Of a stretch of DNA of 53,559 bases, positions 1 through 53,559 are shown one piece after another. The stretch lies in the NCBI GenBank assembly GCA_003551365.1, contig PUMM01000072.1, positions 1 to 53,559 on the forward strand. The letters are read 5' to 3'. The stretch comes from Clostridia bacterium (GTDB taxonomy: Bacteria; Bacillota; Sulfobacillia; SLMV01). Position 1 is the first letter of the stretch. Each line of letters begins with the position of its first letter. The translations under genes were made by a program, and so were the position numbers. The notes beneath the pieces are model-generated. The model was not told the origin of the DNA and did not search any database. It was given only the letters and a program-made list of their open reading frames with translations.

Positions 1-456
1 GAAGAAGAAACCCCTCCGGCGACACCCGGCGACGGATACTACTATTCGTCCCACTATCCCTCCTCCGCGGTGCGGGTGAGCGATGAGGCCGAACTGCTGC
101 GCCTGGTAAATGAGGAGAGAGTGGAGCGCGGATTCACTCCCCTGCGCATCGATCCGGAACTCACCGATGTCGCCCGGGCCAAGGCCTGGGACATCATCGA
201 CAACAATTACTTTTCGCACACCTCACCCACCTACGGTTCGCCCTGGGACATGCTGCGCGAGGCCGGCATACCCTATGTGTACGCGGGTGAAAATCTGGCC
301 CGGGCCGGCAATGTGTGGGTGGTGCACTATCGTCTTATGAACAGCGATGGTCATCGCCGCAACATACTGCGCGAGCACTACACGCACGTGGGCATCGCAG
401 TACTGGATGCTCGGCCGTCCGGAGTAGTCGCAGTACAGCTGTTTGTGGGGCGCTAA
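1..456 (+). CDS. CAP (SCP-like) domain protein, 5'-partial
   Basis: The reading frame is open to the left edge, so the true start lies outside the window and the ATG-like starts in the track are internal. The visible part is an acid/proline linker followed by a complete YkwD-type CAP domain: NEER near the start, the FSHTSP histidine motif, AGENLA, and the NSDGHRRNIL motif. Bacterial CAP proteins of this type are usually exported or cell-wall-linked, and several are tied to sporulation; the molecular activity is not settled. The preceding tyrosine-rich linker suggests an N-terminal wall-binding or signal region off-window. The next gene is a close tandem copy, with shared exact DNA blocks. Confidence 0.85.
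   Translation, partial: EEETPPATPGDGYYYSSHYPSSAVRVSDEAELLRLVNEERVERGFTPLRIDPELTDVARAKAWDIIDNNYFSHTSPTYGSPWDMLREAGIPYVYAGENLARAGNVWVVHYRLMNSDGHRRNILREHYTHVGIAVLDARPSGVVAVQLFVGR
292..365 (+). repeat. Duplicated block, copy 1 (within CAP gene 1)
   Basis: Two exact stretches of 27 and 29 bases (292-318 and 337-365) recur in the next CAP gene at a constant offset of 556 bases. This marks a tandem gene duplication with conserved or gene-converted core motifs. Confidence 0.9.
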
Positions 457-480
457 GGACGCCACCGGATGTTCCCCCCT

Positions 481-509
481 GCGGCCCGCGGGTTTTCCCG
501 TCGGGCCGC
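481..509 (+). terminator. Terminator-like hairpin after CAP gene 1
   Basis: GCGGCCCG pairs with CGGGCCGC around an inner CGGG/CCCG stem closed by a TTTT loop. No U-tract follows, so it may be a processing or stabilising hairpin rather than a true intrinsic terminator. Confidence 0.35.
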
Positions 510-625
510 GACACCCTAACCTCCATGCAGCATCGCGGCGTGGCTGACGGTCGTCCCCCGAGCGGTACGGAAAACTCCTCCGCAACATAAGCTGCATCGG
601 AACGGGAGGAGGTGAACCGCATCGG

Positions 626-1087
626 ATGAAACGTCCGGATGATGAAAGCCGGTGCCTCGCCCTGGCGAATGAGGCCCGCACTGCCCACAGGCTGCCCGCG
701 CTCCGACGCGATGCGCGGGTGCGCCGGTTGGCTCGAGAGCGAGCCGGCGACAACAGAGCCGGCCGACTCAGTCACCAGTCCCCGGCGGGCGGATCGCTGT
801 GGGATATGCTGCGTCAGGCCGGCATTCCGTTCGCCTACGCCGGAGAGAATCTGGCCCGGGCCGGCAATGTGTGGTGCGCGCACTGGATGCTGATGAACAG
901 CGATGGTCATCGCCGCAACATCCTGCGGGATCAATTCACCCGCGTGGGCATTGGGGTGGTGGACGCTGCGGGTTCCGGCCTGGTTGTGGCGCAGATTTTT
1001 CTGCGCCCGCACGGGTACAGAAGACCGGCCCGGCGCACCGGCAGGACCTGGATCATGCCGGCCGCCCGATATGGGAGAGGAAGGTGA
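626..1087 (+). CDS. CAP (SCP-like) domain protein, tandem paralogue
   Basis: 153 residues. The core repeats the previous protein almost motif for motif: LSHQSP, LWDMLRQAGIPFAYAGENLA, and the NSDGHRRNIL motif. It has no signal peptide or linker; it begins with a short basic region, so it is either cytoplasmic, non-classically exported or a truncated copy that lost its export module. ATG 626 is preceded by GGGAGGAGG with 11-base spacing; the nearer GTG runs straight into a stop. The C-terminus is arginine-rich. Likely arose by duplication of gene 1. Function unknown beyond the CAP fold. Confidence 0.8.
   Translation: MKRPDDESRCLALANEARTAHRLPALRRDARVRRLARERAGDNRAGRLSHQSPAGGSLWDMLRQAGIPFAYAGENLARAGNVWCAHWMLMNSDGHRRNILRDQFTRVGIGVVDAAGSGLVVAQIFLRPHGYRRPARRTGRTWIMPAARYGRGR
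848..921 (+). repeat. Duplicated block, copy 2 (within CAP gene 2)
   Basis: Exact matches of 27 and 29 bases (848-874 and 893-921) to positions 292-318 and 337-365. Confidence 0.9.
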
Positions 1088-1090
1088 GGC

Positions 1091-1660
1091 ATGGGTTACC
1101 GCGTGACGATAGACGACAGGGACATCGATGAGCTGGGGTGTAACCTGAGTGCGGAGGCGGCCGGGGCGGTGTGGGTGGTGGCGCAGCGTCTCGGGGCCGA
1201 GGTGTCGTGGTGCGCTGCGGGGATGCAGCTTATTGTGCAGTCGCCCGCGCCGACATTCGGTCGGGTGATGCGGGAGAAGCTGGCCCGCAGCCTGTCGGGC
1301 GCCGTCCCGGAATTGCGCAGTCCCGTGCCTCCTCCCCGGGAGATGCTCTCCGGGATCGACTCTGCCCCATCTCCCGTTTCGGCGGAGGGAGGGGAGGTGA
1401 ACGCTATGTCCGAGAGAAATCGGTCCGAGGATAAAGGAGCGGAACCGGAGCGCGACGAGGTCGAAGCGGAGAGGGAGGCCAGTGCGCATCGTAGGCGGTC
1501 GGAGAGGGAGAGCAGTGATGGGCATAAGAGCACTGCCTATCATCGGCCGTATCGATACGAGCGCGGCGAGGATCAGCGCCCCCGGAAAAAACGGGGCTGC
1601 TGCTCGGCCGGTGGGGGCCGATGCGACGGGTCGGTTCTTCCCAGATATGAGCCCGAATGA
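1091..1660 (+). CDS. Hypothetical protein, uncertain 3' half
   Basis: 189 residues; start ATG 1091 has SD GAGAGGAAGG and follows the CAP gene by 3 bases, so it is probably cotranscribed. Residues 1-80 look like a folded small domain (alternating hydrophobics, VWVVAQRLG, a cluster of A/G). After about residue 105 the sequence becomes very charged, then arginine-rich and low-complexity, which is typical of out-of-frame translation in GC-rich DNA. An internal in-frame ATG at 1406 has a strong SD (GGAGGGGAGG), so a second short gene could start there. No family recognised. Confidence 0.45.
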   Translation: MGYRVTIDDRDIDELGCNLSAEAAGAVWVVAQRLGAEVSWCAAGMQLIVQSPAPTFGRVMREKLARSLSGAVPELRSPVPPPREMLSGIDSAPSPVSAEGGEVNAMSERNRSEDKGAEPERDEVEAEREASAHRRRSERESSDGHKSTAYHRPYRYERGEDQRPRKKRGCCSAGGGRCDGSVLPRYEPE

Positions 1661-1736
1661 GGCGGTATACTCCCCGGACGGATCCCTTCCTTTCCGCGCA
1701 TTAGGGTGGACAGGGAGGGCAGGGCTATCGATATAA
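1518..1736 (+). CDS. Small hypothetical protein overlapping the previous ORF
   Basis: 72 residues beginning MGIRALPIIGRIDTSAARIS. ATG 1518 has a good SD (GGAGAGGGAG, 7-base spacing). Its composition is more protein-like than the overlapping tail of the upstream ORF in the other frame, so either it is a separate overlapping gene or the two are one gene with a frameshift near 1500. Its stop codon lies inside the -10 box of the promoter for the next operon. Not recognised. Confidence 0.35.
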   Translation: MGIRALPIIGRIDTSAARISAPGKNGAAARPVGADATGRFFPDMSPNEAVYSPDGSLPFRALGWTGRAGLSI

Positions 1737-1737
1737 T
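1707..1737 (+). promoter_or_regulatory. Sigma-A-type promoter for the Moco riboswitch operon
   Basis: Consensus TATAAT at 1732-1737; TGGACA at 1707-1712 is one base off TTGACA, with a long 19-base spacer. It sits about 35 bases upstream of the aptamer, the expected position for a riboswitch leader. Confidence 0.6.
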
Positions 1738-1770
1738 GAAGACTGATAGATACAGATCTTTATAGTGATC

Positions 1771-1882
1771 ATTCTCCGAGTCACCATTCCTACGGCCCGC
1801 GCAGAGGGCGGGCTACGGAATCTTGACCGGCTACGGGTTCTCGGAGGAAACTCGAGGGCCTCCCGTGCTCGGAAAGGAGGAT
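1771..1882 (+). promoter_or_regulatory. Molybdenum-cofactor (Moco) riboswitch aptamer
   Basis: The leader carries what I recognise as conserved blocks of the Moco RNA motif in order: CTCCGAG at 1774, GACCGGC near 1825, a GGAAAC loop closed by CTCG/CGAG, GCCTCCCGTGCT, and GAAAGGAGG at the 3' edge. CTCC (1774-1777) can pair with GGAG (1876-1879) to close the aptamer. A side hairpin GCCCGC/GCGGGC lies between. All following genes fit molybdopterin biology (mobB, sulfite-oxidase-like folds). Family knowledge: this motif senses Moco or its tungsten analogue and controls synthesis, transport and usage genes. Confidence 0.85.
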
Positions 1883-1895
1883 TAATGGTTTTGCT

Positions 1896-1926
1896 AACGC
1901 CATCTCCTTTTGGGGTGGCGTTTTTC
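1896..1926 (+). terminator. Intrinsic terminator forming the riboswitch expression platform
   Basis: ACGCCA (1897-1902) pairs with TGGCGT (1916-1921), extended by a TCTC/GGGG stem, followed by TTTTT. The bases CTCCTTT (1904-1910) in its 5' arm are complementary to AAAGGAG (1873-1879) at the aptamer 3' edge, giving a mutually exclusive antiterminator. Ligand binding, which locks GGAG into the aptamer, should free the terminator: a predicted OFF switch. Confidence 0.8.
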
Positions 1927-2014
1927 TTTGGGTGAACGCCTGCGCGCAGGGGGAGTGGTCCATCTGATGAACGCAAAAATTCGTTATGGCAGATGATTGC
2001 TTGGAGGGCAGTGT

Positions 2015-3094
2015 ATGCACAGGTATCCGGGATTGTCCCTGGCTGCAGTGATGATTGCGCCCCCGCTTATCGTAGGATGTGCGGAGCATGGAGTGTGTGA
2101 CGCCGCCGGTGTCGAGTGGAGAGACCGGGTAGTGACGGTGAGCGGAGAGGGAGTTGAGGAACAGGGTATCACGGTCGGTGAGCTGACCGGCATGCATGGC
2201 GTTGAACGCGAGACCTCGCGTGAGGAGGATGACCGCACGGAGACGTTCGTGGTGCAGGCCGTGACCCTGGAGGGGCTGCTGACGGAGCTGGATATCGGGG
2301 TAGAGGTGCGGAGCGTGCGGCTCCGGACGGCAGATGGTTACTCCGTGCAGGTGCTGCCGGATGTCCTGCAGCGGTCCGAGCTCATTTTTGCCTGGGAGCG
2401 GGATGGGGAGCCGCTGCCCGGGGAGTCAGGGCCGCTGCGGGCATTCATTCCCGGCGAGGAGAGCCGGTACTGGATCAGTGACCTGGCGGAAATCGAGATA
2501 TCGGCGGTGGACGAGCAGTCCACATCTGTGTCCAGTCTGCATTTTCTGGAAACTCTGGTGGCAGAGACGGCTCGCCGGCAGACTGAAAGCGGTGAGGAGG
2601 CCGTACGGACCGGCGATCTTCTCGCGGGTCTGCCTATGGGGAACGAGGTCTCTCTGGCGGCAGCGGATGGCTTTGCAAAGAATGAGGAGTATGATGTGTT
2701 CATTGGCGAATGTATCGAGCTGACTGGCGAGAGCGCCCCGGCCTTTTTGGGAGCGGATCTGCCGCGGGGCATGCACGTGCGCGACCTGGTGTGGTTCACC
2801 ACCGGTGAGGCGGCCGTTTTGTGCGTGGGACGGGCACGTGAGGTGCTCGGAGATCTGCAGGTGGAGGGAAAGACCGGGACGCCCCTGGAGGAAGCTGCGG
2901 ACGCTCTGGATATGCTAGGTGCCGCCGAGTACATTCTGGAGATGGCCGACGGCCGCACTGCAAAGATCCCCGCCGATGACCTGGGGCGGGGGATTGTCTA
3001 CATGGATGAAGAGGGAACCGCGGGTACTGTGTTCGATGGCCTGCCACACGGAACGGCAATGCAGGGAGCCCTGTCCCTGCGGGTAGCCGAATGA
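2015..3094 (+). CDS. Lipoprotein with three sulfite-oxidase-like (molybdopterin-binding type) modules
   Basis: 359 residues from ATG 2015 (SD GGAGGG, 6-base spacing); the track start at 1997 is a TTG without an SD. The N-terminus is a lipoprotein signal ending LIVGC, so the protein should be anchored outside the membrane. Three successive stretches carry the pattern seen in small Oxidored_molyb-like domains: a TADG/AADG/MADG turn followed by a conserved acidic strand. The first ends RAFIPGEESRYWISDLAEIE, close to the family's closing strand. No cysteine sits where sulfite oxidase places its Mo ligand, so enzymatic activity is doubtful and a binding role is more likely. First gene of the Moco-riboswitch operon. 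The fold call is by motif resemblance; ligand is inference. Confidence 0.7.
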   Translation: MHRYPGLSLAAVMIAPPLIVGCAEHGVCDAAGVEWRDRVVTVSGEGVEEQGITVGELTGMHGVERETSREEDDRTETFVVQAVTLEGLLTELDIGVEVRSVRLRTADGYSVQVLPDVLQRSELIFAWERDGEPLPGESGPLRAFIPGEESRYWISDLAEIEISAVDEQSTSVSSLHFLETLVAETARRQTESGEEAVRTGDLLAGLPMGNEVSLAAADGFAKNEEYDVFIGECIELTGESAPAFLGADLPRGMHVRDLVWFTTGEAAVLCVGRAREVLGDLQVEGKTGTPLEEAADALDMLGAAEYILEMADGRTAKIPADDLGRGIVYMDEEGTAGTVFDGLPHGTAMQGALSLRVAE

Positions 3095-3109
3095 AGGGAG
3101 TTTTCTGCG

Positions 3110-3670
3110 GTGTCTAAACTATGGAATGCTTTCCTGCGTCGTTTCTCTGCCTTTGATCTGATAGTAGTCGCCCTGATGGCCTGCCTGGGCATAGCCACCA
3201 AGCCGCTGGTGGTTCCCCTGGCCCACATCATAACTGGTCCGCTGTTTGTGCCGGGAGGGGTTCTGGCCGGCGGCTTTTACATGATGTGGATGGTGCTGGG
3301 GGCGGCCCTGCTGCGCAGGGCGGGAACCGCGACTCTCATAGCCGCAGTGCAGGCCATTGTGGTCATGGCCGTGGGCATGTATGGTACGCATGGAATCATG
3401 AGCATTTTCACCTACCTGCTGCCGGGACTGGCCGTGGATTTGGTACTGCTGGTCTCCGGACACCGGGGCTGCTGCTCGGGGTGTTGCTTCGCCGCCGGGG
3501 TGGCCGCCAATATCAGCGGCACCTTCCTGGTCAATCTGGTCTTCTTTCGCCTGCCGCTGATTCCGCTGGTGCTCAGTCTCTCGGTGGCGTCTCTGTCCGG
3601 GGGAGTCGGCGGTCTCATTGCCCACTGGGTGGCGACGAGATTTCAGGGCAGGATGGCGTGGTTGATATGA
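3110..3670 (+). CDS. ECF transporter substrate-binding (S) component, YkoE-like
   Basis: 186 residues, hydrophobic throughout with about six predicted membrane segments and a conserved stretch ATKPLVVPLAHIITGPLFVP typical of small S components related to the thiamin-precursor protein YkoE. GTG 3110 starts 15 bases after the lipoprotein gene. The S component sets the substrate of an ECF importer and works with two ATPases and a T protein, all encoded just downstream. The CCSGCC cysteine cluster in the middle is unusual. The Moco riboswitch and mobB in the same operon point to a pterin-type substrate rather than thiamin; that is inference. Confidence 0.8.
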   Translation: MSKLWNAFLRRFSAFDLIVVALMACLGIATKPLVVPLAHIITGPLFVPGGVLAGGFYMMWMVLGAALLRRAGTATLIAAVQAIVVMAVGMYGTHGIMSIFTYLLPGLAVDLVLLVSGHRGCCSGCCFAAGVAANISGTFLVNLVFFRLPLIPLVLSLSVASLSGGVGGLIAHWVATRFQGRMAWLI

Positions 3671-3974
3671 GCCGACGGGTTATGCGGGGAAGTGATTGCC
3701 GTGACTGAGTGATGGAGGCGCGTGCCCGTGCTGACGACCCCAGCTGCAGTTCTGCTCGTCGGGGACTGGTGCGTTCATCTGGCGGTCGGAGTGGGTGCTC
3801 CTCCGGTGTCGCGACCCTGGAGATTGGCGGAGACGGGGTGGGACCGTTGGCCATCTATGATCCGGCGGGCTGCGATCACGGCATGCACGAGACGGGCGAG
3901 GGCCGCGAGCACGGAGTCTTTTTGGGCCGAGGAACTGTTTAACCCCAACTGGAAGTTTGACGGGAGTGATCTCT
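3671..3974 (+). other. Gap inside the operon, no supported gene
   Basis: About 300 bases in an otherwise tightly packed operon. Two overlapping ORFs (3709-3942, 3722-3982) exist in different frames; neither has a recognisable domain, although one reads as partly protein-like at its start. Could be a decayed gene or an internal regulatory segment. Confidence 0.4.
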
Positions 3975-4487
3975 ATGAGTAGACCGGTGGCAATTGCGAT
4001 AGGTGCGCTGGTGCTTATTGTGGGAGTGTTTGCCTACCTGAATGCTGGTGATGTAGAGGACCGCCATGCCAGCCAGCGCGAGGCGGAGATCTACATAGAG
4101 GTGGACGGCGAGCGGATCGCCACAGTTGATTTTTCTGCCATGCAAAAGTTGGAGGAGCACGAGTTCACGGAGACGCTGCGCAGCAGTGAGGCTGCACCGC
4201 GCGATCACATCTACGTTGGAGTGAAAATGCGGGATCTTCTGCAGCATTACGATTTGTCCGTACAGGAGCACGAACAGATCATAGCCCGTGCCGCGGACGG
4301 CTACACCGTGGCCCTGACGATAGAGGAAGTGCTGGAAGAGGACAATGTGTATGTGGTTTACGAGGAGGATGGTGAGCCCCTGGCACCCAAGGAGGCCGGG
4401 GGATCGGGCCCCTACATGGTTCTGATTCGACAGGATGAGTTTGGCCAGCGCTGGACCAAGTTTCTGATGGAGATTCAGCTGAGATGA
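3975..4487 (+). CDS. Membrane-anchored sulfite-oxidase-like (molybdopterin-binding type) protein
   Basis: 170 residues from ATG 3975 (SD GGGAG). One N-terminal membrane segment (residues 4-25, AIAIGALVLIVGVFAYL) anchors a single small domain outside the cell. The domain has the order seen in Oxidored_molyb-like proteins: strand EIYIEVDGERIATVDF, FTETLRSS, HIYVGVKMRDLL, AADGYTVALTIEEVL, YMVLIRQDEFGQRWTKFLME. The position that holds the Mo-ligand cysteine in sulfite oxidase reads TLRSSE here, so it probably does not catalyse redox chemistry. Its stop overlaps the ATPase start by 4 bases (ATGA), implying translational coupling with the transporter. Confidence 0.75.
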   Translation: MSRPVAIAIGALVLIVGVFAYLNAGDVEDRHASQREAEIYIEVDGERIATVDFSAMQKLEEHEFTETLRSSEAAPRDHIYVGVKMRDLLQHYDLSVQEHEQIIARAADGYTVALTIEEVLEEDNVYVVYEEDGEPLAPKEAGGSGPYMVLIRQDEFGQRWTKFLMEIQLR

Positions 4488-5188
4488 GCGCACCTCTGCG
4501 GATTCGGGATTTGGCATACTTCTTCTGCGGGCAGGATCGCCCGCTGTTTTCCGGGGTGAATCTGGCGGTCAGGGCAGGTGAGGTCGTGGGTATTGTCGGT
4601 CTCAGCGGTTCCGGCAAGACAACCCTGTGTCACTGCATGAGCGGCATCATTCCGCTCATCCGCGGGGGGGACATGCACGGTGAGGTGCTGCTGGGCGAAA
4701 CCTCCACTCGTGATCTCACTCCTCCGCGGGTGGCCACCCGCCTGGGCATTGTATTCCAGAATCCCGACACACAGCTGTTCTTCCCGCGCGTGGAAGACGA
4801 GGTTGCCTTCGGTCCGGAGAACCTCTGTGTGCCGGTGGAAGAGATAGATCGCCGGGTCAGTCGAGCCCTGCATACCGTGGGTCTGCAGGAATTCCGCGAG
4901 CGAAATCCCCACCGACTCTCCGGAGGTGAGAAGCAGCTGGTGGCGCTGGCGAGCGTGTTGAGCCTGCAGCCGGAGATTCTCATCTTTGACGAGGCGCTTT
5001 CCCAGCTGGATGCAGAGGGGCGAAAGCGCATCCTCGCGTTGATTGAACAGATGCGGGACCAGGGGAAGGCCGTGGTCATGGTGGAGCACAACCCGGACAA
5101 TCTCGGGGTGGCGGACCGCACGATGCTGCTGCACGACGGCGAACTGACGAGGTTTGACGGTGAGTGGCACCGTTTTGCGGCCCTGTGA
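4484..5188 (+). CDS. ecfA: ECF transporter ATP-binding protein (A component 1)
   Basis: 234 residues with all ABC motifs: Walker A GLSGSGKTT (39-47), Q-loop FQNPDTQLF (from 91), signature LSGGEKQ (145-151), Walker B ILIFDEA (165-171), switch His202 in VEHN. The Q-loop motif QNPDTQ is the form seen in ECF ATPases. Starts inside the previous gene's stop. It pairs with the next gene to form the heterodimeric motor of the importer. Confidence 0.93.
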   Translation: MSAPLRIRDLAYFFCGQDRPLFSGVNLAVRAGEVVGIVGLSGSGKTTLCHCMSGIIPLIRGGDMHGEVLLGETSTRDLTPPRVATRLGIVFQNPDTQLFFPRVEDEVAFGPENLCVPVEEIDRRVSRALHTVGLQEFRERNPHRLSGGEKQLVALASVLSLQPEILIFDEALSQLDAEGRKRILALIEQMRDQGKAVVMVEHNPDNLGVADRTMLLHDGELTRFDGEWHRFAAL

Positions 5189-5191
5189 TGG

Positions 5192-5863
5192 GTGATCAGT
5201 GTGATTGAGCTGAGGGATGTAACCTACCGATATGATGGCGAGCAGCACGCGGCCCTGGAGGGGGTGAGCCTGTCCCTGCCGTCCGGGGAAAAAACTGCGC
5301 TGGTGGGCCCGAATGGGAGCGGCAAGACCACCCTGGGCAAGCTCATGGCGGGGATCCTGCCGCCGGATTCTGGTTCGGTGCTGGTGGACGGCCGCGACAC
5401 GGATCATCTGTCCCTGGGAGAGATCGGTCAGAGAGTGGGATATCTCTTTCAGGAGCCGGATCGACAGATCTTCGCGCCTACGGTGGAGGATGAACTGGCC
5501 TTTGTGTCGCGGGTGCGCGGCGCACCGGAGCAGGAAGTGACGGAAGGGGTGCAGCGCATGCTGGACCGGTTTCACCTGCGTCATCTGCGGGAGCGGTTCC
5601 CCTTCTCGTTGAGCCGGGGCGAGAAGCAGCGTTTGGTCCTCGCGGCCATTCTGGTGCAGCGGCCCCGCTTTCTGATTCTGGACGAGCCCACCACGGCCCT
5701 TGATGTGCGGCGCAAGGCCGAGCTGGCCAGCATGCTGTCCGAACTGCATGCGCGGGGGGTGGGGATGCTGATCATCAGCCACGATCATGAGTTCGCGACG
5801 CGGGAGGCATCCCGGGTGATCGAGCTGCGGGGAGGTGCTGTGCATGCCGATGTCCGGCGGTAA
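5192..5863 (+). CDS. ecfA: ECF transporter ATP-binding protein (A component 2)
   Basis: 223 residues; Walker A GPNGSGKTT (39-47), Q-loop FQEPDRQIF (from 86), signature LSRGEKQ (140-146; arginine replaces the usual glycine), Walker B FLILDEP (160-166), switch His197. GTG at 5192 or 5201 are both possible; spacing to the upstream stop is 3 bases. Having two different ATPase genes plus own S and T genes makes this a self-contained group I ECF system, in which the energising module is dedicated to one S component. Confidence 0.93.
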   Translation: MISVIELRDVTYRYDGEQHAALEGVSLSLPSGEKTALVGPNGSGKTTLGKLMAGILPPDSGSVLVDGRDTDHLSLGEIGQRVGYLFQEPDRQIFAPTVEDELAFVSRVRGAPEQEVTEGVQRMLDRFHLRHLRERFPFSLSRGEKQRLVLAAILVQRPRFLILDEPTTALDVRRKAELASMLSELHARGVGMLIISHDHEFATREASRVIELRGGAVHADVRR

Positions 5864-6599
5864 GGAAGCGGTGTACTTTGACCCGCGCGCCAAACTGGTG
5901 ACAGTGATGTGTCTGTCTTCTCTGGCGGTGATAATGCAGCGGATTCTTCCGCTCGCATCCGTTCTTCTGCTGGCCGGGTTGACCTCGCTGTATTTCCGCA
6001 GTGATGCCATACGTGCGATTTCCCGGCTGCGGGCCTTTCTGTGGATCTTTGTGGCCATGGCTTTTGTGCAGAGCATATTTACCGCCGGGGGTGAACCGCT
6101 TCTGACCGCTGGAGGAGTCACCCTTCTGAGTACGTTCGGCCTGGAACGCGCCGGCTCCATTGTTCTGCGCTTTGTGGTCATCATAGCTTCGGCCAGTATC
6201 ATGGCTACATCCAGCCCCCGCGACATCATCCAGGGGCTGCATCAGTGGCGGGTGCCGTATGAGCTGGCCTTTATGGTTGCCGTGGCCATCCGCTTCCTTC
6301 CTCTGCTGCGCGAGGAGGCCCGCGACGTGCTGACGGCCATCCAGCTGCGGGGCCTGGAGCTGGATAAGATTCCGCTGCGGAGGCGCCTGCAGATATATTC
6401 GTACCTGCTCACGCCCATGATAGCGAGCGTCCTGGGCAAGGCGCGGGAACTGGCAGTCGCAGTGGAGATGCGGGGGTTCCGGGCATACGACCGCCGCACC
6501 AGCTACCGCACCCTGCGCATGACCGGAAGGGACTGGCTGGTGACAGCTGGGGCGGTGGTGATGAGCGTTGCACTGTTCTGTGCGTTCACCTATCTGTGA
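5844..6599 (+). CDS. ecfT: ECF transporter transmembrane (T) component
   Basis: 251 residues with about five membrane segments. The cytoplasmic coupling helices are marked by two RG motifs, IQLRGLEL and VEMRGFRA, that match the conserved A-R-G boxes of EcfT. ATG 5844 is preferred over the track's GTG because GGGGAGG lies 8 bases upstream; the gene overlaps the ATPase gene end. The segment YELAFMVAVAIRFLPLL is the most family-like stretch. Links the ATPases to the S component at 3110. Confidence 0.9.
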   Translation: MPMSGGKEAVYFDPRAKLVTVMCLSSLAVIMQRILPLASVLLLAGLTSLYFRSDAIRAISRLRAFLWIFVAMAFVQSIFTAGGEPLLTAGGVTLLSTFGLERAGSIVLRFVVIIASASIMATSSPRDIIQGLHQWRVPYELAFMVAVAIRFLPLLREEARDVLTAIQLRGLELDKIPLRRRLQIYSYLLTPMIASVLGKARELAVAVEMRGFRAYDRRTSYRTLRMTGRDWLVTAGAVVMSVALFCAFTYL

Positions 6600-6614
6600 T
6601 CTGGAGGGATGCGG

Positions 6615-7379
6615 ATGAAGGTATTCACAGTGGTTGGCATTACCCGCTCGGGCAAGACGACCACTATCGAGCGGATTATTGCGGAACTGAAGCGTCGGCG
6701 GTATTCCGTGGGGTCGGTGAAGGATATCCACTTTGAAGAATTCGCCCTTGACACCGAGGGGACCAACACTGACCGACACTACCGGGCCGGCGCAGAACCG
6801 GTGACGGCTCGGGGCCTGTATGAGACCGATTTTTTGTGCAAGGAGCGCCTGGATGTGCCGGAGATTCTCAGCTTCTACGATCGGGACTGGGTGGGTCTGG
6901 AGGGAGTGGAGGACTATCCCGTGCCGCGCATCGTCACGGCGCACGACGAAGAGGAGATCGAGCAGAAGCTGACCGACACCACCTTCGCCATCTCGGGGCG
7001 GGTGGCCGGATGGATTGACAGCTACCGCGGCTTGCCGGTGCTGGACGCCACCCGCGATGTGCAGGACCTGGTGGATCTCATTGAGGATAAGGTATTTCCG
7101 CCCCTGCCTCATCTGGCCGAGGAGTGCTGTGGCGCCTGCGGTGCCTCCTGTGCGGAAATGACCGCCCTGATACTGCGGGCGGAGCGCTCCCTCTCCGACT
7201 GCGCAGTACGCGCCGACGATGAGGTGCAGCTGTATGTGGATGGCCGGCGGATTGACATGGTTCCCTTCGTGCAGAGGATTCTGAGCAATGCGGTGCTGGG
7301 AGTGGTCGGCGAGCTGGATGGATATCGTCCGGGCGCGGATCTCGAGGTCAAAATTGGAGGCGAAGATGATAGCAGCTGA
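6615..7379 (+). CDS. mobB: Molybdopterin-guanine dinucleotide biosynthesis protein MobB-like, with C-terminal Cys cluster
   Basis: 254 residues. Walker A GITRSGKTT at 8-16 and VGSVKDIHFEEF, in place of the usual VKHTHH region, identify the MobB GTPase family, which assists attachment of GMP to Moco. ATG 6615 is chosen because SD GGAGGG lies 6 bases upstream; the track ATG at 6609 abuts the SD. The protein is much longer than a minimal MobB. From residue 171 it has CCGACGASC (Cys171, 172, 175, 179), resembling an iron-sulfur or metal site, then a small domain ending before the kinase-like gene, which overlaps it. It is directly downstream of the ECF importer under the Moco riboswitch. Confidence 0.85.
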   Translation: MKVFTVVGITRSGKTTTIERIIAELKRRRYSVGSVKDIHFEEFALDTEGTNTDRHYRAGAEPVTARGLYETDFLCKERLDVPEILSFYDRDWVGLEGVEDYPVPRIVTAHDEEEIEQKLTDTTFAISGRVAGWIDSYRGLPVLDATRDVQDLVDLIEDKVFPPLPHLAEECCGACGASCAEMTALILRAERSLSDCAVRADDEVQLYVDGRRIDMVPFVQRILSNAVLGVVGELDGYRPGADLEVKIGGEDDSS

Positions 7380-8064
7380 ACTGCCCGGGGAGTGGGATGT
7401 GTGCTGCCATCGCGTGGTGGAGCGCTTTCGCAGCAAGAAGAATGACGTGTACCGGCTGGAGGTGACCGGTAGTGCTGGGCACGTATTCTCCGTCGTCGGC
7501 AAGGATTTCCGGACGGCCGAGGCCTGTCGGCGGGAGGGGCGACTTCTGGGCGCCCTGCGCGACCGGGGAGCGCGGGTGCCGGAGCTGTTTCATTGCGGCG
7601 ATAGCAGCATGATCATGGAGTACATTCGCGGTCCGCTCCTGCTGGACGTCATGTTTGGCGACCGGGCCCTGCAGCACATTGCGGGGCTCGCTACCGCCCT
7701 CGGTGACATATACGGGGCGCTGGATGACATGGAAGCGGGGATGATTCTCGGTGACATGAACCTCCGCAACTTCATCGTGCGCGAGGGAGTGGGGGACATC
7801 TTTCGCGTGGATCTGGAGTCTGTGACTCGTGGACGGGTGGAGGATGATGTGGGACGTCTCTGCGCCTTCTGTTTGAGCTATGATCCCCCCTTCACCGCGC
7901 ACAAGCGGCGCCTCACTGCGTCTCTCTTCCGCTCGGTTATCTGTTGGCTGGGTCTGGATGCAGACGTGACGAAACTGGCGACGCAGGCGGAGCTTTCGGC
8001 CATAGAGCGACGCAGGGGCGTCGAGGTTCCCGGCACTATCCGCCGGGCCGTCGATCGGTGGTGA
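7366..8064 (+). CDS. Small kinase-like protein (aminoglycoside-phosphotransferase/Kdo-kinase type fold)
   Basis: 232 residues from ATG 7366 (SD GGAGG, 5-base spacing), overlapping mobB by 14 bases. It has the layout of a compact eukaryotic-like small-molecule kinase: VGKDF lysine (about 46), hinge MEYIRGPLL, catalytic loop GDMNLRNF (129-136) and metal-binding VDLE (148-151) in place of DFG. The substrate is not readable from sequence. As last gene of the operon it may phosphorylate an imported pterin or nucleoside; that is inference. Ends 59 bases before a convergent gene. Confidence 0.7.
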   Translation: MIAAELPGEWDVCCHRVVERFRSKKNDVYRLEVTGSAGHVFSVVGKDFRTAEACRREGRLLGALRDRGARVPELFHCGDSSMIMEYIRGPLLLDVMFGDRALQHIAGLATALGDIYGALDDMEAGMILGDMNLRNFIVREGVGDIFRVDLESVTRGRVEDDVGRLCAFCLSYDPPFTAHKRRLTASLFRSVICWLGLDADVTKLATQAELSAIERRRGVEVPGTIRRAVDRW

Positions 8065-8123
8065 TCGCCCGTCCCGACGGATGGGACCCGGGCAGGATTC
8101 GGCTGCCGGTGCTGCCGCCATCT

Positions 8124-8924
8124 CTATCCTCCGGAGCTCTCCTCCGGGATCTGCTGCCCCTGGTGATCTATCCGGTAGGGTGCGGGATGCAGCAGCTCTC
8201 CCAGAGGCAGCACCTCGTATTCCTCCTCTTCCAGGTATTGCAGGATATCGGGGAGTGCCTCGGCGGTGGGGCGGGCGTTATTGTGAAACAGTACGATGGC
8301 TCCCGGATGCATCAGGGTGGTAACGCGGTTGAATACGTAATCGCCGGTGACCTCCCGCCAGTCCAGACTGTCGATACTCCACTGGATGGGAACGAACCCC
8401 ATCTCATCGCGCGCCACCCGCATGACCGTGTCATCGTAGGAACCGAACGGAGGGCGAAACAGGCGGGGCTCGGCGTCGGGGCACAGTGACTGCACCATAC
8501 CCCGGTTGTCCTCCAGCTCGTTGCGGATCTCCTCTTCCGAAAGGTCAGCCATGTCCGGGTGATTGGCGCTGTGCAGACCGATTTCATGTCCCCCATCCCA
8601 GATATCCTCTGCGTACTCGGGATAATCCTCCATCCATATATTAGTGAGGAAAAATGTGGCAGAAACATCGTGATCATGCAGGACCGCGAGCAGCTGCCCG
8701 GTATACTCTGCCCCCCAGGTGGCGTCGAAGGTGAGTGCCACCTGTCGGTCTTCGGTCTGCACCGAGTATATGGGGATCTGCCGGCTGTCGCCCGCGGGGG
8801 CCGCCACCTGCAGGATTCGCAGCGAATCTGCCCCCAGCAGAAGAAACACCAGGCCAACCACTGCGGCCAGCAGGAGAGCGACGACCAGGATCAGGGTTCG
8901 CCGGTACACTATCAAGAACCGCAC
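8124..8924 (-). CDS. Membrane-anchored polysaccharide deacetylase, PdaB/YlxY-like
   Basis: 266 residues from GTG 8924 (SD GAGGAG, 7-base spacing), shorter than the track version. N-terminal signal anchor (RTLILVVALLLAAVVGLVFL), then a NodB domain: TFDATWG (65-71) replacing TFDDG, metal-binding HSANH (118-122), RPPFGSYD and LFHNNA. The TFD-x-x-WG variant is typical of sporulation-linked deacetylases such as PdaB. Expected role: removing acetyl groups from peptidoglycan sugars at the outer membrane face or in the forespore wall. Confidence 0.88.
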   Translation of the reverse strand: MRFLIVYRRTLILVVALLLAAVVGLVFLLLGADSLRILQVAAPAGDSRQIPIYSVQTEDRQVALTFDATWGAEYTGQLLAVLHDHDVSATFFLTNIWMEDYPEYAEDIWDGGHEIGLHSANHPDMADLSEEEIRNELEDNRGMVQSLCPDAEPRLFRPPFGSYDDTVMRVARDEMGFVPIQWSIDSLDWREVTGDYVFNRVTTLMHPGAIVLFHNNARPTAEALPDILQYLEEEEYEVLPLGELLHPAPYRIDHQGQQIPEESSGG

Positions 8925-9111
8925 GGTCTCACTCCTCGTCCCTAGAGGTCTCATTCACAGGTATATGCGAGGGGTGCCCACCCCATTCTCGCGGAGATTC
9001 GCGCCGGCGGGGAGGAACCAGGCCGCCCGAGATGGAACGTTCTATTAGTCGAGCTGTGCGGATGACGGCGAACACTGTGGCTGTTTACGCATGCGAGAGG
9101 GGGAACTGGGA

Positions 9112-9648
9112 ATGACAACTTTTGACGATCTGGTATTGCAGCGCAAGAGCATCAGGGCCTATTCATCGAGACCCGTGCCCTTTGAGGATGTACAGGATGT
9201 GATCAATACGGCTCTGGAATCACCGTCGGCCAAGAACCTGCAGCCGTGGGAAATTATCGTGGTGGAGGATGAGGAAAGGCGGCGTCGGCTGGCCGAGATT
9301 GCCAACGGGCAGCAGTTTGTGGGCGATGCCCCGATCATCCTCGCGCCGGTGGCCACCGAGCCGCAACGCATCATGACCTGTGACATTCCGGCCTATGCGG
9401 TAGATCTGTCCATTCTGGTCACGCATATGATGCTGCGGGCGGCCGAAAAGGGACTGGGTACCTGTTGGATCGGCGCTTTTGATGCCGATGCTGCCGCGGA
9501 GGAACTGGGAGTTCCGGAGGACAGAAAGGTGTTCACGCTGCTCCCCCTCGGGTATCCGGCCGAGGACCCCAAGCGACGGCCGCGCAAGGGTTTTGCGGAC
9601 GTGGTCCACTGGGAGCAGTACGGGCAGCAGAGGCGGGGCACGGAATGA
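9112..9648 (+). CDS. Nitroreductase family flavoprotein
   Basis: 178 residues from ATG 9112. It begins with the FMN-binding pattern LQRKSIRAYSSRPV (R-x-S-x-R-x-[FY]), followed by APSAKNLQPW-like SPSAKNLQPWEI, and ends with LGYPAEDPKRRPRK. These are the hallmarks of the NADH/NAD(P)H-dependent nitroreductase fold; the natural substrate is unknown. Its stop overlaps the yhaM start (ATGA), so the two are translationally coupled. Confidence 0.9.
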   Translation: MTTFDDLVLQRKSIRAYSSRPVPFEDVQDVINTALESPSAKNLQPWEIIVVEDEERRRRLAEIANGQQFVGDAPIILAPVATEPQRIMTCDIPAYAVDLSILVTHMMLRAAEKGLGTCWIGAFDADAAAEELGVPEDRKVFTLLPLGYPAEDPKRRPRKGFADVVHWEQYGQQRRGTE

Positions 9649-10634
9649 CCGACGCCGGGGGCGGTCCGTACATCGAGGATATGACTCCCGGCGGGGAGGT
9701 TGCCGGCACCTACGGGGTGGCGGGGAAGCGCCTGCGCTCCTTTCGCGATCCATCCAGAGGCAGGTTTCTGCAGTTGCGGCTGCGGGACGTTACCGGCAGC
9801 ATAGCCGGTCTGTTGTGGGAGGGGGCGGAGGAAGTCGCCGAAAGCTTCTCGGTGGGAGATGTCCTGCGGGTGCGGGGGCAGGTGGAGGAGTATCGGGGAC
9901 AGAAGCAGCTGGTACTGCAGTCGCTGGATCCGTCCCCGGCGGAGAGCGTGCGCCCGGAGCGCTTTATCCCGCCCTCTCCCCGCTCCCTCGATGAGATGGA
10001 GCGCGAATTGTGGCGTCGGGTCGAGATGGTGGAGGATCCTCATCTGTCACAGCTTCTCCTGATCCTCTTTCAGGAGGAGGAAACCTACTCGTCTTTCATC
10101 ACTGCACCCGCCGGCAAGACGGTGCATCACAACTACCTACACGGGCTGCTGGAGCATTCGCTGGAAGTGGTCTCCATCCTGACGCGCGAGGACTGCACGG
10201 ATGAGATGGATACGGATCTGTTGATCACGGGAGGGCTGCTGCACGATGTGGGCAAGATTGAGGAATACTTCTGCCGCGCAGCCATTGGTTACACCGACGA
10301 GGGGAGGCTGCTGGGACACATCGTCATGGGTGATGCGATGCTGCGGAAGGCACTGCGCCGGGTGCCGGATATTAGCCGGCGTCGGGCGCTGCACCTGCGT
10401 CACCTGCTGCTGAGCCACCACGGTAAGCAGGAGTACGGCTCGCCGGTGCTGCCGCAGACTCCCGAGGCAGTGGCTCTGCATCACGCCGATCTGTACAGCG
10501 GAAGGGTCGGGCAGGTGCGCATCGTTGCCGATGGGGCAGCTGAGTCGGGTGGGGATTGGTCAGAGTTCGACCCCATGCTCGGAAGATACGTTTGGGTCGC
10601 CAGCGAGAAGGAGGCGGGACAGGCCGATGAATGA
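9645..10634 (+). CDS. yhaM: 3'-5' exoribonuclease YhaM-like (OB fold plus HD domain)
   Basis: 329 residues. Residues 10-95 form an OB-type nucleic-acid binding domain (FLQLRLRDVTGSIAGLLW). The HD phosphohydrolase domain follows with HHNYLHGLLEHSLEV, LLHDVGKIEE and HLLLSHHGKQEYG, all diagnostic of the YhaM/Cbf1 family. In Bacillus relatives the enzyme trims single-stranded 3' ends of RNA and DNA. Overlaps the upstream nitroreductase stop and the downstream membrane-protein start. Confidence 0.92.
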   Translation: MTDAGGGPYIEDMTPGGEVAGTYGVAGKRLRSFRDPSRGRFLQLRLRDVTGSIAGLLWEGAEEVAESFSVGDVLRVRGQVEEYRGQKQLVLQSLDPSPAESVRPERFIPPSPRSLDEMERELWRRVEMVEDPHLSQLLLILFQEEETYSSFITAPAGKTVHHNYLHGLLEHSLEVVSILTREDCTDEMDTDLLITGGLLHDVGKIEEYFCRAAIGYTDEGRLLGHIVMGDAMLRKALRRVPDISRRRALHLRHLLLSHHGKQEYGSPVLPQTPEAVALHHADLYSGRVGQVRIVADGAAESGGDWSEFDPMLGRYVWVASEKEAGQADE

Positions 10635-11478
10635 GGGTGGCGCCAGCGGACTCACCACGGTGCAGGCCCGCCTGGCAGAGGTGGTGACGGTGGTATACAT
10701 GGCGGTGCACACCGGGATCTATGGGCGCATGATCCTGGGGCACATGCCCGGACCCGGGCACGGCACCCTCCTCTATTCTGCGGGTACCGCCTTTTACATC
10801 GCCCTGCTGTACTACGCATCGGGGCGCCTGCGGGCAGGAAACAACGTCTGGGGGTTCACGGTGGCCGGTGCGCTGGTGGTGAACCTGGTGTCAAGCAGCG
10901 TGCATCTGATGATGACCCTGGACCTGTTCGCCCGTCCGGCCGTGTACAGTACGGCGTCGGTGGTGGCCGGCCCGATCGCTGAGCTGTATCTGTGGTCATT
11001 GTTCATCCATTCGTTTCTCATCGAGGGGTCACGCCGCTGGAGGAGGGGGGAGGACGGCAATGGTGCCGCGCCGCGCATCCTGGGATCGGGTCGCTTCCGG
11101 GATCGATGGTGGAGCACGCTGCTCACCGCCATCGTTGTGGCTGTACTGCCGGTTCTCGTCCTTCTATCCGAGGGCGGCACGATCGCGTTGGATGTATCCG
11201 ATGTGATAGTTTCCTTTGTCCGGTTCTGGGACCCGCTCATATACATCTTCCTGTTCGGGGCCTATCTCCTATTATTTCGCATAAGCAACCTGCCCGTGCT
11301 CAAACACCTGGCGGTGCTGTTTGCAGTGGCTGCTACAGTCGGCATTACCCAGCTGTTTGGCGCCTCCCCGGAACTGGTGGAGCGCACGGGTGTACTCGGT
11401 AGAGGCGTGTGGTACGGGGCTTTGTTGCTGCCGGTGCTCAAATACTACCTCTGGCTCTGCGCGACCCGGGAGTTCTAG
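10627..11478 (+). CDS. Integral membrane protein of unknown function
   Basis: 283 residues from ATG 10627, which overlaps the yhaM end by 8 bases; the earlier track start would lie inside yhaM. Seven or eight hydrophobic segments are visible (VVTVVYMAVHTGIY, GTAFYIALLYYA, GFTVAGALVVNLV and others), separated by short loops and one charged loop around residue 145. Several histidines lie in or near membrane segments (HTGIYGRMILGH, SSSVHLMM), which could bind heme or metal. No family recognised. Convergent overlap with the next gene. Confidence 0.75.
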   Translation: MNEGGASGLTTVQARLAEVVTVVYMAVHTGIYGRMILGHMPGPGHGTLLYSAGTAFYIALLYYASGRLRAGNNVWGFTVAGALVVNLVSSSVHLMMTLDLFARPAVYSTASVVAGPIAELYLWSLFIHSFLIEGSRRWRRGEDGNGAAPRILGSGRFRDRWWSTLLTAIVVAVLPVLVLLSEGGTIALDVSDVIVSFVRFWDPLIYIFLFGAYLLLFRISNLPVLKHLAVLFAVAATVGITQLFGASPELVERTGVLGRGVWYGALLLPVLKYYLWLCATREF

Positions 11479-11930
11479 CCCTCCCCCAGCACCAGCCAGG
11501 TGCCGGCCGCCAGCAGCAGGAGGCCGAGAGATCTCTGTGGGGAGACCGGGACAGTTTCGAGACCGAGCAGACCGAAATGATCGAGGAATGCCGCCGTGGC
11601 CACCTGAGCGGCCACTATGGCGGTGGTGGCGGGAGCAGCCCCGACCCGCCCTATTCCTGCCGCCACCCCCCAGATTATGGCGACACCCAGCGGACCCCCC
11701 AGATAGGCGTGCGGCGGCGCCCGCAGCAGGTCCTCCCACCCGGCGGCGAAGCGCCCCGCGATGAGCAGGCCCACCACTACCGCAGCCGCGAGAACTGTCC
11801 CCGTGGTGTGAACTATCAGCGTAGCACCCGCGAGCGTGGCCCGCCGGGCCAAAAACGAATTCAGCGTGCCCTGCCAGGCCATCAAACTGCCGGCCCCGGC
11901 CGCTATGAGCACTGCAACTATTCGGCTCAT
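11475..11930 (-). CDS. DMT-superfamily small membrane protein, DUF606/YdcZ family
   Basis: 151 residues from ATG 11930 (SD GGAGGG); about five membrane segments. GAGSLMAWQGTLNSFLARR and LGGPLGVAIIWGVAAGIGRVG match the DUF606 half-transporter pattern, in which two such units form one transporter. Only one copy is present here, so it may homodimerise. Substrate unknown. Stop codon overlaps the plus-strand gene's stop by four bases. Confidence 0.82.
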   Translation of the reverse strand: MSRIVAVLIAAGAGSLMAWQGTLNSFLARRATLAGATLIVHTTGTVLAAAVVVGLLIAGRFAAGWEDLLRAPPHAYLGGPLGVAIIWGVAAGIGRVGAAPATTAIVAAQVATAAFLDHFGLLGLETVPVSPQRSLGLLLLAAGTWLVLGEG

Positions 11931-12112
11931 GATTCCCTCCACTTCCCGCCGCCAGTCGCTGAACGGGGAGGTGATATGCAGGTTGTGCTGGCATCTCCGC
12001 CCCCCGTGGACCGAATTGCCTCCTCTTACGACCCCCGGCCCCGCTTTCTGGCCGGCCGGGTGATATGATATAGGGTAACCAGCACTGTGATGATTATCGG
12101 AGGTGAGGCAGT

Positions 12113-13018
12113 TTGGCGCGAGTGGGTACCTGTTCGTGGGCAGACCGCTCCATGGTGGAGGCGTGGTATCCGGAGGACTGCCGGTCGCCGGAGGATCTCC
12201 TCCGCCACTACAGCCGCCACTTTGATGTGGTGGAGGTGAATTCCACCTTCTACGCCCTCCCGCAGGCTGGGATGGCGGAGGGCTGGGCGGAGCGGACGCC
12301 GGAGAACTTCACCTTTCACGTGAAGGCCTTCGGGGTGATGACCGGGCATTCGGTGCCGCCGGATCGCCTGCCGGATGAACTGCGCGAGGAATACGACTAT
12401 GAGCTCACCCGCTATGGCAATGTGAAGAACCCCCCGCCCCAGATGATTCGGCGCTGCTTTGCCCTGTTCTGCCGGGCCCTGCGTCCCCTGCAGCGCGCCC
12501 GGAAGCTCGGTTTGATTCTGTTTCAGTTCCCGCCGTACTTCACCGCCAGGCACAGGGGCGAGCTGCGGCGGAATCTGCGTTGGATCGATCGTTCGGCTGA
12601 GGTCATGCAAGGATATGACCTGGCCGTGGAGTTTCGTCACCGCTCCTGGTACAGGGATGACGTCATGCGCGCCGTCCTCCCCTTTCTGCGGGAGCGCCAG
12701 CTGTCCCTGGTAGCCGCGGATGAGCCGCAGGTGGGAGACAGGTCCATCCCCCCGGTCGTGCTGCGTAGCGGTCCGTACGGGTATTTCCGCTTGAACGGGC
12801 GCAACGAGACCAACTGGAACCGCCGAACGAGCTCGGCGGCAGAGCGCTTCCGGTACCTGTACAGTGAGGAAGAACTGCGCGAATGGGTCGAACCCATCCG
12901 GGAGCTGGAGCGGGAGACGGAAGAGACCTTCGTCATGTTCAACAACTGCTACGCCGACTATGCACCCAGGAATGCGCTGGATATGATGGGCCTGCTCGGG
13001 CAGGATGGGAGGGATTAA
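12113..13018 (+). CDS. DUF72 (YecE) family protein
   Basis: 301 residues, TTG start at 12113 behind SD GGAGG. Opens with VGTCSWADRSMVEAWYP and continues VEVNSTFYALPQ, FTFHVKAFGVMTGH, LGLILFQFPP, VEFRHRSWY, FRLNGRN and MFNNCYADYAPRNA, the full motif series of the DUF72 TIM-barrel family. Function unproven; the fold suggests an enzyme acting on a sugar or nucleic acid. Monocistronic by spacing. Confidence 0.92.
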   Translation: MARVGTCSWADRSMVEAWYPEDCRSPEDLLRHYSRHFDVVEVNSTFYALPQAGMAEGWAERTPENFTFHVKAFGVMTGHSVPPDRLPDELREEYDYELTRYGNVKNPPPQMIRRCFALFCRALRPLQRARKLGLILFQFPPYFTARHRGELRRNLRWIDRSAEVMQGYDLAVEFRHRSWYRDDVMRAVLPFLRERQLSLVAADEPQVGDRSIPPVVLRSGPYGYFRLNGRNETNWNRRTSSAAERFRYLYSEEELREWVEPIRELERETEETFVMFNNCYADYAPRNALDMMGLLGQDGRD

Positions 13019-13071
13019 GCCGCCCAATGCGGCGTATACATCAGAGAGGATGAAAGCCGCGGGAGGTGAGG

Positions 13072-13872
13072 ATGTTGCAGCGGGCGACCACCGCGCAGGC
13101 GACACTCATGGTCACTTTGATTATGTGTGTGGGTGCATTTGCCGCTCCGGTGACCGGGTCTGGGGGTGCGGCCGAGCGGGAGGGGTTGGCCGGCGACGCG
13201 GTGTGGAATGTGCCGGCCGACGGACGTCGCTGGGGAGGATACGGTCCGACGGGCATGCACGTGGCGATCGATGTTGATGTGCGGAGACTGACGCTCTACT
13301 GGGGCGCGGTTGAGGTCGAGTCGTATCCGGTGGCGGTGGGAAAGCCGGATACACCCACTCCCCTGGGCGCGTGGTTGGTGCGGGATCGCGGTGCCTGGGG
13401 TGGGGGGTTCGGAGCCAGGTGGATGGGTCTGAGCGTGCCCTGGGGACGGTACGGGATGCACGGCACCAACCGGCCCGGGTCCATCGGTGGGACACTGTCG
13501 GCTGGCTGCGTGCGGATGTTTGACCGCGATGTGATTGATCTCTATCGCTACGCTCCGGTGGGGACGGTCGCAGTGGTTACCGGCACACCGGGTACCAAAT
13601 ACGGCGAAGCGGCCCGTTCGATAGGCTTTGCGACCCGGGGGTCCGATGTGATGGGGCTGCAGGCGCTGCTCTGGGTCGAGGGGCAGTACAGTGCGGGGAT
13701 CGATGGAATTTTTGGCTACGGCACGGCGGAGGCGCTGCGCTCTTATGCCGATGAGCGCGATGCCCGTGCGGGGGATTCGCTCGACGCGGAGCGCGCGGCC
13801 GAGTGGCAGCTTTCCGACTGGTGGTTCCCCGATCCGCGCTGCTGGGGGGATGCGCGCGATGATGATTCCTGA
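13072..13872 (+). CDS. L,D-transpeptidase (YkuD) with C-terminal peptidoglycan-binding module
   Basis: 266 residues from ATG 13072 (SD GGGAGG, 5-base spacing). Signal peptide (residues 1-27), YkuD domain from about 62 with the catalytic motif HGTNRPGS (130-137) and SAGCVRM (143-149), nucleophile Cys146. The tail GSDVMGLQALLWVEGQYSAG and GIDGIFGYGTAEALRSY is a PG_binding_1 repeat, placed after rather than before the catalytic domain. It should make 3-3 cross-links in peptidoglycan or attach proteins to it; in spore-formers such enzymes also act in cortex maturation. Confidence 0.92.
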   Translation: MLQRATTAQATLMVTLIMCVGAFAAPVTGSGGAAEREGLAGDAVWNVPADGRRWGGYGPTGMHVAIDVDVRRLTLYWGAVEVESYPVAVGKPDTPTPLGAWLVRDRGAWGGGFGARWMGLSVPWGRYGMHGTNRPGSIGGTLSAGCVRMFDRDVIDLYRYAPVGTVAVVTGTPGTKYGEAARSIGFATRGSDVMGLQALLWVEGQYSAGIDGIFGYGTAEALRSYADERDARAGDSLDAERAAEWQLSDWWFPDPRCWGDARDDDS

Positions 13873-13955
13873 GATGAGAGAAGGATATGTCCGAAGCGGG
13901 GGAGAAGAGAGAAGTGAGGTATATCAAGTGCAAGTACGCAATTGGAGGATGAACT

Positions 13956-14252
13956 ATGTTCTCTGAACACGACGACGATCGGAGAACCCGCATCATCGAC
14001 GAAGAGGAGCTGTATGCTGGAGAGGATGACCACGTCCGGGCCCTGCGTACCATATACCTGGCCCTCGAGGAGAAGGGGTATGATCCGGTGCAGCAGCTGG
14101 CCCATTACCTTCTCACAGATGAGCCCGCGTATATCACTGCCCACCGCAATGCCCGGGTGCTGGCCACGCGGCTCGAGCGGGACGAGATAATTGAATCGTT
14201 TGTCAGATTCTACGTTCAGAACCACCCCTCCATGCTCCAGACTGAGGACTGA
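13956..14252 (+). CDS. ireB: IreB family regulatory phosphoprotein (UPF0297)
   Basis: 98 residues, ATG 13956 with SD GGAGG. The core LEEKGYDPVQQLAHYLLTDEPAYITAHRNA followed by LERDEIIESFVRFYV is the UPF0297/IreB signature. In enterococci IreB is a substrate of the Ser/Thr kinase IreK and controls cephalosporin tolerance. An acidic 35-residue N-terminal extension with a DEEELYAGEDD stretch is longer than usual. In other Firmicutes ireB precedes ruvX; here it does not. Followed by a strong hairpin. Confidence 0.9.
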   Translation: MFSEHDDDRRTRIIDEEELYAGEDDHVRALRTIYLALEEKGYDPVQQLAHYLLTDEPAYITAHRNARVLATRLERDEIIESFVRFYVQNHPSMLQTED

Positions 14253-14286
14253 TTCCACCTTCTGCCCGCCTCCCGGATGACACCTC

Positions 14287-14323
14287 TTCTGCCGCCGGAT
14301 TCCCGCGGCAGAATAATCTTCTT
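14287..14323 (+). terminator. Terminator hairpin after ireB
   Basis: Perfect 9-base stem TTCTGCCGC/GCGGCAGAA with a 9-base loop, followed by a moderately T-rich run (TAATCTTCTT). Confidence 0.6.
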
Positions 14324-14377
14324 GTGCTGCGGGATAATAGCTTCGCGACGAACAATCCGGGGCAAGAGGTGAAGTCT

Positions 14378-14932
14378 GTGAAAGCAACAGGCGTTGTCAG
14401 AAGGATCGATGATCTGGGGCGAATTGTAATACCGATCGAGATTCGCCGGACCATGAGGATCCGCGACGGAGACCCCCTGGAGATCTTTGTGGACAAAGAT
14501 GGCGAGGTCATTCTCAAGAAATACTCCGCCATCATTGATCTGGGTTCATTCGCCGAGGAGATGACCGATTCGGTGCATGAAGCCAGTGGGCATGTGGCTC
14601 TCATCACCGACAGGGACTCAGTTGTGGCGGTCACCGGCGCCCGTCGCAAGGACTTTGTCGACAAGCGCATAGGCGACTCCGTCCTTCGCGCGATGAATGA
14701 TCGACAGACCATCGCTGAGGATGGAACGATGGGCGCTGTCGCTGCGGTCCTCGATGAGAACTGGGGCGAGCCGGAGTTCACCAGCACCGTCATTACCCCC
14801 ATCGTGGTGCATGGAGACCCGTACGGCGCGGTGGTGGTCGGGTCGGTCGACGAAAACGAGCCGATTGGCGACACCGAAACCAAGATGGCGCGCTCGGCAG
14901 CGGGTTTTCTCTCTCGCTTTCTGGCGGAATGA
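14378..14932 (+). CDS. spoVT: Stage V sporulation protein T, AbrB-type transcription regulator
   Basis: 184 residues from GTG 14378 (SD AAGAGGTGA), matching SpoVT's usual length of about 178. The swapped-hairpin DNA-binding domain is MKATGVVRRIDDLGRIVIPI with RRTMRIRDGDPLEIFVD; the C-terminal part is a GAF-like domain. SpoVT acts in the forespore under sigma-G in Bacillus. The track start adds an implausible leader. It is flanked by terminator hairpins on both sides, suggesting a monocistronic gene. Confidence 0.93.
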   Translation: MKATGVVRRIDDLGRIVIPIEIRRTMRIRDGDPLEIFVDKDGEVILKKYSAIIDLGSFAEEMTDSVHEASGHVALITDRDSVVAVTGARRKDFVDKRIGDSVLRAMNDRQTIAEDGTMGAVAAVLDENWGEPEFTSTVITPIVVHGDPYGAVVVGSVDENEPIGDTETKMARSAAGFLSRFLAE

Positions 14933-15011
14933 TCCCCGCGGTCTGTGACGAACATGGGCCACCAGATCGGACGATCTGAACGGGAATGTGCGACAGAGAA
15001 CCTCGATTCTC

Positions 15012-15051
15012 CCGGACCGGACGCACCGGCAGCGAGGGTGCGCCGGTCCGG
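15012..15051 (+). terminator. Strong hairpin after spoVT
   Basis: CCGGACCGG-A-CGCACC pairs with GGTGCG-CCGGTCCGG, a 15-pair stem with one bulged A and a 9-base loop. Weak T tail (TCTGTTGGT). Likely serves spoVT and possibly the convergent DUF421 gene. Confidence 0.55.
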
Positions 15052-15202
15052 TCTGTTGGTGTCTCCGGCCGTGGGGGGTGGGCTGATGCGGGGTTATCGT
15101 CCCCCGTTGCCAGCCCGCCTGTAGCGGCTGGGGGTTTGGGGTGCGAATGCATTTGACGCACGCGATTTACTCCCGGGGCAATGCGGCGAAGGCAATATTG
15201 CC

Positions 15203-15886
15203 TCAACTCTCCCGCCGCTGCCACCAGAGGGAACCGCTGCGATCCACTGCCGCCACAAAGATCTCGCTGAGTTGAGGAGCACCTGCCTGCTGCAGCTGCC
15301 CCATCAGCCATTCCCGGTCTCTTCCCAGAGTGTGCAGGCCGTCGTAGTTGATGGTGGCATCGACTACCAGGGCGGCGGGCAGGCCCTCGGCCGGAAGGTC
15401 CATGTTGAGATCCTGCACCTGTACCGGCCGTGATTTCGTTTTGGGAATCACGCTCAAACTGCCGGACATCTCCAGAATAGCGTACTGTACATCGGGCAGG
15501 GAGGGACTCTGCTGTTGGCGCAGCTGCTCCATGAGTTCGTGCACCGTGTAGCGGGACCGACGCATGTTTCCTTCATTGATCTGTCCGTCATCGATAATCA
15601 CGGTGGGACGGCCGTTGATCAATGACATCAGTCGGGGGAACTTGATGCAGAGACAGGAGAGCACGATCTGCAGTGCTGCCAGGGTGGTCATGGGGATCAG
15701 ACCTGTCCAGACGGAAGTACGGGGATCATCGATCACGAAGACCGCCGCCTCGGCTATCATTATTGCTACGACCAGATCGAAAGGAGACAGCTGCCCGACC
15801 TCCCGCTTGCCCATGAGGCGGATCAGGATTAGGGCGACGAAGTAGAAGAGAATGGTGCGGAGAAACACGGTCAACAGGTCTTGCAC
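15203..15886 (-). CDS. DUF421 (YetF-like) membrane protein
   Basis: 227 residues from GTG 15886 (AGGTG upstream), a normal length for the family; the long track N-terminus is shadow of the SASP gene region. Three membrane segments, then the motif RLMGKREVGQLSPFDLVVAI that defines DUF421, then a soluble domain with NGRPTVIIDDGQINEGNMRR and EIFVAAVDRSGSLWWQRR. YetF-type proteins in Bacillus are spore-associated membrane proteins; YdfS/YetF shape spore membrane rigidity in newer work. Function here unproven. Confidence 0.88.
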   Translation of the reverse strand: MQDLLTVFLRTILFYFVALILIRLMGKREVGQLSPFDLVVAIMIAEAAVFVIDDPRTSVWTGLIPMTTLAALQIVLSCLCIKFPRLMSLINGRPTVIIDDGQINEGNMRRSRYTVHELMEQLRQQQSPSLPDVQYAILEMSGSLSVIPKTKSRPVQVQDLNMDLPAEGLPAALVVDATINYDGLHTLGRDREWLMGQLQQAGAPQLSEIFVAAVDRSGSLWWQRRES

Positions 15887-16043
15887 GCCGGGCTTCACCT
15901 CGCCTATGTACTGTGCGACGGATCCGCTCCCATTATGCAGCGAGATGGGAGACCGTCGGCACATTTGTGGTGTGACACTGGCGCATCTGCATATACTACA
16001 GGTGTCGTCCGATTCCCGGCGAGTTCCGAAGGGAAGGTGGACC

Positions 16044-16226
16044 ATGGCGAGACTCATGAGCGACAGACTCAAGTACGAGTTGGCCAGAGAGCTCGGCATA
16101 GATGACCTTCTGAGACAGAATGGCGGCGACTGGGGTGCCATGCCGGCCAGATCCTGTGGATCGCTGGTGCGGGCGGCCATCGCCCGTGCCGAGCGGGCCA
16201 TGGCAGAGGAGCAAGAGGGGCATTGA
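16044..16226 (+). CDS. Small acid-soluble spore protein, alpha/beta type, divergent
   Basis: 60 residues, ATG 16044 with SD GGAAGG 6 bases upstream. The first family signature is complete: LKYELARELGI fits K-x-E-[LIV]-A-x-[DE]-[LIVMF]-G-[LIVMF], which includes the GPR protease cleavage context. The second signature is altered: RSCGSLVRAAIARA instead of a G-x-V-G-G core. Alpha/beta SASPs coat spore DNA and protect it from UV. The loss of the double glycine is odd, so DNA binding may be weaker. Clear evidence that the organism makes endospores. Confidence 0.8.
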   Translation: MARLMSDRLKYELARELGIDDLLRQNGGDWGAMPARSCGSLVRAAIARAERAMAEEQEGH

Positions 16227-16482
16227 GGGCGACGGGGTGGGGCGTCGAAAGACGCCCCACCCGCTGCTGAGCGTATTCTCCTGTACCCGGGGCAACCCAC
16301 GGTTCCTCGCCGGTGCTCGTCATTATGAAAGGAGTACCGGTGCCCTCCCGATTGTCAGTGGCCCGGCGCTCTGGGCTCTGGTGCCAGGTTCTTGCTTCTG
16401 CATAACTTCGGTGATCTTCTCGGAGACACGTGTCCTCCCACTGGTCGAACTCCTTCAGATCTCTGAACTCCGGGTATGTCAT
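16069..16482 (-). CDS. Doubtful ORF antisense to the SASP gene
   Basis: From ATG 16482 the translation begins MTYPEFRDLKEFDQWEDTCL and stays protein-like for about 80 residues. It then passes through the hairpin at 16235-16262 and the SASP gene in antisense, where it turns into low-complexity sequence. The SD (GGGAGGG) is 12 bases from the ATG. A real small gene may exist at 16260-16482 with an unseen frame break. No family recognised. Confidence 0.25.
   Translation of the reverse strand: MTYPEFRDLKEFDQWEDTCLREDHRSYAEARTWHQSPERRATDNREGTGTPFIMTSTGEEPWVAPGTGEYAQQRVGRLSTPHPVALNAPLAPLPWPARHGRWPPAPAIHRIWPAWHPSRRHSVSEGHLCRALWPTRT
16235..16262 (+). terminator. Hairpin after the SASP gene
   Basis: GGGTGGGGCGTC / GAAA / GACGCCCCACCC, a perfect 12-pair stem with a GNRA tetraloop, 8 bases after the SASP stop. 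No T tail. Strong enough to end or stabilise the mRNA. Confidence 0.6.
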
Positions 16483-16672
16483 ACAGCTGTCATGCCCTCC
16501 CGGTATACATGAGGTGGGTGGAGCGGGGCGGATGCGGGCAGGACCCGTGCACTGCTTCGCGAAGTCCTCATCAACTGGTGAGTGACGCACACGCGGCTAT
16601 CGGCCGCACAGGGTACTACGGTTGTGACGGATGAAAACTGCTCCTATCTGCCGGGAGGGGGAGGTGTCATCG
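16263..16672. other. Gene-poor stretch between SASP and small-protein genes
   Basis: Apart from the doubtful minus-strand ORF (16069-16482) nothing is supported on either strand. No T-box or known riboswitch consensus was seen. Confidence 0.4.
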
Positions 16673-16819
16673 GTGTCCAAACTCGTCAGCTTCCTGTATC
16701 GTCTGGCCAGAACGGCGAACGATGTTGAGACCGTGAGCAGCGGCAAACCAAAGCGCATAGCCCGGCGGGCGAAGAACAAGTTCATTGGACGCAAGCTCAT
16801 GCGAAAGATCATGCGGTGA
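16673..16819 (+). CDS. Small basic protein of unknown function
   Basis: 48 residues from GTG 16673 (SD GGAGG, 8-base spacing). The sequence MSKLVSFLYRLARTANDVET followed by GKPKRIARRAKNKFIGRK is highly basic and helix-forming; similar short proteins occur in other Firmicutes next to sporulation or housekeeping genes, but no function is known to me. Probably cotranscribed with the next small gene, 13 bases downstream. Confidence 0.65.
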   Translation: MSKLVSFLYRLARTANDVETVSSGKPKRIARRAKNKFIGRKLMRKIMR

Positions 16820-16832
16820 GGGGAGGATAACG

Positions 16833-17024
16833 GTGCGGGTCATTATTGATGAGAGACAGATTGGCGACAAGCTGACGGTGGGCGTGCAGGCCGAGGAAGA
16901 AGAGGTCGGTCTGTTTGTGGCTTCCGAGGATGTTTCGGCCAGCTGTGCCTTTCTCGCCGATGAATGGGAAAAGTTTGTGCAAGCTGTGAATGAGGCGGAC
17001 CGGGAAATCCGTGGCGAGGACTGA
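16833..17024 (+). CDS. Small acidic protein of unknown function
   Basis: 63 residues from GTG 16833 (SD GGGGAGG). Reads MRVIIDERQIGDKLTVGVQA then an acidic run EEEE and a helical tail DEWEKFVQAVNEADREI. Not recognised. Acidic partner of the basic protein just upstream by position; whether they interact is unknown. Confidence 0.6.
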   Translation: MRVIIDERQIGDKLTVGVQAEEEEVGLFVASEDVSASCAFLADEWEKFVQAVNEADREIRGED

Positions 17025-17517
17025 TTGCCGGGGAGATTTCCATGGCCTGGGCAGTATGGGTGTGCGAGGGATCTCTTTGTGAGTGATCTTGTGGCTGGAT
17101 TGTGGGGTGCTGATCTACGTCATCGACTGATGACCGGGGTCGCACCCCACAACATGTGTCTGTCGTTTCCGTCCGCGCACCCGCCCCCACGGCGTCTGCA
17201 CAGGCCCCATTGCTCCCGCCCTCTCACCTGTTGGCGGATTTGATCAGCGCGCGGGATACAGTGGCAGTGCGGACGGCGCCTGAGAGATCGATCACCTGGC
17301 CTCTCGTCGGACAGGTGGTTTCATCACATCCGGGAAATACTCACCGTTTTTGGCGACAGGGCCGCGCCCGTGCAGCGGGCGGTGACGAATCGCTGTTTCC
17401 AGCGCACGTTTGTCACATGCAGGGGAGAGGGATGGAAGGGCTGCCTCTATGTTCCATCACGCGCATCGTCGCCTGATCGGTGGTTCGGTGGGTCAGCCAG
17501 AATCAGCCAGTCCGTCC
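17025..17517. other. 490-base intergenic region with a two-tier hairpin
   Basis: No supported gene on either strand. Contains the structured inverted repeat at 17100-17152 and nothing else I recognise; known riboswitch consensus blocks were looked for and not found. Confidence 0.5.
17100..17152 (+). repeat. Two-tier inverted repeat (possible structured RNA or terminator)
   Basis: Outer arms TTGTGGGGTGC (17100-17110) and GCACCCCACAA (17142-17152) are perfectly complementary over 11 bases. Inside lies a second stem GTCATC-GACT-GATGAC (17119-17134). No T-run follows. Confidence 0.6.
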
Positions 17518-17545
17518 TTGACATGATGTAAGATATTGTTATAAT
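17518..17545 (+). promoter_or_regulatory. Consensus sigma-A promoter
   Basis: TTGACA (17518-17523), 16-base spacer, TATAAT (17540-17545): both hexamers match the consensus exactly. Drives the two-gene envelope operon 17580-20332. Predicted transcription start falls about 25-30 bases before the start codon. Confidence 0.85.
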
Positions 17546-17555
17546 GACAATATCT
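17531..17555. promoter_or_regulatory. Perfect palindrome over the -10 box, candidate operator
   Basis: AGATATTGT (17531-17539) and ACAATATCT (17547-17555) are exact 9-base inverted arms around TATAATG. A repressor bound here would cover the -10 element and start site. Identity of the regulator is unknown; spacing does not fit Rex or Fur consensus. Confidence 0.7.
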
Positions 17556-17579
17556 GACCCCAACGAAGTGATTCCATTG

Positions 17580-18170
17580 ATGAACTGGAAGTGGTGGTGC
17601 GTCGGCGCAATTGGTGTTCTGACGGCGGTTGGCCTGTGGTTTGGCCTGCAGACCGCAGGCAACCCGGGCCAGTTTCTGCATCTGGAGGTGGAGTGCCGCA
17701 CTGCTTTTGACCGGGCATCCCGACCGGACGAGAGATCGAGTGTCGAACCGTCCGGAGACATGAAAGGCTCCGGTCCCGTGGGAGTGGTCTATCGCGTGAC
17801 GGCTTCTGAGGAGACCGCTGCGGAGGAGCGGTCAGTTCCCCGCGAATTGCCCGTACGCCTGGCCTTTCCCGTCGAGGACTCGTCCTTTGCCTCCGTGCCG
17901 GTCTGGCTGGAGGACGTGGAGGAGGGACGGGTCATGCTGCGCGTGGCCGATGCCGGCATTGAAGTGTCCCCTGGCGAAGAAGCCCGGGTAGGAGCGGTAT
18001 CGTCTCGCGATGATGGAGGAGTAAAGGTGCACGCCTGTCCCGACCGATGGGAGCAGATAATCGATGAGGCCCTGATATCCGGTGCTCCGGCAGCGGTGTG
18101 GGTGGTCCGGAACCTGGGGTGGAACGAGCCCGGGGATATGGGGGATGGAGAAGCGGGGGTCGGCCCATGA
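17580..18170 (+). CDS. Membrane-anchored protein of unknown function
   Basis: 196 residues from ATG 17580. The track start (17544) lies upstream of the expected transcription start. One N-terminal membrane helix (WWCVGAIGVLTAVGLWFGL) followed by an extracytoplasmic acidic domain with alternating strands (LPVRLAFPVEDSSFASVPVW, RVMLRVADAGIEV). No SD is obvious, so translation may depend on the short leader. The stop overlaps the next start (ATGA). Not recognised. Confidence 0.65.
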   Translation: MNWKWWCVGAIGVLTAVGLWFGLQTAGNPGQFLHLEVECRTAFDRASRPDERSSVEPSGDMKGSGPVGVVYRVTASEETAAEERSVPRELPVRLAFPVEDSSFASVPVWLEDVEEGRVMLRVADAGIEVSPGEEARVGAVSSRDDGGVKVHACPDRWEQIIDEALISGAPAAVWVVRNLGWNEPGDMGDGEAGVGP

Positions 18171-20332
18171 ATGCTGCAGATCGCAGGCTCAGCTGGATGT
18201 CGGTCCCCCTCGTTGTTCTGCTCCTCCTTGCAATCATCGTACTTCCAGTCGGGGCAGCGGCAGCGGATCGCAAGGTGGTCATATTCACCGCGCCGCCCTA
18301 TAGCGATGTATCCCTTCTGGCCGAGGAACTCCGTTCAACGGGGGCATCGGTGCGCGTTCATCGGCTGACGGGATGCTTTTCCGCGGGGGTGAGTGAAGTG
18401 CAGGGGGTGGTGACCCGCAGCGGGAGCGATCGACTCGACGTGGTTGCCGTGGGCGGTTCGGCCCTTCCCCTGCGCTGGGCACTGGAGCAGGATCATGTGG
18501 TGCGCGAACGAGTGGAACATCTGGTATTGCTGGCTTCTCCCAACCGGGGTGCAATCGGCGCGGAGGCGATCTACTCGCAGCGGCTCACCGCAGAGGTCGA
18601 GCAGTATCGGCTGGAGCGGGCCATGTACAGGCGAGAGGAGATGCCTGCATGGAAGCGTCCCGAGTACTACTGCCTGGTCAGTTATCTGGCAGACCGCAGC
18701 CGGGAGTTGTTCGAACCGTTGTATCACAACTACCTGGTCTCTGACCGCATGTCGCTGGCACCGGCGCAGGTGGAAACCGCATCCGGGTACATGAGCTGGC
18801 TGACCCAGAACTACTCCGGAAGGCTGGAGCCATATCTCACCGATGCGAGCACTCCGGTGCAGTGGAGAGGTACGCTGCAGGAGCTGGAGGGTTCAGACCC
18901 CGGACGGATTCTCAGCTGGGGTTACGTCGATCTGGTGGCTGCAGATCTCACCCGCTTCACGTATTTCAGTACTCTTCCGGCCGGCCGCGCCCTGAGTGAG
19001 GATGTCCTGGAGGACGTCACCATTACCGGAGATTGGCGGAGCATGGCGGTGGAGTTTCTCACCCGACGGGCGCTCAGATTCGTACAGGATTACATTGCTC
19101 CCCAGGCCTACAGGACCGGTCGGTGGGCGGGGGTGCAGTGGTTTCAACGCCAGACCGATCTGGCTGACGCAGTCCTGCTTTATCAGCTGCCGGAGCAGAT
19201 CTCGATACCCTGCCGCGGGGATCGGCTGTGGGTTCCGGTCAATGATCTTCTGCAGCGCATGAACGCTGCCGGATCGCCTTCACCCGATGGAGTTGTGATT
19301 CTGGAAGCTCCGAACTGGTGGCAGCTGGTCGACGCCGGAGTGGGGCCCAATGACTGGTGGACGGAGACTGTCGCCGCGGCTGCACCGGGGGGAGCGTCGG
19401 TCAGCGAAGAGGTGTTCGTGCCGACAGGCGGCAGGCCTGCGAATGATGAGGAGGCGGTCGCTGCCGTCCTCCGTCTGCTCGAGATGCCGGGGGGCGCAGC
19501 CGGCGGGGGACATCCGGTCTGGCACTGGGCCGCCCGTGGGGCCGATGTGCTGATGGGGCTGTGGACGCGCGTGCGCGGCTCGGGAGCGCCTCCCGATTCA
19601 TATGACCAGGAGGTTCAGCGACAGGAGGAAGACGGCGGCATCCTCAGTCGTCATGCCGATCCCGGAGATCTCGCAGGTGAGGATGATGGGGGTGATGTGG
19701 ATGAGGGAGCGGTCATTGCAGCGGGCGAAACGGAACAGGAGGAGATTCCATCCATTTCTGCCACATACCGCAACAAGAGCACTACCTTGAAGAGTGACCG
19801 CCGCCTGCCGCACGACGCGTGGCTGTGGGACTTTGGCGACGGTGACTCCGTGCTGGTTGAAGACCCCAACAATGTCAGTGGATCCATGGAACACCGCTTC
19901 TCCGGGCCGGGTGAGTACGAGGTGACAGCTCATTCCACTGCTGCTGACGGAACGGTGCTGCGCGAGATCGAATGGGATGTGCAGGTGGAGGAGGCGAACA
20001 AACTGGAGGAGTTCTCTTATGCTACCGCCGCGGAAATCGTTCCGCTCATCGATCTGCACGGCCCCCGCAAGTGGGTGGTGGGGAGATACGCAGAATACTC
20101 GGTGGATGCCCGGCTCGATGATCTGCCGGAGGAAGTGGAGAACCTGCAGATCGTGATCTATCCGGGTGAGAAGTTTCGGGTGACCTGGGAGCGGCCGGGA
20201 ACGTTTCAAGTGAAGGCGGCGGTCAATCTCCGCTACAGCTGGAGATTTGCCGACGGCACCTCCCGCTACTTTTCGGTGATTTACACGGACAGCCATCCAG
20301 TTGAGGTGCTCGCCACCGGGCTGGGGCGGTGA
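18167..20332 (+). CDS. Secreted alpha/beta-hydrolase-like protein with PKD domain
   Basis: 721 residues from ATG 18167. Signal peptide (10-32, ending GAAAADR), then a lipase-like region: DVVAVGGSALPL at 92-102 stands where GxSxG lipases have their nucleophile, but the last glycine is missing, and LLASPNRGA matches the strand after it in PGAP1/lipase folds. Residues about 553-559 (WDFGDGD) mark a PKD domain, a beta-sandwich common in surface proteins, followed by a further beta-rich C-terminal part. Long acidic linker around residue 500. Probably an exported hydrolase or a catalytically dead adhesion relative. Coupled to the upstream gene. Confidence 0.65.
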   Translation: MNAADRRLSWMSVPLVVLLLLAIIVLPVGAAAADRKVVIFTAPPYSDVSLLAEELRSTGASVRVHRLTGCFSAGVSEVQGVVTRSGSDRLDVVAVGGSALPLRWALEQDHVVRERVEHLVLLASPNRGAIGAEAIYSQRLTAEVEQYRLERAMYRREEMPAWKRPEYYCLVSYLADRSRELFEPLYHNYLVSDRMSLAPAQVETASGYMSWLTQNYSGRLEPYLTDASTPVQWRGTLQELEGSDPGRILSWGYVDLVAADLTRFTYFSTLPAGRALSEDVLEDVTITGDWRSMAVEFLTRRALRFVQDYIAPQAYRTGRWAGVQWFQRQTDLADAVLLYQLPEQISIPCRGDRLWVPVNDLLQRMNAAGSPSPDGVVILEAPNWWQLVDAGVGPNDWWTETVAAAAPGGASVSEEVFVPTGGRPANDEEAVAAVLRLLEMPGGAAGGGHPVWHWAARGADVLMGLWTRVRGSGAPPDSYDQEVQRQEEDGGILSRHADPGDLAGEDDGGDVDEGAVIAAGETEQEEIPSISATYRNKSTTLKSDRRLPHDAWLWDFGDGDSVLVEDPNNVSGSMEHRFSGPGEYEVTAHSTAADGTVLREIEWDVQVEEANKLEEFSYATAAEIVPLIDLHGPRKWVVGRYAEYSVDARLDDLPEEVENLQIVIYPGEKFRVTWERPGTFQVKAAVNLRYSWRFADGTSRYFSVIYTDSHPVEVLATGLGR

Positions 20333-20411
20333 GAGAATCCGTGGCCTTGGAATAATTACCCGATGCCGGTGAGGCGAAACTGGGACACAACAGCTGAGCC
20401 GGTGCTGCATA

Positions 20412-20451
20412 TCCGGCGGAGGGAATCCCGGGAGATCATCCCTCCGCCGGA
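20412..20451. terminator. Bidirectional terminator hairpin between convergent genes
   Basis: TCCGGCGGAGGGA (20412-20424) and TCCCTCCGCCGGA (20439-20451) pair perfectly over 13 bases around a 14-base loop. It lies between the PKD gene (+) and the carboxyltransferase gene (-). Confidence 0.75.
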
Positions 20452-20479
20452 GCATATATGCGTGATTGGGCGCTGCGGA

Positions 20480-21826
20480 TTACTCGCCGTGCACCTTGCG
20501 GTGCTCGAAGTACTGCATGGCCTGCTCGGGGAAGAGTGCGTACGAGAGCGCATCTTCTGGCTTTTGCATGTAGTCCTTGATGGCCTCGCGCGCCTTCTCC
20601 ATGCCGGGTTCGAGCAGTTCCGCGGGACGATCCGTCAGCACTTCCTCGTCGCCGATGATCTTCTTGCGCACATCCTCGGAGATCTCGGCGGGAGGCCGAC
20701 CGTACAGGCCGCGCACGTAATCGCGAACCTCCTTGGCCTTCACTGCGTACCTCTCACCGGTGGCCACATTGAGCACTGACTGGGTGCCCACTATCTGACT
20801 CATCGGTGTGACCAGGGGTGGGTAACCGAGCTCCTTCCGCACGCGGGGGACTTCCTCCATGACCTCGTCCCACTGGTCGCCCATGCCCTGGGCTCGCAGC
20901 TGTGAGCGGAGGTTGGAGAGCATCCCGCCCGGAACCTGATAGATCAGGCCGCGCACGTCGATATCGGCGGGAGTGAAGAACTCATCATACTGGCCGCGGA
21001 CCTCGGTGAAATGCCGGTTGATCTCCGTCAGATTGTCGAGTACGACATCGGTATCGTAGTCGCCATCTTCCAAAATGGAAACGGCGGTTTCCGTCGCCGG
21101 CTGTGAGGTGCCGCCCGAGAAGGCGCTGATGCAGGTGTCGATGATGTCTGCGCCAGCTTCAATGCACTTGATGTATGTGGTCAGGGCCATACCCGTGGTC
21201 ATGTGACTGTGAATGTGAATGGGGATGTCGATGGCCTTCTTCATTTCCTTGACCAGGTTGTAGCCCATATAGGGAGTCATGATCCCGGCCATGTCCTTGA
21301 TGCACATGGTGTCGGCGCCCATTCCGGCCAGTGTCTTGGCAGTTTCCACATAGTGTTCCACGTCGTGCACCGGGCTTATGGTGTAGACGACGGAGGCCTG
21401 AGCGTGTCCGCCGGCTTCTTTTGTGGCGCGGATGGCCGGCTCCATATTCCGGGGGTCATTGAGGGCATCGAAGATTCGTAGTATGTTCACTCCGTTATTC
21501 ACTGTCGCATGGACGAAGGCTTCCAGCACATCATCCGGATAGTGCTGGTATCCGAGGATGTTCTGTCCGCGCAGCAGCATCATGAATCCGGGCTCTGGAA
21601 TCTTCTCGCGCAGCTTGCGAACCCGCATCCATGGGCACTCCTTCAGGAAGCGGAGAGCGCTATCGAAGGTGGCCCCGCCCCACATCTCCAGTGCCCAGAA
21701 ACCGGACTCATTCATAAGCTCGGCCACGGGCAGCATGTCATCAGTGGACATCCGCGTCGCCATGCGAGACTGGTGCGCATCCCGGTACGTTGTGTCGGTG
21801 ATCTTGATCTTGCGGTTACCGCTCAT
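20480..21826 (-). CDS. oadA: Carboxyltransferase subunit of a biotin-dependent decarboxylase (OadA/PycB-like)
   Basis: 448 residues from ATG 21826 (SD GGAGG). The HMGL-like barrel carries DTTYRDAHQS near the start, MWGGATFDSALRFL, MCIKDMAGIMTP and HSHMTTG; the later conserved PYC/OadA region contains PGGMLSNL and MSQIVGTQSVLN. This subunit moves carboxyl groups between biotin and an oxo-acid (pyruvate/oxaloacetate). It stops before any biotinyl domain; that is encoded separately as the next gene upstream. Expected products: oxaloacetate decarboxylase or a pyruvate/methylmalonyl transcarboxylase. Confidence 0.9.
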   Translation of the reverse strand: MSGNRKIKITDTTYRDAHQSRMATRMSTDDMLPVAELMNESGFWALEMWGGATFDSALRFLKECPWMRVRKLREKIPEPGFMMLLRGQNILGYQHYPDDVLEAFVHATVNNGVNILRIFDALNDPRNMEPAIRATKEAGGHAQASVVYTISPVHDVEHYVETAKTLAGMGADTMCIKDMAGIMTPYMGYNLVKEMKKAIDIPIHIHSHMTTGMALTTYIKCIEAGADIIDTCISAFSGGTSQPATETAVSILEDGDYDTDVVLDNLTEINRHFTEVRGQYDEFFTPADIDVRGLIYQVPGGMLSNLRSQLRAQGMGDQWDEVMEEVPRVRKELGYPPLVTPMSQIVGTQSVLNVATGERYAVKAKEVRDYVRGLYGRPPAEISEDVRKKIIGDEEVLTDRPAELLEPGMEKAREAIKDYMQKPEDALSYALFPEQAMQYFEHRKVHGE

Positions 21827-21851
21827 TGAATCCTCCAATCCGCAGGCCCGG

Positions 21852-22316
21852 TCAGGCCGGGTTCAGGGTCATGAGCACCTGGTCGCCGTCGACATTGTCG
21901 CCGGTCGATACTTCTATGGTGGCGACGGTGCCGTCGGCAGGAGAGACAATCTCGTTCTCCAGTTTCAGTGCCTCCAGCGTCAGGACTGTTTCACCTTCGG
22001 TTACCTCATCGCCCACGCTCACATTGATGGACTTGATGGACCCGGCGAGCGGAGCGTTGACCTCGATCTCGCCGCGGTCGGCGACGGGCGCTTCTTCTTT
22101 CGGTGGCTCTTCCTTCGCGGGGGGAGTCTCTTCCGCTGCCGGCTCAGGCTCCTTCGTCTTTTCCTCGGGTATTGCCTGCGGTTCGGGTTCGCGGACCGGC
22201 CGGGGCTGGGGGCGCGAGACCGGCGGGGCGGTGCGGGCGGATTCGCCGTCCTCCATCTCCTCGACCGTGACTTCAAACTCCTCGCCATTGACCGTCACTC
22301 TGAGGCGCTTTTGCAT
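21852..22316 (-). CDS. Biotin carboxyl carrier subunit
   Basis: 154 residues from ATG 22316 (SD GAGAGGAGA). N-terminal region VTVNGEEFEVTVEE, a long proline/glutamate-rich flexible linker (30-78), and a C-terminal biotinyl domain with LEALKLENEI, lysine 118 being the biotin site. The usual motif is EAMKM; both methionines are leucine here. It carries the carboxyl group between the carboxyltransferase and a membrane or carboxylase partner. Gap of 7 bases from the oadG gene. Confidence 0.92.
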   Translation of the reverse strand: MQKRLRVTVNGEEFEVTVEEMEDGESARTAPPVSRPQPRPVREPEPQAIPEEKTKEPEPAAEETPPAKEEPPKEEAPVADRGEIEVNAPLAGSIKSINVSVGDEVTEGETVLTLEALKLENEIVSPADGTVATIEVSTGDNVDGDQVLMTLNPA

Positions 22317-22323
22317 GGTGTGC

Positions 22324-22911
22324 CTATCTCCTCTCAACTTTGTCGATCCTTGGTGATCCCGAGCTGCTGTCATCGTCAACGTAGGCTGCGGCGGCAGTGA
22401 TGGCTGCTACCTTCTTCCGGTCAGTTCGCATCCGACTGCGGATGTTCATGCTCCGTGGCATGCCGTCCATAGTCGCGGCCACGGCGGCCACGACGGCTGC
22501 TATCTTGTGCGGAGCGTGTCTGCCGGTAGTCCGGATAGACATTGTCTCCGGGACGTATCCTATGGTGTCGATCACCGCGGCGGTGATTGCCGCTGTGGCC
22601 TGGGGACTGACGCGGCCGGGCACCTCCAAAGCCGGTTCGGGCATCGGTTGCGGCCCGCCCGGTCGCTCCCCGACGGTCTCCGGTTGTGGCTCGGCAGTTG
22701 CGAGTGATGGTTCGGGTTCCTCGCGTTCCCTCACGTCCACTCTCTCCCGGGACGGTGCTGCCCGGTCCGGACCCTCCGGTTCTGGCTCCCGAAATATGCG
22801 GTTCATGATCTCCAGTACCGCCCACAGCAACACCAGCACGGTGAAGACCACCGTCAGCCCGGTTACTGTGATCAGAAGTTCGTTGGTTGCGTTTGCCATG
22901 AGGGTTGTCAT
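22324..22911 (-). CDS. oadG: Oxaloacetate decarboxylase gamma-type membrane subunit
   Basis: 195 residues from ATG 22911 or 22899. One N-terminal membrane segment (LLITVTGLTVVFTVLVLLW) followed by an acidic/proline linker, as in OadG, which assembles the Na+-pumping decarboxylase. The C-terminus has an AAI-T-AAV type motif three times (AAITAAVIDTIGYVPE, AAVVAAVAATMDG, AAITAAAAYV), seen in clostridial OadG relatives. First gene of the operon. No beta subunit follows. Confidence 0.75.
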   Translation of the reverse strand: MTTLMANATNELLITVTGLTVVFTVLVLLWAVLEIMNRIFREPEPEGPDRAAPSRERVDVREREEPEPSLATAEPQPETVGERPGGPQPMPEPALEVPGRVSPQATAAITAAVIDTIGYVPETMSIRTTGRHAPHKIAAVVAAVAATMDGMPRSMNIRSRMRTDRKKVAAITAAAAYVDDDSSSGSPRIDKVERR

Positions 22912-23167
22912 GGTGTTCTGTCCTGGGACAATCCCACCCCCTTCACAGGGCAAAATATCTACAGTATGTAGTCCTCTCTCACTCCAACCCCTATACTAAT
23001 TAATCACCCGTCACCCGCCAAGCCCCTCAGGGGCGATTTGCGGCCAAATTGAGGCGAGTGCTCCTATGTTGCAAAATGAGGAGGACTTGTCCTCAATGCA
23101 AGGAAAACATAAATGTGGATGTCTGTCCACAGCAGTTCGACGAGGTTCTGTCTGGAGGGGATGCCGA
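22912..23167. promoter_or_regulatory. Divergent intergenic region
   Basis: Holds the leaders of the minus-strand oad operon and the plus-strand amidohydrolase gene. On the minus strand a weak promoter reads TTGGCG, 17 bases, TAGTAT. A small palindrome CTACA-GTA-TGTAG sits near 22960, between that promoter and the oadG start; it could be an operator. Neither element is strong. Confidence 0.35.
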
Positions 23168-24808
23168 ATGCATACACTGGGCGATGGCTGTTCCGATCTG
23201 GTATTCGTAAATGGTCCCGTATACGTGGGTTCCGGTGATGATAAGAGTCACACGGGCATGGCGGTGCGGGGCGGGCAAATCACTGCACTGGGAAGCAGCG
23301 ACGAGGTCAGGTCCCTGGCTGGCGACCGGACGACAGTGGTGGATCTGCAGGGTCGGTCGGCCATTCCGGGGATCGTCGACTCGCACAACCACATGCCCAC
23401 AGCCGGGGCTATGATGCACGATGGGGTGCTGTTGTTTGATGCCGAGAGTATATCGGACCTGCAGGACATCCTGCGTGAGAAGGTAGAGGACGTCGGGGCG
23501 GGAGAATGGATCATGGGAGCCGGATGGATAGAGAACCAGTTCACCGAGTGGAGGATGCCCACGCGCTGGGACCTGGATGAGGTGGCTCCGGACAATCCAG
23601 TGATCCTGAATCGGCTGTTCGGCATGTGCGCCGTGAACTCCCGCGCCCTGCAGCTTGCCGGCATTACCCGGGAGGGCGGCGACCCGGAGCGCGGGATAGT
23701 GGACCGGGATGAAAAAGGCCATCCCACCGGTATTCTGCGCGCCGGGGCCGAGGAGGCGGTCCGCGCGGTCATGCCGGATCCCGGTGCTGGCGAACGGGTT
23801 AGGCAGTATGAGCGATATATACAGACTGCCGCGGAGGAATACGTGCGATACGGGATAACCAGTCTGCTGGATCCCGGTGTCCCGCCGCTGGTGATGCGTG
23901 CCTATCAGAATGTGTACGAGCGGGGGCAGCTGCCCCTGCGGGTCAATATGATGCCGGTATGGTACGGACTCCGTCCGAGCGAGGATCCCAATCTTCCCGG
24001 CAGGCTGGATCATATGGGTATACGCACTAACTTTGGTGATGAAAGGCTCCGGATCGGTGCGCTCAAGATGGCCATTGACGGCGGATTGGGCAGCAAGACC
24101 GCCCTGATGAACGAGCCGTTTCGCGATGGAAGCTGGAGCGAGATTCCCCTGCGCCTCGATTCCGAAATGCTGCGCGACTGGTTTACCGAGGGACACTCCA
24201 TCGGCTGGTCCATCGGCATTCACTGCTGTGGGGACCGGGCACAGGATATGGCCTGTCGGGCATTTGATGCGGTGGTTGGCAGTATGCCGAGGGATGATGT
24301 GCGTCACAATATCATTCACGGCTACTTCCCGACCGAGGAGTCCCTCGAGCTCATGAAGAGGCATGAGCTGGCCGTCTCCGCTCAGCCGGGTTTCATCTGG
24401 GTGGAAGGCGACCTCTATTTTGCGGCGGTGACCCGGGAGAAACTGAACGGATTTACGCCCCTGAAGACCTACGATTCGGAGGGCATAGTCGTGGCCTGCA
24501 ACTCCGACATGACTTCTGCCCACTACAATCCCTTCTGGGGACTGCATAGTGCGGTCACCCGGCGAACCTCTCGCGGGGAGGTGCTGGGGGACGAGGAGAG
24601 GGTTGATCGCTTCTCCGCACTGAGGATGATGACCGGAAACGGCGCCTATCTCATGTTCTGGGAGGATCTCACCGGCTGCATAGACGTGGGCAGGGCCGCG
24701 GACATAGCTGTTCTGGATCGCGACTTTGCCGCGGTTCCCGACGATGATCTGCGCGATCTCGAAGTGGACATGACGGTCATCGGCGGCGAAGTGGTGTACG
24801 AGAAGTGA
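23168..24808 (+). CDS. Amidohydrolase family protein, YtcJ-like
   Basis: 546 residues from ATG 23168 (SD GGAGGGG, 7-base spacing). Metal-binding HxH in VDSHNHMP (71-77), then AGWIENQF, GIHCCGDRAQD, HGYFPTEESLEL and CNSDMTSAHYNPFWGLHSAV, all in the order of the amidohydro_3 group. C-terminal strand region DIAVLDRDFAAVP is typical of N-substituted amide or imide hydrolases. Substrate not predictable. Probably monocistronic. Confidence 0.88.
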   Translation: MHTLGDGCSDLVFVNGPVYVGSGDDKSHTGMAVRGGQITALGSSDEVRSLAGDRTTVVDLQGRSAIPGIVDSHNHMPTAGAMMHDGVLLFDAESISDLQDILREKVEDVGAGEWIMGAGWIENQFTEWRMPTRWDLDEVAPDNPVILNRLFGMCAVNSRALQLAGITREGGDPERGIVDRDEKGHPTGILRAGAEEAVRAVMPDPGAGERVRQYERYIQTAAEEYVRYGITSLLDPGVPPLVMRAYQNVYERGQLPLRVNMMPVWYGLRPSEDPNLPGRLDHMGIRTNFGDERLRIGALKMAIDGGLGSKTALMNEPFRDGSWSEIPLRLDSEMLRDWFTEGHSIGWSIGIHCCGDRAQDMACRAFDAVVGSMPRDDVRHNIIHGYFPTEESLELMKRHELAVSAQPGFIWVEGDLYFAAVTREKLNGFTPLKTYDSEGIVVACNSDMTSAHYNPFWGLHSAVTRRTSRGEVLGDEERVDRFSALRMMTGNGAYLMFWEDLTGCIDVGRAADIAVLDRDFAAVPDDDLRDLEVDMTVIGGEVVYEK

Positions 24809-24973
24809 TGAGTGCAGGAGCTGAGCGCGTCTGATCCGATGGATGGAGGAGGAATTCCGCTTCCCGATGGGGAAGTATGCGGGCGCAGACGGCGGAGTGC
24901 ACGGGACACGACCGCACCGCATCCGTCGTACGACAATTGCGCGATTCACCCGGCAAGGGGCTGCCGGTTTGCG

Positions 24974-25003
24974 GAGGTGGCGCGTCCTGCGCCACCTCTG
25001 TTA
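24974..25003 (+). terminator. Intrinsic terminator-like hairpin
   Basis: GAGGTGGCGC / GTCCT / GCGCCACCTC, a perfect 10-pair stem, then TGTTACT. Confidence 0.6.
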
Positions 25004-25211
25004 CTGGGTCAGGGCGGCGGGGGTCCGGCCCAGATGTTATAGCCCGTTTGCCAAACATAGCGTTTTCGTAGGGTAACATCAATGATATGCTGTTGGCGTG
25101 GACTCAGGATTCGAATGGGCTCTGCGGTTGCAGATGGGTTGGTGAGGTGCTGGCAGTAAGAATGCACGGATGTAGACTCAACGGTCACTTTGAGGAGGGG
25201 AGGGGGTAAGG

Positions 25212-25228
25212 TCCGGATATTTTCCGGA
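25212..25228 (+). promoter_or_regulatory. Hairpin between SD and start codon of sucC
   Basis: TCCGGA-TATTT-TCCGGA lies between a very strong purine SD run (GGAGGGGAGGGGG, about 25195-25206) and ATG 25240. Without the hairpin the SD is too far away (over 25 bases); folding would bring it to normal distance. Confidence 0.45.
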
Positions 25229-25239
25229 TCTCCCGAGAT

Positions 25240-26364
25240 ATGAAACTCTTTGAGTACACGGCCAAGGAAGTATTTCAGGAGTATGAGATCCCGACCCCGC
25301 GTGGGCGGGTCGCGACGTCCCCCAAAGAAGCGGAGGATATTGCGCGGGAGCTGGACTGCCCTGCAGTTCTGAAGGTGCAGGTGCTCGCCGGCGGCCGGGG
25401 GAAGGCGGGCGGCGTGCAGTTTGCTGACGACCCACAGGAGGCGCGCGCTGTCGCGGCGGAGCTTTTGAGCATGCAGATACACGGCCACGAGGTTGAGAGG
25501 GTGCTGGTCGAGGAGAAGCTGGACATAGATCAGGAGATCTACCTGGGTATGACCATCGACCCCGGCGATCGATGTCCCATACTGATTGCCTCTTCCCGCG
25601 GAGGAGTCAGCATCGAGGAGGTTCCCGACAGGTACATAGTGCGGGAACGGATTCCCATGCAGTGGGGGCTGTATCCGTATCAGATGAGGGCGGTCGCTGA
25701 ACGGATGGAACTTGCGGGAAAACTGGCGCGGGATTTCGGCAACATAGCCATTGCCCTGTACCGGCTGTTCCGGGACAGGGACGCCGAACTGACCGAGATC
25801 AACCCGCTGGTCGTCTCCGGTGACCGCATGCTGGCTGCCGATGCCCGGCTGAATGTGGACGAGGATAGCGAATTCCGACACGAACTGCCGGTCACGGAGA
25901 GGCTGTCGGAAGTCGAGGAGCGCGTCGCGGAGATAGGACTTTCCTACGTGCAGCTGGACGGCGATGTTGCCGTCCTCGCCAACGGTGCGGGAGCCACCAT
26001 GGCCACCATGGACATCCTGCAGCAGTACGATAGTGACGCCATGAACTTCCTGGATGTGGGCGGCGGTGCTGATGTCGATTCCATGACTGAGGCGCTGAGG
26101 GTACTGGCGGACACCGAACCACGCGTGCTGCTGGTGAACATTTTCGGCGGGATTACCCGCTGCGATGATGTGGCTGAGGCGGTCCTGCGGGTCAAGCGCG
26201 AGGGCACCTTCCGCAGTCCGCTGGTGGTGCGGCTCATCGGCACCAACGAGGAACAGGGCATACAACTCCTGGAGGAAGAGGGCATAACTGCCCTCCGCAA
26301 TCTCGAGGATGCAGCGCGGGCGGCGGCCCAGACGGCGGCGTCCGACGGCGCGGAGGAGGAGTAA
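25240..26364 (+). CDS. sucC: Succinyl-CoA synthetase (ADP-forming) beta subunit
   Basis: 374 residues. ATP-grasp start MKLFEYTAKEVFQEYEIPTP, VLKVQVLAGGRGKAGGV, EINPLVVSG (metal ligands) and FLDVGGGADVDSM with NIFGGITRCDDVA are the standard SucC motifs. Only ATG 25240 is available; an in-frame stop at 25207 rules out earlier starts. Works with SucD to interconvert succinyl-CoA and succinate with ATP. Followed 2 bases later by sucD. Confidence 0.96.
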   Translation: MKLFEYTAKEVFQEYEIPTPRGRVATSPKEAEDIARELDCPAVLKVQVLAGGRGKAGGVQFADDPQEARAVAAELLSMQIHGHEVERVLVEEKLDIDQEIYLGMTIDPGDRCPILIASSRGGVSIEEVPDRYIVRERIPMQWGLYPYQMRAVAERMELAGKLARDFGNIAIALYRLFRDRDAELTEINPLVVSGDRMLAADARLNVDEDSEFRHELPVTERLSEVEERVAEIGLSYVQLDGDVAVLANGAGATMATMDILQQYDSDAMNFLDVGGGADVDSMTEALRVLADTEPRVLLVNIFGGITRCDDVAEAVLRVKREGTFRSPLVVRLIGTNEEQGIQLLEEEGITALRNLEDAARAAAQTAASDGAEEE

Positions 26365-26366
26365 CC

Positions 26367-27230
26367 ATGGCAATTTTGATCGACGACAAAACCAAACTGC
26401 TGGTGCAGGGAGCCACCGGGCATCAGGGCTCATTTCACACCGAGCTGATGAGCGAATACGGCACCAGGATTGCCGCTGGAGTCACACCCGGCAAAAAGGG
26501 TCAGGAGGTCAGCGGCGTGCCCGTCTACAATACCGTCGAGGAGGCCATCCAGTGTCACGGACCCAACGCGGGGGTGCTGTTCATTCCCGCGCCCTTCGTC
26601 AAGGATGCCGCGTTTGAGGGCATCTCCGCCGGGCTGAAGCTTCTGGTCATCATTACCGAGCACGTGCCCCTGCACGATGCCATGGAGATCATGGCATTTG
26701 CCGCGGAGAAGAAGGCGCGGGTCGTGGGTCCCAACACTTTCGGCATCATCACCCCCGGGCAGTGCAAGATTGGAATCATGCCCGGTCACGTATACGATCC
26801 CGGTCCGGTGGGTCTGGTGTCGCGAAGCGGGACGCTCAGCTACGAGATCGCGCACGCCCTGTGCGAGGAGGGTCACGGTATCAGCACCTCCCTGGGCATA
26901 GGCGGTGATCGCGTGGTGGGCATGAGCTTCGTCGATGCCCTGAAGGAATTCGAGCACGATGATGACACCGAGGCCGTAGTTCTGGTGGGAGAGATAGGTG
27001 GAACGGCAGAGGAAGAAGCTGCCGAGTTCATCAAGACCATGGATACGCCCGTGGTGGCTTATCTGGCGGGCAAGAGCGCGCCTCCGGGTAAGCGTATGGG
27101 GCATGCCGGGGCCATCGTGGAAGGTGGCCGCGGGGATTATGCCAGCAAGAAGGAGGCGCTGGAAGAGGGCGGCGCTGCCGTGGCAGCCTTCCCCTGGGAG
27201 GTGCCCCTGCTGGTCGGACAGCATTTGTGA
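26367..27230 (+). CDS. sucD: Succinyl-CoA synthetase alpha subunit
   Basis: 287 residues, SD GGAGGAGGAG in the sucC tail. VQGATGHQGSFHTELM is the CoA-binding Rossmann start, VGPNTFGIITPGQCKIGIMP the central motif, and GHAGAIVEGGRGDYASKKEAL contains the phosphohistidine equivalent (GHAGA). Normal length and complete. With SucC it can make ATP from succinyl-CoA, and succinyl-CoA would also serve the CoA-transferase downstream. Confidence 0.96.
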   Translation: MAILIDDKTKLLVQGATGHQGSFHTELMSEYGTRIAAGVTPGKKGQEVSGVPVYNTVEEAIQCHGPNAGVLFIPAPFVKDAAFEGISAGLKLLVIITEHVPLHDAMEIMAFAAEKKARVVGPNTFGIITPGQCKIGIMPGHVYDPGPVGLVSRSGTLSYEIAHALCEEGHGISTSLGIGGDRVVGMSFVDALKEFEHDDDTEAVVLVGEIGGTAEEEAAEFIKTMDTPVVAYLAGKSAPPGKRMGHAGAIVEGGRGDYASKKEALEEGGAAVAAFPWEVPLLVGQHL

Positions 27231-27255
27231 AACAGGCTTTTCTGCATGAGCGGCT

Positions 27256-27284
27256 GCGGGCCCGGGGGTGGATCCCGGGCCCGC
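27256..27284 (+). terminator. Strong GC hairpin between sucD and CoA-transferase
   Basis: GCGGGCCCGGG / GGTGGAT / CCCGGGCCCGC, a perfect 11-pair stem with no T tail. May reduce but not abolish read-through into the next gene. Confidence 0.5.
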
Positions 27285-27339
27285 GGTACGAATGGGCGAA
27301 AGATGATAGGAGACGTTTTGCTGGGAGGGTGATGAACAC

Positions 27340-28533
27340 TTGCAGGGCCCCCTTACTGGAGTGCGTGTACTGGATCTGTCCAGGGTTCTGGCCGGCCCCT
27401 ACTGCAGCATGATGTTGGCCGATCTCGGGGCGGAAGTCATAAAGGTGGAACGCCCGGATACGGGAGACGATACCCGGAGCTGGGGTCCGCCGTGGGTGGG
27501 CGATCAGGCTCACTATTTTCTGAGCATCAATCGCAACAAAAAGAGCCTGGCTCTTAATCTCAAGGATGATGCGGGCCAGCGTATTGGGCAGGAGCTGGCC
27601 GCCGGCAGTGATGTGGTGCTGGAGAATTTCCGCCCGGGTACGGTGGAGCGACTCGGGATGAGCTACGACGATTTGAAGAAGGACAATCCGGGGCTGGTGT
27701 ACTGTTCGATATCCGGCTTCGGACAGGACGGACCCTATCGGGATCGACCCGCCTACGATGCCATTTTGCAGGGCATGGGAGGATTAATGGGCATTACCGG
27801 CCCCGAGGGCGGTGAACCCATCCGGGTCGGCGTGGCTGTGGCCGACATAGGTGCGGGGATGCAGGCAGCCTTTTCCATCGCTGCCGCTCTTGTGGAACGC
27901 CACCGGTCCGGACAGGGGCAGTACATAGATGTGAGCATGATGGATGTGCAGGTCTCGTGGATGACGTACATGGCACACTACTACTTCGCCAGCGGCGACC
28001 TGCCGCCGAGAACTGCCTCCGCTCATCCCAGCATCGTCCCGTATCAGGCCTTTCCCGTGGCGGACGGCTGGCTCAATGTGACCGTGGGCAATGATGCGCT
28101 GTGGAGACGCTTCGCTCCCCTGGTGGACGTGGATCCCGATGACCCGCGCTACGCGACCAACTCGGACAGGATCGAGAACCGGGAGGAGCTGGTCGAGCGG
28201 ATCTCGCAGATCATGCAGACACGCTCGCGCGAACAGTGGATGGACACTCTGCGCGAAAACGGCATTCCCTGCGGTCCCATATTCAATCTGGCGGAGATTT
28301 TCCAGGACGAACAGGTGCACCACCGGCGCATGATTCAGCAGGTCACGCACAGCGCCGAGGGTGACGTCGATGTTCTGGGAGTACCGGTACAGCTGTCCCG
28401 TACACCGGGTGGAATTAGAGCTGCCCCGCCGCTTCTGGGCGAACACACGCGGGACGTGCTGGATGATCTGGGATATGCTGATGATGACATTGCCGATCTA
28501 CTGGAGCGGGGCGTTGTCGCCGCTTCTGATTAG
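27340..28533 (+). CDS. Class III CoA-transferase (CaiB/BaiF family)
   Basis: 397 residues, TTG start at 27340 behind GGGAGGG. GVRVLDLSRVLAGPYCSMML, VEVKVERPDTGD-like VIKVERPDTGDDTRSWGPP, LENFRPGT and VAVADIGAG follow in family order; the aspartate in VADIGAG is the expected acyl-CoA intermediate residue. These enzymes swap CoA between organic acids, often using succinyl-CoA; adjacency to sucCD supports a succinyl-CoA donor. Acceptor unknown. Confidence 0.93.
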   Translation: MQGPLTGVRVLDLSRVLAGPYCSMMLADLGAEVIKVERPDTGDDTRSWGPPWVGDQAHYFLSINRNKKSLALNLKDDAGQRIGQELAAGSDVVLENFRPGTVERLGMSYDDLKKDNPGLVYCSISGFGQDGPYRDRPAYDAILQGMGGLMGITGPEGGEPIRVGVAVADIGAGMQAAFSIAAALVERHRSGQGQYIDVSMMDVQVSWMTYMAHYYFASGDLPPRTASAHPSIVPYQAFPVADGWLNVTVGNDALWRRFAPLVDVDPDDPRYATNSDRIENREELVERISQIMQTRSREQWMDTLRENGIPCGPIFNLAEIFQDEQVHHRRMIQQVTHSAEGDVDVLGVPVQLSRTPGGIRAAPPLLGEHTRDVLDDLGYADDDIADLLERGVVAASD

Positions 28534-28565
28534 ACGAATCCTGACTGTGGAAGGGACTGGTCTGA

Positions 28566-29780
28566 TTGTATCTCGAGCAACTGCAATGCCCCAGGTGCGA
28601 GGAAACCTACGCTGCCGATGAACTGCGCAACCTGTGCGACTGTGGGTCCCCGCTTCTGGTCCGCTATGATCTGGGGCGGCTGCGGGACGAAGTGCCCCGC
28701 AGCGACGTTGAACGTGGACGCGACGACATGTGGCGTTTCTCGGCCTTTCTGCCCGTGCCGGAGGGGGAAATAGTGAGTCTGGGAGAGGGCATGACGCCTC
28801 TGTACTCGCTGGACGGCTACGCGGGCCAGATCGACATGGATAACATACTGATCAAAGACGAGGGCTACAACCCCACCGGCACCTTCAAGGCGCGCGGGGC
28901 GGCGTGCGGTATCTCCATGGCCGCCCATCTGGGTGCCGAGACGGTCGCCATGCCCACGGCCGGCAATGCCGGCGGGGCGTGGAGCGCCTACGCTGCGCGC
29001 GCCGGGCTGGGCTGTGTAATAGCCATGCCGGAGGACGCCCCGGAGATCACCATGAAGGAATGTTCCCTGTACGATGCCCGCACCTATCTCGTGCGCGGCC
29101 TGATCTCTGATGCTGGACGGATAATCGGCGAGGCCTGCGGCAAGTACGGCTGGTTTGACGTCTCCACACTCAAGGAACCCTATCGCATAGAGGGCAAGAA
29201 GACCATGGGTCTGGAGCTGGCCATGCAGCTCGGTTGGCGGGTTCCCGATGTCATAGTCTATCCCGCCGGCGGAGGCGTGGGTCTGATTGGCATATGGAAG
29301 GCACTGGATGAGCTGGAGCGCGTCGGTTGGATCGGCTCCGAACGGCCGCGGATGGTGGCCGTACAGTCGGAGGGTTGTGCGCCGCTGGTGCGGGCCTTTG
29401 AGAGCGGCAGAACCGATTCGGACTTCTGGGAGGAGGCCACCACCATTGCCGGTGGCATACGCGTTCCGAAAGCGCTCGGTGATTTCCTCGTTCTCGAGGC
29501 GATTTATGCCTCGGATGGGCGGGCAGTCGCCGTATCCGACGAGGAAATAGTGGAAGCTCTGCACGCAGTTGCTCGCGCCGATGGCAGCTTCATCTGCCCC
29601 GAGGCAGCGGCCGCCGTGGCTGGCGTAAGGCAGATGCGGGAGGACGGGGATCTCGCATTGGATGATGAGGTCATGGTGATCAACACCGGCTCCGGTCTCA
29701 AGTACGCGGATCTGGTCGAAGCTGACATTCCCGTACTGGATGTGGACGATGAGATAATCATCTCCCCCGAGGAGGGGTGA
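28566..29780 (+). CDS. thrC: Threonine synthase-like PLP enzyme
   Basis: 404 residues, TTG start 28566. N-terminal zinc-ribbon with cysteines 8, 11, 24 and 26 (CPRC...CDC), then fold-type II PLP domain with NPTGTFKARGA (Lys108 forms the Schiff base), PTAGNAGGAWSAYA, PAGGGVGLIGIW and a C-terminal NTGSGLKY. Length and zinc-ribbon match the class of threonine synthases found in archaea and many anaerobes. A related function on a modified substrate cannot be excluded because no thr operon surrounds it. Confidence 0.88.
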   Translation: MYLEQLQCPRCEETYAADELRNLCDCGSPLLVRYDLGRLRDEVPRSDVERGRDDMWRFSAFLPVPEGEIVSLGEGMTPLYSLDGYAGQIDMDNILIKDEGYNPTGTFKARGAACGISMAAHLGAETVAMPTAGNAGGAWSAYAARAGLGCVIAMPEDAPEITMKECSLYDARTYLVRGLISDAGRIIGEACGKYGWFDVSTLKEPYRIEGKKTMGLELAMQLGWRVPDVIVYPAGGGVGLIGIWKALDELERVGWIGSERPRMVAVQSEGCAPLVRAFESGRTDSDFWEEATTIAGGIRVPKALGDFLVLEAIYASDGRAVAVSDEEIVEALHAVARADGSFICPEAAAAVAGVRQMREDGDLALDDEVMVINTGSGLKYADLVEADIPVLDVDDEIIISPEEG

Positions 29781-30607
29781 TGCGATTGGATTGGCAGGAT
29801 ATGAGGGATCTGAGTGACTGTCCCGCGGCACTGGATAATATGATGCAGCGGGCCAGCATTCGTCAATTTAGCGATCGGCCGGTACAGAGGGATAAGATCG
29901 AGGCTACCGTTCGGGCCGGCCAGCAGGCGCCATTTACCGGTCAGATGTATTCAGTCATCGTGAGCACCGATGAGTCGCGCGGGGAGGAACTGGCCGAGAT
30001 ATTTGGTCCGCTGGTGCAGCGGGCCCCGGTTTTCGCCCTGCTCTGTGTCGATCTTCGCCGGCTGGAGAAGTTCATCGCCGCGCGCGGGAGGAGCAATCGG
30101 ACCGATGATCTGAGCATGCTATTTTTGGGCATTCAGGACGTCGCCTACATGGGGCAGAACATGGTGCTGGCGGCAGAAGCCATGGGATTGGGTAGCTGTT
30201 TTCTCGGTGCGGCTCCCTTTGTGGCCGGACAGCTGCGCGAGCTGTTCTCCATCCCGCCCCGCGTCTATCCGCTGGTGGGCCTGGTCATGGGATATCCTGC
30301 GGAGAATCCTGACCCCCGTCCGCGCATACCCCTGAATAGTGTTCTGCACTGGGAAGAGTATCGCGACCTGGACGAAGACGCAGTGGAGGATGCCCTGTCG
30401 GTCATGGATGCCGGATTAATACGTGAGGGCTATTATCGTCGCCTCAATGCCAGGATAAGAATGGATGAAGAGGATGACGATGACCTGCCCTCCGATGACG
30501 AATACGGGTGGGGCGAGCACGTGTCCCGCAAGTACAGCCTGCGGCGCCTCAGTGGGATTCGAGAAGAGATGGCCAGGGCAGAAATCCACGTCCTGCCGGA
30601 CGAATGA
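29780..30607 (+). CDS. Nitroreductase family protein with acidic tail
   Basis: 275 residues from ATG 29780 (SD GGAGGGG). FMN site MMQRASIRQFSDRPV, AAEAMGLGSCFLGAAPFV and GLVMGYPAENPDPRPRIPL identify a NfsA/FRP-like flavin reductase. Residues about 225-240 form an unusual acidic run (DEEDDDDLPSDDE) ahead of a C-terminal helical tail, absent from usual family members. Overlaps the threonine synthase-like gene's stop by one base, so likely cotranscribed. Substrate unknown. Confidence 0.88.
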   Translation: MRLDWQDMRDLSDCPAALDNMMQRASIRQFSDRPVQRDKIEATVRAGQQAPFTGQMYSVIVSTDESRGEELAEIFGPLVQRAPVFALLCVDLRRLEKFIAARGRSNRTDDLSMLFLGIQDVAYMGQNMVLAAEAMGLGSCFLGAAPFVAGQLRELFSIPPRVYPLVGLVMGYPAENPDPRPRIPLNSVLHWEEYRDLDEDAVEDALSVMDAGLIREGYYRRLNARIRMDEEDDDDLPSDDEYGWGEHVSRKYSLRRLSGIREEMARAEIHVLPDE

Positions 30608-30683
30608 AAGCAGGGAGCGGCCGACGGATGACGAATTGAGTTAGGGGCAGGTGATTCCTTCACGAAAGAGGTGAGTGCTGCAC

Positions 30684-31319
30684 ATGTTCGTCAGAAATGC
30701 CATGAACCGGCAGGTGGAGACGGTGTCCCCCGAGACGGACCTCAGGTCCTGCTGGGAGACCATGCAGGCTCGTGGGTATGAGGTAATGCCGGTGCGCGAG
30801 GTCCGGACGGGATCACTGGTGGGCATCGTCACTGCAGTCGATCTTCTCACGCACATGATGGAGGATGTGCAGGCCGGGCGCACTGCTGAGCGCAAAATTA
30901 GCGAAGTAATGACGGGAGACACAACCACCATAGAGGAGGACGAAATACTGGAAGAGGCCGCCCGGATCATGTACAACCATGATTACACTGCCCTGCCGGT
31001 CACCGGAGAACGCGGCAAACTGGTGGGCATCGTTACGCTGGCTGATCTGGGCCGAATGATCATACAGATGATGGGATTCACCCAGCCCGGCACCCGCATA
31101 TCACTGTCGGTACCGGACCGGGTGGGCAAGCTCGCCGACCTTGCGCAGATCGTCAAATCCTGCGGCGAAAGCATAGCGAGCATTGCCACGTATACTCCGG
31201 AGCAGGCCAGCATCGGCAATGTCGTCCTGCGCGTGAAGACGCAGCGTCCCAAGCGGGTCGTCGAGTGCCTGCGGGATGCGGGATACCGGGTGCTGCACGT
31301 GTCGCAGGAATGGGAGTGA
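30684..31319 (+). CDS. CBS-pair protein with ACT domain, AcuB-like
   Basis: 211 residues from ATG 30684. Two CBS motifs (MNRQVETVSPETDLRSCWET and VMTGDTTTIEEDEILEEAAR) followed by an ACT-type domain (RISLSVPDRVGKLADLAQIV and IGNVVLRVKTQRP). This order is that of AcuB-like proteins, in which CBS pairs bind adenine nucleotides and ACT binds small ligands. Role here unknown; it sits ahead of a Nudix hydrolase with 10 bases between them. Confidence 0.88.
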   Translation: MFVRNAMNRQVETVSPETDLRSCWETMQARGYEVMPVREVRTGSLVGIVTAVDLLTHMMEDVQAGRTAERKISEVMTGDTTTIEEDEILEEAARIMYNHDYTALPVTGERGKLVGIVTLADLGRMIIQMMGFTQPGTRISLSVPDRVGKLADLAQIVKSCGESIASIATYTPEQASIGNVVLRVKTQRPKRVVECLRDAGYRVLHVSQEWE

Positions 31320-31329
31320 ACGGTGAAGC

Positions 31330-31779
31330 ATGCACCGACTGGATGGGGACGATGCCCAGATGAGTGAGTGCCGGCGCGAGCGGGCAGCCGGGGCCGCGGT
31401 GCGCGGCCCCGAGGGCTGGCTGGTGATCCGCGATCGATGGGGGTGCTGGACTCTGCCCAAGGGGAAAATTGACCCCGGTGAGACGCCCAGGGAGGCAGCC
31501 CTGCGCGAGATCGAGGAAGAGACCGGGATCAGTGCCCACATTGAGCAACGGCTCGACGAGGTGACCTACAGTTTCTGGCGGCGGGGCCGCCTGCAGCGCA
31601 AGCTGGTGGTGTACTATCTGGCCACCACGCGGGAGCGCCGGCTGACTCCCAATATGGGGGAGGTGGAGGCTGCCAGGTGGGTGTCGGCGAATGAGTTTCT
31701 GCTGTACTGTGATTACGACAACAATGAGGCGATCTTCCGCCTCGCCCTGCGCATGGCGCACGAGCAGGGCGACGCCTGA
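31330..31779 (+). CDS. Nudix hydrolase
   Basis: 149 residues (start 31330 or the internal ATG 31360). Complete Nudix box GKIDPGETPREAALREIEEE then TGI; TLPKGKIDPGE and the following YSFWRRG resemble diadenosine-polyphosphate or ADP-ribose pyrophosphatases of the MutT group. Substrate not predictable. A tRNA promoter follows directly. Confidence 0.92.
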   Translation: MHRLDGDDAQMSECRRERAAGAAVRGPEGWLVIRDRWGCWTLPKGKIDPGETPREAALREIEEETGISAHIEQRLDEVTYSFWRRGRLQRKLVVYYLATTRERRLTPNMGEVEAARWVSANEFLLYCDYDNNEAIFRLALRMAHEQGDA

Positions 31780-31788
31780 TGCCCTATG

Positions 31789-31818
31789 TTGACGGTGTAT
31801 GGGGATAAGGGATAAAAT
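31789..31818 (+). promoter_or_regulatory. Promoter for tRNA-Pro
   Basis: TTGACG (31789-31794), 18-base spacer, TAAAAT (31813-31818); each is one base off consensus and the pair lies 38 bases upstream of the mature tRNA. Confidence 0.7.
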
Positions 31819-31855
31819 TATGCTCAGAAACACGCAAGAGGCGATGATGTGCAGT

Positions 31856-31930
31856 CGGGATGTGGCCCAGTTTGGCTAGGGCGCCGCGTTCGGGACGCGG
31901 AGGTCGCGAGTTCAAATCTCGCCATCCCGA
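31856..31930 (+). tRNA. tRNA-Pro (anticodon CGG)
   Basis: Cloverleaf reads cleanly: acceptor CGGGATG/CATCCCG, D stem GCCC/GGGC, anticodon stem CCGCG/CGCGG with loop TTCGGGA (anticodon CGG at 31891-31893), T stem GCGAG/CTCGC with TTCAAAT loop, discriminator A. The 3' CCA is not encoded; ACATTTTT follows, whose T-run probably helps terminate. Confidence 0.96.
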
Positions 31931-31986
31931 CATTTTTCTGCCCGCAACCGGACGGAGCGGGAGAGTGGCGGGAAGGGAGCGGTCTC

Positions 31987-32196
31987 ATGGCCGGCAGCCT
32001 CATAGGAGTGCTCAGTGTCCTCACGGGTGCCGCCTGTCTGGGAGTCACCAGATCACAGTGGTTCCGGCGCAGGCTGGAGCAGAAATACGGAGATCATGAG
32101 GATGCTGATGCCCGTGTCAACAAGAGCCTGCGTGATTGGACCTGGATTTCGTTGTTCTGGTTCATCTTCGGGGTGAGCCAGATCCTCATGACCTGA
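31987..32196 (+). CDS. Small membrane protein of unknown function
   Basis: 69 residues from ATG 31987 (SD AAGGGAG). Two membrane segments: SLIGVLSVLTGAACLGV at the N-terminus and WISLFWFIFGVSQILM at the C-terminus, with a charged loop (RRRLEQKYGDHEDADAR) between. The track ORF that starts at 31849 runs through the tRNA and is not the real start. Precedes murT by 16 bases. Confidence 0.65.
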   Translation: MAGSLIGVLSVLTGAACLGVTRSQWFRRRLEQKYGDHEDADARVNKSLRDWTWISLFWFIFGVSQILMT

Positions 32197-32212
32197 GAAC
32201 GGAGGACGGCGC

Positions 32213-33634
32213 TTGAATCTGCGGCTGACGGCTGCAGTTGCAGTCGGGAAACTGCTGATATGGTTACTGCGGGCCCTCGGACGTGCCGGAACCACCCTGC
32301 CCGGACGGGTCGCACTGCTGGTGGCACCCGACCTCATATCGCTCACCTGCGCTACCGTCGGGGAGCGCATTATAGTTACCGGTACCAATGGGAAGACCAC
32401 CACCTCTGCCATGCTCGAAGCTGTACTGCGCCGCGCCGGGCGCCGGGTTGTCCGCAACGTCAGCGGCGCCAACCTGGCATCGGGGGCGGCCTCCAGCCTG
32501 ATCGCATTCGCCACGCTGGGCGGTCGCCTGCGCGGTGACACTCTCATACTCGAGGTCGATGAGGCAGCTGCTCCGGCGCTGGCCCCGCACATCCGCCCAC
32601 ACTGCGCCATAGTGACCAACCTGTTTCGTGATCAGCTGGATAGATTTGGCGAGCTGGACAGGATCACAGCCCTGGTGCGCAGTTCCCTCGGGGCGGTGCG
32701 GGATGTGGTCTGTTTGAATGCCGATGATCCGGGGGTTGCCCATCTGGCCGAAGGCCTGCCAGCGGGATGCCGCCCCGTCATGTACGGCATGGAACTTTCG
32801 GCCTGGCAGCAGCGAGAGCGGCCGGAGGAGCGGGTGGGCGTCGATGTCAAGCATTGTCCGCAGTGCAGCAGCCGCTTTGCGTACAGTTTCACCACGTATG
32901 GCCATCTGGGCCAGTATCGGTGTCCGCAGTGCAATCTAGCCCGTCCACCTCTGCACGTCATGGGGTTGGTCACGACCGATGACGAGGCTGTGGGGGGGAG
33001 TATGAACCTGCGTTTTGCCGACGAGTTTGCCGCGCAGACCGGCAGCGCCGATCTGGACCTTCGCCTGCGCCTTCCGGGCATATACAACGCCTACAATGCG
33101 ACCGCCGTGGCGGCGGGGGCGGCTGCCATGGGGGTGGCCGCTGAACACATCCGGACGGGACTGGAGAACTTTTCCGGTGCATTCGGGCGAATGGAGAGGA
33201 TTCTGCTCGAGGATGGCGAGTTTTCGCTCGCACTGGTGAAAAACCCCGCCGGTTTCAATGAGGTCCTGCGGACTGTGCGCAGCGACGGGGAGGATGCGAT
33301 CGTAGTGCTGGCGGTGAATGATCGCGCCGCAGATGGACGCGACATCTCCTGGCTCTGGGACGTGCGATTTACCCCATTTGCCGGGCGGCCGGGGATTCGC
33401 TTCGTAGCCAGCGGTCTGCGCGCCCATGATATGGCGGTGCGGTTGAAGTATTCGGAGGTTTCTGAGGAGAGAATCGGCGTGCAGTCTGACCCCTCCAGCG
33501 CGGTGCGGGAGGCATTGCGGGTGGCCGGGGAGTCGACCCGGGTCTATGTGCTGTGTACATACACCGCCATGCTGGCGCTGCGAACCGAGTTGAGTTCGCG
33601 CGGGGTTGTGTCCGAGGTGTGGGAGACCCCATGA
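32213..33634 (+). CDS. murT: Lipid II isoglutaminyl synthase, MurT subunit
   Basis: 473 residues, TTG start with SD GGAGGA. Mur-ligase ATP site VTGTNGKTT (55-63), EVDEAAAPAL, TNLFRDQLDRFGELD, an inserted zinc ribbon with Cys215, 218, 237 and 240 (CPQC...CPQC), and a C-terminal DUF1727 domain. MurT activates the D-glutamate carboxyl of lipid II; GatD supplies ammonia. Coupled to gatD by overlapping stop/start. Confidence 0.96.
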   Translation: MNLRLTAAVAVGKLLIWLLRALGRAGTTLPGRVALLVAPDLISLTCATVGERIIVTGTNGKTTTSAMLEAVLRRAGRRVVRNVSGANLASGAASSLIAFATLGGRLRGDTLILEVDEAAAPALAPHIRPHCAIVTNLFRDQLDRFGELDRITALVRSSLGAVRDVVCLNADDPGVAHLAEGLPAGCRPVMYGMELSAWQQRERPEERVGVDVKHCPQCSSRFAYSFTTYGHLGQYRCPQCNLARPPLHVMGLVTTDDEAVGGSMNLRFADEFAAQTGSADLDLRLRLPGIYNAYNATAVAAGAAAMGVAAEHIRTGLENFSGAFGRMERILLEDGEFSLALVKNPAGFNEVLRTVRSDGEDAIVVLAVNDRAADGRDISWLWDVRFTPFAGRPGIRFVASGLRAHDMAVRLKYSEVSEERIGVQSDPSSAVREALRVAGESTRVYVLCTYTAMLALRTELSSRGVVSEVWETP

Positions 33635-34392
33635 TGATCCGACTGAGGATTGGCCATCTCTATCCCGATCTCATGAATCTTTACGGCGACCGTGGAAACA
33701 TAGTCGCTCTGCGTCGGAGATGCGAGTGGCGCGGCATCCCCGTGCAGGTGGAGTCCATCGATCCGGGAGATCCTCTCGAACCGGACGATTGGGACATACT
33801 GTTCATGGGCGGCGGACAGGATAGCCAACAGGAAATGGTGTGGCGCGACCTGCAGGATAAACGGGGTCCCCTGCTGGAGGCCGCGGAAGACGGCGCGGTC
33901 ATGCTGGCAGTTTGCGGCGGATACCAGCTCTTCGGCCACAGCTACCGCACTGCGTCGGGGCAGCAGATACCGGGCGTGGGAATATTTGATATGGAGACAG
34001 TTGCTGCCGAGCAACGAATTGTGGGCGATGCGGTGATTCAGTCCTCCCTGCTTCCGGGCCGCGGGACGATAGTGGGATTCGAGAACCACGCGGGGCGTAC
34101 CCGTCTGTCCGATGACGCAGAACCACTGGGCTCAGTGCTGATCGGGCGCGGCAATGACGGCAGGGGTGGCATGGAGGGCTGTGTGCGCGGAAACGCTTTT
34201 GGTACCTACCTACACGGTCCCCTCCTGCCGAAAAACCCGCACCTGACGGATCTTCTCCTGGCACTGGCCATGGACCGCGCGGGCGGCGATCCGGCACTGG
34301 AGGTGCTGGATGATGAACTGGAATGGGCGGCACATGAGGCGGCCCGGCGTCGTGCGCGCCGCGGCGCACGCAGACTCATGCGGCGTCGCTGA
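33631..34392 (+). CDS. gatD: Lipid II isoglutaminyl synthase, GatD glutaminase subunit
   Basis: 253 residues from ATG 33631 overlapping the murT stop. GLYPDLMNLYGDRGNI-like start IGHLYPDLMNLYGDRGNIVA, nucleophile Cys95 in LAVCGGYQLFG, and YLHGPLLPKNP with the partner histidine near 195. Hydrolyses glutamine and passes ammonia to MurT for peptidoglycan amidation. The arginine-rich C-terminus is typical. Confidence 0.96.
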   Translation: MMIRLRIGHLYPDLMNLYGDRGNIVALRRRCEWRGIPVQVESIDPGDPLEPDDWDILFMGGGQDSQQEMVWRDLQDKRGPLLEAAEDGAVMLAVCGGYQLFGHSYRTASGQQIPGVGIFDMETVAAEQRIVGDAVIQSSLLPGRGTIVGFENHAGRTRLSDDAEPLGSVLIGRGNDGRGGMEGCVRGNAFGTYLHGPLLPKNPHLTDLLLALAMDRAGGDPALEVLDDELEWAAHEAARRRARRGARRLMRRR

Positions 34393-34416
34393 TGAGTTCG
34401 CTCAGGCGCCCCTCAC

Positions 34417-35799
34417 CTACAGGCGTCCGATCAGGACCCACCAGCTGATCTGGATCAGCACGGTGATCAGCGTTATGGCCGCCTGAGCCGGGAAGAATCG
34501 CAGGGTCTCCCGTTCGCTGAAGGCCCCGGTCTCACCCACACCAACCAGGATCATGAGATTGTGAAAGGGAAGGGCGATGCCCATGTTCGCCGTGCTGTAT
34601 ATGAGCAGTGCCGGTGCGAAGGACGGGACATCGAACTGTGCAGCCATGGCCATGAGCGGCGGCACCAGCATGGACAGGGTGGCCAGGACGCTCCCCACGA
34701 ACAGGTGCAGTACGAAGCCGGCCGCGGCCACGTAACCCAGAATGAACAGGTAGTGCTCGGATATCTGTGCCGGAAGGAGAAACTGCAGCAGCCATTCGGT
34801 GAGGCCGGTGGCCTCACTTATGGCTCCGATGGCCAGCGCGGCGGTGGCAAACAGCAGCGCGGACCAGTCCACGCCCTCCGATAGGTCCGACTCCCCCAGG
34901 ATCCCGCCTATACCGGGCAGAGCCATTCCGACCCCCACCCCCAGGGCCACCCATCCGGGATGAATGCCGTGCAGGGAGTCCGTAATCCACAAAAGAAGGG
35001 CCAGTGCAATCCAGGCCAGCACCCGCATCTCGTCGGCCGACAGACGCCCCATATCCCGCGCTTTCTTCCGCCAGGCGGCTGGATCTATGTTCAGGGGGAC
35101 CGGCTGGAAGACCAGGAGGTGGGCGCCCAGCATCAGGCCTGCTGCAGCCAGGGCGGGCACGCTCATGAGCGTTGCCCATTCCAGCCAGGAGATACCCCCG
35201 GCCAGCGATGCGGTCACCGGATTCAGGATGGCCTCGGAAGTGAGAAAGAGCATGGAGGCCGGGACCGACCCCATAAATACGCAGAACCCCAGACTGGCCC
35301 GCCCCTCCGCATCCACCCCGGATTCGCGGAGTATCTCCCACACCAGAGCCATGATGAGGAATGCGCGGGGAAAGGGGAGGGGGACCAGGGGGGCGAGGAT
35401 GAGGTTCAGACCGTATATCATTATCACCAGCTGGGTGTACGAGCGGACGTACCTGCTCACCAGACGCACGGCGATTCTGCGGGCCAGTCCAACCCGGGTC
35501 ACGCCCCGGGCGATGAGATAGGCTCCAATCATGAGCCAGGCCATGGGGGTGATCCAGAACCCGAAGAGGTCTTCCGGTGCGCCTATGCCGGTCACTGCGA
35601 AAAACAAGAGCATCGACATGGAGGTATAGGCAGGCGGTATGAGGGCCACAGCCCACCATATGACCGTCAGGAGGATGCCCACCAGGGCCACCCTGGTCTG
35701 CAGTGGCAGGCCACTGGAAGCCGTCATCCACCAGGCAATGAGCACTGCTACGGCGGACAGCAGGCCGGCCAGATGTCGCCGATCCATGTTATGTCGCAT
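34417..35799 (-). CDS. SLC13/DASS-type anion symporter
   Basis: 460 residues from ATG 35799; the track ORF's 124-residue leader is not protein-like. About 11-12 membrane segments. WWAVALIPPAYTSMSMLLFF, FGFWITPMAWLMIGAYLIA and FVGSVLATLSMLVPPLMAMA resemble the Na+/dicarboxylate or sulfate symporter (DASS) family; the C-terminal STANMGIALPFHN matches its second conserved motif. Likely substrate a di- or tricarboxylate or sulfate. The 1.2-kb region upstream carries a c-di-GMP riboswitch in the same orientation. Confidence 0.82.
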   Translation of the reverse strand: MRHNMDRRHLAGLLSAVAVLIAWWMTASSGLPLQTRVALVGILLTVIWWAVALIPPAYTSMSMLLFFAVTGIGAPEDLFGFWITPMAWLMIGAYLIARGVTRVGLARRIAVRLVSRYVRSYTQLVIMIYGLNLILAPLVPLPFPRAFLIMALVWEILRESGVDAEGRASLGFCVFMGSVPASMLFLTSEAILNPVTASLAGGISWLEWATLMSVPALAAAGLMLGAHLLVFQPVPLNIDPAAWRKKARDMGRLSADEMRVLAWIALALLLWITDSLHGIHPGWVALGVGVGMALPGIGGILGESDLSEGVDWSALLFATAALAIGAISEATGLTEWLLQFLLPAQISEHYLFILGYVAAAGFVLHLFVGSVLATLSMLVPPLMAMAAQFDVPSFAPALLIYSTANMGIALPFHNLMILVGVGETGAFSERETLRFFPAQAAITLITVLIQISWWVLIGRL

Positions 35800-36518
35800 T
35801 TCTGACCCGCCCTCTCTCGGTATCGGGATCCGTCCGGGGCGGCCGTCGCTCCTTCGCCGCGGGCAGTCATCCAGCTGAGCGACAGTCGGCCCCACCCTGT
35901 TTGAGTTCTGCGATTTGCTGCAGGTACCTGCCGAGAAGATGTGATTAGTCGTCGGGAACTGTTCCCTCCCGCTCAGCTGAGAGAGGTGGCAGGCCCGGAC
36001 ACCGGAGGGGTGTGCAGAGGTTAGAGTTTTCCGGCAGTGCGCGCCCTGCGCCCCACGGATGGGGCGAGAGGGGAAGGCGCGGCGACAGCGGAAACTGCAT
36101 TCTTGCGGCAGCTCGACGCCTCCGGTTCTGGCCGCAGAACTGGGAGCGACGCGCCGGTCGGATAGTTCCAATCCCGCGGTGCGTCGCTGGAGGGGTGAGC
36201 CGGCAGTAGAACACAGAAAATCTCGTCTCCAGTGTCCGGGTGAGGGGGTAAAGATTCTGAGATGTGACGCAGCGCATTCGTTTCCGGGAGATCCGGCAGT
36301 CCATCGCCGGGCCGCCGCACGAACGGTTCTCGGCAGCGCCGGGTTCCGCTTGTGAGGACGGAGTAACGACGGTATGACGGTCGGCCGTCAGCAGCGAGGC
36401 GGAGCTGGGGCACGACCGGTGCGGGGCCGTCATCGGCGCGAAGCTGCGCCTGGCGGCGCTCCGACCCGTATGACCACCTGCGGCATTTTGTCTTGCGATG
36501 GACTCAGGTAGCACAGCC

Positions 36519-36537
36519 GGTTCCTCCCGTAGGAACC
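36519..36537 (-). promoter_or_regulatory. Hairpin holding an SD-like sequence
   Basis: On the minus strand GGTTCCT-ACGGG-AGGAACC; the 3' arm plus loop contains GGGAGGA, 8 bases before a GTG. The ORF that would follow is not convincing. In the plus orientation the hairpin is followed after a bulge by TTTT, so it could end a plus-strand transcript. Confidence 0.35.
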
Positions 36538-36579
36538 GAGGCCGGCCTTTTCCGCGTGGTTGCGCAGCCTGTAACGAGT

Positions 36580-36604
36580 AAAAGCGAGCCGATTCTAGTT
36601 CGGC
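36580..36604 (-). terminator. Putative terminator of the c-di-GMP riboswitch
   Basis: Minus strand: GCCGA (36604-36600), loop, TCGGC (36592-36588), then TTTT at 36583-36580. The 5' arm reuses bases of the aptamer's last stem, so aptamer and terminator exclude one another. Confidence 0.5.
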
Positions 36605-36690
36605 AGCCCGGCCATCCCTGCCCTCTGGGCTCAGGATCCGCAGCTTTGCGTCCGCACCTTGCGATGCGTTTGCCTTTATCGCTGGAAGCG
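36598..36690 (-). promoter_or_regulatory. Cyclic di-GMP-I (GEMM-I) riboswitch
   Basis: Minus strand reads GGCAAAC, then stem GCATC-GCAA-GGTGC with a GNRA tetraloop, then GGACGCAAAGC, CCTGAG (tetraloop-receptor position), and a second stem GGCAG...CTGCC with GGCCGGG. These are the conserved blocks of GEMM-I in the right order and spacing. It senses c-di-GMP and controls motility, surface and transport genes. The nearest same-strand gene is the SLC13 transporter about 800 bases downstream. Confidence 0.87.
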
Positions 36691-36768
36691 ACCCGCCTCG
36701 GGTCCCCAATTGCTCTGTACGTCTAACATGATATCTGAGATTTACTGCCCGGGCAAGGCGGAGGCGGC

Positions 36769-36774
36769 ATTATA
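36769..36774 (-). promoter_or_regulatory. Possible -10 box upstream of the c-di-GMP riboswitch
   Basis: TATAAT on the minus strand about 80 bases before the aptamer. No good -35 is visible. Confidence 0.35.
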
Positions 36775-36977
36775 TGCGAAATACGTTGCCCGGCGTCCGC
36801 GCGGTGGCGCAAATCGTCGGGATGCCCGTCGTCGGGGCGGTGCGGTCTCCGTCGATGCGCGTCATTTGCTGCCCAAAGCCCGGAAACTCCGCTGCATCTT
36901 GTGTATTGGCCTTTTTTGAAATATGGTCATGATAGGTAATGATCCCACGTCTGGATGCGAGAAAGGGGCTGAGTGTC

Positions 36978-37898
36978 ATGTATGATGTGATTATCGTCGG
37001 TGGTGGGCCGGGAGGGCTCACGGCCGCTATATACACCAGCAGGGCCGGGTGGAATACCGCAGTCCTGGAGAAGGAGATGCCCGGCGGGCTAATGGCCAGC
37101 ACAGACGTTATCGAGAACTGGCCGGGGCGCCCGGCGGTCAGCGGGGCAGAACTGGCGGAGGATTTCCGGGAGCACGCGGAGCGTTTTGGGGCCGAACTGG
37201 TCATGGATGAGGCCCAGTCGCTCGACATCTCGTCTGAGGTGAAAACCGTTCGTGGGGCGGCTGGAGAGTATTCTGGCCGAGCACTGGTTCTGGCCACTGG
37301 TTCTGCCCCCCGCACCCTGGGAGTTCCCGGGGAGGCGAGGTTGACCGGCCGCGGCGTTTCGTACTGTGCTACATGCGACGGTGCCTTCTTCGGTGGGAAG
37401 GAAGTGGCCTGTGTGGGCGGGGGCGACGCGGCCGTGCAGGAGGCGTTATTCCTCACTCGTTTCGCCAGTAAGGTCTATCTCATTCACCGGCGGGATGAGC
37501 TCCGCGCTGTACAGGCTCTGCAGGAGCGTCTCTTCGCCAGTGAGCAGATCGAGGTCGTCTGGAATTCCGTGGTCGAGGAGATCATGGGAGACGAGAGCGT
37601 GACCGGTCTGCAGGTTCACAATGTGACGGTGGGACAGAGCAGGGAACTGCCGGTATCCGGAGTGTTCATATATGTGGGACACCGCCCCGCCACCGGGTTC
37701 GTGTCGGGCGAACTGGAGCTGGACGCCGATGGATACATAAAGGCAGATGAGGATCTGGGGACCTCCGTGCCCGGCGTATTTGCCGTTGGCGATGTCAGAC
37801 ACCGGCTGCAGAGGCAGATTGCCACGGCGGTGGGAGACGGGGCTACCGCAGCCATGGCCATTGAGGAGTACTTCAACCAGACGACTGCAGGGCGGTAG
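36978..37898 (+). CDS. trxB: Thioredoxin reductase
   Basis: 306 residues from ATG 36978. FAD motif IIVGGGPGGLTAA (5-17), redox-active CATC (130-133), NADPH motif GGGDAAVQEALFL with the HRR (170-172) that binds the NADPH phosphate, and the closing GVFAVGDVRHRLQRQIATAVGDGATAA. Complete and of normal length. Keeps thioredoxin reduced; no trxA gene is adjacent. Confidence 0.96.
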   Translation: MYDVIIVGGGPGGLTAAIYTSRAGWNTAVLEKEMPGGLMASTDVIENWPGRPAVSGAELAEDFREHAERFGAELVMDEAQSLDISSEVKTVRGAAGEYSGRALVLATGSAPRTLGVPGEARLTGRGVSYCATCDGAFFGGKEVACVGGGDAAVQEALFLTRFASKVYLIHRRDELRAVQALQERLFASEQIEVVWNSVVEEIMGDESVTGLQVHNVTVGQSRELPVSGVFIYVGHRPATGFVSGELELDADGYIKADEDLGTSVPGVFAVGDVRHRLQRQIATAVGDGATAAMAIEEYFNQTTAGR

Positions 37899-37997
37899 GC
37901 GGGCCGCAATTGCACTCCTTTGCTGTGACCTGCGGCAGGGCTGGGCGCAGCTGGTCGAGAATACCTCCTGCACAGATTAGGGGATGGGGGCGGTTCC

Positions 37998-38477
37998 GTG
38001 CAGCTGATTGATCTGGCCTACACCGCACAGATTACAGCGTTCATAGGTCTGTTCGGCTACCTGTATGCTGCTTTCATGCAGGTCAGGCTGGAGCGTACAC
38101 TGGATCGGTTGATGAACACCGAGGTCCAGCCCGATGACCTGCCGGAGGAGGAGCGCAGAACGCGGTACGCGCATCGCCGCGGGCAGCTGGGAGGCGCCAC
38201 GGAGTGGGAGATGCTGTCGTGGGATGAGAAGATGCACTACATGCAGCGGGAGAGAAATTTGAACTGGGCGGCCGCCGCGGCCGGCCTGTTGACGGTGCTG
38301 GGGGGAATTATCTGGGGCTGGGCAGAGGTCGGGCACGGCTGGGAGGAGGGTCTCGGAACCTTCTGGCTGGCGGTTCTGACGGCCCTGTTTTTGCTCGGGG
38401 CCGGCTATCTGAGTTATGCCCATTACCAGAGGTGGAAGCGGGGGCGGGCCGACTACCTGCGGACGAGGGGTGAGTGA
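37998..38477 (+). CDS. Membrane protein of unknown function
   Basis: 159 residues from GTG 37998 (SD GGGATGGGGG). One N-terminal helix (ITAFIGLFGYLYAAFMQV), a charged central region (EEERRTRYAHRRG), then two C-terminal helices (AAAAAGLLTVLGGIIWGW and FWLAVLTALFLLGAGYLSYA). The layout suggests a cytoplasmic middle domain between membrane anchors. Not recognised. Convergent end with the next gene is 4 bases away. Confidence 0.7.
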   Translation: MQLIDLAYTAQITAFIGLFGYLYAAFMQVRLERTLDRLMNTEVQPDDLPEEERRTRYAHRRGQLGGATEWEMLSWDEKMHYMQRERNLNWAAAAAGLLTVLGGIIWGWAEVGHGWEEGLGTFWLAVLTALFLLGAGYLSYAHYQRWKRGRADYLRTRGE

Positions 38478-38481
38478 TGCC

Positions 38482-38796
38482 TCAACGGGTATCGGCAATC
38501 TGCCCTCCCAGCTCGCGCAGCACCGTCCGCACCCGGCGCATGCCGGAGCTGTCGACGGTGAGCAGCAGAGCCGGAGTGGGCCCGGTCTGCAGGTCGGCGT
38601 GTGCGACATCCGCAAGGGCTGAACGGGCCTTTCGGGCGGTGTGTACGGAGGCAAAGGTTATTCGCAGAGTTCTGCGCGTCACCGCCGGTTTGACTTCGGC
38701 GTCGTCGATCTGGCGGGCCGGAGGACCGACCGGATGCGGTCTGTGCCCGGAGCTGCCTTCGGTGTGTCTGATCGCGGAGCACCTCCCTGTCCCCAT
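38482..38796 (-). CDS. Hypothetical small protein
   Basis: 104 residues if ATG 38796 is used; the SD-like GGGAGG lies just inside the gene, so the start is unsure. The last 60 residues (from RRTLRITFASVHTARKARSA to VRTVLRELGGQIADTR) read like a small alpha/beta domain with regular amphipathic pattern. Ends 4 bases from the convergent gene, which supports a real gene. No family recognised. Confidence 0.45.
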   Translation of the reverse strand: MGTGRCSAIRHTEGSSGHRPHPVGPPARQIDDAEVKPAVTRRTLRITFASVHTARKARSALADVAHADLQTGPTPALLLTVDSSGMRRVRTVLRELGGQIADTR

Positions 38797-38858
38797 ATGA
38801 TGCACAGCGACGGGGGGCACGTATTCCGGTTTACTTACGTTCGCCCACGCAGCGGGCA

Positions 38859-38867
38859 TGTTATAAT
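38859..38867 (+). promoter_or_regulatory. Extended -10 promoter
   Basis: TG-T-TATAAT at 38859-38867, an extended -10 element with no clear -35, about 45 bases before the ABC-class ATPase gene's SD (GGAGGG, 38911). Confidence 0.6.
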
Positions 38868-38921
38868 GATGTGTCAATGCCAGTGTGAATGCAGCAGCAG
38901 GAACTCAATCGGAGGGATACA

Positions 38922-40667
38922 GTGAGCAAGATCAAGGATGCCAGTCACCTGGCGAGTGAATTGAAACGGATTGACAGCAAGGGTTACAAGGCATACAAGG
39001 ACATTGCTGGCACCTACGGGGTGGACGAGTTCACGCTATTTGTGGATCACGTACAGGGAGATCCCTTTGCCTCGCCATCCAAGGTTCGGCTGCGCCTCGA
39101 TGCCGGGCGCGCACAGTTTCCCAGCGATCTGTCCGACAATCCGGATCGGAGAATTGCCCTGGAGGATTACATCCTGCGCGCCTTTGATTCGGTGTTGAAT
39201 CGCGTGGCCAAGGGCAACCGCGGTTCCGGCAAGAGTGGAATGCTGGCGGTAGACCGACCGGGACAGCAGGTACTGGAGAGAACTGCCGTGGTCGTCACCT
39301 CCGAATACGTGGAGGTGCGCTTGGTCGCCGGACTGCCGGCGCGCGGGCGCAAAGTGCTGGGAATGCAGGCTCAGAAGATGCTGCTGGAAGAACTGCCGGC
39401 CGCCGGAAGAAGGGCCATGTATCACTCGGCGCTGGACGGGCGTGAAGTGCGGAAGTTCGTGCTGTCAGTGGAAGATGCGGCCAAGCTCAGACGGCAGCTA
39501 TCCTCCATGGGAGCAGTGGCCTTTGTGGCGGACGGGTCGATTCTTCCCCGCGAGTCGGGGGTATCGGAGAAACCGATGTTGCGCGACGAAGCAGTGCCGT
39601 TTCGCGCGCCCTCCTCGCTGAAAAGAGAGGCGACGCTGGCCAACGGTGGTCGCGTCTCCGGAATGGCGATTCCCGAGGGCGTGAATCTGATCGTGGGCGG
39701 TGGATATCACGGCAAGTCTACCCTGCTGGAGGCGCTGGATCGCGGGATATACAATCACATTCCTGGTGACGGACGGGAACTCGTGGTGACCCGCCCGTCC
39801 GCCATCAAGATCCGGGCGGAGGATGGCCGACAGGTGACCGGTGTGGACATACGTCCCTTTATCCGCGACCTGCCCAACAGGACTGACACCGGAAACTTCA
39901 CCACCCCCTCGGCCAGCGGTAGCACCTCCCAGGCCGCCAACATCATGGAGGCGCTGGAGATGGGTGCCGACACCCTGTTGGTAGATGAGGATACCAGTGC
40001 AACCAATTTTATGATGCGCGACATGCGTATGCAGCTGCTGGTGGCGGCGGATAAGGAGCCCATCACCCCGTTCATTGACCGGGTGCGCCAGCTGCATCGC
40101 CAGCTGGGCGTCTCCACCGTACTGGTGGTGGGCGGATCGGGCGATTATTTCGACGTGGCCGACACGGTGATCATGATGGATCATTATCGCCCCAAAAATG
40201 TGACCGCCGAAGCTGCCGAGATTGCGGAACGATTCCCCACGGGACGGGCGGAAGAATCGCCGGGCGGAATGCCGCGGCGCAACCGGCGTTTTCCCGACCC
40301 GGACAGCATAGATGCCCGGCACAGGGGACGCGTGAAGGTGAAGACGCGGGGAATGTCCACCATACAATTCGGCACGGAGACGATTGACCTGTCCAGCGTG
40401 GAGCAGCTGGTCGATTTCAGTCAGACGCGGGCCATAGCGGACGCCCTGGTTTCGGTGCGCAGCCGATTTCCGGACATGTGCATTTACGATGCCCTGGAGC
40501 ACCTGGAGCGAGAGTTGGATCAGAAGGGTCTGGATGTGCTTTCGCCCTTCAGCGGGCATCCCGGGGACTATGCCCGCCCGCGCTGCATGGAGATCGCCGC
40601 GGCTCTGAACCGTCTGCGGTCGCTGCGCCTGCTGAAGACTGAGTACATGCGGACGGGAGGGGGATGA
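38922..40667 (+). CDS. Predicted ATPase of the ABC class (COG3044 type)
   Basis: 581 residues from GTG 38922 (SD GGAGGG, 5-base spacing). N-terminal region with a GNRGSGKSG segment (98-106) and GQQVLERTAVVV; then Walker A GGGYHGKST (259-267), signature-like ASGSTSQAAN (331-340), Walker B TLLVDED (351-357) and a C-terminal region with RARP-type sequence. This matches the COG3044 family, found in many bacteria and archaea, whose role is unknown. It leads a four-gene cluster with a SpoIIE-type phosphatase. Confidence 0.9.
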   Translation: MSKIKDASHLASELKRIDSKGYKAYKDIAGTYGVDEFTLFVDHVQGDPFASPSKVRLRLDAGRAQFPSDLSDNPDRRIALEDYILRAFDSVLNRVAKGNRGSGKSGMLAVDRPGQQVLERTAVVVTSEYVEVRLVAGLPARGRKVLGMQAQKMLLEELPAAGRRAMYHSALDGREVRKFVLSVEDAAKLRRQLSSMGAVAFVADGSILPRESGVSEKPMLRDEAVPFRAPSSLKREATLANGGRVSGMAIPEGVNLIVGGGYHGKSTLLEALDRGIYNHIPGDGRELVVTRPSAIKIRAEDGRQVTGVDIRPFIRDLPNRTDTGNFTTPSASGSTSQAANIMEALEMGADTLLVDEDTSATNFMMRDMRMQLLVAADKEPITPFIDRVRQLHRQLGVSTVLVVGGSGDYFDVADTVIMMDHYRPKNVTAEAAEIAERFPTGRAEESPGGMPRRNRRFPDPDSIDARHRGRVKVKTRGMSTIQFGTETIDLSSVEQLVDFSQTRAIADALVSVRSRFPDMCIYDALEHLERELDQKGLDVLSPFSGHPGDYARPRCMEIAAALNRLRSLRLLKTEYMRTGGG

Positions 40668-40671
40668 GCAC

Positions 40672-41394
40672 ATGCCCGAACGCCACCTGGTTGATGTGGC
40701 CGTGCGCAAGACCCCGAAATCCGGCCTTTCCACCAGCGGTGACAGTGTGGATGTGGTGGAGAGACCCCGCGGGGGGCTCTCCGTCGTCGCCGCGGACGGC
40801 CAGGGCAGCGGTGAACCGGCCAAGCGAGTCAGCAACCTGGTGGTGGCGCGGGCAACCTCATTGTTGGCCGAGGGCGCGCGCGACGGAGCCGTGGCGCGGG
40901 CGGTGCACGACAACCTCTATGCTCTGCGGGGCGGCAAGATAGTCTGTACGCTGGTTATCCTGTCCGTGGATCTGTACACTGGAACATTTGTCATATCACG
41001 TAACGGTAACGCCGGAGCGCTGTTCTTTGATGGGGAGAACATCACCACGCTGGATGAGCGAGTGCCGCCCATAGGGGTGCATCATTTCACCAAGCCAGCC
41101 ATACTGGAGTGCCCCATACGACCCGGAACCCGTGCCGCCATCTTCACCGACGGAGTGATACACGCGGGGAGAAAGCGGGGCCAGCAGCTGGGCGTTGCTC
41201 CCCTGGCCGATCATCTGCGGGAGGAGGATAGCCGCGCCTCGGTGCTGGCTGATGCGATGTTCTCGTCTGCTCTGGCTGCCGCGGGAGGGACTTCGATTGA
41301 TGATATGTCCCTGGCCGTGGTGACCCTACAACCCAGAGAGGTGGCCATGGGAGAGGCTGCGGTGCGCTCAATTGACATTGCGTTTCCGTATTGA
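40672..41394 (+). CDS. SpoIIE/PP2C-type serine phosphatase
   Basis: 240 residues, SD GGGAGGGGG. VVAADGQGSGEPAKRVSN is the first metal-binding motif of the SpoIIE group, followed by GKIVCTLVILSVDLYTGTFV, GNAGALFFD, AAIFTDGVIHAGRK and SIDDMSLAVVTL. No membrane or sensory domain is fused, so it is a soluble phosphatase that may act on an anti-sigma antagonist or on its cluster partners. The next gene overlaps it by 23 bases. Confidence 0.88.
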   Translation: MPERHLVDVAVRKTPKSGLSTSGDSVDVVERPRGGLSVVAADGQGSGEPAKRVSNLVVARATSLLAEGARDGAVARAVHDNLYALRGGKIVCTLVILSVDLYTGTFVISRNGNAGALFFDGENITTLDERVPPIGVHHFTKPAILECPIRPGTRAAIFTDGVIHAGRKRGQQLGVAPLADHLREEDSRASVLADAMFSSALAAAGGTSIDDMSLAVVTLQPREVAMGEAAVRSIDIAFPY

Positions 41395-41779
41395 CTGTGC
41401 ACGCCTGCGACGACGCATACCGCGCCCGGCCGGACCGCCGCGGGTGGCGGTGGTAGGACCGTGTGCTGCCGGAAAGAGCACTCTGGTGGGCAAGCTGCGC
41501 CGTTTTGGGATCGATGCTCACTCGATCGCGCAGGAACACTCGAGCTTATCGCAGATGTATCTGCACCGCGATCCCGATTACGTGGTCTACCTGGAGGTCA
41601 GTCATCCGGAGATTGTCCGCCGTCGGGGCGTAAGGTGGGGCCCCGGCCGGCTGGGGCAGCAGAGAGAGCGACTGCGCACGGCCCGGGAGGACGCAGACCT
41701 GATAATTGCGACAGACGGAGTGAAGCCGGACGATATATGTCGCCGGGTCCTGGATTTCGTCAGGAAAGGGGCAAGTTGA
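41372..41779 (+). CDS. Small P-loop NTPase
   Basis: 135 residues, TTG start (41372 or 41378) inside the phosphatase gene; no strong SD, suggesting coupling. VAVVGPCAAGKSTLV holds Walker A (29-37); DYVVYLEVSHPEI and DLIIATDGVKPDDI follow. Size and motifs recall EutP-like or adenylate-kinase-like small NTPases, but the substrate is unclear. Four bases before the HD gene. Confidence 0.75.
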   Translation: MTLRFRIDCARLRRRIPRPAGPPRVAVVGPCAAGKSTLVGKLRRFGIDAHSIAQEHSSLSQMYLHRDPDYVVYLEVSHPEIVRRRGVRWGPGRLGQQRERLRTAREDADLIIATDGVKPDDICRRVLDFVRKGAS

Positions 41780-41782
41780 GAC

Positions 41783-42454
41783 GTGGGTGAGCTGGGAGTA
41801 TCGGTGGAGCAGTTGAGGAAGGACGATGAGGTCATCGCCTACCTCAAACAGGGCGACAGACAGCTGGGGAATCTGGGATTGACGGAGCACGGGATCCGGC
41901 ATGCCGGACTGGTGTCAGACATTGCGTCCAACATCATGCTGCGACTGGGATATGATGATGAGGTGGCGGAGTTGGCGGCCATAGCCGGCTTTTTGCACGA
42001 CATCGGCAACGTGTTTCACCGGCATGATCACGCTCACGTGGGAGCAGTGTTGAGTCACCGCCTGCTGCGGGAGCGCCACCTTTCGCCAGCATGTACGGCC
42101 ATCGTGGTGGGCGCCATAGGCAACCACGAGGAGCGGGACGGGCAGATAGTCAGTGAGGTGAGTGCCGCCCTGGTGCTGGCCGACAAGTCGGACGTTCACC
42201 GATCCCGCGTTCGGCTGGAGGATCCGGCCCAGTTCGACATCCACGACCGGGTCAACTATGCAGCGGAACGCTCTTTTCTGGATGTGGATCGGGAGGACGA
42301 GAACGTGACCCTGCGGCTGGAGATTGATACCGAGCTGTCGCCGTTGATGGACTACTTTGAGATCTTCATGACCCGCATGATGATGTGTAGGCGGGCGGCG
42401 ACCTTTCTCGGACAGAGATTCTCCCTGGAGATGAACGGCATGCGGATGCTGTGA
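41783..42454 (+). CDS. HD-domain phosphohydrolase
   Basis: 223 residues from GTG 41783. HGIRHAGLVSDIA, FLHDIGNVFHRHDHAHVG and NHEERD provide the metal-binding histidines and aspartates of an HD domain, and DKSDVHRSRV resembles the closing motif. The C-terminus (RLEIDTELSPLMDYF) is a short alpha/beta tail. Substrate might be a nucleotide second messenger, but no GYP motif is present. Last gene of the cluster led by the ABC-class ATPase. Confidence 0.85.
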   Translation: MGELGVSVEQLRKDDEVIAYLKQGDRQLGNLGLTEHGIRHAGLVSDIASNIMLRLGYDDEVAELAAIAGFLHDIGNVFHRHDHAHVGAVLSHRLLRERHLSPACTAIVVGAIGNHEERDGQIVSEVSAALVLADKSDVHRSRVRLEDPAQFDIHDRVNYAAERSFLDVDREDENVTLRLEIDTELSPLMDYFEIFMTRMMMCRRAATFLGQRFSLEMNGMRML

Positions 42455-42467
42455 GCGGAGCGCTGAA

Positions 42468-42497
42468 TTGACACTATTTCTGAGGCGGGGATATAAT
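42468..42497 (+). promoter_or_regulatory. Consensus sigma-A promoter for secDF
   Basis: TTGACA (42468-42473), 18-base spacer, TATAAT (42492-42497). Exact consensus hexamers, 14 bases after the HD gene stop. Confidence 0.85.
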
Positions 42498-42536
42498 TTG
42501 GGACGCGTATCGGGCGTCCTGGAAGGGAGCGAGTGA

Positions 42537-43787
42537 ATGCGGAGTCAACGGCGAAAGACTCACCTGGCATACATTATCCTGCTGGTTCTGGTGATCGCCG
42601 GAGTTGGCTATTATTACGGGATTCATCAGCCGGTGTGGGATGAAATAACCAAGGGGTTGGATCTGGTGGGCGGTATCCACATTGTCCTCGAGGCCGAGGA
42701 TCCCGACGTGTCGGATCGGGCCATGGAATCGGCTCTGGAGGTAATCCGCCGGCGGGTTGACGGCCTCGGTGTGGCTGAGCCGGAGATAATGCGTGAGGGG
42801 GCCAGACGCATTGTGGTCAATCTTCCGGGAGTGCGTGACCCGGAGGAGGCCATGGAACTGGTCGGCAGGACGGCCCGCCTGGAGTTTACCGACGAGGATG
42901 GCAACGTTCTCCTCACGGGCGAACATCTGCACGAGGCCGGAGCCATGTTCCAGACCGACCAGATGGGAGCACAACAGCCCATTGTCAATCTGAAGTTCGA
43001 TGCCGAGGGCACCCGGCTTCTGGCTGAGGCGACCGAAAAGCATCTCGGTGAAAGGATCATAATCAAGCTGGACGATGAAGAGGTGCAGGCGCCGGTGGTG
43101 CGTAGTACCATCACCGACGGAAATCCCATCATTGAGGGATACGAGAGCCTGCAGGAGGCGCAGGAGATTGCCATCATTCTCAACTCGGGCGCTCTGCCGG
43201 TGGATCTTGAGCCGCTCCGCCCGCAGTTTGTCAGTGCCACGTTGGGAGAGGCAGCGGTGCAGCAGAGCTGGCAGGCGGCGCTCATCGGCGTGGCGGCGGT
43301 TATTGCCCTGATGATTGCCTTTTATCGCGTGCCGGGGGGTTGGGCCGTGTTGGCCCTCGGACTGTACATTGTCCTGCTTCTGGTCGCACTCAACACCATA
43401 GGAGCTACGCTGACTCTCCCGGGAATAGCCGGAATCATTCTATCCATAGGCATGGCTGTCGATGCCAACGTCATCATATTTGAAAGAATCAAGGAGGAGG
43501 TCCGGGGTGGAGCCACTCCCCGGGCGGGGATTGACAGCGGTTTCCGCACGGCATTTCGCACCATCGTCGATGCCAACGTCACTACACTGATCGCCGCGGG
43601 AGTTCTGTACTGGCTGGCCAGCGGCCCCATTCGGGGGTTTGCCGTGACCCTGTCGCTGGGCATTGTGGTGAGCATGTTCACTGCTATGGTGATAACCCGC
43701 TTCGCACTCATTCAGCTGGCCGCTGCGGGGCTAATCCGCGAGGGACCGGCCTTTTTCGGTACCAGAGGAGGACGAGCAAATGGCTAG
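42537..43787 (+). CDS. secD: Protein translocase subunit SecD
   Basis: 416 residues, SD GAAGGGAG. One N-terminal helix, the D1 motif KGLDLVGGIHIVLEAE, a periplasm-side domain (GLGVAEPEIMREGARRIVV), and five C-terminal helices with AAVIALMIAFYRVPGGWAVL and the conserved ILSIGMAVDANVIIFERI. With SecF it uses the proton or sodium gradient to pull exported proteins outward. Overlaps secF by 8 bases. Confidence 0.96.
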   Translation: MRSQRRKTHLAYIILLVLVIAGVGYYYGIHQPVWDEITKGLDLVGGIHIVLEAEDPDVSDRAMESALEVIRRRVDGLGVAEPEIMREGARRIVVNLPGVRDPEEAMELVGRTARLEFTDEDGNVLLTGEHLHEAGAMFQTDQMGAQQPIVNLKFDAEGTRLLAEATEKHLGERIIIKLDDEEVQAPVVRSTITDGNPIIEGYESLQEAQEIAIILNSGALPVDLEPLRPQFVSATLGEAAVQQSWQAALIGVAAVIALMIAFYRVPGGWAVLALGLYIVLLLVALNTIGATLTLPGIAGIILSIGMAVDANVIIFERIKEEVRGGATPRAGIDSGFRTAFRTIVDANVTTLIAAGVLYWLASGPIRGFAVTLSLGIVVSMFTAMVITRFALIQLAAAGLIREGPAFFGTRGGRANG

Positions 43788-44700
43788 GGAAGACAGGCCG
43801 ACCGACGAGAGGCTGCCACTGCCGAACTTCCGTTTCGCCGAGCGCGGTCGGCTGTGGTTCACAATATCTGCCGCAATAATCCTCATCGGCCTCATCAGTC
43901 TGGCAGTGCAGGGACTGAACCTCGGAGTGGACTTCACCGGGGGATCGGTGCTGGAGCTGGATTTCGTGCAGCCGGTCACTGCGGAGGAGATGGAGGAAGT
44001 TATAGCGGAGTATCCGGTCATGCGCGGAGCCATGGTGCAGCGGATAGGGGAGGAAACCATCCGCATCCGCTCGCCGCAGCTTCCCGAGGGAGATGAGCGC
44101 GAAGAGATGTACGCCAACCTGGAAGAGCTCGGGGAGTACGAAATCGCCATGCTCGATGAGGTTTCGCCGGTGATCGGCCGGGAGTTGACGCGGGACGGCA
44201 TGCTGGCGGTGGCCATTGCCATAGTCGGTATGGTCGCCTACATCACCATACGGTTCGAGTACAGGTTCGCGGTCTGCGCCATAGCTGCCCTGATTCACGA
44301 CAGCGTTCTCACGCTGGGTCTGTTTTCCATAATGCAGGTGGAGATAGACAGCGCGTTTATCGCCGCCGTACTGACCATCGTGGGGTACTCAGTCAACGAT
44401 ACTATTGTGATTTTCGACCGGGTGCGCGAGAATATCCGCTACCGCAAAACCGGCGAGTATCTGGACCAGATGGTGAATCGCAGCATACGTCAGTCGCTGA
44501 TGCGCAGCCTGGCCACGTCGCTGACGACCTTTGTGGCCATAGGAGCACTGGCTGTCTTCGGGGGCGCGGCACTGCGGAATTTCACCATCGCTCTTCTTAT
44601 AGGTGTGGTGGTGGGCACTTACTCATCACTGTTCATAGCCAGCCCCCTGTGGGTGTTGTGGCAGAAGGTTCGACCCAGCAAGCTTATTTCCCAGGTGTGA
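43780..44700 (+). CDS. secF: Protein translocase subunit SecF
   Basis: 306 residues. LGVDFTGGSVLELDFVQPV is the D1-type motif; VIGRELTRDGMLAVAIAIVG, YSVNDTIVIFDRVREN and SLATSLTTFVAIGALAVFGG mark the six-helix core. Complete and of normal length. Partner of SecD immediately upstream. Confidence 0.96.
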   Translation: MAREDRPTDERLPLPNFRFAERGRLWFTISAAIILIGLISLAVQGLNLGVDFTGGSVLELDFVQPVTAEEMEEVIAEYPVMRGAMVQRIGEETIRIRSPQLPEGDEREEMYANLEELGEYEIAMLDEVSPVIGRELTRDGMLAVAIAIVGMVAYITIRFEYRFAVCAIAALIHDSVLTLGLFSIMQVEIDSAFIAAVLTIVGYSVNDTIVIFDRVRENIRYRKTGEYLDQMVNRSIRQSLMRSLATSLTTFVAIGALAVFGGAALRNFTIALLIGVVVGTYSSLFIASPLWVLWQKVRPSKLISQV

Positions 44701-44791
44701 GGCTCCCCTGATGCATGCGAGCGGGAAGAGCTATTTCCGGGCCCGGGTAATGGGCAAACTCCGGTCATGATGAAGGTGGAAGGGATCCGCT

Positions 44792-45175
44792 ATGAGATTT
44801 ACGCTGATTCTCACATTGACACTGGCTGTGGCTCTCATCATCGCCATATTTGCCGCGCAGAATCCGGTTCTGGTAACCATTCAGTTCTTCCACTGGCGGG
44901 CAGAGACCTCTCTGGCAGTGGTTGTGGTGGCCTCTGTGGCGGTGGGGGCTCTGCTGCACGGGGTGGTCAGTGCCCTCCGTCACCTGCTGCGGGGCATCAG
45001 GCATCGCGAGGCTCTGCGTCAGATCGAGGAGTTGGAGCACGAGCGAGATCAGCTGCAGCAGAGCAATGAGCAGCTGCGGGGACAGCTGGAGGGCCTGAAG
45101 CGGCGGGAAACGGAAGAGGCCCCGCCGGAGGATGACACCTCACCGGACGCCCGGAAGGAGGAGGATTCCTCATAG
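44792..45175 (+). CDS. LapA-domain membrane protein
   Basis: 127 residues, SD GGAAGGGA. Two helices (LTLAVALIIAIFAAQNPVLV and LAVVVVASVAVGALLHGVV) with the AQNP.xVxI.FF motif of the LapA (DUF1049) family, then a cytoplasmic coiled-coil (EELEHERDQLQQSNEQLRGQ) and an acidic tail. In E. coli LapA regulates lipopolysaccharide synthesis; this Gram-positive homologue's role is unknown. It is always near recJ in many Firmicutes. Confidence 0.85.
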   Translation: MRFTLILTLTLAVALIIAIFAAQNPVLVTIQFFHWRAETSLAVVVVASVAVGALLHGVVSALRHLLRGIRHREALRQIEELEHERDQLQQSNEQLRGQLEGLKRRETEEAPPEDDTSPDARKEEDSS

Positions 45176-47334
45176 TTTTCTGGCGCGTCAATTCCCCCGA
45201 TGCGGAGGCGGTTCGCTCGCTGCGGGATGAGCTCGAGGTGTCTCCCCTCACCGCCGCCGTGCTGGCAGCGCGGGGAATACAGGACACTGAAGAGGCGCGG
45301 GAGTTTCTGCGGGACGATTTTTCCCGCCTGACCGACCCCCTATGCCTGCCCGATGCGGCGAGTGCGGTCGAGCGTATCCGCGCTGCGGCGCAGGGTGGGG
45401 AGAACATACGCATTTTTGGCGACTACGACTGCGATGGCATCACCGCTACGGCCGTGATGCTTGCAGCTTTACGCGATCTTGGAGCTACCGTCGACTATCG
45501 TCTGCCGGTGCGGCTCCGGGACGGTTATGATCTCAACACCGATGCTGTACAGGAAGCTGCAGCTGACCAGGTCAGTCTGCTCATAACCGTCGATTGCGGA
45601 ATAACCGCGGGCGATGAGGTGGGGTTGGCCCGGGAGCGCGGGATCGATGTGGTCATAATCGATCACCATCAGCCGCACGGGGCCCTTCCCGCGGCCGAAG
45701 CCGTGGTCAATCCGCGACGGGAGGATTCGGAATACCCATTCACCGAACTCTCTGGAGTGGGAGTGTGCTACCAGTTGGCCCGCGCTGTGACGGGCGACGA
45801 ACTGAAGGAAGAACTCGACCTGGTGGCCATCGGCACCATAGCGGATGTCGTGCCCCTGGTGGGAGAGAATCGCATTCTGGCCCGGTTTGGATTGCACAGA
45901 CTGCGCCGCTCCCAGCGCCCGTTTCTGCACGCTCTGGCCAAGTTGGCGGGGGTGGAGTTGCCCCGAGCCTGCGGGGATGATATTGCTTACCGCCTGGCAC
46001 CGAGAATGAACGCGCCGGGGCGCCTGGACGATGCTTCCTGCGTGGTGAAAGCGCTGTCCACGGACTCGCACCGCGAGGCGGGTTGCGTGGCCAGGTGGTG
46101 TGACGAAATCAATGGCAGGCGTCGCGCCCTCACGGAGTACGCCCTGGCCGAAGCCCGGCTGCAGGTGGAAACCGGTTCCGGTGCCGGAGGTGCGGGGATT
46201 GTGGTGTGTGCCGACGACTGGCACGCCGGGGTGGTCGGTCTGGTTGCCACCCGCCTTATCGAGGAGTACCGGCGGCCGGCCGTGGTGCTGACCACAGAAG
46301 CTGATGCCCCCCATCTGTTGAAGGGTTCGGGGCGCGGGATCGAGGGTTTTTCGCTGCTGGATGTGCTGCATAGCTGTGAGGAGCATCTGCACGGGTACGG
46401 GGGACATGCCGCTGCCGCGGGGGTCACGGTGCGGAAGGAGCAGCTGGAGGACTTCCGTACTGCTTTTGATCGGGCCACCCGGGAATCCCTGGAACTCCAG
46501 CAGATCATACCGGTGGTGCAGGCGGATGCCGAGATGCCGCTGCGCATGATAGAGCCCGAATCCGTGTTGGAAATGCAGGAGAAAGTTGGACCGTTCGGGG
46601 CTGCCAACCCACCACCGCGTTTTTTGTCCCGGGGCGTGCGGTTGAGACGGGCGCGACCGCTGGGAGACAGAAGAGAACACCTCGCGTTGGAGCTGCGCCA
46701 GCGCTCACTGCGGGTGATTGGTTTTCACCTGGCCGACGAGTGGCTGTATGCGGATCGACCCGGGGAGATTGACATGATCTACTCCCCGGAGGTGAACTGG
46801 TGGAAGGGGCGCCCCCGGGCAGAACTGGTGCTGGAGGCGCTGCGGCCGGCCGGTACGGGGGATGATGCCCTGCTGCTGCAGCGATTTCGCCGAAGGTACC
46901 GGACCCTGCGCGACCTGTATCCCGATCGTGACACCCTGCGGCAGGTGTATCGCTTCCTCCGTCGGGTCAACAGCCCGGATGCGGATGAGAACGGGGAGCT
47001 GGCAGCAACCACCGACGGCGATGCTCCGGCGCCCGGGCTCTTTGATCCGGAGGGCGAGGAGGCGCAGTGGATCCGGGACAAGCTGGGTCTCAACCGGGGA
47101 GGGCTGCAGTGTGCCCTGGACATGCTGGCCGAGATGAACCTCATAGCTCCCATAGACAGGGGGCAGACCCGGCTCTGGGTGCTGCTTCCCGATCCTCCAT
47201 CCGGCATAGATATGACGGATTCCCCCACCTACGTCAGAAGGGAAGAGGAGCTGCGGCGTGTAAGAGAGGCTGCGCAGATGAAGGAGCCGGACACTGCTAC
47301 GATCGCCCGGACTCTGTACCGGTTTGATGGATAG
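45172..47334 (+). CDS. recJ: Single-stranded-DNA-specific exonuclease RecJ
   Basis: 720 residues if started at ATA 45172, otherwise 698 from GTG 45238. The frame upstream of the GTG encodes conserved RecJ-like N-terminal sequence (WRVNSPDAEAVRSLRDELEV) and an excellent SD AAGGAGGAGGA lies 6 bases before ATA; no ATG, GTG or TTG lies between the in-frame stop at 45133 and 45238. DHH motifs FGDYDCDGITA and IDHHQPHG, DHHA1 motif YGGHAAAAGV, then an OB and a longer C-terminal domain. Degrades 5' ends of ssDNA in repair and recombination. Confidence 0.93.
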   Translation: MVFWRVNSPDAEAVRSLRDELEVSPLTAAVLAARGIQDTEEAREFLRDDFSRLTDPLCLPDAASAVERIRAAAQGGENIRIFGDYDCDGITATAVMLAALRDLGATVDYRLPVRLRDGYDLNTDAVQEAAADQVSLLITVDCGITAGDEVGLARERGIDVVIIDHHQPHGALPAAEAVVNPRREDSEYPFTELSGVGVCYQLARAVTGDELKEELDLVAIGTIADVVPLVGENRILARFGLHRLRRSQRPFLHALAKLAGVELPRACGDDIAYRLAPRMNAPGRLDDASCVVKALSTDSHREAGCVARWCDEINGRRRALTEYALAEARLQVETGSGAGGAGIVVCADDWHAGVVGLVATRLIEEYRRPAVVLTTEADAPHLLKGSGRGIEGFSLLDVLHSCEEHLHGYGGHAAAAGVTVRKEQLEDFRTAFDRATRESLELQQIIPVVQADAEMPLRMIEPESVLEMQEKVGPFGAANPPPRFLSRGVRLRRARPLGDRREHLALELRQRSLRVIGFHLADEWLYADRPGEIDMIYSPEVNWWKGRPRAELVLEALRPAGTGDDALLLQRFRRRYRTLRDLYPDRDTLRQVYRFLRRVNSPDADENGELAATTDGDAPAPGLFDPEGEEAQWIRDKLGLNRGGLQCALDMLAEMNLIAPIDRGQTRLWVLLPDPPSGIDMTDSPTYVRREEELRRVREAAQMKEPDTATIARTLYRFDG

Positions 47335-47369
47335 ATGTACACTGGAGAGTGGGGAGGCGGAATATCGCA

Positions 47370-49529
47370 TTGAGTATTGACAAGCTCATAACCTCCACAT
47401 CCCAGTATCTCTCCGAGGACGCGCAGGAGCGGCTTCGTGCCGCGTACAGCTTCGCAGCCGAGGCGCATGCGGAGCAGCGCCGGGTTTCGGGAGAGCCCTT
47501 CGTTCACCACCCGCTTTCCGTGGCCGAAATTCTCGCCGATCTGGAAATGGATTCCGATACTCTGGTCGCCGCGCTGCTGCACGATGTGGTGGAGGACAGT
47601 TCGGTGTCTCTGGAGGATCTGCGGAAGAATTTTGGCGATCATGTTGCTGAGATGGTGGACGGAGTGACCAAACTCACCCAGCTGGAGGCCCGCACCCGGG
47701 CGGAAGAACAGGCTGAGAACCTGCGGAAGATGTTCGTGGCCATGGCCCGCGATATCCAGGTCATCCTGATCAAGCTGGCCGACCGCCTGCACAACATGCG
47801 TACGCTGGATTACCTGGCTCCTGAGCGTCGCCGGGCCATTGCCGAGGAGACGCTGGACATATTTGCGCCGCTCGCCCATCGCTTGGGGATATCGCGCATT
47901 CAGGTCGAACTGGAGGATCTGGCCCTGAAACACCTGCACCCGGATGATTACTATCGACTGGCGCGCGAGGTGCCGGAGCGCAAGCAGAAGCGCGAGGATT
48001 TCGTCAACGAAATCATCGGGGACCTGGAGGAGGCCCTGGATGAACTGGAGATAGAGGGCGAGATCCAGGGTAGGACCAAACACTTTTACAGCATATTCAA
48101 GAAGCTGAACAGTCAGAGCAAAGCACTGGATGAAATATACGACCTGGTGGCCATACGGGTCATAGTGCATAACATCAAGGATTGCTATGCTGTTCTGGGC
48201 ATGGCGCACAATCTCTGGCACCCGATTCCCGGACGCTTCAAGGACTATATTGCCATGCCCAAGAGCAACATGTATCAGTCCCTGCACACCACGGTAATTG
48301 GCCCGCGCGGTGAGCCCTTCGAGATCCAGATCCGGACCTGGTCCATGCATCGGGTGGCCGAATATGGGATTGCGGCGCACTGGCGCTACAAGGAGGGTGA
48401 GTCGGACGAGGAGTTTGACAAGAAACTGGCCTGGCTGCGGGAGGTGCTGGAATGGCAGAGTGAGGCGCCCGATCCGCACGAGTTCATGGAGTCACTGCGG
48501 ATCGACGTGTTTTCCGATGAGGTCTTCGTCTTCACTCCGGATGGAGACGTCATAGAATTGCCGGCCGACTCCACGCCAATCGACTTTGCCTACCGGATCC
48601 ACACTGAGGTGGGTCACAAGTGCGTCGGTGCGAAGATCAATGGGAGAATAGCCCCGCTGGATACGGAGCTGCAGAATGGGGACATCGTGGAGATTCTCAC
48701 CAGCAAGCAGAGCCGCGGGCCGAGCTCGGACTGGCTGAAGATAGTCAAGACTTCCAGCGCCCGTTCGCGCATAAGACGCTGGTTCAAACGGGAGCGGCGG
48801 GAGGAGAATCTGGAGCGGGGCAAGGAACTACTCAAGACTGAGATTCACTCGCTCGGGGTGGGTGTGAGTGATCTCTGGAGGGAAGAGTACTTCGCCCGGA
48901 TTCGGGAGCGCTTCAACTTCGACACCGACGAGGATCTGCTGGTGGCCATTGGCTACGGAGGTCTTACCGCCGGTCAGGTGGCCACGCGGCTGCACGATAT
49001 GTATCGGGAGGAGCACGTGGGTGAAAAGATCACCATCGATGAATCCGCGTTGCGCGAGAAGCTGCCCCGCACCACCGACCGGGAGCACGGGGTTAAGGTG
49101 CGGGGAATCGACAACGTTCTGGTTCGTCTGGCGCGCTGCTGCAACCCGGTCCCCGGCGACGCAATAGTCGGGTACATTACTCGCGGCCGGGGGGTCTCCA
49201 TTCACCGGTCGGACTGTCCCAATATCACCCGCTATATGGATGAGGAGACTCGGATCATAGACGTGTCCTGGGAGTCCGTGGAGGCCCGATATTATCCGGT
49301 ACAGATCCGGATTACTGCCATCGATCGGCCCGGTCTCCTGTCTGATGTGGCGCAGACGGTGGCGTCTTTCAGCACCAACATTCTGGATGCCAAGGCGCGC
49401 ACCCGCACGGACGAAATGGCCGTGGTCTCCATGGTGCTGGAGATTCAGGATTTGGAGCAGCTGGGCTACATAAAGCAGAAGGTAGAGCGCATCCGCGACG
49501 TGCTGCACGTGGAGCGAGTTTCACATTGA
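47370..49529 (+). CDS. rel: Bifunctional (p)ppGpp synthetase/hydrolase Rel
   Basis: 719 residues from TTG 47370 (GGGGAGG upstream, 12-base spacing), giving the familiar MSIDKLI start. Hydrolase domain with the intact HDVVED (71-76), synthetase domain with GRTKHFYSIFKKL and PGRFKDYIAMPKSNMYQSLH, TGS domain (VFVFTPDGDVIELPADSTPIDFAY), zinc-finger/CC region ARCCNPVPGD, and C-terminal ACT. Intact hydrolase motif means it can both make and break (p)ppGpp. Confidence 0.96.
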   Translation: MSIDKLITSTSQYLSEDAQERLRAAYSFAAEAHAEQRRVSGEPFVHHPLSVAEILADLEMDSDTLVAALLHDVVEDSSVSLEDLRKNFGDHVAEMVDGVTKLTQLEARTRAEEQAENLRKMFVAMARDIQVILIKLADRLHNMRTLDYLAPERRRAIAEETLDIFAPLAHRLGISRIQVELEDLALKHLHPDDYYRLAREVPERKQKREDFVNEIIGDLEEALDELEIEGEIQGRTKHFYSIFKKLNSQSKALDEIYDLVAIRVIVHNIKDCYAVLGMAHNLWHPIPGRFKDYIAMPKSNMYQSLHTTVIGPRGEPFEIQIRTWSMHRVAEYGIAAHWRYKEGESDEEFDKKLAWLREVLEWQSEAPDPHEFMESLRIDVFSDEVFVFTPDGDVIELPADSTPIDFAYRIHTEVGHKCVGAKINGRIAPLDTELQNGDIVEILTSKQSRGPSSDWLKIVKTSSARSRIRRWFKRERREENLERGKELLKTEIHSLGVGVSDLWREEYFARIRERFNFDTDEDLLVAIGYGGLTAGQVATRLHDMYREEHVGEKITIDESALREKLPRTTDREHGVKVRGIDNVLVRLARCCNPVPGDAIVGYITRGRGVSIHRSDCPNITRYMDEETRIIDVSWESVEARYYPVQIRITAIDRPGLLSDVAQTVASFSTNILDAKARTRTDEMAVVSMVLEIQDLEQLGYIKQKVERIRDVLHVERVSH

Positions 49530-49544
49530 GGGAGGGATGACAGA

Positions 49545-49994
49545 TTGCGCGCAGTGGTACAACGTGTCACCCGAGCCGGGGTCACCATTGATGATGAGGA
49601 GGTGGCCGGAATCGGCCGGGGGTTGGCCGTTTTTCTCGGCATAGGATCGGATGACGATGAAGAGGATATTGCATATCTGGTCGATCGCATCGCCAATCTG
49701 CGCATATTCCCGGACGACGACGGAAAGATGAACGTGTCCACGCGGGATGCCGGGGGCGATATTCTGGTAGTCTCGCAGTTCACCCTGTACGGGGACTGCC
49801 GGGGCGGCAGGCGCCCCTCCTTCATTGATGCGGCCCCGCCCGACCGCGCGAAGGCCCTGTATCGGGATTTCGTTCGGCAGATGGAGCAGTACGAACTGCC
49901 GGTGGCCACCGGTGAGTTCGGGGCATTCATGCTGGTGGACCTGGAGAACTGGGGCCCGGTCACCCTGCTACTGGACAGCGAAAAGACATTCTGA
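49545..49994 (+). CDS. dtd: D-aminoacyl-tRNA deacylase
   Basis: 149 residues, TTG start 49545 with SD GGAGGG. MRAVVQRVTRAGVTID, the catalytic SQFTLYGDCRGGRRPSF and the C-terminal GPVTLLLDS are diagnostic. Removes D-amino acids and glycine mischarged on tRNA. Placed between rel and hisS as in many clostridia. Confidence 0.96.
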   Translation: MRAVVQRVTRAGVTIDDEEVAGIGRGLAVFLGIGSDDDEEDIAYLVDRIANLRIFPDDDGKMNVSTRDAGGDILVVSQFTLYGDCRGGRRPSFIDAAPPDRAKALYRDFVRQMEQYELPVATGEFGAFMLVDLENWGPVTLLLDSEKTF

Positions 49995-50067
49995 GCCGGA
50001 GTCTCACCCGGCTATCCGGATCGAGTATCCGGTCTGATTGCAACGGAAGGATTTGGAGGTAGAAAGG

Positions 50068-51336
50068 ATGAGCATGAAGCGCCCGCGGGGAACTGCCGAC
50101 GTGACGCCGGAGGAGACTCCCAAGTGGCGGTACATAGAAGACATTGCCCGTGAAGTATCCCGCCTCTACGGTTACGGAGAGATTGCCACTCCCACCATGG
50201 AAGCGACCGAACTCTTCCGCCGCACGGTGGGCGAGACCACAGACATTGTGGAGAAGGAGATGTATACTTTTGAGGATCGGGGTGGCCGCAGCCTGACTCT
50301 GCGGGCCGAGGGCACCGCTCCCGCCGCGCGCCTCTACCTGCAGGAGAACCTGTATTCTGAGACGCAGCCGGTGAAACTGTCCTACGTGCGCTGGCCGGTG
50401 TTCCGCTACGAACGGCCACAGGCTGGCCGTCTGCGGGAGCACCACCAGTTCGGGGTGGAGTGCTTCGGAAGCGGCGATGCCGCTGTGGATGCCGAGGTGA
50501 TCACTCTCGCCTGCGATTTTCTGCATCGGGTCGGACTGGATCGGCTACAGCTGGGCATCAACAGCATAGGCTGTCCCGGGTGCCGGCAAGACTACCGCAC
50601 GGCACTGCGGGCCCACTTCGCACCCCATCTGGAGGATATGTGCAGCGACTGCGGGCAGCGCTATGAGGCCAACCCACTGCGCCTGCTGGACTGCAAGCGG
50701 GAGCAGTGTTCCGTATTTGCCCCCGATGCTCCCTCCGTCTTCGATTATCTCTGCGCGGGCTGCACCGACCATTTTGCCGAGCTGCGTCGGCATCTGGAGA
50801 GAGAGGGTCTGACGTACGAGGTTGACCACACTCTGGTCCGGGGACTGGATTACTACACCCGCACGGTCTTCGAGATTACGCATCCCGCCCTCGGGGCGCA
50901 GGATGTGGTGTGTGGAGGGGGACGATACGATGGACTGGTGGAGGTTCTCGGGGGTGACCCCACACCCGCAGTGGGTTTCGGGCTGGGGATGGAACGCCTG
51001 TTGTTCACTCTGGAGGAGGAGGGCGTGCAGCTGCCCGGAAAACCGGGAATGGATGCCTTCATAATCTCCATCGGAGATGCAGCCCGCGAGGCGGGGCTGA
51101 AGCTGGTGGCAGAGCTGCGTTCATCTGGCATCAGTGCAGATACCGACTACCTCGGGCGCAGCGTGCGGGCGCAGATGCGGTATGCAGATCGCTATCCATC
51201 GCGCTTTGTGCTTCTTCTGGGAGACGATGAACTGGCGGAGGGAGTCGTCACGCTGCGAGATATGAGTGATGGCTCTCAGCGGACTGTCTCCCGTGACCGG
51301 GTTTTTGCCGAGATCACTGGAGACGAACATGATTGA
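50068..51336 (+). CDS. hisS: Histidyl-tRNA synthetase
   Basis: 422 residues from ATG 50068 (SD GGAGG, 8-base spacing). Class II motifs: RPRGTADVTPEE start, RAEGTAPAARLYL and FRYERPQAGRLREHHQ (motif 2), LVRGLDYYTRTVFE histidine-binding motif, GGGRYDGL and GFGLGMERL (motif 3). A cysteine-rich insertion (GCPGCRQDYR and MCSDCGQRY) is the usual Firmicute variant, possibly zinc binding. A small CCGGAT/ATCCGG hairpin precedes the gene. Confidence 0.97.
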   Translation: MSMKRPRGTADVTPEETPKWRYIEDIAREVSRLYGYGEIATPTMEATELFRRTVGETTDIVEKEMYTFEDRGGRSLTLRAEGTAPAARLYLQENLYSETQPVKLSYVRWPVFRYERPQAGRLREHHQFGVECFGSGDAAVDAEVITLACDFLHRVGLDRLQLGINSIGCPGCRQDYRTALRAHFAPHLEDMCSDCGQRYEANPLRLLDCKREQCSVFAPDAPSVFDYLCAGCTDHFAELRRHLEREGLTYEVDHTLVRGLDYYTRTVFEITHPALGAQDVVCGGGRYDGLVEVLGGDPTPAVGFGLGMERLLFTLEEEGVQLPGKPGMDAFIISIGDAAREAGLKLVAELRSSGISADTDYLGRSVRAQMRYADRYPSRFVLLLGDDELAEGVVTLRDMSDGSQRTVSRDRVFAEITGDEHD

Positions 51337-51374
51337 GTTGCGAGCCGAACACCGTGACTGCGGAGGTGAGGGGC

Positions 51375-53219
51375 GTGGATGAAGAGAGAACGGAAGCAGA
51401 GGAAGAGCACGTGCAGTTGGATTCTCTGGGCGACTGGCGCCGCACCGATTACTGTGGGCGGCTGAATGCCCGCGATGCCGGGCGCGACATGGTGCTGGCT
51501 GGCTGGGTGAGCAATCGCCGCGATTTGGGCAGCCTGCTGTTTATCATGATGCGAGATCGTACGGGTGAGATTCAGCTGGTCTTCGATCGGGAGCTGGACC
51601 CCGATCTGTGGGAACGGGCCCGACGGTGGCGGAACGAGTTCGTGGTCGCCGTTCGGGGTCGGGTGCGGGAGCGTTCGCCAGAGACCGTGAATCCGGACAG
51701 CCCGACGGGAGCGGTGGAGGTGGAGCCGGAGGAGGTTCGTCTTCTCAATACCTCCCTCAACCCGCCCTTTTACATCCAGGATGACCTGGATGTGGAGGAG
51801 AAGCTGCGCCTCAAGCATCGTTACCTGGACCTCCGGCGTCCGCGGATGCAGCGCAATCTCATGCTTCGTTCCGAGGTCAGTCAGAGCATCCGCCGCTTTC
51901 TCACCGATCGTGAGTTTTGTGAGGTGGAGACACCCTATCTTACCCGCAGCACGCCGGAGGGAGCTCGCGATTATGTGGTGCCCAGCCGCACCTCTCCGGG
52001 CGATTTCTTTGCCCTTCCCCAGTCACCGCAGTTGTTCAAGCAGCTGCTGATGCTTTCCGGGCTGGATCGCTACTATCAGCTGGTGCGCTGCTTCCGTGAT
52101 GAGGATCTCCGCGCCGACCGTCAGCCGGAATTTACCCAGTTGGACCTGGAGATGTCCTTTGTGGGCATTGAGGAAGTGTTGGCTCTGGTTGAGGAGCTGA
52201 TGGTTGAACTGTTCTGCAGCACCTGGGGTGAGCGGGTGGAGACGCCGTTTGCCCGCCTCACCTATCGCGAGGCCCTGGACCGGTATGGGAGCGACAAGCC
52301 GGATCTGCGCTATGGTCTCGAGATCACCGATCTGTCCTCTGCTGTCAGCTCTTCCGATTTCCGTATTTTTTCCGGCACGGTGGAGGAGGGGGGAGTGGTC
52401 CGGGGGCTGGTCATACCGGGCGGTTCCGATACCTCGCGGGGACAGCTGGACTCGTGGGAGGAGGCGGCCAAAGACCTGGGTGCAGCGGGCCTGATCTGGA
52501 TGGCCTGGGATGGCAACCCGCTGGACGGAATCGACGTCGTTCGGTCGCCGATCGGGAAGTTCCTTTCCGACGGGGATGCGCGTGCGGTGGCTCGGGCTGC
52601 CGATGCTCGCGAGGGAGATCTCCTGCTGGCCGTGGCAGGCGAGCGGGACGAGGTGTGCGGCATTCTGGGCAGACTGCGCGTGTCACTGGCGCGCGAGCTG
52701 GACATGATTCCCGATGACGACAGTCTGGAGTTTTTGTGGGTGACAGAGCCGCCGCTATTTGAAACGGACGATGACGGACACCTCACCAGTGTTCATCACC
52801 CCTTCACTGCGCCGCTGCCCGGGGATGAGGATCTGGTTGACAGTGATCCGTTGGCGGTGCGATCGTCCGGCTTCGATGTGGTCCTCAACGGAGTGGAATT
52901 GGCTTCGGGGAGCATGCGCATACATCGCCAGGGTCTGCAGCAGAAGGTCTTCTCGGCGCTGGGGTTGGATGAGGATAGCCAACGGGACAAGTTCGGTTTC
53001 TTCCTGGATGCGTTGGAATATGGACTGCCGCCCCATGGTGGCATTGCGTTCGGACTGGATCGACTGGTAATGCTGATTGCCGGCGAGTCCAGCATCCGCG
53101 ATGTGATAGCCTTTCCGAAGACTACCGCGGCGCGTGACCTGATGACCGACGCTCCGTCTCCCGTGGATGAGGAGCATCTGCGCGAACTCTACCTGAAGAT
53201 TCGCCGGGATGACTCGTGA
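51375..53219 (+). CDS. aspS: Aspartyl-tRNA synthetase (bacterial type)
   Basis: 614 residues from GTG 51375, which has a far better SD (GGAGG, 8-base spacing) than the track's TTG 51333. N-terminal OB fold (GWVSNRRDLGSLLFIMMRDR), motif 1 SIRRFLTDREFCEVETPYLT, motif 2 QLVRCFRDEDLRADRQPEFTQ, a GAD insertion domain, and motif 3 GGIAFGLDRLVMLI. Whether it also charges tRNA-Asn cannot be told without a full comparison. It has a 25-residue acidic N-terminal extension. Confidence 0.96.
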   Translation: MDEERTEAEEEHVQLDSLGDWRRTDYCGRLNARDAGRDMVLAGWVSNRRDLGSLLFIMMRDRTGEIQLVFDRELDPDLWERARRWRNEFVVAVRGRVRERSPETVNPDSPTGAVEVEPEEVRLLNTSLNPPFYIQDDLDVEEKLRLKHRYLDLRRPRMQRNLMLRSEVSQSIRRFLTDREFCEVETPYLTRSTPEGARDYVVPSRTSPGDFFALPQSPQLFKQLLMLSGLDRYYQLVRCFRDEDLRADRQPEFTQLDLEMSFVGIEEVLALVEELMVELFCSTWGERVETPFARLTYREALDRYGSDKPDLRYGLEITDLSSAVSSSDFRIFSGTVEEGGVVRGLVIPGGSDTSRGQLDSWEEAAKDLGAAGLIWMAWDGNPLDGIDVVRSPIGKFLSDGDARAVARAADAREGDLLLAVAGERDEVCGILGRLRVSLARELDMIPDDDSLEFLWVTEPPLFETDDDGHLTSVHHPFTAPLPGDEDLVDSDPLAVRSSGFDVVLNGVELASGSMRIHRQGLQQKVFSALGLDEDSQRDKFGFFLDALEYGLPPHGGIAFGLDRLVMLIAGESSIRDVIAFPKTTAARDLMTDAPSPVDEEHLRELYLKIRRDDS

Positions 53220-53239
53220 GGAGAGAATCGGCGGGCTGG

Positions 53240-53559
53240 TCCGAGCGTGACGGGGGCTGTCTCATCTGACGTCCACTTGCGACCCGGTATTCTTTACGGA
53301 TGGGTATTCGAATATCGAGCGGACCTGTCCCTCGCCTTCCTGTTCGCGATGGCGGGCACGTGTTTGCTGATATCCGGCATGAAGTGCTTGCGGCACTATT
53401 CGGCCAGGCAGTGCCCGTCAGGATTTTCTTGCAGCTTCCTTTCCGGTCCCTGTGGGCGTCACTGATCACCAACTGCACCCGGACAGCCCCCGGTCCATCA
53501 GATCCCGCAGAGATTCTCGCCGGTCGGCCTCACTTTCGGAAGAACCGATGGATATGCCC
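53240..53559 (-). pseudogene. IS256 (Mutator) family transposase remnant, frameshifted, runs off the edge
   Basis: On the minus strand, three frames together rebuild an IS256-like catalytic region: GISIGSSESEADRR with RDLMDRGLSG in one frame, QLVISDAHRDRK with the conserved catalytic-type aspartate (SDAH) in the next, and CRKHFMPDISKHVPAIANRK in a third. Several single-base shifts and stops prevent a working protein. The full element would extend beyond the window edge. Confidence 0.75.

Follow-up and report, generated by a model that had tools for sequence, protein, structure and literature searches.

A c-di-GMP-I riboswitch separated from an SLC13 transporter gene by a long, conserved and probably structured noncoding leader

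What does a c-di-GMP riboswitch control if the next gene on its strand begins only about 800 nt further on? We addressed this question for a locus in the window, i.e., the whole stretch of 53,559 nt that was analyzed. The original prediction had placed a GEMM-I riboswitch without an obvious target on the minus strand, leaving two options: either the transporter gene downstream has a very long leader, or an unrecognised RNA or gene lies in between. Overall, the riboswitch itself is ordinary, whereas the conserved noncoding leader behind it is unusual. Conserved long stretches between a riboswitch and its gene have seldom been examined. The locus is framed by three elements:

36599 to 36684, minus strand: c-di-GMP-I (GEMM-I) riboswitch aptamer
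34417 to 35799, minus strand: SLC13 family (Na_sulph_symp / CitMHS) transporter, the next same-strand gene (PF00939, 87.6 bits)
36939 to 37898, plus strand: thioredoxin-reductase-like pyridine nucleotide-disulphide oxidoreductase (trxB), the divergent neighbour (PF07992, 176.8 bits)

Covariance models confirmed both the class and the strand. The Rfam search that had been suggested as a check matched RF01051 (c-di-GMP-I) at 36684-36599 on the minus strand with 71.4 bits, well over the cut-off of 35, and cmscan additionally matched RF03167 (c-di-GMP-I-GGC) at 36683-36598 on the same strand (67.0 bits, E 9.7e-14, cut-off 59). In the model alignment, the GCAAAG block of the window carries A47 where the RF03167 consensus has G, and GCAAAG is present in all eight c-di-GMP-I copies of the genome. 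RF03167 was rejected as the true class because A47 is kept and the raw RF01051 score is higher; by its sequence, the aptamer is a canonical c-di-GMP-I riboswitch. Alignment to the family copies placed the ligand-contact residues G20, A47, and C92 (numbered as in the Vc2 aptamer, which we take to apply here) in AAAGGC, GCAAAG, and GCCGAA, and the predicted ligand is c-di-GMP. An A at position 20 marks cGAMP-sensing GEMM-Ib riboswitches; position 20 of the present aptamer is G. A copy from a relative (L128; G003:C9:7942-7857, minus strand), located 5' of a transglutaminase-like gene, has AAGAGC in place of the AAGGGC or AAAGGC found in the others, and thereby A at position 20. P2 is capped by the GNRA loop GCAA (36662-36659), as originally described, while the accompanying claim of a receptor position was only partly right, since the UAAG-type receptor side in P3 (GAUCUAAGGCC in the sister copies) is altered to GAUCCUGAGCC in the window. 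Elsewhere in the window, at 1762-1895 on the plus strand, a Molybdenum cofactor riboswitch (RF01055, 65.6 bits) lies ~100 nt 5' of an ORF (1997-3094) that encodes a molybdopterin-binding oxidoreductase domain.

Four further elements surround the aptamer:

36580 to 36604, minus strand: intrinsic-terminator-like hairpin GCCGA/UCGGC with U-run, overlapping the aptamer 3' end
36692 to 36696, minus strand: upstream strand GCGGG, which can pair with the terminator 3' strand CUCGC (36588-36584) and thereby close the whole aptamer
36678 to 36692, minus strand: possible leader hairpin GUCGCU-UCC-AGCGAU, overlapping the P1 5' strand (minimum free energy (MFE) folds of several copies and sequence inspection)
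36728 to 36756, minus strand: weak sigma-70-like promoter TTGCCC-17-TATCAT upstream of the riboswitch (consensus scan, 9/12 matches)

The terminator-like hairpin (GCCGA-ACUAGAA-UCGGC, 36604-36588) is followed by UCGCUUUU and the U-run to 36580, and thus has the layout of an intrinsic terminator platform, a GC-rich hairpin and U-run overlapping the aptamer. It takes up the P1/C92 side and is extendable into the base of P3. The sister species G001 carries the same hairpin at the same place, likewise over the C92 strand. The alternative terminator reusing the last aptamer stem was foreseen correctly. In 14 family copies (the present one and 13 others), GCGGG, GCGAG, or a close form precedes the aptamer, and the strand directly before the U-run is CCCG/CCGC or CUCG. 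The resulting outer helix contains standard pairs in 66 of 70 cells (14 copies with five pairs each) and two-sided changes (G-C to A-U) in two of the five pairs, a count biased towards the helix, since the pairing register of each 3' strand was chosen manually. Because it surrounds the aptamer and has bases in common with the terminator, the outer helix is a candidate anti-terminator; abutting the U-run, it could in principle itself terminate instead. Formation of the terminator likewise uses up the CCG that contains C92, so that a bound ligand should counteract termination, and the riboswitch is probably an ON switch. The consensus scan yielded no comparable promoter upstream of the riboswitch in G001, and none between 36580 and SLC13 in the window.

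The genome, 86% complete at 2.78 Mb in 201 contigs, encodes 14 GGDEF hits, and its other c-di-GMP-I copies are mostly located 5' of flagellar, pilus, and surface-protein genes. The genes downstream of the copies, read from ORFs and named by sequence inspection instead of family search, include flagellar rod proteins (FlgB, FlgF/G type), type IV pilin-like and TasA-like proteins, a transglutaminase-like secreted protein, a beta-helix surface protein, and a PilB/GspE-like ATPase behind a zinc-ribbon protein. This set of riboswitch targets and GGDEF enzymes is a normal c-di-GMP regulon. At least one c-di-GMP-I copy was found in 59 of the 61 genomes of the relatives search, this genome included, and the aptamer-to-gene distance in the family is mostly ~40-300 nt, with a few distances of 400-1030 nt. 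The riboswitches of the beta-helix surface proteins in this genome (L119) and in G001 (L124) also have long leaders (~400-440 nt), but, in contrast to the SLC13 leader, their sequences are not similar in the two species. Locus L119 further contains a match to group II intron D1-D4 (RF02001, 62.9 bits; 2039-1890, minus strand) ~2.8 kb downstream of its c-di-GMP-I riboswitch. Two species from a sister genus combine a c-di-GMP-I riboswitch with a c-di-GMP-II match further along the same ~1-kb leader (L141, 3470-3561 and 4329-4412, plus strand; L146, 1488-1400 and 952-868, minus strand), and ~130 identical noncoding bases then lie directly 5' of a secreted-protein ORF. Both c-di-GMP-II matches (52.5 and 36.1 bits) stay below the cut-off of 53.5, and the arrangement may be a tandem that unites the two classes of c-di-GMP riboswitch.

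Against the family distances, the 800 nt between the aptamer end and the SLC13 ATG (35799) are as unusual as originally noted. The order of trxB (divergent), riboswitch, gap, and SLC13 is identical in G001, where the distance is 799 nt and where the syntenic SLC13 and trxB relatives have 76% and 82% identity, respectively. The description of a riboswitch with no obvious target is thereby softened, SLC13 being the syntenic downstream gene in both species. A divergent, trxB-adjacent c-di-GMP-I riboswitch in G006 (L139, contig C86) sits directly 5' of a transglutaminase-like gene; as the transglutaminase-like gene has its own riboswitch elsewhere in this genome (G000) and in G001, the gene behind the trxB-adjacent riboswitch has been exchanged. 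Within the gap, the following parts are conserved between the two species:

35900 to 36583, minus strand: conserved noncoding C-rich leader RNA, probably structured (identity to G001:C51:16890-16190; folding z scores)
36227 to 36253, minus strand: most conserved island, C-rich, CTTTACCCCCTCACCCGGACAC(T/C)GGAG (26 of 27 bases identical in G001)

BLASTN aligned the gap with that of G001, the only congener compared, in blocks of 67-74% identity. A global alignment gave an identity of ~57% across the leader and of 70-78% in the SLC13 coding DNA; the noncoding DNA to either side of the leader was less similar, with ~40% on the trxB side of the riboswitch and ~37% in the 100 nt that adjoin the SLC13 start. 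The 57% background of the leader, a value from two sequences, is interspersed with islands of 90-100% identity (BLASTN). The 21-mer core of the strongest island is unique within each congener genome and, with up to two mismatches allowed, absent from 59 other relatives.

This conservation does not look like that of a protein-coding region. The gap of G001 contains three to six stops in every sense frame, indels in the gap alignment are mostly not multiples of three, and a six-frame comparison showed protein-level similarity spread over mismatched frames, as DNA similarity alone predicts. Furthermore, blastx detected no similarity between the gap and the ORFs of the compared loci. On these grounds, a hidden gene or pseudogene was rejected, which narrows the original either/or: the gene is unlikely, and the noncoding side gains from the conserved noncoding stretch found in the gap. 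Because this stretch is kept without protein code in the sister species, the leader is probably an uncharacterised regulatory RNA. With SLC13 syntenic at 799/800 nt in both species, a very long SLC13 leader is the leading reading, which does not exclude an unrecognised RNA lying within it.

Searches for homologues confined the leader to the two congeners. Rfam families gave only chance-level matches (E up to 10) in both species, and none of the 152 other genomes of the class contained a leader homologue. Only G000 and G001 stood above chance in a DNA BLAST against 154 class and 399 phylum genomes and in a pattern search of relatives and viral contigs, and a 172-column covariance model built on the 3' segment (R1) likewise found only these two among the 154 class genomes. 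The SLC13 protein had a single distant archaeal match among the genome contigs searched. The contigs of SLC13 relatives in G004 and G007 end within the 5' part of the gene, and the comparison therefore does not include their leaders.

The leader folds more stably than expected, and does so on one strand. Relative to dinucleotide shuffles, the MFE z scores of the riboswitch strand were -3.85 (window) and -3.72 (G001), those of the antisense strand -1.5 and -2.2. Random 684-nt segments of the two congener genomes (n = 84) had a mean z of -0.63 (sd 1.30), with 2/84 at or below -3.7. This is the strand-specific excess foldability by which a large structured RNA may be recognised. The most foldable background segment, window positions 14967-15651 on the plus strand (z -5.5 and -6.25), contains several long GC-rich hairpins, the strongest of which is intergenic and adjoins a DUF421 (YetF-like) gene. 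The two-species consensus fold of the leader reached z -5.2 (-5.6 in a second run), and none of 100 column shuffles was as stable; eight control alignments ranged from -2.85 to +2.5. RNAalifold and the consensus fold propose the following parts:

36285 to 36529, minus strand: proposed domain I, a long-range 21-bp helix (arms 36529-36495 / 36307-36285; RNAalifold, two species)
35994 to 36240, minus strand: proposed domain II, a 13-bp long-range helix (arms 36240-36227 / 36007-35994, CCCGGACACUGGAG / CUCCGGUGUCCGGG)
35927 to 35993, minus strand: proposed domain III, CCUGCC (35993-35988) / GGCAGG (35932-35927), both arms invariant (consensus fold)
36040 to 36081, minus strand: proposed hairpin (consensus fold)

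The arms of domain I pair CGGGAGG with CUCCCG, CCGGC with GCCGG, and CCAUCGC with GCGAUGG, and contain one two-sided change (CCGGC/GCCGG to CCGAC/GUCGG) with no pair broken. The domain II helix appears in the MFE folds of both species as well as in the consensus, and is also readable as an inverted repeat of the DNA. Covariation was rejected as proof of the fold: the 13 two-sided changes, counted between two sequences only, fall below the number obtained by shuffling the alignment (22 +/- 3), and the 38 long-range pairs lie within the shuffled range (29 +/- 9). The trxB coding alignment, too, contains conserved helices of comparable length. With neither two-sided changes nor long-range pairs in excess, the case for structure is energetic and strand-specific rather than covariational, and the leader is probably structured.

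From these observations, we favour a single message of riboswitch, long conserved leader, and SLC13, in which the leader forms a second layer of control, and give this reading an even chance of being correct. Binding of c-di-GMP would hold the P1/C92 strand, which would prevent the terminator hairpin (36604-36580) and let the polymerase run on. Read-through would produce the ~680-nt conserved, untranslated, C-rich, probably structured leader and then SLC13, with structure and/or attenuation acting between riboswitch and start codon. Both the co-transcription of the leader with SLC13 and its regulatory function are deduced from sequence. The model agrees with the presence of c-di-GMP enzymes (GGDEF) and Rho in the genome. 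Against it, SLC13 is, to our knowledge, not a usual c-di-GMP target, and conservation falls in the 100 nt adjoining the gene, which would not be expected of a leader acting on the translation start.

The main alternative to a single SLC13 transcript, which we regard as possible yet rather unlikely, is an independent noncoding RNA under riboswitch control: ~0.7-0.8 kb long, it would consist of the aptamer and a structured body, end near 35900, and act in trans or store c-di-GMP, as proposed for Bdellovibrio merRNA, while SLC13 would have its own promoter. The stop of conservation ~100 nt short of SLC13, the sense-strand foldability in both species, and the lack of a conserved ORF in the gap agree with such an RNA, for which merRNA offers a precedent (PMC3627812). 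However, neither species has a terminator at the 3' end of the RNA, no consensus promoter precedes SLC13, and the position and spacing of the gene are the same in both. We grant a similarly small probability to the proposal that 36583-35900 represents a new class of large, multi-domain structured RNA, whose synthesis would require c-di-GMP to open the riboswitch and which would act either in cis on SLC13 or in trans.

Slightly less probable in our view, Rho-dependent attenuation could be the chief role of the leader: Rho would end transcription in the C-rich untranslated region unless opposed, and no elaborate fold would be needed. The mechanism is a live one, since the leader is rich in C (36% vs. 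28% G in both species), Rho is encoded in the genome, and the flgB leader of C. difficile is subject to Rho action 3' of a c-di-GMP riboswitch (PMC7446863). Stretches of C over G also match by position between the species (for instance, 0.46/0.23 and 0.41/0.18 at one shared offset). The sense strand, however, folds more stably than its composition predicts, which is the opposite of an open rut site, and rut sites have a poor consensus.

It also seems unlikely, and somewhat more so, that the gap holds the remains of a gene or operon, with an orphaned riboswitch and a residual similarity from common descent. The exchange of the gene behind the trxB-adjacent riboswitch, deduced above from G006, fits this reading. 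Two features do not, namely islands with 90-100% identity on a background of 57% and a spacing kept to one base, and the gap resembles neither the ORFs of the compared loci nor the transglutaminase family found behind the G006 riboswitch (protein and nucleotide HMMs). Very improbably, the domain II arms are recombination sites of an invertible DNA segment: these 14-nt repeats (one mismatch, 220 bp apart) are conserved in G001 and their layout resembles the C. difficile flagellar switch (PMC5386303), but they are short, have the same orientation in both species, and would not need strand-specific foldability as a DNA element.

Compared to known systems, the riboswitch itself shares with RF01051 the aptamer fold, the GNRA loop, G20, A47, the C92 region, and a terminator expression platform. 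It differs by its GCAA instead of GAAA loop, the altered receptor, the upstream strand pairing with the terminator 3' strand, and a next gene 800 nt away; RF03167 overlaps as a model match, but its consensus G in place of A47 is missing. The leader resembles OLE RNA and other large bacterial structured RNAs in its length class (~0.6-0.7 kb) and noncoding conservation, while differing from them by having no Rfam match even at E 10, occurrence in one genus only, and no known partner protein. Like the 445-nt merRNA, which holds a c-di-GMP riboswitch, lacks a conserved downstream ORF, and is lineage-restricted (PMC3627812), it would place a c-di-GMP riboswitch inside a longer noncoding RNA confined to one lineage; the locus described here differs in having a syntenic downstream gene, and expression is known for merRNA. 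In the C. difficile flgB leader, a c-di-GMP-I riboswitch is likewise followed by hundreds of untranslated nucleotides with inverted repeats before the first gene (PMC5386303, PMC7446863), and the flagellar switch (154 bp, 21-bp repeats) lies between riboswitch and flgB (PMC5386303). There, the distance is 338 nt, the target is a flagellar operon, inversion has been shown, and the riboswitch (Cd1) is an OFF switch; here, the distance is about 780 nt and the gene is a transporter. Should the SLC13 leader prove functional, control by c-di-GMP would extend either to a transporter, by way of a leader with two layers, or to a separate large RNA, and the locus would add to the few known cases represented by merRNA and the C. 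difficile flgB leader.
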